Assembly: GCA_003135135.1 (NCBI GenBank)
Contig: PLDK01000029.1
Span: 84,713-120,903, forward strand
Source of the DNA: Deltaproteobacteria bacterium
GTDB lineage: Bacteria > Desulfobacterota > Binatia > Binatales > Binataceae
Direction: 5' to 3'
Length of the DNA stretch: 36,191 nucleotides
A model generated the notes under the pieces. The model was not told the origin of the DNA. It made no database searches and was given only the letters and a program-made list of their open reading frames with translations. The translations under genes were made by a program, and so were the position numbers. Below, in pieces: positions 1-36,191 of this stretch (positions within the stretch are counted from its first letter, which is position 1; each line of letters opens with the position of its first letter).

Positions 1-14
1 CAACGGCGGGCGGC

Positions 15-45
15 CTTAATACTGAGTGCAGGGATCACCCATGCC
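15..45 (+). repeat. Copy A of a short palindrome-related repeat
   Basis: This stretch upstream of the first gene has the pattern CTTAATACTgAGTGCAGGGaTCACCC. It closely resembles two stretches at 14668-14699 and 14711-14743 in the same orientation. The core (GTGCAGGG, a few bases, CCCnTGC) is an imperfect inverted repeat. It looks like a dispersed intergenic palindromic repeat, but three copies in one window are not enough to define a family. Confidence 0.45.
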
Positions 46-88
46 GCTGCCTTGTTCATTTTTCTCGGACGCGTTACTTACTAGAGCC

Positions 89-964
89 ATGGATATTGGA
101 AAAGTCGGAATATGGTTCTTCCTCGACGCGATGCCCGCGGCGGACACCGCCGAGTTCGCCAAACTGGTCGAGAAGAATGGCTACAAGGCGCTCTGGATCC
201 CCGAGGCCGTCGGCCGCGAGCCGTTCGCGCACGCCGCGTACCTGCTCAGCCATACCGATCGCCTCGCCATCGCAACCGGCATCGCGAACATCTGGGCCCG
301 CGACGCGGTTACGATGGCGGCCGCGTCGAAAACCGTCGCCGAACTTTCCGGCGGCCGCTTCGTGCTCGGCATCGGCGTAAGTCACAAGCCGCTCGTCACC
401 AACCTGCGCGGCCACAGCTACGACAAGCCCTACAGCTACATGAAAGAATATCTGCCCAAGATGAAGAACGCGCTCTACCTGGCGCCGGCGCCCAAGGAGC
501 CGGTGCCCGTGGTGCTCGCCGCGCTGCATCCCAAGATGCTCGCGCTGTCGGCGGCCGAAGCTAACGGCACGCACACCTACTTTGTTCCGCCCGAGCACAC
601 CGCAAAGGCACGCGCGCAAATCGGGCCGAACGCGATGCTATGCGCGGCGCAGGCCGTCATCCTCGAAACCGACGCCGCCAAAGCCCGCAGCGCGGCGCGC
701 GAGTACATGAAGACCTACGTTCCACGCCTGCCCAACTACACCAACAACCTCAAAGCGCTCGGATGGGCTGACAAGGAATTCGAAAACGGATGCTCCGATC
801 GGCTGGTCGACGCCATCGTGGCGTGGGGCGCCGAGGACAAGATTCGCGATCGTATCGCCGCGCACCTGAAGGCCGGCGCCTCTCACGTCTGCCTCCTGCC
901 GATCCGGGCCGACGGCTCGCCACTGCCCGACCTTCGCGTGGTTGCGGCGTTCGCTCAGCGCTGA
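89..964 (+). CDS. F420-dependent LLM-class oxidoreductase (TIGR03620-like)
   Basis: A luciferase-like (bacterial luciferase TIM barrel) flavin/F420-dependent oxidoreductase of 291 residues. It matches the TIGR03620 subfamily: the start KVGIWFFLD, the block ALWIPEAVGREPFAHA near residue 30, ATGIANIWARD near 60, and GRFVLGIGVSH near 90. Family members use reduced F420 to transfer hydride to small organic substrates; the substrate cannot be read from sequence. I chose ATG 89 because family homology starts exactly there; an ATG at 26 in the same frame adds 21 residues without family character. The lipoprotein gene follows after 12 nt and its Shine-Dalgarno overlaps this stop codon, so the two are probably co-transcribed. 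Confidence 0.9.
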   Translation: MDIGKVGIWFFLDAMPAADTAEFAKLVEKNGYKALWIPEAVGREPFAHAAYLLSHTDRLAIATGIANIWARDAVTMAAASKTVAELSGGRFVLGIGVSHKPLVTNLRGHSYDKPYSYMKEYLPKMKNALYLAPAPKEPVPVVLAALHPKMLALSAAEANGTHTYFVPPEHTAKARAQIGPNAMLCAAQAVILETDAAKARSAAREYMKTYVPRLPNYTNNLKALGWADKEFENGCSDRLVDAIVAWGAEDKIRDRIAAHLKAGASHVCLLPIRADGSPLPDLRVVAAFAQR

Positions 965-976
965 GGAGTGTCGTCG

Positions 977-1471
977 ATGCGCCAACTTTTTTCCATATTG
1001 CCGGTCCTGGTCCTCGCGATCGCTGTCGCCGGATGCGCGTCGCAAGGCGAGCAGCAGGCGGCGCAGGCCGAAGCCGCGGCCGCCAAGGCTGAGCAAGCCG
1101 CCGCGCACGCCGAACAGTCCGTGGCCCAGGCAACCGAGGCCGCAAACAAAGCGACCGAGGCGGCAGATCGCGCGACCAGGGCCGTTGAAGACGCGACCCG
1201 GGAAATCAACCGCGTCGCCGATCATCTCGATCAAATGCGACGAGACCGCGCCGCGGCAACTCACGGGCGCCGGGCCTCGCACGTGACGAAGTCTGCCCGC
1301 AAGGCCGCGTCCGCGTCGGGGTCCTCCGCCTCTGCGTCTGCCTCTTCGGGCGGTGCCCCGGCGGCGCAGGCCTCCGCGTCGCCCGGCGCGTCCGCCGGCG
1401 CATCCGCGACTTCCGACGGCGTCACGACATCGGCCGTGGCGCCGGCGCCAGCGCCGCCGCCGAAAAAATAG
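977..1471 (+). CDS. Alanine-rich Lpp-like lipoprotein
   Basis: A predicted lipoprotein of 164 residues. The N-terminus has a positive residue, a hydrophobic stretch and the lipobox VAGC, which predicts lipidation of the cysteine near residue 20. The mature part up to about residue 95 is a run of Ala/Glu/Lys/Gln heptads, an alanine-zipper coiled coil like Lpp or Pseudomonas OprI. After a basic segment comes a low-complexity Ser/Ala/Gly tail ending in PAPAPPPKK. A structural role in the outer membrane/periplasm is inferred. The tail is longer than in classical Lpp (about 60 residues mature) and the very C-terminus ends in Lys-Lys, which recalls the peptidoglycan-linked lysine of Lpp. ATG 977 was chosen over GTG 968 because GAGGAG at 963-968 lies 8 nt upstream. 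Confidence 0.7.
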   Translation: MRQLFSILPVLVLAIAVAGCASQGEQQAAQAEAAAAKAEQAAAHAEQSVAQATEAANKATEAADRATRAVEDATREINRVADHLDQMRRDRAAATHGRRASHVTKSARKAASASGSSASASASSGGAPAAQASASPGASAGASATSDGVTTSAVAPAPAPPPKK

Positions 1472-1490
1472 CGCGCCTCGATCGAACGCA

Positions 1491-2510
1491 GTGGCTGAGC
1501 CAATCAAATCGCAACCAGCCCGCACGCCGACCGAAGCCGACATTCGCGCCGAGAATCTCACTCCGCAAGTCCGCCGCCATACCTGGATCAATATCGCGGG
1601 CCCGCTGGCCGCCATTTTTCTCGGAATTTTCGCGGCTGCGATGTACCTGCGGCCCATCGATGTCCTGCGCTGGATTCAGATCTCGCGCCTGGGATGGTCC
1701 GGGGTAGCCGAGAACGATCTTGCGCTGAAGGACGGGCTGATCACCTACCTCATCACCGGCGGCTATTCGGAACAGGAGCCGGTCGTGATGATTCACGGGC
1801 TCGGTCCGAACGCCGCGCTGGTGTGGCGCGGGATCATGCCGCTGGTGGCAGACGCGCACTACAAAGTGATCGCGCCCAACCTGCCCGGCTTCGCCTCATC
1901 CGATCACAAGCAGGTCAAATATTCGATCGCGTACCAGGCCGAGGCGGTTGCGCAGATGATCGACGAGATGAAGCTCGATCACGTCAACCTGGTCGGCAAC
2001 GATCTCGGCGCCGACGTCGCGCTCTACTACGCCGTCGAGCACCCCGACAAAGTCGAGCGCATGGTCCTGGTGTCGGGCGGCCTGGTGGGTGCGCGCGGCG
2101 CTGAAAAACTTCGCAAGGGGATGCTGCCGACGACGCCCGACGCGATCCGCGCGCAGGTCGAGGCGAGCTTCTTCGATTTGCCCCCGATGCCCGAATTCAT
2201 TTACCAGCGCATGATGGGTGAACTCAGCAACGACCTTCAGGCCGAGACCGACATGATCGATTCCGTGCCCCGCGACGAAGCGCACATCCGCTCCAAAATC
2301 GGCCAGGTCTTCAACACGCTCACGATCATAATCTGGGGCGCGAAAAATCCGTTCTTCTCGGCCGCCGAGGGCGAGGCGCTGCACGCTGCGATGCCTGGTT
2401 CGGCCACGGTAGTCTTCAAGACCTCCGGTCCCTACCCTCAACTCGAGCATCCTGACGATTTCGCCGAGTCGCTGATCTTCGTAATCAAGCAAGAAGAAGG
2501 CGGCCGCTGA
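1491..2510 (+). CDS. Membrane-anchored alpha/beta hydrolase-fold protein with altered catalytic residues
   Basis: An alpha/beta hydrolase-fold protein of 339 residues starting at GTG 1491, where the reading frame leaves the overlap with the lipoprotein gene. A membrane segment at about residues 28-46 (NIAGPLAAIFLGIFAAA region) anchors the N-terminus, so the fold probably lies in the periplasm. The oxyanion strand (MIHGLGPNA) and cap region are present. The nucleophile elbow is GNDLG, with Asp171 in place of Ser. The usual acid position (WGxxD) is Asn286 in WGAKN. The catalytic His position (GH before PxxExP) is Pro314 in SGPYPQLEHP. An Asp nucleophile is known in haloalkane dehalogenases and epoxide hydrolases, but these keep the His. 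The protein may be a pseudoenzyme, a binding protein, or use a different chemistry. Confidence 0.75.
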   Translation: MAEPIKSQPARTPTEADIRAENLTPQVRRHTWINIAGPLAAIFLGIFAAAMYLRPIDVLRWIQISRLGWSGVAENDLALKDGLITYLITGGYSEQEPVVMIHGLGPNAALVWRGIMPLVADAHYKVIAPNLPGFASSDHKQVKYSIAYQAEAVAQMIDEMKLDHVNLVGNDLGADVALYYAVEHPDKVERMVLVSGGLVGARGAEKLRKGMLPTTPDAIRAQVEASFFDLPPMPEFIYQRMMGELSNDLQAETDMIDSVPRDEAHIRSKIGQVFNTLTIIIWGAKNPFFSAAEGEALHAAMPGSATVVFKTSGPYPQLEHPDDFAESLIFVIKQEEGGR

Positions 2511-2530
2511 CCCCGCGCACTAAAGCGTTC

Positions 2531-2553
2531 CCGAAACCTCACGCAGGTTTCGG
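2531..2553 (+). terminator. Perfect 9-bp hairpin after the alpha/beta hydrolase gene
   Basis: CCGAAACCT at 2531-2539 pairs perfectly with AGGTTTCGG at 2545-2553 around a 5-nt loop, 20 nt after the stop codon. No T-run follows, so it is a possible Rho-assisted terminator or an mRNA 3'-end stabiliser rather than a canonical intrinsic terminator. A second stem, TCGCCCT at 2580-2586 with AGGGCGA at 2599-2605, follows. The rest of 2511-2738 shows no gene. Confidence 0.45.
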
Positions 2554-2738
2554 ACTTCCCGTCTATAAAGAGGCGGGCATCGCCCTGTTAAAAAGGGGAG
2601 GGCGAAGAGGCGAAACCATTCGCCATCGGTGTCATCGCTGACACGCCGCTGTGCCGAACGAAAAACTTGGCGCCGATGGCGCGGCTCGACGCTGGCCTAC
2701 AACAGAGACATTGAGCCATTCACTCGAAAACCGGAGGC

Positions 2739-3677
2739 CTAACCGGCCGCCAGAATTTCAGAAGCTGAGGGTGCTTTCATTCGCTGAGGCGGCGCGGTTC
2801 TGTCGAAGAGTTGGCGTAGCCCATCTCGTCCAATCGCCGCATACATATATCTTTCGGCCGAGAGCATTGCGCGTTTGTTCAGCGCACGTGCCTCCTGGCT
2901 ACGAACTCGAATAAGTGGAACGTCGATCGTTGGTCCCAATTCCTGCTCCGGCTTTGCATAACAGTACAGCGCAGTATGCGAGCCCACAGGAAAATAGAGA
3001 TCCGAGCCGCCTAAGCCCAGTCCATGATTGATAACCACAGGGTAGTCGGACGTAACGAAGTATTCATATGGCGACCGGAGTATTACAGGGCGCTTGACGC
3101 CTATCGCATCTACGAAGCGCCGTGCGAATCGGCCGATATTCCGGAGCCAGTAATCTTTGGCCGATAACTGTTCAATGATTCTCTGGCTTGCGCTCTCCCA
3201 GAAATGTAGAACTTCGTCGTCTGGAGGCGTCACGCCAATTTCGCGTCTGAGGAGTTCCTTCATTTCTTCTAGCTTTACGCACGTTCGGACTTTGGCCGCC
3301 ATATCGGCGTCGAACCGGTAAAGATCGTCTCGAAACGCTGGGGTTCGGACCAATTGGAAGGCGAGAAACACGATCAGGGTTTCCGCTTCCGCGCGATCGA
3401 GCCGCACCCGTAATTGCTCTTTATTCAGCTTCTCTACGATGGGAAGAATCCAGGTATCGAGCGGTGCGAACACCTGGATTTCGATGGTATCGTTGAACTG
3501 GCCGGAAGGATCCTTAAACGAATAGAGATGCCCCTCCTTGGCGACGTTCGCAATGCTGGTAAGCACCGGTTGTTTGCCGCGCTGATACAGATAAATTTGT
3601 CCCCTTTTGCTCGGCCGACAGAAAAAGCGCAGATGCGCCTGCCTAGCGAGGAAGTGTTGTCCTTTCGGTCCGCTCAT
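2739..3677 (-). CDS. DUF4238 family protein
   Basis: A 312-residue protein with the DUF4238 signature. The N-terminal block GQHFLARQAHLRFFC followed by IYLYQRGKQP corresponds to the family's H-[Y/F]-x-x-x-x-x-L-R-x-F and L-Y-x-Y-x-[K/R] pattern. A helical middle and a C-terminal part containing SPYEYFVTSDYPVVI follow, also typical of the family. The biochemical function is unknown. DUF4238 genes are sporadically distributed and often sit in accessory DNA. This stretch has visibly lower GC and different codon use from the flanking genes, which fits horizontal acquisition. The gene stands alone on the minus strand, 97 bp downstream of the stop of an unrecognised secreted-protein gene on the same strand. 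The start is the ATG at 3675-3677. Confidence 0.75.
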   Translation of the reverse strand: MSGPKGQHFLARQAHLRFFCRPSKRGQIYLYQRGKQPVLTSIANVAKEGHLYSFKDPSGQFNDTIEIQVFAPLDTWILPIVEKLNKEQLRVRLDRAEAETLIVFLAFQLVRTPAFRDDLYRFDADMAAKVRTCVKLEEMKELLRREIGVTPPDDEVLHFWESASQRIIEQLSAKDYWLRNIGRFARRFVDAIGVKRPVILRSPYEYFVTSDYPVVINHGLGLGGSDLYFPVGSHTALYCYAKPEQELGPTIDVPLIRVRSQEARALNKRAMLSAERYMYAAIGRDGLRQLFDRTAPPQRMKAPSASEILAAG

Positions 3678-3774
3678 TTCGCACCGCCACCTGCAGCCCC
3701 GAGCACGAATGTCCCCGATCGGGTACTTAAGAGAAAGTGATTGGGATCAGCGCGCCGTCGGGCATGTACCTGGT

Positions 3775-4824
3775 TCAGGGCAGGCGTGCGCGCACGACGC
3801 AGTGGCCATCAGTCGAATCAAGCTTGCCCTTGGTCCATAGGCGGTCCCAATGTAGCAGACTAATATCCCGGTTAGGGTAGGGTGGTACTCGGACACATCG
3901 GCAGTTGGCATCTTTTAGCGGCACGTTCATCACCATATATTCGGTGACCACGGACTGTTCGAGCGCTTGGGCGGCGGTGAGGGGAACGTTTCCTCCTTTG
4001 CTTACGAGGTAACTGTCTTCGACTGAGTAGCCCAGGCCGGAAAAGGCTGGCCCGATCCCGTACAGATCATAGAGAACGTTGGCCCCCGTGGTGCTGGTAG
4101 TGGGTAGGAAGGGAGTGCCTGTAAATTGAAAGATGGTGGCGCCGGTATCGACAGCGTTTTGCAACACCAATGGGACCTGTGTGTTTTCCTGGTCGGAAAA
4201 ACCCTGAGAAGCACAGTACACCCGTTGGTCAACCGGATAGGATGAGTCGAGGTCAGGCGTGGGGCAGTCGGCGGGCGTGTATCCCATCAAGTCCGCCAGA
4301 TCCGAAGTTGCCATCGCGAATACATTCGGCCAGCTGGCCATTCTCGGCTGCACCTGGCTGGGGTCCGAGGGTTTGCAGCGCATTGCCACCAGATCGTAAG
4401 TGCTGGAACCGGGATCATCGCTGCCCACAAAATGCGCGTCGTCTATCGCCGGCAGTGCCGGCTGGTAGAGTTTGGTTGCGCTCATGAATGCGCGAGCCTG
4501 AACGAGTTTGCCCTGGTAGACTTTGTCCGTCCTTCCGATGTTGGTCACCGGGGCGGGTTTGTTGGTGAACAACACTCGCGTGAAATCGTCGTTAATGGCA
4601 AAGCCGGTAATGGGATCGGAGACCCGCGTGTTGTCGACCACCGTCGCGGGCGGCGGCGCTGCCTGCGCCTCGGCTGTGAAACCCGGACTGCAGGGTGTGG
4701 TACCAAGCGCAGCCGCGGCGATAAACGCAGCCAGCAGCGCCGTCGCCCGTCGTTCGCTTCCGGGGCGCCGCTGAGCGATTAGAGGCTTACAACCAGCGCT
4801 GATCTTCCCTTTTGCTGTCTTCAT
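3775..4824 (-). CDS. Secreted protein of unknown function, cysteine-containing
   Basis: I do not recognise this 349-residue protein. A long basic N-terminal region precedes a hydrophobic stretch (ALLAAFIAAAALG) and a likely signal-peptidase site near AEAQA at residues 52-56, so it is probably exported. The mature part holds about seven cysteines, including CKP, CPTPD, YCASQG and CRCVRV, and many Ser/Thr/Pro-rich stretches. The ATG at 4822-4824 is preceded by a strong purine-rich Shine-Dalgarno (AAAAGGGGGAAA). A good sigma-54 promoter match lies at 4858-4873, predicting a leader of about 23 nt. The gene is divergent from the glutathione S-transferase gene. An envelope or extracellular role is the most that can be inferred. 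Confidence 0.7.
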   Translation of the reverse strand: MKTAKGKISAGCKPLIAQRRPGSERRATALLAAFIAAAALGTTPCSPGFTAEAQAAPPPATVVDNTRVSDPITGFAINDDFTRVLFTNKPAPVTNIGRTDKVYQGKLVQARAFMSATKLYQPALPAIDDAHFVGSDDPGSSTYDLVAMRCKPSDPSQVQPRMASWPNVFAMATSDLADLMGYTPADCPTPDLDSSYPVDQRVYCASQGFSDQENTQVPLVLQNAVDTGATIFQFTGTPFLPTTSTTGANVLYDLYGIGPAFSGLGYSVEDSYLVSKGGNVPLTAAQALEQSVVTEYMVMNVPLKDANCRCVRVPPYPNRDISLLHWDRLWTKGKLDSTDGHCVVRARLP

Positions 4825-4857
4825 GGTTTCCCCCTTTTAGAACTGCGCAACTGGCTA

Positions 4858-4873
4858 AGCAACCACTGGGCCA
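4858..4873 (-). promoter_or_regulatory. Sigma-54 promoter for the unknown secreted protein
   Basis: Read on the minus strand this is TGGCCCAGTGGTTGCT. It has the invariant GG-N10-GC spacing and a perfect -12 TTGCT, with two mismatches in the -24 block (TGGCACG). The predicted transcript starts near 4847, about 23 nt before the ATG. Confidence 0.55.
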
Positions 4874-5010
4874 TCCACCGGACTTGGGGAAAGCTTGAAG
4901 AAGCGCCCGGAACGAGGAGCCGAAAGTTGCGGAACCGTCACTTGGGTGTCGCAGTCTGGGGCATGGCCGCCGCGGCTTGCGCGGCCCGCGGTCGTCTGCG
5001 ATAAGCGAGT

Positions 5011-5021
5011 TTGAAATTCAA
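5011..5021. promoter_or_regulatory. Palindrome TTGAAATTCAA upstream of the GST gene
   Basis: A perfect 5+1+5 inverted repeat 21 nt before the GST start codon, in the divergent intergenic region 4825-5042. Its position suits an operator, but it is short and no regulator is identified. Confidence 0.25.
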
Positions 5022-5042
5022 GCCCGCGAGGAATTGACGACG

Positions 5043-5696
5043 ATGAAGCTCTACAACATGAATCTCTCGAACTTTGCCACCAAGTGCCGGCTCGTCATCT
5101 ACGAAAAGGGACTCAACATCGAGATGGCGCCGATTCCCGGCGGCGATCTTCACTCCGCCGAATACGCGAAGGTCAATCCGCTCGGTAAAACCCCGGCGCT
5201 CGACGTCGACGGCCTGCTCATCCCCGAGTCCGAGGTGATCAACGAGTACCTCGAGGACAAGTACCCGACTCCGCCGCTGCTTCCCAAGAGCCCCGAGGAC
5301 CGCGCCAAAGTGCGAATCCTGACCCGATTCCACGACCTCTACTTCGAGCCTCCCCTGCGTGCGCTGTTCAGCCAGATGGATCCGAAAACTCGCGACGAAA
5401 AACTCATCGGCGAAAAGGTGGCCGAGTTCAAAAACCGGCTCGACCAGCTCGAAAAGATGCTCGCGGGCGGCGGCTTCGCCTGCGGCGCCAACTTCACGCT
5501 CGCCGATTGTGCGCTCGTGCCCACGATGTTCTTCGTGACCAACCTGATGCCGGTCTTCGGGGTCATACCGCTCGACGGACATCCGAAGCTCGCGGCATGG
5601 TGGACCCACGTCCAGACCCGCCCGTCGGTAAAGAAGGGGCTCGCCGAGATGGGCGAAGCGCTGGCTGTGATGCAGCGCGGCGGCGGTATCCACTAA
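5043..5696 (+). CDS. Glutathione S-transferase family protein
   Basis: A cytosolic-type glutathione S-transferase of 217 residues. The N-terminal thioredoxin-like domain (residues 1-80) begins MKLYNMNLS and has the NPLGKTPAL block near residue 45 and the PESEVINEYLE motif near 60, whose Glu-Ser binds the glutathione gamma-glutamyl group. The all-helical C-terminal domain contains FTLADCALVP near 155, the usual N-capping box region. It probably conjugates or reduces electrophiles with glutathione; the substrate is unknown. ATG 5043 was chosen because homology starts there and GAGGAA lies about 10 nt upstream; an upstream in-frame ATG at 4977 adds 22 residues without homology. Confidence 0.9.
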   Translation: MKLYNMNLSNFATKCRLVIYEKGLNIEMAPIPGGDLHSAEYAKVNPLGKTPALDVDGLLIPESEVINEYLEDKYPTPPLLPKSPEDRAKVRILTRFHDLYFEPPLRALFSQMDPKTRDEKLIGEKVAEFKNRLDQLEKMLAGGGFACGANFTLADCALVPTMFFVTNLMPVFGVIPLDGHPKLAAWWTHVQTRPSVKKGLAEMGEALAVMQRGGGIH

Positions 5697-5729
5697 GGAT
5701 TCGTCTCGCGATTTTTTATCGGCCAAAAA

Positions 5730-5759
5730 AGCGGGGGCATCCGCCACGATGCTCCCGCT
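5730..5759 (-). terminator. Hairpin with intrinsic-terminator geometry on the minus strand
   Basis: AGCGGGGGCAT at 5730-5740 pairs with ATGCTCCCGCT at 5749-5759 (11 bp, one G-T wobble, 8-nt loop). The run of six A at 5725-5730 becomes a T-run after the stem on the minus strand, so it is a textbook terminator in that direction. No minus-strand gene ends here. On the plus strand it separates the GST gene from the next hydrolase gene but lacks a T-run. It may stop antisense transcription. Confidence 0.45.
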
Positions 5760-5787
5760 ATCGTCACAGCACGAGGATGAACTGACT

Positions 5788-6549
5788 ATGGCTTATCTCG
5801 ATCGCGATGGCGTGCGCATCTACTACGAACAGCGCGGCGCCGGGCCCGCCGTTTTGCTCTCGCACGGCTACAGCGCCAGCGCTCGCATGTGGCAGGGTCA
5901 GATGGATGCGCTGTCGGACCGCTACCACCTGATCGCCTGGGATATGCGCGGCCACGACCGCTCCGACTCGCCCGACGATCCAGCGCTCTATTCGCACGAG
6001 GCCACCATCGCGGATATGGGCGCAGTGCTCGACGCTTGCGGCGCGAATCGCGCCGTCATCGCAGGCTTGTCGCTGGGCGGCTTCATGTCGCTGGCGTTTC
6101 ATCTGGCGCATCCCGCGCGCACTTTAGCGCTGATGCTGTTCGACACCGGTCCGGGCTACCGGAAAGACGATGGGCGCGAGGGATGGAACCGGCTCGCCGA
6201 AAGCATGGCAGTGGCGTACGAGAAAAAAGGACTCGCTGCCGCCGGCGCCAGCGCCGAAGTGAGCGTTGCCCGCCATCGCAGCGCGCAAGGGCTTGCGCAT
6301 GCGGCGCGCGGGATGCTGGCGCAGAAGGACGGCCGCGTGATCGAATCGCTGCCGGCGATCACGGTGCCGACGCTGGTGCTGGTCGGCGAAAACGACAAGC
6401 AGTTCCGGCCGTCGGCCGATTACATGTCAACAAAAATTGCCGGCGCGGAAAAAGTGATCCTCGCGCAAGCGGGTCACGCCGCCAATATCGATCAGCCCGC
6501 CGCGTTCAACGCCGCCGTGCGCGCATTCCTCGATCGCGTGACCGCGTAG
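5788..6549 (+). CDS. Alpha/beta hydrolase
   Basis: A soluble alpha/beta hydrolase of 253 residues with all canonical elements: oxyanion block LSHGYSAS near residue 28, nucleophile elbow GLSLGG with serine near 95, the acid in GENDKQF near 205, and the catalytic His in AGHAANIDQP near 235. No signal peptide is visible, so it acts in the cytoplasm as an esterase or ring-cleavage-type hydrolase; the substrate is unknown. ATG 5788 is preceded by GAGGA about 10 nt upstream. An earlier ATG at 5749 lies inside a stable hairpin and adds 13 residues of no family character. It follows the GST gene by 91 nt and may belong to the same unit. It contrasts with the degenerate hydrolase at 1491-2510. Confidence 0.88.
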   Translation: MAYLDRDGVRIYYEQRGAGPAVLLSHGYSASARMWQGQMDALSDRYHLIAWDMRGHDRSDSPDDPALYSHEATIADMGAVLDACGANRAVIAGLSLGGFMSLAFHLAHPARTLALMLFDTGPGYRKDDGREGWNRLAESMAVAYEKKGLAAAGASAEVSVARHRSAQGLAHAARGMLAQKDGRVIESLPAITVPTLVLVGENDKQFRPSADYMSTKIAGAEKVILAQAGHAANIDQPAAFNAAVRAFLDRVTA

Positions 6550-6656
6550 CCGCAATCGTCAAGCGTCAGTTCGCTTCTTTGTCGGTGACCTGCTGGAGAA
6601 CGGCGCCGCGAACCGGCATTATGTATGCGTTGCCGATATTGGTGCCACGATCTGAT

Positions 6657-6672
6657 TGGCGACAAGTTTGCA
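6657..6672 (+). promoter_or_regulatory. Sigma-54 promoter upstream of glgP
   Basis: TGGCGACAAGTTTGCA has the invariant GG-N10-GC, an intact TGGC at -24 and a perfect TTGCA at -12; bases 5-7 of the -24 block differ from consensus. Predicted start near 6683, leader about 55 nt. The leader holds an AGGAGG at 6690-6695 that is 42 nt from the glgP ATG, with no good Shine-Dalgarno close to the start. Confidence 0.55.
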
Positions 6673-6737
6673 AACCTGATTGATAATCCAGGAGGCTGCT
6701 CCGAGATTCCTCGAGGACCCACGGGACCGACTCAAGA

Positions 6738-9185
6738 ATGACTGTTCCGCCACTTTCCGAAATCAATCGCAACCTGTTCGACAAGCTGACCGATCATCAC
6801 ATCCGTTTCTCGATGGCCAAGCGGCGGAGCGAGTTGTCGAAGCATGACTGGTATCGCGTGACGGCGATGGTGGTTCGCGACATGCTGGTCGAAAAGATGC
6901 TGGCGACGCGCTTGCGTTTCGATCGCAACAATTCCAAGAAGCTCTATTATCTGTCGCTGGAATTTCTGATCGGCCGCTCGCTGGAAAACAATCTCTACAA
7001 CCTCGGCATCATCGACACCTGCCGCGATTTTCTGGCCGAGAACGGAATCGACCTGCAGATCCTGTTCGATGAGGAGCCCGACGCGGCGCTGGGCAACGGC
7101 GGCCTGGGCCGGCTGGCTGCATGTTTTCTCGATTCGTTGGCGACCCTCGATCTGCCCGGCTATGCGTATGGCATCAACTACGAGTACGGGCTGTTCCGCC
7201 AGGAGATTCGCGACGGTTACCAGGTCGAGCGGCCCGACGCATGGCAGCGCGAAACCTCGCCGTGGCTGGTGGCGCGCCCCGAGCAGTCATGCCGGATTCC
7301 GGTTTACGGGCGAATCGATCATCGCATCGATCGCAACGGCGAATACAATCCGGCCTGGGTGGATCGGCGCGTGTTGGTCGGCGTGCCGTCCGATCTGCCG
7401 ATCGCGGGATACGGCGGACGCACGGTGAACTTTGTCCGCCTGTATTCAGCCGGCGCATCAGATGAATTCGATATGCAGATCTTCAACGCCGGCGATTACA
7501 TGAAGGCCGTCGAGCAGAAGATGCTTTCGGAGACCATCTCGAAAGTGCTGTACCCATCCGATTCGGTGGCTGCGGGCCGCGAGCTCAGGCTACTGCAGGA
7601 ATATTTCTTCGTGGCCTGCGCGGTGCACGATATTGTAGGGGGATTCGTCGCTCGTGGTGAAGATTTCAGTGCCTTCCCGTCGCAAGTGGCTATTCAGCTC
7701 AATGACACTCATCCCGCATTGACTATTGCGGAGTTGATGCGCGTTTTCATCGACGAGTACGATCTCGAGTGGCCGATGGCGTGGGAGATTACGCGCGCCA
7801 CCGTCGCATATACTAATCACACTCTTCTGCCTGAAGCGCTGGAACAATGGCCGGTGAGCCTGCTGGAACGAGTCGTGCCGCGCCATCTGCAGATCATTTA
7901 CGAGATCAACCGGCGCTTTCTGGCGGACGTGGAGTCGGTCTCGCGCGACGATCCGGAGCGCCTCAAGCGCCTGTCGATCGTCCAGGACGGCTACGAAGTC
8001 CAGGTCCGCATGGCGCATCTGGCGATCGTCGGCAGCCATTCGGTGAACGGCGTGTCAAAGTTGCACACGGAACTTGTCAAGACGCGCCTGGTGCCCGATT
8101 TTTATCAACTCTGGCCCGAGCGGTTCAGCAACAAGACCAACGGCGTCACGCAACGGCGATGGCTGTCGATGGCGAATCCGGGTCTGGCAAGCCTGCTCGA
8201 CGCGACGATCGGTGCGGGATGGGCGATCGACCTCGCGCAGTTGAGCGCGGTCGAGAAATTCGCGGACGATGCCGAGTTTCAGCACCGCTTCAGGGCGATC
8301 AAGCGCGCCAACAAGGAGCGCTTGGGCAGAATCGTGAATCGGCTCGCCGAGGTGGACATCGATCCTGCCGCGATGTTCGACATACAGGCCAAACGTATCC
8401 ACGAATACAAACGCCAGCTCCTGATGGCGCTGGGAATCGTGCATCAGTACCTGCGGCTCGTCGATGACGGCGTCGAACCGCCGGTGCCGCGCACCTACCT
8501 GCTCGCGGGCAAGGCGGCGCCCGGCTATTGGGCAGCGAAAATGATCATCAAGTTGATCAACAACCTCGGTCAGGTGATCAACAACGACCCGAAAACACGC
8601 GAATTGATCAAGGTCGCCTTCCTGCCGGATTATCGGGTCTCGCTCGCCGAAAAAATCATTCCGGCGGCCGACGTTTCCGAACAGATTTCCACCGCCGGCC
8701 GCGAAGCATCCGGCACCGGCAACATGAAGTTCGCGATGAATGGTGCGCTGACGGTCGGGACTCTCGATGGCGCCAATATCGAGATTCGCGAAGCCGTCGG
8801 CGCGGAAAATATATTCATTTTTGGCCTGACCTCCGATCAGATCGAGGAACTCACGTTGAAGGGTGGATACCAGCCGCGCGCCTACTACGAGGCTGACCCG
8901 CGACTCAAGCGGGTGCTCGATGAGTTGGCGTCCGATCGCTTCTGTCCCGGCGAGCCGGGGCTGTTCAGGTGGGTTCGCGACGCGCTGGTCAACCGCGATG
9001 ACTATTTCCTGATGGCGGATTTCGGCTCGTATATTGATATCCAGTCAGAGGTATCGACTGAGTATCAACATCCGGAGATCTGGACGCGAAAGGCTATACT
9101 CAATCTAGCGCGGATTGGCGCGTTTTCGAGCGACCGCGCAGTTGCGGAATACGCTCGCGAGATATGGCATCTCGGCCAGTCATGA
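6738..9185 (+). CDS. glgP: Glycogen phosphorylase
   Basis: Glycogen/maltodextrin phosphorylase of 815 residues, the normal bacterial length. It releases glucose-1-phosphate from alpha-1,4-glucan chain ends using phosphate and pyridoxal phosphate. Family blocks are visible in order: KKLYYLSLEFLIGRSLENN near residue 70, ALGNGGLGRLAACFLDS near 115, GYGINYEYGLFRQ-like block near 140, NDTHPALTIAEL near 320, and the PLP-binding segment EASGTGNMKFAMNG with the Schiff-base lysine at 664. The start ATG has only a weak Shine-Dalgarno nearby. A sigma-54 promoter match is at 6657-6672. No glgA, glgB or glgX lies in the window, so the gene is regulated apart from glycogen synthesis. Its product glucose-1-phosphate is also the substrate of GalU, encoded at 32997-33863. 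Confidence 0.96.
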   Translation: MTVPPLSEINRNLFDKLTDHHIRFSMAKRRSELSKHDWYRVTAMVVRDMLVEKMLATRLRFDRNNSKKLYYLSLEFLIGRSLENNLYNLGIIDTCRDFLAENGIDLQILFDEEPDAALGNGGLGRLAACFLDSLATLDLPGYAYGINYEYGLFRQEIRDGYQVERPDAWQRETSPWLVARPEQSCRIPVYGRIDHRIDRNGEYNPAWVDRRVLVGVPSDLPIAGYGGRTVNFVRLYSAGASDEFDMQIFNAGDYMKAVEQKMLSETISKVLYPSDSVAAGRELRLLQEYFFVACAVHDIVGGFVARGEDFSAFPSQVAIQLNDTHPALTIAELMRVFIDEYDLEWPMAWEITRATVAYTNHTLLPEALEQWPVSLLERVVPRHLQIIYEINRRFLADVESVSRDDPERLKRLSIVQDGYEVQVRMAHLAIVGSHSVNGVSKLHTELVKTRLVPDFYQLWPERFSNKTNGVTQRRWLSMANPGLASLLDATIGAGWAIDLAQLSAVEKFADDAEFQHRFRAIKRANKERLGRIVNRLAEVDIDPAAMFDIQAKRIHEYKRQLLMALGIVHQYLRLVDDGVEPPVPRTYLLAGKAAPGYWAAKMIIKLINNLGQVINNDPKTRELIKVAFLPDYRVSLAEKIIPAADVSEQISTAGREASGTGNMKFAMNGALTVGTLDGANIEIREAVGAENIFIFGLTSDQIEELTLKGGYQPRAYYEADPRLKRVLDELASDRFCPGEPGLFRWVRDALVNRDDYFLMADFGSYIDIQSEVSTEYQHPEIWTRKAILNLARIGAFSSDRAVAEYAREIWHLGQS

Positions 9186-9321
9186 CTTAACCGGCGCCGA
9201 ATCGAGCCGCGCGCGAAGCAACCCGTCAGGCGTCTGCAATCAGCCTCAAGCCCAGCATCGCCGCGGCGCCGTTGAGACAATGTGGTCACATCGCGCCATG
9301 GCGAAGGACGATCTCCAGAGT

Positions 9322-9900
9322 CTACTTCCGGATCGGCCGCAGAATTTTTTGCAGCCATTGGCTGCCGATCGGGCCGGTCATCGTCGGCCTTGCGCCACGC
9401 GGCGCCACCGGCTCAGGGGTGGCACGGTGGCCGGTAATCTCGACGATGTGAATGCGGTAGAAGAACGCCGCCAGCGGGCGTTCTGTGTCGTGCAGTATGG
9501 TTTTCGCGTAACCAGGCTCCCACCAGATGGCGTTGCGTTCCAGCAGTTTATTGCGGGCGTATTCGCGAGCGCCGCGCCATTCGGGGATGTTCGGCAGTTC
9601 CTCGTAGCGGCCGAAGACGATCACGCTCATCCACTGCTGCGGACTTACCACCTCGTCTGCTTCGACGCAGACCTTGGGGTTGGCGCGCATCCACTCGATC
9701 TTTTGTCCGACGGTGGAGAAGCTGTAGAGGTATTCATTGTCGTAGGCGAAATAGACCGGCACAACGTATGGCTGAGTCTTATGGGCGCACGCCAGTCTCC
9801 CGAGATGCGCGCGGGCCAGCAGGTCCAGACTCTCCTGCCTGCTCAGTTCCTGGATCAGCACGACTATTACTCTCCGGCGCCGTCCGCTATGAGGCGGCAT
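9322..9900 (-). CDS. Pyridoxamine 5'-phosphate oxidase-fold flavoprotein
   Basis: A 192-residue protein with the split beta-barrel of the PNPOx-like FMN-binding family. Characteristic blocks are LSRQESLDLLARAHLGRLACAH near residue 20, YVVPVYFAYDNEYLYSFS near 45, KIEWMRANPKVCVEADE near 70, and SVIVFGRYEEL near 95. Members bind FMN, F420 or heme and are usually called nitroreductase/PNPOx-related; actual pyridoxamine oxidase activity is unlikely because this is the general stress-type subgroup. The C-terminal 40 residues are Pro/Arg-rich and not part of the fold. The start may lie at a later GTG/TTG near VIVVLIQELS. It is divergent from the P-type ATPase gene and convergent with glgP; 136 nt between the stops (9186-9321) hold nothing recognisable. 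Confidence 0.8.
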   Translation of the reverse strand: MPPHSGRRRRVIVVLIQELSRQESLDLLARAHLGRLACAHKTQPYVVPVYFAYDNEYLYSFSTVGQKIEWMRANPKVCVEADEVVSPQQWMSVIVFGRYEELPNIPEWRGAREYARNKLLERNAIWWEPGYAKTILHDTERPLAAFFYRIHIVEITGHRATPEPVAPRGARPTMTGPIGSQWLQKILRPIRK

Positions 9901-9941
9901 TTATTTGCGCTGCTAGCGAATAAGAATACACATACAATTGG

Positions 9942-9957
9942 TTCACTACTCGTGCCA
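9942..9957 (-). promoter_or_regulatory. Degenerate sigma-54 promoter candidate for the PNPOx gene
   Basis: Read on the minus strand: TGGCACGAGTAGTGAA. The -24 block TGGCACG is perfect, but the -12 block is GTGAA instead of TTGCA and loses the conserved GC. Predicted start near 9931, about 31 nt before the ATG, back-to-back with the better site at 10094. It may be a weak or decayed promoter. Confidence 0.25.
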
Positions 9958-10093
9958 CGGGAGATTGGCAACCTGGCGAAAATTTTCATCAAAAATCGGA
10001 CGCGCAGCGCGTTGCAGACCGTCTGCGTCAGCGTCGAGGCGCTGAAGTGTATCCGACCGCGCCATTTGACTGCCGCTGTGAAGCCAACTTCTT

Positions 10094-10109
10094 TGGCAGG
10101 CGGATTGCA
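10094..10109 (+). promoter_or_regulatory. Sigma-54 promoter for the P-type ATPase
   Basis: TGGCAGGCGGATTGCA matches TGGCACG-N4-TTGCA with a single mismatch and exact GG-N10-GC spacing. Predicted transcript start near 10120, 25 nt before the TTG start codon. Confidence 0.7.
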
Positions 10110-10144
10110 ATAGTAAGAAAGTTCGAAAAGACGATCAGGTTGCA

Positions 10145-12700
10145 TTGAAAGGGGCGATAAAACTGCCAGCCGCGGCCACTGACCAGCTCGGCGGCCTGAG
10201 TCACGACGAGGCGGCGCGGCGCCTGAAGCGGTACGGGCCTAACCGCTTGGTGCGCGCATCGCGCGGCGCTGCAATCCTGGCGTTTATCAGAACCGCCGCC
10301 GACCCGATGGCAGTAATGCTGGCCGCGGCCGGCGCGGTTTACTACGCGCTGGGCGAGCGGATCGACGCGTACGTCCTGTTCGCAGCGATCGTCCCGGTGC
10401 TTGCCGTCGATGTAATCCTCGAGGCGCGATCGCGCACCGCCCTCAAGAAGCTTGCGGGCGTCGTCGCGCCGCGTGCGCGAGTGGTTCGCAGTGGTGTCCA
10501 GACCGAGACTCCGACTGCGGACCTTGTCCCCGGTGATCTGCTGCTCCTGAAAGAGGGAGACATCGTTCACGCCGATGCGGTTGTGCGTTCGAGTTCCAAT
10601 CTCGCGCTCGACGAATCGCAGCTCACTGGCGAAGCGGAACCCGTTTCGAAGCGGCCGTGCGAAACACCCGGAGCCATGCCGGATGCCTCGGAGGACAGCC
10701 GCGTGTATGCGGGTTCGCGCGTGCTCGAAGGCCAGGGGTTTGCCGAGGTAACGGCGACCGGGGAGCGCACCCGCTATGGCGATCTGGCGCGACTGGTCGC
10801 GGAGGTCGGCCCGCGTCCGACACCGCTTGAGCGCAAGACCGGGCGCATGGTGCGCTGGATGGTCGGCGTGGCGATTACCGTTTCGGCGCTGCTGTTTGTC
10901 GTGCGCATGCTCGGCGGTGCGCCGGCGGGCAAGGCGTTTCTGTATGCGGTCAGTCTCGCGATGTCCGCCGTTGGCGAAGAGTTCCTGCTGGTGCTGACGA
11001 TGTTCCTGAGCATCGGAGCGTATCGCCTTAGCCAGCACGGAGTCCTGGTGCGTCGCTTGGCCAGCGTCGAGACGCTCGGCTCAACCACCGTCATCTGCCT
11101 CGACAAGACCGGCACTCTGACGGCCGGCGAGTTCGTGCTCGAGGAGCATCTGCCGCTTGGGCCGGAGATGCCGGAGGATGCGCTGCTCGAGGCGGCCGCG
11201 CTCGCCTGCGAGCCTCAAGCCGCCGACACGATGGAGAGAAAGATTCTCGCCCATTGCACGGAGCACGGGATCAACGTCGATGCGCTTCACTCGCGATGGC
11301 ATCTGGTGCACGACTACGCGTTCGACCCGGTCGGCAAACACATGTCGCACGTCTGGAGCAGCCGCGAAGGCGACGGCGCCGAGGGCGCACAGCGAATCGT
11401 GGCGAAGGGCGCACTGGAGGGGATAATCGAGCATTGCGATCTGACGCAGGCGGATTTCGCTCGCGCCGAGAGTGCCAATGCCGAGATGGCGGGGCGCGGC
11501 ATGCGCGTGCTTGCCGTCGCCGGCCGCGATGCGCGGCCGGGCGGATTCAACGGCGTGCGCGCGTCGGACGAGCGCGGGCTTCGTCTGTTCGGCCTGCTCG
11601 GCTTTCGCGATCCTCTGAGAGCTGCGGTTCCCGACGCGGTGGCACAATGCCAGCGCGCCGGGGTGGAACTCAAGCTGATTACCGGCGACCACGCGCTCAC
11701 CGCGCACGCAATCGCCGACGCCGCCGGAATCGCGCACAGCGACGACGGCATCGTCACCGGCGCGCAACTCGACAGCGTTGACCAGCCGGCCTTCGAAGGG
11801 CTGGTTCGCCGCTGCAGCATCTTCGCGCGCATCCGCCCCGAACAAAAATATGCGATCGTCGAGGCCCTGAGGCGCGCGGGCGAAGTCGTCGCGATGACCG
11901 GCGACGGGATAAACGACGCGCCGGCGCTCCGCCGGGCGGACATTGGCGTGGCGATGGGCCGGCGCGGAACGGAGGTCGCACGCGCGGCTGCGGACATCGT
12001 GCTGCTCGAGGACGATTTCTCCGCGATGGTCGCAACGATTCGCGAAGGCCGCATTCTGCTCGACAACATTCAGCGCGCATTCCTTTATCTGGTCGGCTTC
12101 AAGGTGATGCTGGTATCGCTGACGCTGTTGGCGCCGGTCTTTGGCCTTCCGCTGCTGCTATTGCCGGTGAATTTGGTGTGGCTCGAGATGATCGTACATC
12201 CTGTCTCCGCGCTCGCATTCGAGGGAGAGCCCGCCGTCGATGACGTGATGCGACGGCCGCCGCGTCCTCCCTCATCGCCGATCGTCGAGCAACCCGCCGC
12301 TTACCGTGCGGCATTATCCGGGGCGCTGCTGACGGTGATGGCGCTTGCGCTCTTCGCGCTTCGACTCCGCGACGGCGAGAACTACGCTCGCAGCGTCGCG
12401 ATGGTCGTCGCCGTGGTGGGGAGCCTGTTTCTCGTCTGGGCGGAGTACGCAGGGACCCGTCGATGGTGGCGGGTTCGCGCGCCGGAGCAGCGGCGATTCT
12501 GGCTTGTGATCTTTGCCGTAGCTGCCAGTCTGCCGGCATTCATGCTGACGCCGCCGATTGCCACGCTGCTGATGATCCGCCCGATTGCTCCCGCCGATTG
12601 GGGGATCGCAATATTGGCGGCGACGATCGCCGTCGGTTGGCGCGCGTTCGGTACCCGCAGCGTCAGCCCTTCGGCAAGCCCAGCACGCGCTCACCGATGA
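10145..12700 (+). CDS. P-type cation-transporting ATPase
   Basis: A P-type ATPase of 851 residues in the inner membrane, of the P2/P3-like group without heavy-metal domains. Seen in order: N-terminal cation-ATPase domain, two membrane segments (residues 40-100), actuator loop TGEAEPVSKR near 163, M3-M4 (235-300), phosphorylation site DKTGTLT with Asp320, nucleotide-binding domain, hinge TGDGINDAP with Asp587 and Asp591, then four to six C-terminal membrane segments. The M4 ion-binding motif is unusual: VGEEFL at 276-281 instead of PEGLP or the PEEFP of the nearest relatives, so both helix-breaking prolines are lost. The ion is therefore uncertain. The start is TTG, with AGG 5 nt upstream. A sigma-54 promoter match is at 10094. 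The 3' end overlaps the convergent acyl-CoA dehydrogenase gene by 38 nt. Confidence 0.92.
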   Translation: MKGAIKLPAAATDQLGGLSHDEAARRLKRYGPNRLVRASRGAAILAFIRTAADPMAVMLAAAGAVYYALGERIDAYVLFAAIVPVLAVDVILEARSRTALKKLAGVVAPRARVVRSGVQTETPTADLVPGDLLLLKEGDIVHADAVVRSSSNLALDESQLTGEAEPVSKRPCETPGAMPDASEDSRVYAGSRVLEGQGFAEVTATGERTRYGDLARLVAEVGPRPTPLERKTGRMVRWMVGVAITVSALLFVVRMLGGAPAGKAFLYAVSLAMSAVGEEFLLVLTMFLSIGAYRLSQHGVLVRRLASVETLGSTTVICLDKTGTLTAGEFVLEEHLPLGPEMPEDALLEAAALACEPQAADTMERKILAHCTEHGINVDALHSRWHLVHDYAFDPVGKHMSHVWSSREGDGAEGAQRIVAKGALEGIIEHCDLTQADFARAESANAEMAGRGMRVLAVAGRDARPGGFNGVRASDERGLRLFGLLGFRDPLRAAVPDAVAQCQRAGVELKLITGDHALTAHAIADAAGIAHSDDGIVTGAQLDSVDQPAFEGLVRRCSIFARIRPEQKYAIVEALRRAGEVVAMTGDGINDAPALRRADIGVAMGRRGTEVARAAADIVLLEDDFSAMVATIREGRILLDNIQRAFLYLVGFKVMLVSLTLLAPVFGLPLLLLPVNLVWLEMIVHPVSALAFEGEPAVDDVMRRPPRPPSSPIVEQPAAYRAALSGALLTVMALALFALRLRDGENYARSVAMVVAVVGSLFLVWAEYAGTRRWWRVRAPEQRRFWLVIFAVAASLPAFMLTPPIATLLMIRPIAPADWGIAILAATIAVGWRAFGTRSVSPSASPARAHR

Positions 12701-13895
12701 TGTTGCGCTGGATTTCGCTGGTGCCGCCCGCGATCGTAAACTCCCGGGCGGCGAGTATCCGGCTGGCCCATTTGCCGCCCTCGACAGTTCCACACGATCC
12801 GCTCTCCAGATTCGCATAAGCACCGAGCATCTCGTCCGCGAACATCGCCATGCGCAGGCTGAGTTCCGTCGCGCAGAGTTTTCCGATCGAACTTTCCGCG
12901 CCGGGCACTCGCCCCTTGAGCTGTGCAGTCATCGCGCGATAACGCCCAAGCCGGATACATCGCGCCTCCGCGGCAAATTGCGCGAGCTTCTGGCGGATGT
13001 ACGGGTTGTTCCACGCGGGCACGGCGTCAAAAGCGACGGTCTTCGCCAGCGCGATCAATTCGCCCATCGTGCGTTCCACCGGATGGCGCACTCCGCCCGA
13101 CGCCCGCTGAAACATCAGCGTCGCGATCGACACTTGCCACCCTTCGTTCAGCTTGCCGACCAGGTTCTGCTTCGGCACTCGCACGCCGTCGTAAAAGACC
13201 TCGTTGAATCCCATCTCGCCGGTGATCTGCATGAGCGGCCGGATCGTGATTCCCGGACTGCGCAGGTCAACCAGCAGATACGAAATTCCTCGATGCTTGG
13301 GCGCGGCCGGATCGGTGCGGACCAGCAGCACCTGGTAAGCCGCGCGATGCGCGTTGCTGGTCCATACCTTCTCGCCGGTGACCACGAACGAGTCGCCGTC
13401 GAGCACGGCGCGGGTCTGAAGTCCCGCCAGATCGGAACCTGCGTTGGGTTCCGAGTATCCCTGGCACCAGATTTCTTCGCCCGTGAGCATCGGCGCCAGG
13501 TACCGTTTTTTTTGCTCCTCGGTGCCGAGCAGCATTATCGTCGGGCCGATCCGATCGACCGCAAAATTGTTCGCGCCGTACAGCGGCAGCCCCAGCCGCA
13601 AAGCCTCGTCCTGGTAAATCGATTGCTCGACTACCCCGGCTTCGCTGCCGCCCCAATTCTTCGGCCAGTGAAGCGCGAGGTATCCGGCGTCGTGCAACCG
13701 CCGATGGTACGTGAGGATCTTCTGCCAGAGTTCGTCGTCGCGGCTGTAGAGCAGGCTCTCGATTGTTACGCTTGGCGACTCGACAAGACCGCCAAATAGT
13801 TCCGACGCCGTCGCCTCCATCCATGCGCGCAGCCGGCTGCGGAATTGCTCCTGCTCTGGTGTGTAGTCGAAGTCCACCGAACTAGACGTTTGCAA
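12663..13895 (-). CDS. Acyl-CoA dehydrogenase (FadE-like)
   Basis: A full-length acyl-CoA dehydrogenase of 410 residues. It inserts a trans-2 double bond into acyl-CoA with FAD and passes electrons to ETF. Visible: N-terminal helical domain (YTPEQEQFRSRLRAWM near 12), central FAD-binding segment WCQGYSEPNAGSDLAGLQT near 135 and VTGEKVWTSNAHRA near 165, and C-terminal domain with GGTSEIQRNIIGERVLGLPKG at the end. This resembles the actinobacterial/environmental FadE families acting on branched, steroid or aromatic-chain acyl-CoAs rather than short-chain types. The listed start is TTG; GTG 13877 (VDFDYTPEQ) is an alternative. A perfect 7-bp hairpin covers the ribosome-binding region. The hemerythrin-like gene lies 26 nt upstream in the same direction. 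Confidence 0.92.
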   Translation of the reverse strand: MQTSSSVDFDYTPEQEQFRSRLRAWMEATASELFGGLVESPSVTIESLLYSRDDELWQKILTYHRRLHDAGYLALHWPKNWGGSEAGVVEQSIYQDEALRLGLPLYGANNFAVDRIGPTIMLLGTEEQKKRYLAPMLTGEEIWCQGYSEPNAGSDLAGLQTRAVLDGDSFVVTGEKVWTSNAHRAAYQVLLVRTDPAAPKHRGISYLLVDLRSPGITIRPLMQITGEMGFNEVFYDGVRVPKQNLVGKLNEGWQVSIATLMFQRASGGVRHPVERTMGELIALAKTVAFDAVPAWNNPYIRQKLAQFAAEARCIRLGRYRAMTAQLKGRVPGAESSIGKLCATELSLRMAMFADEMLGAYANLESGSCGTVEGGKWASRILAAREFTIAGGTSEIQRNIIGERVLGLPKG

Positions 13896-13912
13896 GCCGC
13901 CTGCTGGCGGCT
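13895..13912 (-). promoter_or_regulatory. Hairpin over the translation start of the acyl-CoA dehydrogenase
   Basis: AGCCGCC (13895-13901) and GGCGGCT (13906-13912) form a perfect 7-bp GC-rich stem with a 4-nt loop, exactly between the hemerythrin-like gene and the TTG start of the dehydrogenase. It could mask ribosome binding or protect the mRNA. If GTG 13877 is the true start it would lie just upstream of it. Confidence 0.35.
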
Positions 13913-13921
13913 GGTCCTGCG

Positions 13922-14416
13922 CTACGCGAACATCATCCTTCTCAGCGCCGGCAGCAGCCGCATTTCCTCGCTATCGATCAAATCGTCGAGCTTCACCGCG
14001 AGCACACACAGAGCTTTGCCGGCCACGGCGACAACTTTGTCTGCGTCTTTCTCGAACGACACTCCGTTCAGCTTGGCTATCAGCGAGCGCATTTCGAGGT
14101 GGCTCTGCTTGATTCGCTCGATCACCTCGGGAGCAAGGCCGCCCGCAATTTCCGCCCACGGCAGCACTGTTTCATCTTGGCTCAACAGATGCTGATTGAG
14201 TCGCGGCTTCAGAGTTTCCCAACAGCGCTGCGCCTGCGCACGCATCTCGCGATCCGACGGCTTGAAGCCCAAAATGGCGCCCGCCACCGCCGCGTCCAGC
14301 AACCGCATCCCCAGCCGGAATTGTTCACGGTCCAGTTCTTCCGTCAGTTTTCTGATCTTGCCCGTGCCGGGGGCCTTTTCGGCCCCGATCGCTAATGGCT
14401 TCTTGGCGGTAGTCAT
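13922..14416 (-). CDS. Hemerythrin-like HHE domain protein
   Basis: An all-helical protein of 164 residues that looks like a hemerythrin HHE cation-binding domain. Candidate metal ligands appear in helix pairs: LNQHLLSQDETVLPWAE near residue 75, IKQSHLEMRSLIA near 100, and LDDLIDSEEMRLLPAL near the C-terminus. The last pair carries Asp where many family members have His (HxxxE), so the di-iron site may be altered or mononuclear. Such proteins bind O2 or NO or act in iron and redox sensing. ATG 14416 was preferred because AGGA lies at good spacing; upstream GTG 14431 and ATG 14422 are alternatives. It probably forms a two-gene operon with the acyl-CoA dehydrogenase. Assignment rests on motif pattern only. 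Confidence 0.55.
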   Translation of the reverse strand: MTTAKKPLAIGAEKAPGTGKIRKLTEELDREQFRLGMRLLDAAVAGAILGFKPSDREMRAQAQRCWETLKPRLNQHLLSQDETVLPWAEIAGGLAPEVIERIKQSHLEMRSLIAKLNGVSFEKDADKVVAVAGKALCVLAVKLDDLIDSEEMRLLPALRRMMFA

Positions 14417-14667
14417 ATTCATCGTCCTCACAATTGCACGCCGACTCTAGCAGGATGTTGAAAAATTTGGGATCAATCGTCGTTTTCGATTTCAAGCTCT
14501 TCAACACCCGCAGCCGCTTTTTGTGCCGTGCGATCCCCGTGATGCAACGCCTGACATCCAGCTGAATTCGAGCATCCATCCCTGCCTGCCGCTGTATCCT
14601 TCGAACACACAGCTTGTTTCCCTTGGCAACACTATCGATTGCGCCGACGGATGTAGCGCATCTTTAA

Positions 14668-14743
14668 CTTAATACTAAGATGCATGGGTTACCCCTGCCC
14701 CCCCCCTGCTCTTAAGTATTGGGTGCAGGGGTCATCCCTGCAC
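14668..14743 (+). repeat. Two tandem copies (B, C) of the palindrome-related repeat
   Basis: Copy B (14668-14699) and copy C (14711-14743) match copy A at 15-45 in the same orientation, with the shared pattern CTTAA(g)TAyTrrGTGCAkGGGtyA-CCC. Copy C contains a perfect 8-bp hairpin, GTGCAGGG at 14723-14730 with CCCTGCAC at 14736-14743. ACCCCTGC at 14691 is also complementary to GCAGGGGT at 14725, so B and C can fold together across the C-rich spacer. They lie in the 506-nt non-coding region 14417-14922, ahead of the electron-transport operon. Nothing else but the promoter at 14865 is recognisable there. Confidence 0.55.
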
Positions 14744-14864
14744 ATAAGAACGTCTGATAACCGATCGCACCGATACTTGCGGCCACGCAATCGTTATGGC
14801 AGAAGTTCCCGGAGATATCGTCCGACGCTCCGTGATGCTCAGCGCGGGGGACGGCCGATCTTCT

Positions 14865-14880
14865 GGGCACAAATGTTGCT
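14865..14880 (+). promoter_or_regulatory. Sigma-54 promoter of the porin/cytochrome bc operon
   Basis: GGGCACAAATGTTGCT keeps the GG-N10-GC spacing, GGCAC at -24 and a perfect TTGCT at -12; it differs from consensus only at the first T and the seventh base. Predicted start near 14891, 32 nt before the porin ATG, whose Shine-Dalgarno GGGGGAA is at 14914. All genes to at least 22288 follow with short gaps, so this site may drive the whole electron-transport operon. Confidence 0.65.
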
Positions 14881-14922
14881 CCGCGACGGTTGTCGAACGT
14901 TTCGACGTTGATTGGGGGAATT

Positions 14923-16482
14923 ATGCCAGGCAGACGAATCTTCTCGATATTTCTCCTCGCATTTGGCCTCGTGGCGTTATCACTGGTGGGTCTGGCGCGC
15001 GCGGCCGACAGCGACGGCAGCGCCGCCGATCTCAAGGAAATCAAAAGCGAGATGCGTCAGCTACGCGAGGAGCGCAAGCGTGACCGCGAAGTAATTCACT
15101 CGCTCGAGATCAAAGTTCAGCAACTTGAGACGAAGGATTCAAAGGTCGAGACCACCACTCAGCAGTTGCACGCCACCGATCAGAAGCTCAAGGAGACGAC
15201 CGTCGAGCTTCAGCAGACTAACGCCCAGGTGCAGACTTTGCAGACCAAGGTCGATGCGCCGATCGCGGCGTCGGAGTTTGGCGATGCCATCAGTCGATAC
15301 CTCGGAACCCACTCGTTCACTGTGGCCGGTGCCGCCGGCGGCAGCTTCAACTATGACCAGCAAAGCGGCGCCCTCGACGGCGTTTCTCATGTGTCGCAGA
15401 ATTCGTTCTTTTTCGATTGGGAGCCGATGTTTCTGTACCGCCCGACTGACTGGATCATGTTCGAGGGCGTGATCAGCACGGCCTTTGGAAGTACCGGGAC
15501 GGGAGCCGACCTCTCTACCGCTGATTTTCAGATTTTTCTTAACGACTATATGACGGTCGTGGCCGGCCTTTTCGATCAGCCGTTCGGTGACTGGTACGAG
15601 AGCCAGAGCCCGATGTGGGTGAACCGGTTTGTCACGGCGCCGCTGCCCTTTGGAGCTGAGGCTGTCGTTCCGGGCGGGGAGATTGGAGTCCAGCTTCGCG
15701 GCGGCATGCAATTCGGCGCGCTCGGCCAGGATGTCGACTACACCGTCTGGGGCGGAAACGGCCCCAACTTCAGCTCCAACGTCCTCGGCGCCGCAGTCTC
15801 GAGTCCAACCGCGGTCGCAAACAGCCAGACCAACGGCAAATCGATCGGCGCGCGTTTTCGCATCTATCCGCTCCCGGTTGATTCTCAAATGGGCCGGCTC
15901 GAGCTCGGAGCGTCCACCTACAACGGCAAGTGGGCAAATGGAAATTGGTTCAATTCGTGGGGCGTCGATTTCAACTACTTCATCGGCAACTTGCAGGCCC
16001 GCGGAGAATGGATGGAATCGTACCGCCAGATGCCCGAGGGTATGGGCTCTGACAATCGCCAGGGATGGTACGTGCAAGCCGGTTACTTCCTCAACGATCT
16101 CAATGTCCCGGGCTTTCCCGACAAGCTCAACGGCTATCTCCATCGATTCGAGCCGCTCGTGCGCTATTCGGGAGTCAACCAGCGCGCCGTTTCAACCGAC
16201 GACATCGCCGGCGCTACCGGCGTCGGTCAGGGCGGCTTCCAGACCGGTCTGGTTCCCGATTTCGGCATCAACGGGTCGCCGGCCACGTACGCGCCACACG
16301 CTCGCGAAGTGGCGTTGGCCCTCGACTACTGGATCACACCATCGATCGTTTGGCAGAACGAATTCGACCTCGAGTTGCCGCAAAATGGAGGAGCATTCGT
16401 CTCACCCAGCGGCGCGGTGACACCCGCGGGTCCAATTCCCAACGATCGCGCCTTCCTCAGCCAATTCACGATCGGATTCTGA
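14923..16482 (+). CDS. Outer-membrane porin with N-terminal coiled coil
   Basis: A predicted outer-membrane beta-barrel of 519 residues. A signal peptide ends near LVGLARA-AD (residue 30). Residues 35-115 are a charged coiled coil (EIKSEMRQLREERKRDRE region and repeated QLxxTxxxLK units), likely a periplasmic trimerisation or peptidoglycan-reaching stalk. The rest shows alternating aromatic strands, and the chain ends in FTIGF with the terminal Phe recognised by the BAM machinery. It resembles OprO/OprP-type or uncharacterised DcaP-like porins preceded by a coiled coil; the substrate is unknown. As first gene of the operon that encodes the Rieske/cytochrome b complex, it may admit a donor or acceptor for that chain. 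ATG 14923 has GGGGGAA 4-9 nt upstream; ATG 14890 would start at the predicted transcript start. Confidence 0.75.
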   Translation: MPGRRIFSIFLLAFGLVALSLVGLARAADSDGSAADLKEIKSEMRQLREERKRDREVIHSLEIKVQQLETKDSKVETTTQQLHATDQKLKETTVELQQTNAQVQTLQTKVDAPIAASEFGDAISRYLGTHSFTVAGAAGGSFNYDQQSGALDGVSHVSQNSFFFDWEPMFLYRPTDWIMFEGVISTAFGSTGTGADLSTADFQIFLNDYMTVVAGLFDQPFGDWYESQSPMWVNRFVTAPLPFGAEAVVPGGEIGVQLRGGMQFGALGQDVDYTVWGGNGPNFSSNVLGAAVSSPTAVANSQTNGKSIGARFRIYPLPVDSQMGRLELGASTYNGKWANGNWFNSWGVDFNYFIGNLQARGEWMESYRQMPEGMGSDNRQGWYVQAGYFLNDLNVPGFPDKLNGYLHRFEPLVRYSGVNQRAVSTDDIAGATGVGQGGFQTGLVPDFGINGSPATYAPHAREVALALDYWITPSIVWQNEFDLELPQNGGAFVSPSGAVTPAGPIPNDRAFLSQFTIGF

Positions 16483-16496
16483 GCGGAGTCATGGCC

Positions 16497-16778
16497 ATGA
16501 GAAAAATATTCGCGGCAATCGTACTTGCGACTCTAACGATCGGATTTGTCGGCGCTCCCGCTTCGGCTCAGGAGAATATTTCCCCGGCCGAGCACAAACG
16601 CCTGTTCCGGGAGGGTGCCCAGCTATGGCCGGTTTACTGCAACACCTGTCATAATGCACGACCGGGATCCGAGAAGGCGCCCTATGAGTGGGATCTGATC
16701 ATCATGCATATGCGTACGCTCGGAAATTTGCCGGCCGGCGACGTCAGGGCGCTGGTGGAATACCTCAAGGCCCGTTAA
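16497..16778 (+). CDS. Small monoheme c-type cytochrome
   Basis: A periplasmic monoheme cytochrome c of 93 residues. A signal peptide ends near ASA-QE (residue 23). The heme motif is YCNTCHN near residue 45 and a Met-rich segment (IIMHMRTLGNLP) provides the likely sixth ligand. The short length and C-terminal helix ALVEYLKAR fit a class I domain. ATG 16497 was preferred over ATG 16491 because GCGGAG is then 8 nt upstream. It lies 14 nt after the porin gene and 46 nt before a second small cytochrome c gene, so it is presumably an electron shuttle or subunit of the downstream complex. Confidence 0.88.
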   Translation: MRKIFAAIVLATLTIGFVGAPASAQENISPAEHKRLFREGAQLWPVYCNTCHNARPGSEKAPYEWDLIIMHMRTLGNLPAGDVRALVEYLKAR

Positions 16779-16824
16779 ATCGGCTTGGGGCCGCGTGAAC
16801 ATTGAGACGGAGGACAGCGACAAA

Positions 16825-17181
16825 GTGAACCGACTTATCTCGACCATTGGTGTGTGCGCGATCATCGCATGCGCGTTTGCGCCTGTGCGCGCGGCCGACA
16901 TGGCTGCCGCCAAGCAGAGCTACGATACCTTTTGCACCAAGTGTCACGGCCCCGGCGGCCAGGGCGATGGTGCTGCCGCCGCTACCCTTGCCACCAAGCC
17001 CCGCAATTTCACTGATTGCGCCACGATGGGCAAGATTACCGACGATACAATGTTCAACGTAATCAAGAACGGCGGCGCTTCCGTAGGCCTCAGCAAAGAC
17101 ATGGCGGCGTGGAGCACCGGTTTCGGGGACGATGAGATCCACGACCTCGTCGCCTACGTCAGGGCCTTCTGCAAGAAGTAA
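16825..17181 (+). CDS. Monoheme c-type cytochrome
   Basis: A periplasmic class I cytochrome c of 118 residues. A signal peptide ends near APVRA-AD (residue 24). The heme motif is FCTKCHGPGGQGDG near residue 38, followed by KPRNFTDC and a C-terminal helix DLVAYVRAF typical of cytochrome c-X-type domains; the Met ligand may be in ATMGK or KDMAAW. The GTG at 16825 has GGAGGA 10 nt upstream and gives a clean signal peptide; GTG 16795 would add 10 acidic residues in front. It sits 11 nt before the FAD oxidoreductase gene, in the same operon. It likely carries electrons to or from the Rieske/cytochrome b complex. Confidence 0.88.
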   Translation: MNRLISTIGVCAIIACAFAPVRAADMAAAKQSYDTFCTKCHGPGGQGDGAAAATLATKPRNFTDCATMGKITDDTMFNVIKNGGASVGLSKDMAAWSTGFGDDEIHDLVAYVRAFCKK

Positions 17182-17192
17182 GCGCGGCCACG

Positions 17193-19112
17193 ATGCCCGA
17201 TGGAAATATGATCGACGCGCTGCCGCGCGACTTGTGGTGGTTTCGCAAGAACGTGCCATGCCTTGAAGCGTGCCCGGTCAAGACCGACGCCGGCCGCTAC
17301 GTTCAACTGGTCGCCGAAGGACGCCTGGCCGAAGCATATCGCGTTGCGCGATCGCCCAATCCGATCGCGTCCATATGCGGCCGCGCTTGCGGCGCGCCGT
17401 GCGAGGACGCGTGCCGCCGCGGCAAGATTGACGCGCCCGTGACGATTCGCGCGCTCAAGCGCTTTCTCACCGAACAATTCGGCCCCGAAGCACTCTCGGC
17501 CCGCGGAATCCGTGACATGATCGCCGGTCCATCCGGCGGCGGCAGCGTCACTCCCGGGCATCTCGATATTCTCGGCGCGCGGCCCGACGCCGGCGCGCCC
17601 AGGCGCAAAGTCGCAGTCGTCGGCGCGGGGCCGGCCGGGCTGGCATGCGCACACGATCTGGCCGTGACGGGTTACAACGTCACGGTTTTCGAGGCGATGC
17701 CGCATCCGGGCGGGATGCTTCGTTACGGAATTCCCGCCTACCGCCTTCCGCGCGACGTGATCGACTGCCAGGTCGGCGAGATCGAAGCGCTGGGTGTCGA
17801 GTTTCGCTACTCGACGCCGCTTCGACCCGGCTTCGGAGTTCAAGAACTCAAAGAGCAGGGCTATGAAGCTATCTTTCTCGCCGTTGGGGCGTCGCGCGGC
17901 CGCGCAGTGCCGATCGAGGGGGTCGATACCGACGGCGTGATCAAGGCGATCGACTACCTGCTCAATATCCATCGCGGCTTCCGCGTTCCGCTGGGCGGCA
18001 AGGTGGTCGTTATAGGCGGCGGCCTGGTCGCCATCGATGCGGCTCGAACCGCGGTTCGCACCCTCCTGCCCGGACTCGTCATGTCGCAGGAGGAAGAACA
18101 GAGCGTCGCGGCCGGCACGATGCGCGTCGCGCTCGATGCGGCGCGCGAGGCGGCGCGGCGCGGTGCGCTCGAAGTTACGGTCGCCAGTCTTGAGTCCGAG
18201 CCCGAGATGCCCGCGATGAAATCCGCGCAGGGCCGCGAGGAACTCGATATCGCGCGCGACGAGGGCGTCACTTTTCTCCCCGGTTGGGGCCCCAAGCGAA
18301 TCGTCAGCCGCGACGGCCACGCGGTCGGAATCGAATTAGTCAAATGCGTCAGGGTATTCGATGACGCGGGCCGCTTCCGGCCGCAATTTGACGAGAATGA
18401 TCGCCGTATCATTGACGCCGACGGCGTGATCCTCGCCATCGGGCAGGCGCCGGACCTGTCGTTTATCAAGCCCGAAGACGGAGTCACCATCACGCCCGCC
18501 GGAACGCTCAAGATCGACCCGGTCACTCTCGAGACCGGCATCGCCGGCATATTCGCAGGTGGCGATGCGGCCTTTCCCCCTTCCCTGCTGATCACCTGTG
18601 CACAGCACGGCAAGGTCGCCGCGCGCGGCATCGACGCCTATCTCCGCGGGATCCCGCTCGGCCAGCCGCGCATGCACGTCACCATCGAGGAACTGCCGAC
18701 CGACACCTACACGATGGTCGAACGTTACGAGCAGAAGCCTCGCGAGGTTCCGCTGGTTCCTCTCTCGCGCCGCACCGGAATCACCGAAGTCGAGTCCGTG
18801 TTAAGTCCGAGCGACGCGCGCGAGCAGGCCGAGCGATGCCTCTACTGCCATATCCATCCGATCTACAACGGGTCGGCATGCATTCTGTGCAATCGATGCG
18901 TGGACATTTGCCCGGAGCATTGCCTGCATTTCGCCCCCGCCGCCGAGATCGCCGATCAGGAGCGGGTTGCCGGCGTGATGACGGAGGCGCCGACGCGCAG
19001 CGCTTTTCTCTACGACGAGGCCAAATGCATCCGTTGCGGCCTGTGCGCGATCAGGTGCCCGACCTCGGCGATTACGATGGAACGCTTTCAGTTCGAAGAG
19101 ACGGCCGTCTGA
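17193..19112 (+). CDS. GltD-like FAD/NAD(P) oxidoreductase with C-terminal ferredoxin domain
   Basis: A 639-residue flavoprotein of the glutamate synthase small-subunit family. The N-terminal Fer4_20 domain carries VPCLEACPVKTDAGRY (about 22-37) and ICGRACGAPCEDACRRG (about 61-77), ligands for two [4Fe-4S] clusters. The FAD site is VVGAGPAGLACA near 143 and the NAD(P) site VVIGGGLVAIDAARTA near 274, with the closing FAD motif IFAGGDA near 455. The C-terminus adds a 2x[4Fe-4S] ferredoxin: CILCNRCVDICPEHC and CIRCGLCAIRCP. No signal peptide, so it is cytoplasmic. Encoded directly before the Rieske protein (stop/start overlap TGATG), it probably links NAD(P)H and ferredoxin-like centres to the quinone-reactive complex. 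Similar subunits accompany Rieske/cytochrome b complexes in anammox planctomycetes. It is unlikely to be real glutamate synthase, since no gltB is present. Confidence 0.88.
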   Translation: MPDGNMIDALPRDLWWFRKNVPCLEACPVKTDAGRYVQLVAEGRLAEAYRVARSPNPIASICGRACGAPCEDACRRGKIDAPVTIRALKRFLTEQFGPEALSARGIRDMIAGPSGGGSVTPGHLDILGARPDAGAPRRKVAVVGAGPAGLACAHDLAVTGYNVTVFEAMPHPGGMLRYGIPAYRLPRDVIDCQVGEIEALGVEFRYSTPLRPGFGVQELKEQGYEAIFLAVGASRGRAVPIEGVDTDGVIKAIDYLLNIHRGFRVPLGGKVVVIGGGLVAIDAARTAVRTLLPGLVMSQEEEQSVAAGTMRVALDAAREAARRGALEVTVASLESEPEMPAMKSAQGREELDIARDEGVTFLPGWGPKRIVSRDGHAVGIELVKCVRVFDDAGRFRPQFDENDRRIIDADGVILAIGQAPDLSFIKPEDGVTITPAGTLKIDPVTLETGIAGIFAGGDAAFPPSLLITCAQHGKVAARGIDAYLRGIPLGQPRMHVTIEELPTDTYTMVERYEQKPREVPLVPLSRRTGITEVESVLSPSDAREQAERCLYCHIHPIYNGSACILCNRCVDICPEHCLHFAPAAEIADQERVAGVMTEAPTRSAFLYDEAKCIRCGLCAIRCPTSAITMERFQFEETAV

Positions 19113-19570
19113 TGGACAGCGATCGGCGAAAAATTCTCCGCTTCATCGGCAAAGGCTCGGTGTTGGCCGCATTCCTGGGCCAGATCGGCGCTGCCGGCAG
19201 GGCATTCTATCCCAACGTGCTCTACGAGCCGCCGAGCCGTTTCAAACTCAAGCGCCCCAACGATTACCCCGACGGCTACACCTTTGTCGAAGCGCACCGG
19301 CTGTTTGTGATTCGTCAAAAGGAGGCGTTCCACGTCATTTCCGCCATCTGCACGCATCTCGGATGCACCGTGCAGTGGAAAGACACCGAGTTCGATTGTC
19401 CCTGCCACGGCAGCCGCTTTCTTCCCGACGGCACGGTGATTTCGGGCCCTGCGCCACGTCCTCTCGATTGGTTTGCGACGACCGTTTCGCCCGATGGGTT
19501 CCTCGAAGTTGACAGCGCAAGCGACGTTGCGCGCGACTTCAGGCTGCTCGTCGGAAAAGGCAAGGCTTGA
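19112..19570 (+). CDS. Rieske iron-sulfur protein of a cytochrome bc-type complex
   Basis: A 152-residue Rieske protein. It transfers electrons from quinol at the cytochrome b site to a c-type cytochrome. An N-terminal basic stretch and hydrophobic segment (GSVLAAFLGQIGAAG, about 15-29) anchor it in the membrane. The cluster-binding domain shows CTHLGC (Cys80, His82, Cys85) and CPCHGS (Cys96, Cys98, His99): Cys80/96 and His82/99 bind the [2Fe-2S] cluster and Cys85-Cys98 form the disulfide. Its start ATG 19112 overlaps the stop of the FAD oxidoreductase gene, and cytochrome b starts 3 nt after its stop, so the three are translationally coupled. Confidence 0.95.
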   Translation: MDSDRRKILRFIGKGSVLAAFLGQIGAAGRAFYPNVLYEPPSRFKLKRPNDYPDGYTFVEAHRLFVIRQKEAFHVISAICTHLGCTVQWKDTEFDCPCHGSRFLPDGTVISGPAPRPLDWFATTVSPDGFLEVDSASDVARDFRLLVGKGKA

Positions 19571-19573
19571 TCC

Positions 19574-20875
19574 GTGGGCGATAAGATCAAGGCGCTCTGG
19601 CGCAAGACTTTGTGGGCGTGGTCGCCTGAAAGCGAGCGCGAATCGTCGGAATCGATCGTCAAGAACTTCTGGCTCCACTGGTTCCCGGCTAAAGTCGCGC
19701 GCGCCAGCATGGACTGGAACTACTCCTTCTGGCTCGGCACCGCGTCGGCATCGCTGCTGATGATCCTGACCGTCACCGGCGTGATGCTGATGTTCTATTA
19801 CGTGCCGTCCACCGAGCGCGCCTACGGAAGCATCAAGGACCTGGAGTACGCCGTCAGCTTCGGCCGCCTGCTCAGAAATCAGCATCGATGGGCGGCGGAG
19901 GGGATGGTTGCGGTTGTTTACATCCACATGGCGCGGGTGTTCTTCACCGGCGCCTACCGCGGCACCCGGGCGATCAACTGGGTGGTCGGGGTAATCCTTT
20001 TCCTCGCGACTTTGCTTCTGTCCTTCACCGGTTACCTGCTGCCGTGGGACCAGCTCGCATTCTGGGCGATCACCGTGGGCACCAGCATCGCGAAACAGGC
20101 GCCTGTTGTCGGCCCGACGATTCAATTCATTCTTCTTGGCGGCCATGAAATCGGACAGCAGACCTTGCTGCGTTTCTACGTGCTGCACGTTTTCTTCCTG
20201 CCGGTCTTCGTGTTGGTGCTGTTCGCTTATCACATGTGGCGCGTGCGCAAGGACGGCGGTCTGGCGGCGATCGAGGGCGTCCGCCATGAGCGCGCGATGG
20301 CGCCGAAGGCGACTCCAAAGACCAAAAGTTACTCGCTGTTCGGAATTACGCCGGGCACCTCCGTGCAGGTGATGAGTTCGACCGGTCTCGAAGAGTCCGA
20401 TCAGGTCTTCTCGTCGCCGAATATGTCGCGGCGAATCGCGCTGGTCTTCCTGGTCGTGTTCAACATCACGCTGCTGGCCGCGTTGCTGTTCAATGCGCCG
20501 CTGGAGGGTCTCGCCAATCCATCGGTGACGCCCAATCCGGCGAAAGCGCCATGGTATTTCGTCTGGCTGCAGGAGTTGGTCGCTTCAACGACTGTTCGCA
20601 TGGGAGGGTTTACCGTCAGCGGCGCGTTACTGGGCGGAATACTGCTGCCCGGATTTCTCCTCGCCGTGCTTTCGCTATGGCCGTTCATCGATCGTTCTTC
20701 ACTTCGCACCGAAGGGCGATGGCTCGCACCCGAGCGCAGGCGGCAGAACGTAACCTTCGCGCTGGCGACGCTCGCGATCATCGTGCTGATCGTGGTCGGG
20801 GTTTACTTACGCGGTCCCTACTGGCGGATCTACTGGCCCGGCCAGCCGCGCCCCGAGATGCCGCGCCTTTATTGA
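19574..20875 (+). CDS. Cytochrome b, fused b6/subunit IV type
   Basis: A 433-residue integral membrane cytochrome b that holds two b hemes and the quinol sites. The four ligands are His104 and His118 (13 residues apart) and His205 and His220 (14 residues apart); the 14-residue spacing is the b6-type pattern, not the mitochondrial one. The N-terminal half is b6-like. The C-terminal half corresponds to subunit IV and carries NPAKAPWYFVWLQEL near 320, where the Glu of PEWY is replaced by Ala as in many 'green' bc complexes. Start is GTG. It forms the core of the complex with the Rieske protein and the tetraheme cytochrome that starts 1 nt after its stop codon. Confidence 0.95.
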   Translation: MGDKIKALWRKTLWAWSPESERESSESIVKNFWLHWFPAKVARASMDWNYSFWLGTASASLLMILTVTGVMLMFYYVPSTERAYGSIKDLEYAVSFGRLLRNQHRWAAEGMVAVVYIHMARVFFTGAYRGTRAINWVVGVILFLATLLLSFTGYLLPWDQLAFWAITVGTSIAKQAPVVGPTIQFILLGGHEIGQQTLLRFYVLHVFFLPVFVLVLFAYHMWRVRKDGGLAAIEGVRHERAMAPKATPKTKSYSLFGITPGTSVQVMSSTGLEESDQVFSSPNMSRRIALVFLVVFNITLLAALLFNAPLEGLANPSVTPNPAKAPWYFVWLQELVASTTVRMGGFTVSGALLGGILLPGFLLAVLSLWPFIDRSSLRTEGRWLAPERRRQNVTFALATLAIIVLIVVGVYLRGPYWRIYWPGQPRPEMPRLY

Positions 20876-20876
20876 A

Positions 20877-21830
20877 ATGGCTGAAATCGGCAACAAGAAC
20901 GAATCGTTCGAGGCGAAGGACTTCGGCTGGCTGGTCGCGATGTCGGTCCTGTTCTTTGTGCTCGTCGTGGTTGGCTTCTGGTTTGAGTTCAGCACCGATT
21001 GGGGAGCTTATCAGCGGGAGTTTCCTCAACTGCTCAGCCACTACGGTAAAGTCGAAGACGCGCGCGACTTCCGCGAGGGCATCAAACAGATCTGGATACC
21101 CAAAATCGGCGTCACCGATCGCTGCATCACGTGCCATCTCGGCTACGAATGGTCTTCGGTTCTTCCGGCCACGATCGCCGAGCCGCTGAAACCGCATCCG
21201 ATGAACGATTGGCTCGCCAAGCATGAATTCGAGCGCTTCGGATGCACGCCATGCCACGGCGGCGACGGATCGGCAACGACTCTCGCCGGATCTCATCAGG
21301 GCGGAAAGGGATGGGAGGATCCCATGCTCTCGCGCGCACTGGCAGAGCGAAACGGGCTCACGATGAACGAGATGATGCAGATGCGATGCAATTTTTGCCA
21401 TCGCCATGATGCCGCGACGCCGGGGATGGAAGAGATCAATCTCGCCAAACACCTCATCATCAAGAAAAAGTGCCTGATCTGCCATGCCGTCGAAGGGCGC
21501 GGCGGCAACACCGGGCCCGAGCTGACCTACGAGGGCGACAAAAACCCCGAGTTGCTGAGCTTCGCGCACGTGAACGGCGAACGCACGATGTTCAATTGGA
21601 ACGTGCAGCATCTGACGCAGGCGAGCGTAGTCTCTCCGAACACGCAGATGCCCGATTTCAACATGAAGCCCGAGGAATCGAGAGCGCTGACGCTCCTGCT
21701 GCTCAGCTGGCGGCGGCTGCCGTATCCCCCGGAATACATCCCGGATCCGGAAGTGGCCGCAGCGGCGATGCAACCGTCGCCTGCCTCAAGCGCGACTCCG
21801 GCTCCGGCCGCGACGCCTATCGCGCGTTGA
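20877..21830 (+). CDS. Membrane-anchored tetraheme cytochrome c subunit
   Basis: A 317-residue cytochrome with one N-terminal membrane segment (about 18-39) and no cleavage site, so it is anchored to the periplasmic face. Four CxxCH heme motifs are visible: CITCH (Cys83), CTPCH, CNFCH and CLICH. The C-terminus has a Met-bearing segment (NTQMPDF) that can act as axial ligand, and a Pro/Ala-rich tail. It takes the place of cytochrome c1 or f in this complex and extends the electron path by several hemes. Multiheme c subunits in Rieske/cytochrome b complexes are known from deltaproteobacteria and anammox bacteria. The 1-nt gap from cytochrome b indicates obligate co-expression. Confidence 0.92.
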   Translation: MAEIGNKNESFEAKDFGWLVAMSVLFFVLVVVGFWFEFSTDWGAYQREFPQLLSHYGKVEDARDFREGIKQIWIPKIGVTDRCITCHLGYEWSSVLPATIAEPLKPHPMNDWLAKHEFERFGCTPCHGGDGSATTLAGSHQGGKGWEDPMLSRALAERNGLTMNEMMQMRCNFCHRHDAATPGMEEINLAKHLIIKKKCLICHAVEGRGGNTGPELTYEGDKNPELLSFAHVNGERTMFNWNVQHLTQASVVSPNTQMPDFNMKPEESRALTLLLLSWRRLPYPPEYIPDPEVAAAAMQPSPASSATPAPAATPIAR

Positions 21831-21862
21831 GCATTCCGAGTTAAATATCGTTTGGTGAATCG

Positions 21863-22288
21863 ATGAAGCTGAAAGTCTTGGCGTCAATCTTTGCGCTAGG
21901 CACCGCGCTGTCCGTCGCGCAGCCCGCGCTGTCTGCGGGCAATGACGTGAGCGACGGGCACCGCTATTTCATTCGTTACTGCGCATCATGCCATGGCCTG
22001 GACGGTCTCGGAAACGGTCCGGTGGCCAAGAGCCTGTCCACGCCGCCGACAAGTCTCCGCAAGCTCGGCGACAAATATGGCGTGCCGCTGCCGGCGCATC
22101 GCATAGCCGAACTGATAGACGGTCGAGATACACCCAGGGCGCATGGGACTCGCGAGATGCCTGTATGGGGAGAGCGCCTTTACGAGCTTGGCCAGGGTGA
22201 AAGGGGCGAATACGGGATCGGGGAAGTGATCGGCAAAATTATCGCCTACCTCAACACGATTCAGGATCGCCGAATGGCGGAGCGATAA
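21863..22288 (+). CDS. Monoheme c-type cytochrome
   Basis: A periplasmic class I cytochrome c of 141 residues. A signal peptide ends near ALSA-GN (residue 25). The heme motif is YCASCHGLDGLGNGP near 40 and the sixth-ligand Met is in GTREMPVWG near 97. A C-terminal helix IIAYLNTIQ follows. It is the last clear electron-transport gene of the operon, 32 nt after the tetraheme gene. The layout around the Met (RxMPxxG) also occurs in the separate cytochrome at 30026-30490, which resembles it (YCAECHGLTGKGDGP and RLQMPFLG), so the two are probably paralogues and alternative electron carriers. Confidence 0.9.
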   Translation: MKLKVLASIFALGTALSVAQPALSAGNDVSDGHRYFIRYCASCHGLDGLGNGPVAKSLSTPPTSLRKLGDKYGVPLPAHRIAELIDGRDTPRAHGTREMPVWGERLYELGQGERGEYGIGEVIGKIIAYLNTIQDRRMAER

Positions 22289-22292
22289 CGCT

Positions 22293-22337
22293 GCGCACGC
22301 CTGGTCTCAGCAAATGGATTTCGTTGTGGGCGTGTGC
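22293..22337 (+). terminator. Long-loop hairpin between cytochrome c and ion-channel genes
   Basis: GCGCACGCC at 22293-22301 pairs with GGCGTGTGC at 22329-22337 (9 bp, one G-T wobble) around a 27-nt loop. No T-run follows. It could attenuate read-through from the electron-transport operon into the channel gene. No separate promoter is recognisable for the channel. Confidence 0.25.
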
Positions 22338-22352
22338 TAGATAGCCCCGGAA

Positions 22353-23438
22353 GTGCCTCATCACCGGTTCAGCCGTATCGCGCCGCCCGTCCTGCTCGTG
22401 GCCATCGCGACCGCCTGCGTTGGTTTTGCGCTAGGCACGAAAGCTCGCGCGGCCGCTCTAAATCCGACAACCGATCAGACCCTGCTGGAACCGCCGGGGA
22501 GTCCTGGTGCGCCAGTGCCGGTGAAGGTCGGTTTGTACATCACCAACCTCGGCGACATCGACGAAGTGCGCGAGCGGGTCGAGCTGAATGGCTATTTGAT
22601 CGTCAGCTGGAAAGATCCCCGGCTCGCCGCCGCGCCCGCCACCAGTAATGGCAGCAACCATTGGCAACGCTATCGCGAAGGGCAAATCTGGATGCCCTCG
22701 CTGGAACTCGCCAACGCAGCGACCCGTCGCGAGCGCTTGTCTTTCAGCATCCTGGCGAACGCGCAGGGTTCGGTCCGCTATGTCGAGCGCTTCGACGCAC
22801 AGGTCTCCTGCGATTTTCTCTTGAGACAGTTTCCCTTCGACAAGCAGAACCTGCAGGTCATCGTGCAACCATCTCTTACCGACAGAACTCAGCTCGAGCT
22901 GAGCGTGGACCTCGGCTCTTCCGGCGTCGGCGAAGACACCTGGGTGGAGTTGCCGGAATGGAAAATCCGAGGCCTGGCAGCGACCGCGGAGCCGCTCAGG
23001 ATTCGAAATGTGGTGGGCAATATCCCGCAGATCAGGTTCGATTTGAAAGTGCGACGCAGGCTGGCCTTCTATCTGTGGAAAGTGTTTCTGCCAATTCTGA
23101 TTATGGTCCTGGTATCGTGGTGTGTGTTCTGGGTCGATCTGTCGCAGTTCGATTGGCAGGCGAAGATTGCGGTGATGACCATGCTGACTCTGGTCGCGTT
23201 CTCATTTGCGATCGAAAGAAATCTGCCGCGGATCGGCTACCTGACTTTCTTCGATGGGGTATTCCTGGCGAGCTTTGTCTCTATGTTTCTAGTAATGATC
23301 GAGATAACGGTCATTCATGTGCTGCACTTGCGCAAGAGGGAAAGCGCCGCGGCCGCTATTCACTCCGCTTCGCGATGGGTATTTCCGCTCGTCTACTCTG
23401 CCACCATTGCGCTGATGGTCCAGATCTTTCTCAGGTGA
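22353..23438 (+). CDS. Prokaryotic pentameric ligand-gated ion channel (GLIC/ELIC-like)
   Basis: A 361-residue homologue of the Cys-loop receptor family. A signal peptide (to about residue 33) precedes an extracellular beta-sandwich domain. The signature Pro-loop CDFLLRQFPFDKQNLQV near 150 has only one of the two cysteines of animal receptors, as usual in bacteria. Four membrane helices follow: M1 (KVFLPILIMVLVSWCVFW), M2 (IAVMTMLTLVAFSFAIE), M3 (YLTFFDGVFLASFVSMFLV) and M4 (VFPLVYSATIALMVQIFL). M2-M3 ERNLPRIGYLT matches GLIC ETNLPKTPYMT. At the cytoplasmic end of M2 the cation-selectivity Glu is Gln269, followed by Ala and Lys271, so ion selectivity is open. Start is GTG with a weak Shine-Dalgarno. 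It lies 64 nt after the cytochrome operon and may be co-transcribed. Confidence 0.88.
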   Translation: MPHHRFSRIAPPVLLVAIATACVGFALGTKARAAALNPTTDQTLLEPPGSPGAPVPVKVGLYITNLGDIDEVRERVELNGYLIVSWKDPRLAAAPATSNGSNHWQRYREGQIWMPSLELANAATRRERLSFSILANAQGSVRYVERFDAQVSCDFLLRQFPFDKQNLQVIVQPSLTDRTQLELSVDLGSSGVGEDTWVELPEWKIRGLAATAEPLRIRNVVGNIPQIRFDLKVRRRLAFYLWKVFLPILIMVLVSWCVFWVDLSQFDWQAKIAVMTMLTLVAFSFAIERNLPRIGYLTFFDGVFLASFVSMFLVMIEITVIHVLHLRKRESAAAAIHSASRWVFPLVYSATIALMVQIFLR

Positions 23439-23460
23439 AGCAGCTCTTTAAGGAGTTTCA

Positions 23461-25119
23461 TCATTCGCGATGTGCGCAGGGTGCACGATGCAGCAGGGGT
23501 TCGAGCGCATCGTCGATTTCCGTGACAAGGCATTCGCGCGGTCGGGTGGTATCGATGCGCAGGCGGTTCTGCGCCGCAATCTCGCCAAGCGGCTCGAACT
23601 CGGCGCGCTGCCGCTGGTACACCTCTGGCGTAGCGTCTGAGACTTCACCGTGTATCGATGCGCGCCGCTGCAGCCGGCGTATCGCTTCGTCTTCACTGAC
23701 GACGCATTCGACGAACAGCAGTGGCACACCGTGGCGCGCCGCTATCGCCAGGGCGAGCTGCCGATCGGCAGACGCCTTGAACGTCGCGTCGAGAATTGCT
23801 CCGCGGCCCTCGCTCAGGAAGCTCTCCGCTTCGCCGAGCATCGCGTCATAGGTGATTCTCGTAAACATTCCGGAATATATGTCGGTTCCGTAATCCGCGC
23901 GGACGTGCTCGCGGGCGGAGACCGCCGCCAGGCGCTTGCGGACGCGGTCCGAGTTGATGATTTCGAAGCCTTTGCGATGCTGAAGCATGCGGGCGACGGT
24001 CGATTTGCCCGTGCCTGAAAGCCCGCACACTACGATCAGAGCCGGCGATGCGCCACGGGCATAGCGCCACGCGAGCTCGAAGTAGCTACGTGCGAGTTGG
24101 CTGGCGCTCTCGTTTTGCGCCGCGCCAACCTCGTGCTCGAGGCTTCTCAGGCTCTCGACCTTGCCGCGTACGCATGCGCGATAGCACTTGTAGAACGGGA
24201 CGAACACCGCAAGCTGTTCGTCGCCGGTGATCTCCGCATAGGCCTCGACCAACTCTTCGGCGAGTCCGGGCGCGCCGAGCCGCTCGAGGTCCATCGCCAG
24301 GAATGCGATCTCCGAAGCGACGTCGCCGTAGCGCAACTGCTCACTGAACTCGACGCAATCGATCACATCGATTTCGCTTTCGTTGCCAGCAAGACAGATG
24401 TGCTCGGCGCGCAAATCGCCGTGGCCTTCGCGCACGCGGCCCTTGCGCGCCCGCTCATTCAATGGCCGCCAATGAGCGGTGATAAAGGCGCGGCAAAAGG
24501 CGTCGATCGCGGTGAATTGGTCTTTGCGAAGCGTGCGACCGATGAAATCCTGGTTCTGCGCGATGTCCCCGATCACGCCGCGCCAGATTGCCGCGGCTGA
24601 ACCGTAGGTCCATCCACGATTCGACGGCGCGCTCGCATGAAACTGCGCCATACGCGCCGCAATAGCGCGAATCGTGCGGCTATCCACCTGGCCCGCGGCC
24701 AGCAGCCGATCGAGCATGCGGTCTTCGGGCAGCCGGCGCATCTTGACCGCGTACTCGACGGCTTCGGGATGCTCGACGCGAACCTCGGGTCCGAGCACGA
24801 AGCAGTCCGCACGCTTAAAAATCGCGAACACGCCGAGGTACACATGCGGCGAAAGACGCGCGTTCAGACGCACCTCCTCGATGCAGTAGTGGAACCGGCG
24901 CGCGAGCCTGGAACAATCCAGGAATGCAAAATGAACCGGCTTCTTGACCTTGAAAACCGTTTCTCCGGCGACAAAGACGTAAGATATGTGCGTCTGCTTG
25001 AGTTCGACGCGAGCGGGCGAGTCCGGGTAGAACTCCGGCCGCATCATTGCCTCGACCAGCGTCGAGACGCCGCCGGCGCGATGTCCGTCAGGCCTCGGCG
25101 TACCGCATGGTTCCATCAT
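23461..25119 (-). CDS. Bifunctional APH-fold phosphotransferase / P-loop kinase
   Basis: A two-domain protein of 552 residues. The N-terminal part is an aminoglycoside-phosphotransferase/kinase-like fold with KVKKPVHFAFLD near 45 and the catalytic-loop block GHGDLRAEH with His233 and Asp235 (HxDxxxxN with N replaced by H) plus IDVIDCVEF. From about residue 360 comes a gluconate-kinase-like P-loop domain: GLSGTGKS at 366-373 and INSDRVRKRLA near 390. The same fusion is Rv2004c of the mycobacterial DosR dormancy regulon; the substrate is unknown there too. ATG 25119 has GGGTGA just upstream; an in-frame ATG at 25335 would overlap the USP-CBS gene. It follows the USP-CBS gene by 41 nt as the second gene of an operon with a sigma-54 promoter, and converges with the ion-channel gene 22 nt away. 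Confidence 0.88.
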   Translation of the reverse strand: MMEPCGTPRPDGHRAGGVSTLVEAMMRPEFYPDSPARVELKQTHISYVFVAGETVFKVKKPVHFAFLDCSRLARRFHYCIEEVRLNARLSPHVYLGVFAIFKRADCFVLGPEVRVEHPEAVEYAVKMRRLPEDRMLDRLLAAGQVDSRTIRAIAARMAQFHASAPSNRGWTYGSAAAIWRGVIGDIAQNQDFIGRTLRKDQFTAIDAFCRAFITAHWRPLNERARKGRVREGHGDLRAEHICLAGNESEIDVIDCVEFSEQLRYGDVASEIAFLAMDLERLGAPGLAEELVEAYAEITGDEQLAVFVPFYKCYRACVRGKVESLRSLEHEVGAAQNESASQLARSYFELAWRYARGASPALIVVCGLSGTGKSTVARMLQHRKGFEIINSDRVRKRLAAVSAREHVRADYGTDIYSGMFTRITYDAMLGEAESFLSEGRGAILDATFKASADRQLALAIAARHGVPLLFVECVVSEDEAIRRLQRRASIHGEVSDATPEVYQRQRAEFEPLGEIAAQNRLRIDTTRPRECLVTEIDDALEPLLHRAPCAHRE

Positions 25120-25160
25120 TTCACCCGGCTCCGCGCATCGCTCCCGGCTGCCCGCCGTGC

Positions 25161-25967
25161 TCAGACTCGCGTGGTCAGCGCCTCGAGCACGTCGCCCGTG
25201 GTTATCACGCCGGCGAGCTTGCCGTTTTCCAGCACTGGCAGCCCTCCGATCTTCCGGTCGCGCAGCAAGCGCGCAGCCTCTCGAATATCGGTCGACGGCG
25301 TTACAGTTATCAGCGTTTCGCTCATCGCCTTGCACGCCTCGGTTTGATCCAAAAAGCCGGTGTGCTGGCGGATGTCGCGGTCGGTCACAATTCCGACCGG
25401 GACGCCGTCATTGAGGATCGGCACGCATCGAAAGCCTCCCGCGTGCATCTTGGTTGCGATGGAGGCGAGCTTCTCGTGCGGAGTCGCGGTGACCGGATTT
25501 TTCGTCATCCAGGTGCCGACCAAGTCGCTTTGCGCCGGCGTGCAGCGCACGGTCACCACCGGGCAGATGGATTCGCGCAAGACGACTTCGGCGATGCTGC
25601 CAAGGAAAAAGCGCTTGAAGCCACGGCGCCCGTGCGTGGCCATTACGATGACGTCGGCGCTGGTTTTCTTTTCGGCGTTTAAGATGGCGCCGGCCGGCTC
25701 GCCGGTATGGGTCAGAACTTCGTACTTGAGCCCGTCCAGGCGCTTGTGTGCGATCTCGAGCAGCTTGGCGCGGGCAGTCTCTTCCTGCCCCTTATAGAGG
25801 TCAACATAGATCGGCATTCCGGTCGGCGCGAGGATCATCGGAACCACGTGCAAGACAAACACAGTGCCGTCGCTCTCGCGGGCGAAATCCGCGGCAGTAT
25901 CGAGCGCCTGCATCGAGTTATCGTCGAAATCCACCGGGCAAAGAATCCTGCGGAATGGGTATGCCAT
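25161..25967 (-). CDS. Universal stress protein fused to a CBS-domain pair
   Basis: A 268-residue fusion. Residues 1-145 are a universal stress protein (YPFRRILCPVDFDDNSMQAL at the start) with the ATP-binding loop ATHGRRGFKRFFLGS (G-x9-G-S pattern; the first Gly of the family motif is Ala). Residues 150-268 form a Bateman module of two CBS domains (VGTWMTKNPVTATPHEKL and IREAARLLRDRKIGGLPVL), which bind adenine nucleotides. It probably senses ATP/AMP energy charge. The CBS pair is clearly paralogous to the free CBS protein at 26787-27179. ATG 25967 was chosen because AAGGAGC lies 8 nt upstream; an in-frame ATG at 26072 would start upstream of the promoter. The promoter match at 26016-26031 is the best -24 box in the window. 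Confidence 0.92.
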   Translation of the reverse strand: MAYPFRRILCPVDFDDNSMQALDTAADFARESDGTVFVLHVVPMILAPTGMPIYVDLYKGQEETARAKLLEIAHKRLDGLKYEVLTHTGEPAGAILNAEKKTSADVIVMATHGRRGFKRFFLGSIAEVVLRESICPVVTVRCTPAQSDLVGTWMTKNPVTATPHEKLASIATKMHAGGFRCVPILNDGVPVGIVTDRDIRQHTGFLDQTEACKAMSETLITVTPSTDIREAARLLRDRKIGGLPVLENGKLAGVITTGDVLEALTTRV

Positions 25968-26015
25968 AAGAATCTGCTCCTTCGAGGCCAGGCGCGGCGC
26001 GGTACTCAATGCACT

Positions 26016-26031
26016 AGCGAATGCCGTGCCA
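26016..26031 (-). promoter_or_regulatory. Sigma-54 promoter of the USP-CBS / APH-kinase operon
   Basis: Read on the minus strand: TGGCACGGCATTCGCT. The -24 block TGGCACG is perfect, spacing GG-N10-GC is exact, and the -12 block has one mismatch (TCGCT for TTGCT). Predicted transcript start near 26005, leader about 38 nt, with the Shine-Dalgarno AAGGAGC inside it. Confidence 0.7.
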
Positions 26032-26234
26032 TCCCCGGTTTTGGGTTTCCGTGGCTCGCAATGACGATTCAATCACCCCCCGCGTTGACCTGCATCCGAT
26101 CGCAACACCCAGATATTTTCATGCTAAAGCATTCTTCAGCGAGCTTATGGCCGTCAAGAGATGCTCTCGTCACTCTGTAACCTTTATCGGTTCCGAGCGT
26201 CTTGCTCTTGATGACGGTATCTTACGGTTAATTT

Positions 26235-26531
26235 ATGAAACTTATCGCTTCAATATCGTTTGCTGCGGCCCTGTTAATGCTGGCGCCCGCCCTGTCGGCG
26301 CAGGCTCAGCCGAATTCAGTAGTAGTGCCGTCCGCTAACGGCGGAACCCAGAGCGCTCCGTCCGGTGGCGAGACGAATAAACCGGCAGTGGCCAAGACCG
26401 GGAAGCCGGCGGCTCACAAGGCCGCTCACCCCAAGAAGAAAAAGACCTCTTTCATGCATAAAATGCGTGACAAGGCAGAGCAGCAAGTTCAAAAGCTGTT
26501 TGGCTCGAAACAGCAACCAAAACAGCAATAG
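26235..26531 (+). CDS. Small secreted basic protein
   Basis: A 98-residue protein of unknown function. A signal peptide (MKLIASISFAAALLMLAPALSAQA, cleavage after AQA near residue 24) is followed by a Ser/Gly/Asn-rich linker, a Lys/Ala/His-rich segment (KPAAHKAAHPKKKKTS) and an amphipathic C-terminal helix (FMHKMRDKAEQQVQKLFG). Such small basic exported proteins can bind the envelope, nucleic acid or polyanions; none of this is shown. No Shine-Dalgarno is visible before the ATG. It lies in AT-richer DNA between two divergent sigma-54 units and has no sigma-54 match of its own. The 267-nt region 25968-26234 holds the USP-CBS promoter and otherwise nothing clear. Confidence 0.6.
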   Translation: MKLIASISFAAALLMLAPALSAQAQPNSVVVPSANGGTQSAPSGGETNKPAVAKTGKPAAHKAAHPKKKKTSFMHKMRDKAEQQVQKLFGSKQQPKQQ

Positions 26532-26738
26532 CGCCTGATCGTCCCTCGAGAGCCGCGCTGCTCTCGCAGACACTCAGCCTGCGGAAGCGCGGCATCGATC
26601 ATGAAGATGTATCGCTTCGCGTCATTGCGCAAATGTCGATGCGGCTGACGGGCAGGATGAGACAGGAGTGGCTCACCCTCGAGCTCACAAAAGGCCGCAC
26701 CTTCATTGCGGCCCACACCATCGACGCCTAGCCGCCGA

Positions 26739-26754
26739 TGGCAAGCGAATTGCA
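26739..26754 (+). promoter_or_regulatory. Sigma-54 promoter of the CBS / BCAM0308 operon
   Basis: TGGCAAGCGAATTGCA matches TGGCACG-N4-TTGCA with one mismatch and exact GG-N10-GC spacing. Predicted transcript start near 26765, 22 nt before the ATG at 26787, with GGAGG at 26776-26780 in the leader. The rest of 26532-26738 has no gene I can support. Confidence 0.72.
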
Positions 26755-26786
26755 CGCTCACCAACTGACTACCCCGGAGGACAACG

Positions 26787-27179
26787 ATGCAGATTGTCAA
26801 CCTGATGACCCCGGACCCCATCGTAATCAACCCTGATGACACACTGGCGAACGCCAAGGCCGTCATGGACGACGGCCGGTTCAGGCGATTGCCGGTGGTG
26901 GAGGGCGGGCAGCTCGTCGGGATCCTCACCGAGCGCGATATACGCGAGCACGTGGGCTACCTGGGATCGACGCGTGTGAATGCGGCGATGCGCACCGAGC
27001 TCATCACCGTCGCGCCGCATAACACGGTGGAAGACGCGGCCCGGCTGATGCTGAAGCACAAGATCGGTGGACTGCCGATTGTCGCCGACGGCAAGCTGGT
27101 CGGCATCGTCACCACGAGCGATTTGCTGAGGGCGTTCTTGCTGGTCGTTGCCGGAACCAGCAAGATCATGAACGGCTAA
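26787..27179 (+). CDS. CBS-domain pair protein
   Basis: A 130-residue stand-alone Bateman module. CBS1 begins NLMTPDPIVINPDDTL and ends GILTERDIREHVG; CBS2 begins AAMRTELITVAPHNTV and ends GIVTTSDLLRAF. It is of the Hrp1 type (Rv2626c, a DosR-regulon protein) and may bind AMP/ATP or act as a small energy sensor. It is clearly related to the CBS half of the USP-CBS protein (shared DIRxHxGxL, ELITV/TLITV, KIGGLP and TTxDxLxA blocks), so one arose from the other by duplication. Strong Shine-Dalgarno GGAGG 6 nt upstream; sigma-54 promoter match at 26739. The BCAM0308-family gene follows 38 nt later. Confidence 0.92.
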   Translation: MQIVNLMTPDPIVINPDDTLANAKAVMDDGRFRRLPVVEGGQLVGILTERDIREHVGYLGSTRVNAAMRTELITVAPHNTVEDAARLMLKHKIGGLPIVADGKLVGIVTTSDLLRAFLLVVAGTSKIMNG

Positions 27180-27217
27180 GGGCACGCAAGGAGCAGCGAA
27201 TCGCGAAGAGGCATCGA

Positions 27218-27766
27218 ATGAAGCAGACCACTGGTAACCCACCCCGCAAGGGACTCACCCGCAGCCTCGACCGCCGCGGCACGCGCTCCGACATGAGCCC
27301 GCCCGTCGCACAGAAGCAGCGCGCACCCGAAGATCCCTCCGTTTGCGACGTCTGTGGGAGCATTTATACGGCCAAAACCTGGCGGCGCAATCGGGCGCTC
27401 CCCGCCAAACTGATCAACGCGGCGGCATGGACCATCTGCCCGGCGTGCAAGCAAGCGAAAAGTGGCGAATACTTCGGGCGCGTGCTGGTGCGCGGCTCGA
27501 ACGCAAGCTCAAACCTGGAGGCGATCCGCGCGCGGATCGCCAACGTCGAACGGCGCGCCGAATTCACTCAACCCGAGCGGCGAATTGTCTCCAGCAAATG
27601 GGACGGCGTGACGCTCGAGGTGCTGACCACGTCGCAAAAGCTGGCGCATCGTATCGCCCGCGAACTGCAGAAAGCTTTCGGCGGACGCGCGCGTTACACC
27701 TGGTCTGACCAGGACGGCGCCCTCACGGCCGTCTGGGAGGCGCAAACGCGTGCGCCGCGCGCCTGA
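27218..27766 (+). CDS. BCAM0308-family zinc-ribbon protein
   Basis: A 182-residue protein of the BCAM0308 family, named after a gene in the low-oxygen-activated (lxa) locus of Burkholderia cenocepacia. It has a zinc ribbon like that of NMD3: CDVC at Cys43/Cys46 followed by GSIYTAKTWRRNRAL, and CPAC at Cys74/Cys77. After EYFGRVLVRG comes the conserved second domain with RIVSSKWDGVTLEVLTTSQKLAHRIARELQKAFGG and a final TAVW strand. The function is unknown; the NMD3-like finger suggests ribosome or RNA contact. It is the second gene of the CBS operon. Its stop TGA abuts the stop of the convergent sigma-54 activator gene (junction TGATCA), leaving no room for a terminator. Confidence 0.82.
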   Translation: MKQTTGNPPRKGLTRSLDRRGTRSDMSPPVAQKQRAPEDPSVCDVCGSIYTAKTWRRNRALPAKLINAAAWTICPACKQAKSGEYFGRVLVRGSNASSNLEAIRARIANVERRAEFTQPERRIVSSKWDGVTLEVLTTSQKLAHRIARELQKAFGGRARYTWSDQDGALTAVWEAQTRAPRA

Positions 27767-29269
<1,503 letters not shown>

Positions 29270-29348
29270 TCGTTAGCTTTCCGGGTAAACTGGCTCGAAA
29301 GGCGTCAATCCGATTAAAAACTGCGCTCAGCGGGGACAATTCTTTCTT

Positions 29349-29358
29349 AACATATGTT
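29349..29358. promoter_or_regulatory. Palindrome AACATATGTT in the activator/receiver-like intergenic region
   Basis: A perfect 10-bp palindrome 80 nt upstream of the activator gene start and 56 nt upstream of the -24 box at 29414. Its position fits an upstream activator or autoregulatory site. It is short, and I did not find it repeated in front of the other sigma-54 promoters. Confidence 0.25.
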
Positions 29359-29413
29359 GCCTCAAAAACCAAAATCGTCGGATTTCAGCGGCGTTTTGCC
29401 CGAGCAGTCGCGT

Positions 29414-29429
29414 TGGCATGTTTCAAGCA
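29414..29429 (+). promoter_or_regulatory. Possible sigma-54 promoter for the receiver-like gene
   Basis: TGGCATGTTTCAAGCA has exact GG-N10-GC spacing and a -24 block with one mismatch, but AAGCA instead of TTGCA at -12. Predicted start near 29440, 26 nt before ATG 29466. It overlaps the alternative ATG at 29418, which would then be untranscribed. Confidence 0.4.
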
Positions 29430-29465
29430 AGAGCAGAGATACCAGATTGCCAGCGTGACAAATCA

Positions 29466-29957
29466 ATGCTCCAGCAGCACAAACGACTGAAGCTCGCATC
29501 AAGCTCCTCGCAGGGCAAAGTAAGCCGCAAGTCTGGGCCTCGGCTTGCGCTTGCCTCACAGGCGGACCCGGCAGGAACCACGGGCGAAAAGCGCGGTGCG
29601 ATAGCGGTTTTCACGCGCGACGAATCGGTCGTGAAGATAATCGCCGAGGGCGTGAGCGATGCCTGGGTCATCGAGAAATTTGCCGATCCGCATGACGGGC
29701 ACGCGTTTCTGCTGAAGCCGGACGTCAAGATGGTTGTAATCGACGACGAAGCTCTCGAGGAATCGACCCGCGCCTGGCTGCTTGACCAAGTGCGCAAACA
29801 CGCCCTCCATGCACTCGTTGCCTACATCGCCGCGATTCACAGTCCCGAGACCGAACGGCAAGCGCGTGCATATAGCGTCCAGTACTACACCTCGAAACCG
29901 ATGGATCGAGAACGCACGCTCAGGGTTTTGCATTCGTTCGAGCACGCGGTTCATTAG
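29466..29957 (+). CDS. Degenerate response-regulator receiver-like protein
   Basis: A 163-residue protein whose C-terminal 110 residues resemble a CheY-like receiver: IAVFTRDESVVKIIAEGV as first strand/helix, VVIDDEALEEST with a candidate phospho-acceptor Asp, VAYIAAIHSP where the conserved Thr/Ser is displaced, and YYTSKPMD with the conserved Lys-Pro. The N-terminal 50 residues are basic and disordered. There is no output domain. Divergent transcription from the sigma-54 activator suggests it modulates that protein, for example as an anti-activator or signal carrier; this is inference. ATG 29466 was chosen to fit the possible promoter at 29414; ATG 29418 is the alternative. Neither has a good Shine-Dalgarno. 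Confidence 0.6.
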   Translation: MLQQHKRLKLASSSSQGKVSRKSGPRLALASQADPAGTTGEKRGAIAVFTRDESVVKIIAEGVSDAWVIEKFADPHDGHAFLLKPDVKMVVIDDEALEESTRAWLLDQVRKHALHALVAYIAAIHSPETERQARAYSVQYYTSKPMDRERTLRVLHSFEHAVH

Positions 29958-30025
29958 GCCGCCAAATAAGCGCCGGCTTGGCGCTGCGCGCGAAGCCGCT
30001 AATGGATAAGCATTCGCGGGTCGCG

Positions 30026-30490
30026 TCACTTCTGCTGGATGCTCTCGACGAATCGCGCCATCGCTTCGATTCTTCTCTTCACCTCGGCATCGCTTTCGGG
30101 CGTGAACTCCTGGCCCGGTTTCTGAAGGGTTGTCCCCAAAAAAGGCATCTGGAGCCGCGCGTGCGACGGTATATTCTTGCGGCCGTCGATTGAGTCCACG
30201 ACCTCATCGAAGGGAAATTTCCCGCCATTTTTCCTTGCCATCTGAGTGAGGTCGTTCGGCGGCGGGTTCATCGGAATGGTCAAGCGGGAGGGGCCGTCGC
30301 CCTTACCGGTAAGCCCATGGCACTCGGCGCAGTAATTTTGGTAATCCCGTATTCCGGACTGCGCTGCGGCGGTCCGGGCGGTAGTCGCAAGCACCAGCGT
30401 CAGCAACAGGAACCCGGTCGACCCTTGCGCCAATGCCGTGATTAGTCTGCCTGGGAGCGCAATCGCGACGCGATTATATCGGCCTGTCAT
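30026..30490 (-). CDS. Monoheme c-type cytochrome
   Basis: A periplasmic cytochrome c of 154 residues with a long signal peptide (hydrophobic GFLLLTLVLATTA, cleavage near TAAA-QS at about residue 43). The heme motif is YCAECHGLTGKGDGPS near 54 and the sixth-ligand Met is in RLQMPFLG near 112. It resembles the last cytochrome of the bc operon (21863-22288) in layout and motifs. The two may be alternative carriers. AAAGGATC acts as Shine-Dalgarno about 11 nt before the ATG. It is the only gene of its unit; a TATAAT box lies upstream rather than a -24/-12 promoter, so it may be expressed by the housekeeping factor. Confidence 0.88.
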   Translation of the reverse strand: MTGRYNRVAIALPGRLITALAQGSTGFLLLTLVLATTARTAAAQSGIRDYQNYCAECHGLTGKGDGPSRLTIPMNPPPNDLTQMARKNGGKFPFDEVVDSIDGRKNIPSHARLQMPFLGTTLQKPGQEFTPESDAEVKRRIEAMARFVESIQQK

Positions 30491-30526
30491 GGTGCGTGAT
30501 CCTTTCTGTCGTCATTTGAAATCGCC

Positions 30527-30532
30527 ATTATA
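30527..30532 (-). promoter_or_regulatory. Consensus TATAAT -10 box before the cytochrome c gene
   Basis: Minus strand TATAAT, 37 nt upstream of the start codon at 30490. The -35 position 17 nt further has no good TTGACA match. Transcription would begin about 30 nt before the ATG. Confidence 0.4.
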
Positions 30533-30711
30533 TGTAGCTCATTAGGCGCGCTTTGCGTTTATTCAGCAACCGTACGGGGGCACGGAAGAGGCGCCCACGA
30601 ATCATGGCGCCAACGGCACCACCGGGTGACGCGATCGGCGGCATGATTCTTCGATCTATGCTTGCCCGCCGGCGCCAAGAGCCCGAAACATCTTGTTTAT
30701 GAGAGGAAGGA

Positions 30712-30746
30712 TGGTGGAGCAAGCTGGACTCGAACTCTAGACCCCT
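30712..30746 (-). repeat. Degenerate tRNA 3'-end remnant
   Basis: Read on the minus strand this ends in GCTCCACCA and contains the T-loop GTTCGAGTCC, both universal tRNA 3'-end features, but the T-stem does not pair and no 5' half of a tRNA follows. It aligns with the 3' end of the intact tRNA-Ala at 32899 at about 27 of 35 positions. It lies in the 479-nt non-coding region 30491-30969, where I see nothing else but the -10 box. It may be an old attachment-site duplication or tRNA pseudogene. Confidence 0.45.
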
Positions 30747-30969
30747 CAATCGGTTTTGCTCGGGGAATTGCCCGCGAATTTAGCTAGGTATTCTGGCCGA
30801 GAAAAAGCAGCAGTGCTGGAGAGAATCTTCTCGCCTAGAATTCGCCCCGCATTTTCACCCTACGGCCGGACGGCTGATTCGGCTTAGCGATCTGTCGCCC
30901 ATACTCGTCGAGGCGATTGTCGAAGGCCGACCGCCGCGGTTCAGATCCTCTTTTTGGTAGCGACAAGCG

Positions 30970-31719
30970 TCAGGATCGCAGGCTAGCCTGAATTTTTGCC
31001 GAGTCGATGATGAAACGGCGGTGTTCGCGCGTCACGATGCCCTCAGCAACGAGACTCTTGAGGCACTCGCTCACTTTCGGCCGCGAGCACTCCACTAGGT
31101 CCGCTATGTCCTGACCGCTTAGACCCAGATCGATGATCATCGCGTGGTCGTCTCGCTGACCGAACTTGCGGCCGAGGTCGAGCAAGGCGAGCATGATTTT
31201 CTCTCGAACGGTTTGACTGAGAAAGTTTGAATGGCGCTCCAGAAGCATCCACCATCGGCCGACCGTCAAATTGAGCGCCTCGTTGAACTCGCGGAATGGA
31301 ATGCCAACGATGCCCTCCACGAGCGCGGTTGGGCTTATTAACCCGATTTGACAATCCGTGAACGTCTCGCAGGTGAGTTTATGATGAATATCGGGCAATA
31401 ATGACGGAATCTCGATCACGTCGCCGGGTCCCAGCACCTCGAGCAGATTGCGTTCCCCTTTTCGATTGAGGCAGATAAGCCGGGCGATTCCCGAGAGCAC
31501 GATGTATACGGCTTCATCTGATTCCCCCTCCTTATAGACGATCGAGTGCCTGGAAAACTGCCGAATCCTCATCCTGGCACGCAAGGCTTCCAATTTGCGT
31601 AAGGAAAGACCCGCTAGCCCTTTCAATTTCCCTAAATCTTGAGCGCTGACTGCGCGAGGTTGAGGAGGCCTGGCCCCCCTTTGCCTGATGTATCTGCCGC
31701 GTGACGAGCGTGGTGCCAT
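30970..31719 (-). CDS. Crp/Fnr-family transcriptional regulator (copy 1)
   Basis: A 249-residue regulator. A cyclic-nucleotide-binding-type beta-roll (about 45-150) includes HSIVYKEGESDEAVYIVLSG and LEVLGPGDVIEIPSLL; a dimerisation helix (LNLTVGRWWMLLERHSNFLSQTVREKI) and a winged helix (LSGQDIADLVECSRPKVSECLKSLVAEGIV) follow. The FNR N-terminal cysteine cluster is absent, and the cAMP-binding Arg-Thr/Ser pair is not evident, so the ligand is unknown. ATG 31719 was chosen because homology starts soon after it. The open frame runs 100 residues further upstream but overlaps the divergent regulator. No Shine-Dalgarno is visible. It is the divergent paralogue of the next gene. Confidence 0.82.
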   Translation of the reverse strand: MAPRSSRGRYIRQRGARPPQPRAVSAQDLGKLKGLAGLSLRKLEALRARMRIRQFSRHSIVYKEGESDEAVYIVLSGIARLICLNRKGERNLLEVLGPGDVIEIPSLLPDIHHKLTCETFTDCQIGLISPTALVEGIVGIPFREFNEALNLTVGRWWMLLERHSNFLSQTVREKIMLALLDLGRKFGQRDDHAMIIDLGLSGQDIADLVECSRPKVSECLKSLVAEGIVTREHRRFIIDSAKIQASLRS

Positions 31720-31834
31720 GGGTGGGAAAATTGAAGCGATCTCGGTGTCCTTTAAGTCTAACTTGCGCCCGTCGAATCGCAGCCGTCGAGCGCAGTCGCT
31801 GGATGTAACGACAATCGGTGCGAGAAAACAACGG

Positions 31835-32710
31835 ATGATTTGTCCCTTTTGTAACAGAATCGGCCTTGAACGTAACTTTATTTGGCCTAGAACATGCTCC
31901 AGATGCAGGCTTATCCGTTGTAAGCGCCAACGGTGTATATGCCCGATCCTGGGCGGTGCGAATTTGAATGAGAAAAGAGCTTCCCGCGAAACAGACCTCG
32001 ACAGACTAAGCCGACTCAAGCTTTTGTCGTGGCTTTCTCCGTCTGAGCTTAAACTTCTGGCAAGTGCGCTCTCGCTTTCCGACTACAAACGACACGCATT
32101 AATTCTGCGCGACGTTGCGCAGGCCCAAAGTGCTCACATTCTGTTGGCAGGAATTGCGCGCATCACCTGCCGCAACGCGCGCAACGAGCGTATCACGGTG
32201 GCGATGCTGGCGCCGGGACCGATTCCGGAATTCCCAGCGCTGCCGCTCAGTCAGTCTGGTTTTCAATGCGAGGCTTACAACGATTGCCGCGTTGGAACTG
32301 TGAGCTGGGCTGACTTCGGCGGCATTACCCCAAATGCTCCCGAGTCCGCCTTCAAGCAATTTCACAGCAACGATTTGAAGCAGTGGTACCGCCTCCTGCT
32401 GCGCAGCTCGAGTTTTCTGAACCTTGGCCTGCACGAACGAATAGCCATCGCGCTGCTGGAGCTGTGCTCGGACTTTGGAGTCGAGGAATCGCGCGGCACG
32501 CTGCTGCGCGTATCTTTCAGCCATAAGGACATCGCCAACCTGGTCGGCGCCTCGCGGCCCAGAGTGACCGAGCATCTGGCGCGATTGGAGCGTGAAAAGT
32601 TCGTCATCCGCCAGGGACGACAGATGGTCGTGCAGGTCGCCAAGCTTCTCGATTCCATGAATGCTCAGGCCGGCCCGCATGTTTTGCGGATCGATCCGCG
32701 ACGTGAATAA
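31835..32710 (+). CDS. Crp/Fnr-family transcriptional regulator (copy 2)
   Basis: A regulator of about 291 residues if ATG 31835 is the start, or 248 from TTG 31964. The homologous part begins at SRLKLLSWLSPSELKLLASAL. The beta-roll has HALILRDVAQAQSAHILLAGIARITC and MLAPGPIPEFPAL, the dimer helix WYRLLLRSSSFLNLGLHERIAIALLEL, and the winged helix FSHKDIANLVGASRPRVTEHLARLEREKFV. With the longer start, a cysteine-rich N-terminus (CPFC, CSRC, CKRQRCIC) could bind metal; it may instead be untranslated leader. It is head-to-head with copy 1, and the two share layout and several blocks, so they arose by duplication and may cross-regulate through the common region. No FNR or CRP half-sites were recognisable there. 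Confidence 0.75.
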   Translation: MICPFCNRIGLERNFIWPRTCSRCRLIRCKRQRCICPILGGANLNEKRASRETDLDRLSRLKLLSWLSPSELKLLASALSLSDYKRHALILRDVAQAQSAHILLAGIARITCRNARNERITVAMLAPGPIPEFPALPLSQSGFQCEAYNDCRVGTVSWADFGGITPNAPESAFKQFHSNDLKQWYRLLLRSSSFLNLGLHERIAIALLELCSDFGVEESRGTLLRVSFSHKDIANLVGASRPRVTEHLARLEREKFVIRQGRQMVVQVAKLLDSMNAQAGPHVLRIDPRRE

Positions 32711-32834
32711 GGCGAGCGGTTCGGCGCGAGGTCAGTCTGAGGATGGACCTGGCAAAATCGCGCTCGGATAGGTTTTGCCAGATTCTGCGGATTCGGGCCG
32801 CCGAAAGCATTCTCCGGGTCCGCGCGCGATCGCA

Positions 32835-32867
32835 AATCGCGCGCTCACGCGCGCTTTTCGCGCGATT
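32835..32867 (-). terminator. GC-rich hairpin downstream of tRNA-Ala
   Basis: AATCGCGCG at 32835-32843 and CGCGCGATT at 32859-32867 form a perfect 9-bp stem; the loop holds further GCGC pairs. It lies 32 nt after the 3' end of the tRNA on the minus strand and after copy 2 of the Crp-type regulator on the plus strand. Only a short T-run follows on the minus strand, so terminator function is plausible but not certain. Confidence 0.4.
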
Positions 32868-32898
32868 CTCCGACATGTCCGAAAATCCAGAGATTGAA

Positions 32899-32974
32899 TG
32901 GTGGAGCAGAAGGGATTTGAACCCTCGACCCCTACGTTGCGAACGTAGTGCTCTCCCAGCTGAGCTACTGCCCC
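32899..32974 (-). tRNA. tRNA-Ala (anticodon CGC)
   Basis: A complete 76-nt tRNA with encoded CCA. Acceptor GGGGCAG/CTGCTCC contains the G3-U70 wobble pair that marks alanine tRNAs. The D-arm is GCTC/GAGC, the anticodon stem CTACG/CGTAG with loop TTCGCAA (anticodon CGC at 32939-32941, reading GCG), and the T-arm GAGGG-TTCAAAT-CCCTT. It lies 22 nt after the galU stop on the same strand, so it may be co-transcribed with dksA-galU and processed. Confidence 0.96.
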
Positions 32975-32996
32975 ATCCAAGACCGAGACGCAATTA

Positions 32997-33863
32997 CTAT
33001 TGTGAGATAACTGACTTCAAGTAAGCTCGCAACCTCTCGGCCAGATCGGCGCGTTTCAATCCGAAGCCGATTTGCGCCGAGATGAACCCCACGCGATCGC
33101 CCAGATCATAGCGGACGCCCTCGAACTCGTAGCCGTAAATCTTGCGGCGCCCCGTCAGCGCCATCAGCGCGTCGGTCAACTGAATTTCGCCTCCAGCGCC
33201 CGGCTTACCCGCGGCCAGCAGTTCGAAGATATCGGGCGTCAGCACGTAGCGGCCCATGATTGCGAATTCGCTCGGCGCTTTTTCGGGCGCCGGTTTCTCG
33301 ACCATCCCGCGCAGTTCGTATGTCCGCTCGCCGACGGCTTTCAGATCGACGATGCCGTACTTCGAGAGCTCGCTGCGCGCGACCTTGAGCAGCGCGACCA
33401 CCGGCGCGTCACGGGTCTCGGCCACATCCAGGAGCTGGCGCAGGCACGGCCGCGGGCAATCGAAAATGTCGTCGGGGAGCATCACGGCGAACGGTTCGTC
33501 GGCGACCGCCTCGCGCGCTTGCAGCACCGCATGGCCCAGCCCGAGCGGACGCTGCTGTTCGGCGATCGTAATCCGGGCCGGATTGTTGCTGCGCCGGACG
33601 AGTTCGAGGATGTCGCGTTTGTCGCGGGCTTCGAGATAGCGCTCGAGTTCCGCGTTGGGCTCGAAGTGATCGGCGACGGTCGTCTTGCCGGGGCTGATGA
33701 CGAGAATGATGTCCGTGATGCCGGAGGCGACCGCCTCCTCGACGACGACCTGGATCGCCGGCGTATCGACCACCGGCAAAAGTTCCTTGGCGATCACCTT
33801 CGACGACGGAAGCATCCGCGTGCCCATTCCGGCCGCAAGGATAACCGCCTTTTTTACTTTCAT
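32997..33863 (-). CDS. galU: UTP-glucose-1-phosphate uridylyltransferase
   Basis: GalU of 288 residues, the usual length. It makes UDP-glucose from glucose-1-phosphate and UTP for polysaccharide and lipopolysaccharide synthesis. The nucleotidyltransferase signature ILAAGMGTRMLPSSK is at residues 8-22, followed by KELLPVVDTPAIQ, EQQRPLGLGHAV near 105, the metal-binding Asp region VMLPDDIFD near 130, and VEKPAPEKAPSEFAIMGRY near 190. The conserved K-x-x-P-K-E of most GalU proteins reads KVIAKE here, a minor variation. It lies 31 nt after the dksA-like gene in the same direction and 22 nt before the tRNA-Ala. GlgP, encoded at 6738-9185, could supply its glucose-1-phosphate. Confidence 0.95.
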   Translation of the reverse strand: MKVKKAVILAAGMGTRMLPSSKVIAKELLPVVDTPAIQVVVEEAVASGITDIILVISPGKTTVADHFEPNAELERYLEARDKRDILELVRRSNNPARITIAEQQRPLGLGHAVLQAREAVADEPFAVMLPDDIFDCPRPCLRQLLDVAETRDAPVVALLKVARSELSKYGIVDLKAVGERTYELRGMVEKPAPEKAPSEFAIMGRYVLTPDIFELLAAGKPGAGGEIQLTDALMALTGRRKIYGYEFEGVRYDLGDRVGFISAQIGFGLKRADLAERLRAYLKSVISQ

Positions 33864-33894
33864 AGCAGTGGGATTTTCCGGGTTGGAGGCGTGC

Positions 33895-34272
33895 TCAGAT
33901 CTTCTGCTCGCGCTCTTCCTGTGCGGATTTGCATGCGATGCAACGCGTGGTGACGGGGCGCGCCTTGAGCCGCTCGATCCCTATTTCGCCGCCGCATTCC
34001 TCGCATCGCCCGTACGAACCGTCTTCGAGTCGCGCGAATGCCTCGCTGATTTTGCTGAGTAACTTGCGCTCGCGATCGCGCATCCGCAGCAGGAAATTGC
34101 GATCCGATTCGAGCGCGGCCCGATCGGTCGGATCTGCGCAGGCCTCTTCCGACTCATGGTTCATGGCGCCGATCGCGCGCTCCGATTCCTGGAGAATGTC
34201 GCGTTTGCGGCCTTCGAGCAATTTTCTGAAGAGCTTGAGGTCTCTTTGCCTCACGGTTGAACTGTCCGTCAC
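33895..34272 (-). CDS. dksA: DksA/TraR-family zinc-finger protein
   Basis: A 125-residue DksA-like protein. It enters the RNA polymerase secondary channel and, with ppGpp, adjusts transcription of stable RNA and amino-acid genes. The coiled coil spans about residues 10-85, with DPTDRA at its tip region (DksA has catalytic Asp residues in DxxDxA). The zinc finger uses Cys90, Cys93, Cys111 and Cys114 (CEEC and CIAC). It is shorter than E. coli DksA (151), in the range common in deltaproteobacteria and similar groups. It is transcribed divergently from larC, with 52 nt between the start codons, and is probably first in an operon with galU and tRNA-Ala. Confidence 0.88.
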   Translation of the reverse strand: MTDSSTVRQRDLKLFRKLLEGRKRDILQESERAIGAMNHESEEACADPTDRAALESDRNFLLRMRDRERKLLSKISEAFARLEDGSYGRCEECGGEIGIERLKARPVTTRCIACKSAQEEREQKI

Positions 34273-34324
34273 GAGCCGAGTTTTTGATTCTATCGACGCC
34301 CTGCTACCATGTAAAGGTTGCGGG

Positions 34325-35518
34325 ATGAAAACGGCTTATCTCGACGCGTTCTCCGGTCTCAGCGGCGACATGATTGTCGGCGCAATCCTCGATTGCGGTG
34401 CGGACTTTGACCAGTTCGAGCGCGCGATCAAGTCGGTGCCGATCTCAGGTTATCGGCTCTCGACCCGGCGGATAATCTCAAGCGGCATCTCGGCGCTTAA
34501 GTTCGATGTCGCCGTGACGGAGCCGCAGCCGCAGCGTCATTTCGGCGAGATTCGCGCGCTGATCGACGCATCTCCGCTCGCCGCGACCATCAGGCATCGC
34601 GCGATCTCGATCTTCGAAGTGCTTGCCCAGGCCGAGGCGAAGATTCACAACATCACACCCGACCGCGTTCATTTTCACGAAGTCGGCGCGGTTGATTCGA
34701 TCATCGACATTGTCGGCACGGCATGGGGACTCGAGCATCTCGGCGTCGGCGACGTGATCGTGTCGGTGCTCCCGATGGGCGGCGGATTCGCGCGCTCGCA
34801 GCACGGAGTCATTCCCGTGCCGGCGCCGGCGACGATGGAGCTGCTGTCGGGATTCCCGGTGAAAATCGGTGACGGTGCGCAAGAGATGGTCACCCCGACC
34901 GGCGCGGCGGTGGTCCGCGCGCTGGCGCGTCCGGCGGCAATCCCGCTTGGGTTTGAAGTCGAGAAAATCGGCTACGGCGCGGGCGCGAGAGAGCTGGAAG
35001 ATCGGCCCAATGTATTGCGCCTGATGCTCGGGCGCGAGCGGGCCGCGTTCGACAGCGACGAGATGATCGAGATCTCCGCAAATATCGACGACCTCAGCCC
35101 GCAGATTTACGACCATGTGATGAGCCGCCTGTTCGCCGCAGGTGCGCGCGACGTGACGATTACGCCCACGATGATGAAGAAGAGCCGGCCGGCGGTGACT
35201 CTGGGCGTGATCGCCGAGGCCGCGCGCCGCGACGCGATCGCGGAGATTATCTTTGCGGAGACCTCGACGATCGGACTGCGGTTCCACGGCGTCGAGCGGC
35301 TGAAATTGCATCGCGAGATTCACGAGGTCGAGACGCGATGGGGCAAGGTTCGCGTCAAGACATCGGGCGCGCATGGCCGCGAGCCGACTACGATTTCGCC
35401 AGAGTACGATGACTGCCGGCGAATCGCCGCGGAGCACAAGGTAGCGCTGCGCGTCGTGATCGAGGAAGCGCGGGACGCCGCACGAGCACGCGGACCGGCG
35501 CATCGCGGCGAAAAATGA
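34325..35518 (+). CDS. larC: Nickel-pincer cofactor biosynthesis protein LarC
   Basis: LarC of 397 residues, a CTP-dependent nickel insertase that puts Ni into the pyridinium-thiocarboxylate cofactor of lactate racemase and related LarA enzymes. The family start AYLDAFSGLSGDMIVGAILD and the block VHFHEVGAVDSIIDIVG near residue 120 are clear, as are DGAQEMVTPTGAAV near 185 and the C-terminal metal-rich domain (ANIDDLSPQIYDHVMSRLF near 245). In Lactobacillus larC is read by frameshift as LarC1/LarC2; here it is one uninterrupted frame. ATG 34325 starts exactly at the family N-terminus. No larA, larB or larE lies in the window, so the rest must be elsewhere. Its end overlaps the queE start by 4 nt. 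Confidence 0.94.
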   Translation: MKTAYLDAFSGLSGDMIVGAILDCGADFDQFERAIKSVPISGYRLSTRRIISSGISALKFDVAVTEPQPQRHFGEIRALIDASPLAATIRHRAISIFEVLAQAEAKIHNITPDRVHFHEVGAVDSIIDIVGTAWGLEHLGVGDVIVSVLPMGGGFARSQHGVIPVPAPATMELLSGFPVKIGDGAQEMVTPTGAAVVRALARPAAIPLGFEVEKIGYGAGARELEDRPNVLRLMLGRERAAFDSDEMIEISANIDDLSPQIYDHVMSRLFAAGARDVTITPTMMKKSRPAVTLGVIAEAARRDAIAEIIFAETSTIGLRFHGVERLKLHREIHEVETRWGKVRVKTSGAHGREPTTISPEYDDCRRIAAEHKVALRVVIEEARDAARARGPAHRGEK

Positions 35519-36168
35519 CCTCCGAACGCCTGCATATCAACGAAATCTTTTACAGCATCCAGGGCGAATCCACGCACGCGGGCCGTCCATGCGTGTTCGT
35601 GCGGTTAACCGGATGCAACCTGCGATGCAAATGGTGCGACACCGAGTACGCATTCTACGAAGGCCGCCAGATGCCGATCGCCGAGGTCGCCGAAATAATT
35701 CGCGACTACCGCTGCGACCTGGTCGAAGTGACCGGCGGCGAACCGCTGCTGCAGGAGGGCGTATATCCGCTGGCGGATGCGATGCTCGAATCCGGCCGGA
35801 CCGTGATGATCGAGACGTCGGGGGCGGTGGACGTCAGCCGGCTCGACCCACGCGTCATCAAGATCATGGACCTCAAATGTCCGGGCAGCGGCGAATGCGA
35901 CCGAAATCTCTGGAGCAACCTCGACCATCTGACCCGGCGCGACGAGATCAAATTCGTAATCGCCGATCGTGCGGATTACGAATGGGCCAGGGACGCAATC
36001 GCCGCCCGCGACCTTGCCCGGCGCGTGGGCGCGCTATTGTTGAGTCCCGTGTCCGGGCAACTGGCGCCCGCCGCGCTCGCGGCGTGGATACTCGAGGATC
36101 GATTGCCCGCGCGGCTGCAATTGCAGATGCACAAGCAGATCTGGCCGGGCATTTCCCGCGGCGTGTGA
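35515..36168 (+). CDS. queE: 7-carboxy-7-deazaguanine synthase (radical SAM)
   Basis: QueE of 217 residues. It converts 6-carboxytetrahydropterin to 7-carboxy-7-deazaguanine, on the way to queuosine in tRNA or to deazaguanine DNA modification. The N-terminus INEIFYSIQGESTHAGRP is diagnostic, the radical-SAM motif CNLRCKWC gives Cys34, Cys38 and Cys41, and EVTGGEPLLQ near 73 is the SAM-binding GGE motif. The C-terminus (LQMHKQIWP) is the family end. The start ATG overlaps the larC stop (ATGA), so the two are translationally coupled although their pathways differ. queC and queD may follow beyond the window; only 23 nt remain after the stop codon. Confidence 0.94.
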   Translation: MTSERLHINEIFYSIQGESTHAGRPCVFVRLTGCNLRCKWCDTEYAFYEGRQMPIAEVAEIIRDYRCDLVEVTGGEPLLQEGVYPLADAMLESGRTVMIETSGAVDVSRLDPRVIKIMDLKCPGSGECDRNLWSNLDHLTRRDEIKFVIADRADYEWARDAIAARDLARRVGALLLSPVSGQLAPAALAAWILEDRLPARLQLQMHKQIWPGISRGV

Positions 36169-36191
36169 TCGCGCGCGGCAGGGCTGAGCCC

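Follow-up and report, generated by a model that had tools for sequence, protein, structure and literature searches.

A stretch of 36,191 nucleotides (the window) from a Candidatus Binatus genome of the family Binataceae carries, directly after a set of cytochrome genes, a gene resembling those of pentameric ligand-gated ion channels (pLGICs). The locus raises two questions: which ions would pass the pore, and is the channel coupled to respiration? The debate on how sequence determines cation or anion selectivity in pentameric receptor channels draws mainly on mutated animal channels, with a small number from bacteria. A preliminary description of the window held that the selectivity glutamate of GLIC, the proton-gated channel of Gloeobacter violaceus, is replaced in the encoded protein, that the pore could be weakly selective or anion-conducting, and that the location of the gene suggests gating by the redox or energetic state.

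The gene encodes a genuine pLGIC with the GLIC-type fold of the Pro-loop receptors (features in Table 1), as the preliminary description had it. In Pfam searches, Neur_chan_LBD matched residues 45–236 above its cut-off (E = 1.5e-22), and Neur_chan_memb scored slightly below its own (27.5 bits against 28.1, E = 4.6e-6). GLIC chains came top in searches of the PDB, both with the window protein (E ~1.5e-46) and with a profile of alignment A2 (E ~4e-49). The family match is more than chance, considering these E-values, a second pLGIC in the same genome (G000:C12) and the presence of pLGICs in 26 of 41 Binataceae genomes, the window's own included; 14 control genomes gave no match to the LBD family. 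The NCBIfam model LGIC_1 (NF033918) yielded 150.9 bits (E = 5e-44), below its curated cut-off of 500 bits, and the protein is on this score a relative of that subfamily and not a member.

The AlphaFold2 monomer computed from 18 aligned rows (mean pLDDT 79.9, pTM 0.68) consists of ten strands and the four membrane helices that had been announced; a previous model, built on 8 rows, had reached a mean pLDDT of only 68.9. GLIC ranked first with Foldseek (E = 2.5e-26, 28% identity over 315 columns) and with VIA-align (Z 25.7, rmsd 4.2, 306 residues aligned), with animal GABA-A and glycine receptors less than 1 Z unit from the GLIC score in the latter. Pfam, the model and the fold matches all support a ligand-binding β domain followed by a four-helix membrane domain. 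The most conserved residues of the Pro-loop receptor superfamily are listed in Table 1 of Jaiteh 2016 (PMC4795631). The F/Y-P-x-D motif of the β6-β7 loop is found as FPFD, with its Pro and Asp kept in all ten rows of the clade described below. The β9 Trp, pre-M1 Arg, M1 Pro and M2-M3 Pro are W203, R235, P247 and P292, facing W160, R192, P204 and P247 of GLIC, and are likewise kept in 10/10 clade rows. The cysteine pair of Cys-loop receptors is absent, since Cys153 (Ser in G005, the other Candidatus Binatus genome with the gene) stands opposite a Leu at position 167.

Table 1. Features of the pLGIC gene and its surroundings, in window coordinates
Feature	Position	Strand	Basis or remark
FAD/Fe-S oxidoreductase (PRK12771-like NAD(P)/Fe-S flavoprotein)	17193-19112	+	domain search
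Rieske protein	19109-19570	+	domain search
Cytochrome b	19574-20875	+	above Pfam cut-offs
c-type cytochromes	20877-21830 and 21863-22288	+	domain search
Whole upstream cytochrome operon	17193..22288	+	commoner than the pLGIC at this site
Approximate insert	22310..23464	+	junction alignment; in window and G005, absent from the empty site of G006
pLGIC gene	22353..23438	+	361-codon open frame with GTG start, 361 aa
Probable signal peptide, residues 1-34	22353..22454	+	hydrophobic core, ARAA end; sequence judged by eye
β-sandwich domain, extracellular (periplasmic), residues 45-236	22485..23060	+	Pfam LBD 45-236; strands in model
Pro-loop FPFD, F160-P-F-D163	22830..22841	+	sequence alignment
M1 helix, residues 237-260, with Pro247 (GLIC P204 equivalent)	23061..23132	+	AlphaFold2 model; alignment
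M2 pore helix, residues 266-290	23148..23222	+	AlphaFold2 model
Asp267, -2' (GLIC E222 position)	23151..23153	+	alignments
Lys271, 2', clade-defining basic residue	23163..23165	+	alignments
Glu288 (19') and Arg289 (20')	23214..23219	+	alignments
M3 helix, residues 296-326	23238..23330	+	AlphaFold2 model
M4 helix, residues 330-360	23340..23432	+	AlphaFold2 model
Convergent gene, AAA_33 and weak APH-like kinase matches	23461..25335	-	Pfam

The reading of the pore depends on the register of M2. HMMER places E222, A223, N224, V225 and T226 of GLIC opposite D267, W268, Q269, A270 and K271, respectively. Asp267 is -2', Trp268 -1', Gln269 0' and Lys271 2' (in GLIC, E222 is -2', N224 0' and T226 2'). 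M2 of the Binataceae relatives aligns without gap, and Pro292 taken as 23' gives Leu278 as 9' and K271 as 2'. Numbering K271 as 0' was rejected, as this would require a deletion of two residues within the gap-free M2, whereas the two-residue length difference to GLIC sits in the M1-M2 loop of the HMMER alignment. E222, or E-2', is described as a key part of the GLIC selectivity filter (PMC5760087). The replacement of this Glu by Gln or Lys had been proposed and does not stand: E222 aligns with Asp267, and Gln269 and Lys271 occupy 0' and 2'. In the Trp-Gln-Ala-Lys reading, the letters Gln269, Ala270 and Lys271 were correct and the positions were two residues out of register. The alignment with GLIC, chosen beforehand as the check on a lost acidic ring, puts an Asp rather than a Glu at the pore mouth, and the loss has to be abandoned. 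Asp267 at -2' provides the acidic ring at -1' or -2' that serves as criterion for cation channels. The A-R/K motif before M2, a mark of anion-selective animal pLGICs (PMC4795631), is missing, with Trp268-Gln269 at -1'/0'. As judged from these alignments, the acidic ring is retained at D-2', and the basic rings K2' and R20' are extra.

The lysine at 2' defines a clade. It was found in 10 of 81 aligned rows, all ten of which also have D-2', W-1' and R20'; in the 71 other rows, W-1' occurs in none, R20' in two and D-2' in three. Most relatives carry an uncharged residue at 2'; among the rows that do not belong to the clade, four have Arg there and 12 an acid, Asp or Glu. The full pattern, F-3' D-2' W-1' x x K2' ... 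R20' (FDWxxK), is common to the ten rows, which form one clade with a support of 97/88 in a tree of 75 of the 81 rows (L110, L114, L123, L164, L165 and L135 were removed as fragments or badly aligning). Its members belong to two Candidatus Binatus genomes, those of the window and G005, and to eight genomes of the Edaphobacter family (Acidobacteriaceae). The Edaphobacter-family versions are under purifying selection, with dN/dS of 0.13–0.15 in four pairs, of which three share one sequence and one has a saturated dS. From these ratios and the support of the clade, it is concluded that the FDWxxK motif is old and kept, a compact pore variant common to two phyla. The Edaphobacter-family proteins (Edaphobacter lichenicola and others) show 35–39% identity to the window protein in alignment A2 (38–42% over the matched stretch) and the same D-2'/K2'/R20'. 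They differ in having Thr, Ala or Val instead of Glu at 19', Tyr or Phe instead of H322, and a Pro in M1 at the position of Ser255. A recent transfer from a known acidobacterium was considered; in view of this low identity and of the long branches, no donor is named.

Within the Binataceae, the K2' form is restricted to the window and G005, whose proteins are 88% identical, that is, to 2 of 41 genomes and 2 of 30 rows. Residue 2' in these 30 rows, window pair included, is Gln (19), Thr (7), Lys (2), Leu (1) or Val (1), and Arg at 20' is also confined to the pair. One near-full-length copy without locus, G037:C32, was entered as L118, and short pieces were left out. The other Binataceae pLGICs, including G000:C12, share 33–43% identity with the window protein in near-full-length matches, the same domain layout and a gap-free M2 of equal length. 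The LBD family was matched in 10 of 297 genomes in a phylum-wide sample of the host phylum. Of 398 sampled Edaphobacter-family genomes, 10 gave a match: eight with FDWxxK, one with two copies without K2' and one weakly. The phylum-wide sample of 396 on the Edaphobacter side yielded 12 matches; the top four were FDWxxK genomes counted before, and the remaining eight lack K2'. A scan of genome contigs returned 52 loci, three of them from Acidobacteriaceae with F-D-W-x-x-K. One scan of viral contigs with alignment A2, which reaches A2 relatives only, gave 39 pattern matches and no relative.

Other pore variants were encountered in these rows. Three pLGICs from Myxococcota MAGs (L097, L098, L101) have Arg at both 0' and 2' (R-S-R-I-S); the tree places none of them in the FDWxxK clade. 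In a Terriglobales MAG (L078, JASHXK010000551.1), the second gene of a tandem pLGIC pair (~2701-3860) encodes Arg at 2' and 6', where its partner has Thr at both. In-frame stops or pieces were seen in several Binataceae pLGIC genes (G022:C192, L006; G040:C155, L026; fragments in G036 and G037), consistent with frequent loss or with errors of assembly.

In pLGICs, the residues at 2', 6', 9', 13', 16' and 20' form the pore-facing stripe. Together with the mouth residue, the window protein presents D-2', K2', M6', L9', A13', F16' and R20', with Thr at 6' in the other nine clade rows. GLIC, the best PDB match by both sequence and fold, differs in having Thr where the window protein has Lys at 2', in lacking the Trp at -1' and in an M1-M2 loop shorter by two residues. 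ELIC and DeCLIC belong to the same superfamily, and their gates Leu9' and Phe16' correspond to Leu278 and Phe285; ELIC is described as having an acidic ring at -1', and DeCLIC as having two such rings at its mouth, where the window protein has Trp at -1' and Lys at 2' (PMC12637682, PMC9897478).

By homology, the protein would assemble from five subunits, the model itself being a monomer, into a homopentameric channel of the inner membrane, with periplasmic β-sandwich domains and a pore lined by M2 through which ions are presumed to flow. The D-2' ring would lie at the cytoplasmic mouth, the K2' ring one helical turn above it, a hydrophobic gate at L9'/F16' and an arginine ring, R20', at the outer end. 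D-2' and K2' (i, i+4) would be able to pair. Per pentamer, the rings would bring five negative against ten positive charges, without counting E288 (19') of the window pair. K2' and R20' would speak against a preference for cations over anions, and the basic rings may make the channel anion-permeable or weakly selective, not cation-selective like GLIC. This reading, a channel of the GLIC fold that combines D-2', K2' and R20' rings with such permeability, is regarded as the most likely one, at about even odds. The weak or anion selectivity suggested in the preliminary description thereby survives, for a different reason: K2' and R20', and not a lost Glu. It is possible, although the odds are somewhat against it, that the FDWxxK/R20' clade is a natural lineage of anion-conducting prokaryotic pLGICs that took its own route, with a K2' ring above a kept acidic -2' ring in place of the A-R/K motif of animal channels. 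According to Jaiteh 2016 (PMC4795631), this region is not enough for a prediction of prokaryotic selectivity, and all known cation-selective members are remarked to have an acidic filter (PMC9897478); for these two reasons, the selectivity given here is an inference.

A GLIC-like cation channel, in which the D-2' ring sets the selectivity and K2' has lost its proton, snorkels out of the pore or has its charge cancelled by D-2', is considered rather unlikely. The alignment of D267 with GLIC E222 and the invariance of D-2' in the clade are in its favor, and Glu288 at 19', which aligns with GLIC E243, is a counterpoint to the anion reading. Yet K2' and R20' are equally invariant (10/10 rows), the eight rows from the other phylum have Thr, Ala or Val at 19', and the net charge over -2', 2' and 20' is positive.

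The second question concerns the cytochrome genes. The gene indeed follows, on the same strand, genes for Rieske protein, cytochrome b and cytochrome c, starting 64 bases past the cytochrome c stop codon. The upstream genes 17193-20875 resemble a bc-type complex, with a cytochrome b weakly like the ExtP/ExtQ and b6 models; it scores below the cut-offs of the NCBIfam b6 and ExtP models. A long match to this cytochrome b (at least 74% identity) was found in 11 of 41 Binataceae genomes; G036 and G037 have cytochrome b fragments whose identity, at most 60–69%, lies below the level of this count. The operon is followed by a pLGIC in two of these 11 genomes (window and G005) and not in eight (G001, G002, G006, G017, G024, G025, G026 and G039, the last with ~2.8 kb visible); the eleventh, G003, is undecidable with ~276 bases beyond its cytochrome c. 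Conservation of the pLGIC with the operon across relatives, as expected of an operon component, is thus not observed. By tblastn of the window's genes, the pLGIC and no operon gene was found at all eight Edaphobacter-family loci (the G266 contig measuring 3.4 kb).

The site itself, between cytochrome c and the convergent kinase gene, varies among Candidatus Binatus genomes: it holds the pLGIC (window, G005), a single small gene related to the NMD3-like gene at 27218 (G001, L065) or nothing (G006). In G006, the same genes stand on both sides with ~30 bases between them, forming an empty site. By junction alignment, the insert of ~1.15 kb comprises the single gene with ~43 bases before it and 26 after. 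With nothing at the site in G006 and a different gene there in G001, a lineage-specific insertion of this single gene would be the simplest account, simpler than the alternative of a loss. No promoter- or terminator-like consensus was found in 21700-23600, and expression by read-through from the cytochrome genes is therefore possible.

That the channel belongs to the respiratory operon and is gated by the redox or energetic state is very improbable. Position, strand and possible read-through are what can be said for it; the single-gene insert carrying ~43 bases of its own 5' flank stands against it. A functional unit with the cytochromes was rejected on the eight operons of 11 without pLGIC, the empty site of G006 and the Edaphobacter-family loci. 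With adjacency so patchy, and at none of the eight Edaphobacter-family loci, the respiratory coupling read from the location is not supported. A chance insertion seems to have put the gene next to those of respiration.

The selection on the gene was estimated from the two Candidatus Binatus copies. Window and G005 pLGIC differ by dN 0.058 and dS 0.097 (dN/dS 0.60; Fisher test against a ratio of 1, p = 0.058); among 360 codons, the first, second and third positions show 20, 23 and 27 differences, respectively. The same comparison of neighboring genes gave dN/dS of 0.09–0.25 for seven and 0.33 for one. Between the window and L033 (16225-17304), all eight other genes measured have a higher dS (0.171–0.243) than the pLGIC (0.097), and seven of the eight have a lower dN than its 0.058. 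We read these values as pointing to weak constraint on the gene in Binatus, decay being unproven. In a further reading, the Binatus copy is a recent acquisition, carried as a passenger with selection slight or absent and heading to loss, irrespective of the Edaphobacter-family versions; this is compatible with either reading of selectivity and is judged fairly unlikely. The ratio of 0.60, the even spread over codon positions, the occurrence of the K2' form in 2/41 family genomes, the empty site in G006 and a poor start site, with no clear Shine-Dalgarno sequence at the usual spacing from the GTG, are consistent with a passenger. However, both copies are open over their full length, M2 differs at one of 28 residues (M275T, 6'), and the second pLGIC of the window's genome is also loose (dN/dS 0.43 against G001).

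Acid pH is a weak first candidate for the stimulus. The proton sensor of GLIC is E35 (PMC5760087). Its equivalent, E74, is Glu in 10/10 clade rows and is no special mark of the clade, because Glu is found there in 42 of 81 rows overall. The GLIC residues E35 (E74), E222 (D267), E243 (E288), H277 (H322), R192 (R235) and P120/D122 (P161/D163) have kept equivalents in the window protein, whereas H235 (11') is replaced by Leu and E26 by Asn. The carboxylate site of GLIC includes R77 and E181 (PMC7336382). GLIC-like dicarboxylate binding was rejected for the window protein, where these are E118 and I224, and where R146, the equivalent of R105, is Gln in G005.

The Q/T2'-type pLGICs lie just downstream of fumC (class II fumarase), on the same strand, at 14 of 30 Binataceae loci (14 genomes, 7 genera), unlike the window gene. 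The set consists of G000:C12 ~60967-63400 (L002, L029, L051) and 13 further loci of the family. Crystals of GLIC with bound fumarate have been described (PMC7336382). At all five fumC loci compared, further neighboring ORFs also matched (3–8 of 13 query ORFs), and old gene order may explain the adjacency.

In the open-licence literature, no paper was found that pairs a ligand-gated ion channel with Edaphobacter, none on Binatota or Binataceae that mentions ligand-gated, and none, judged by title, on prokaryotic anion-selective pLGICs. What is new here is the lysine-ring pore variant, the pLGIC family itself being already known. The idea of respiratory coupling can be set aside. By keeping the acidic filter position together with an invariant lysine ring one turn above, the clade offers a natural test of which ring rules. 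If its members conduct anions, they would represent a separate evolutionary route to anion selectivity.
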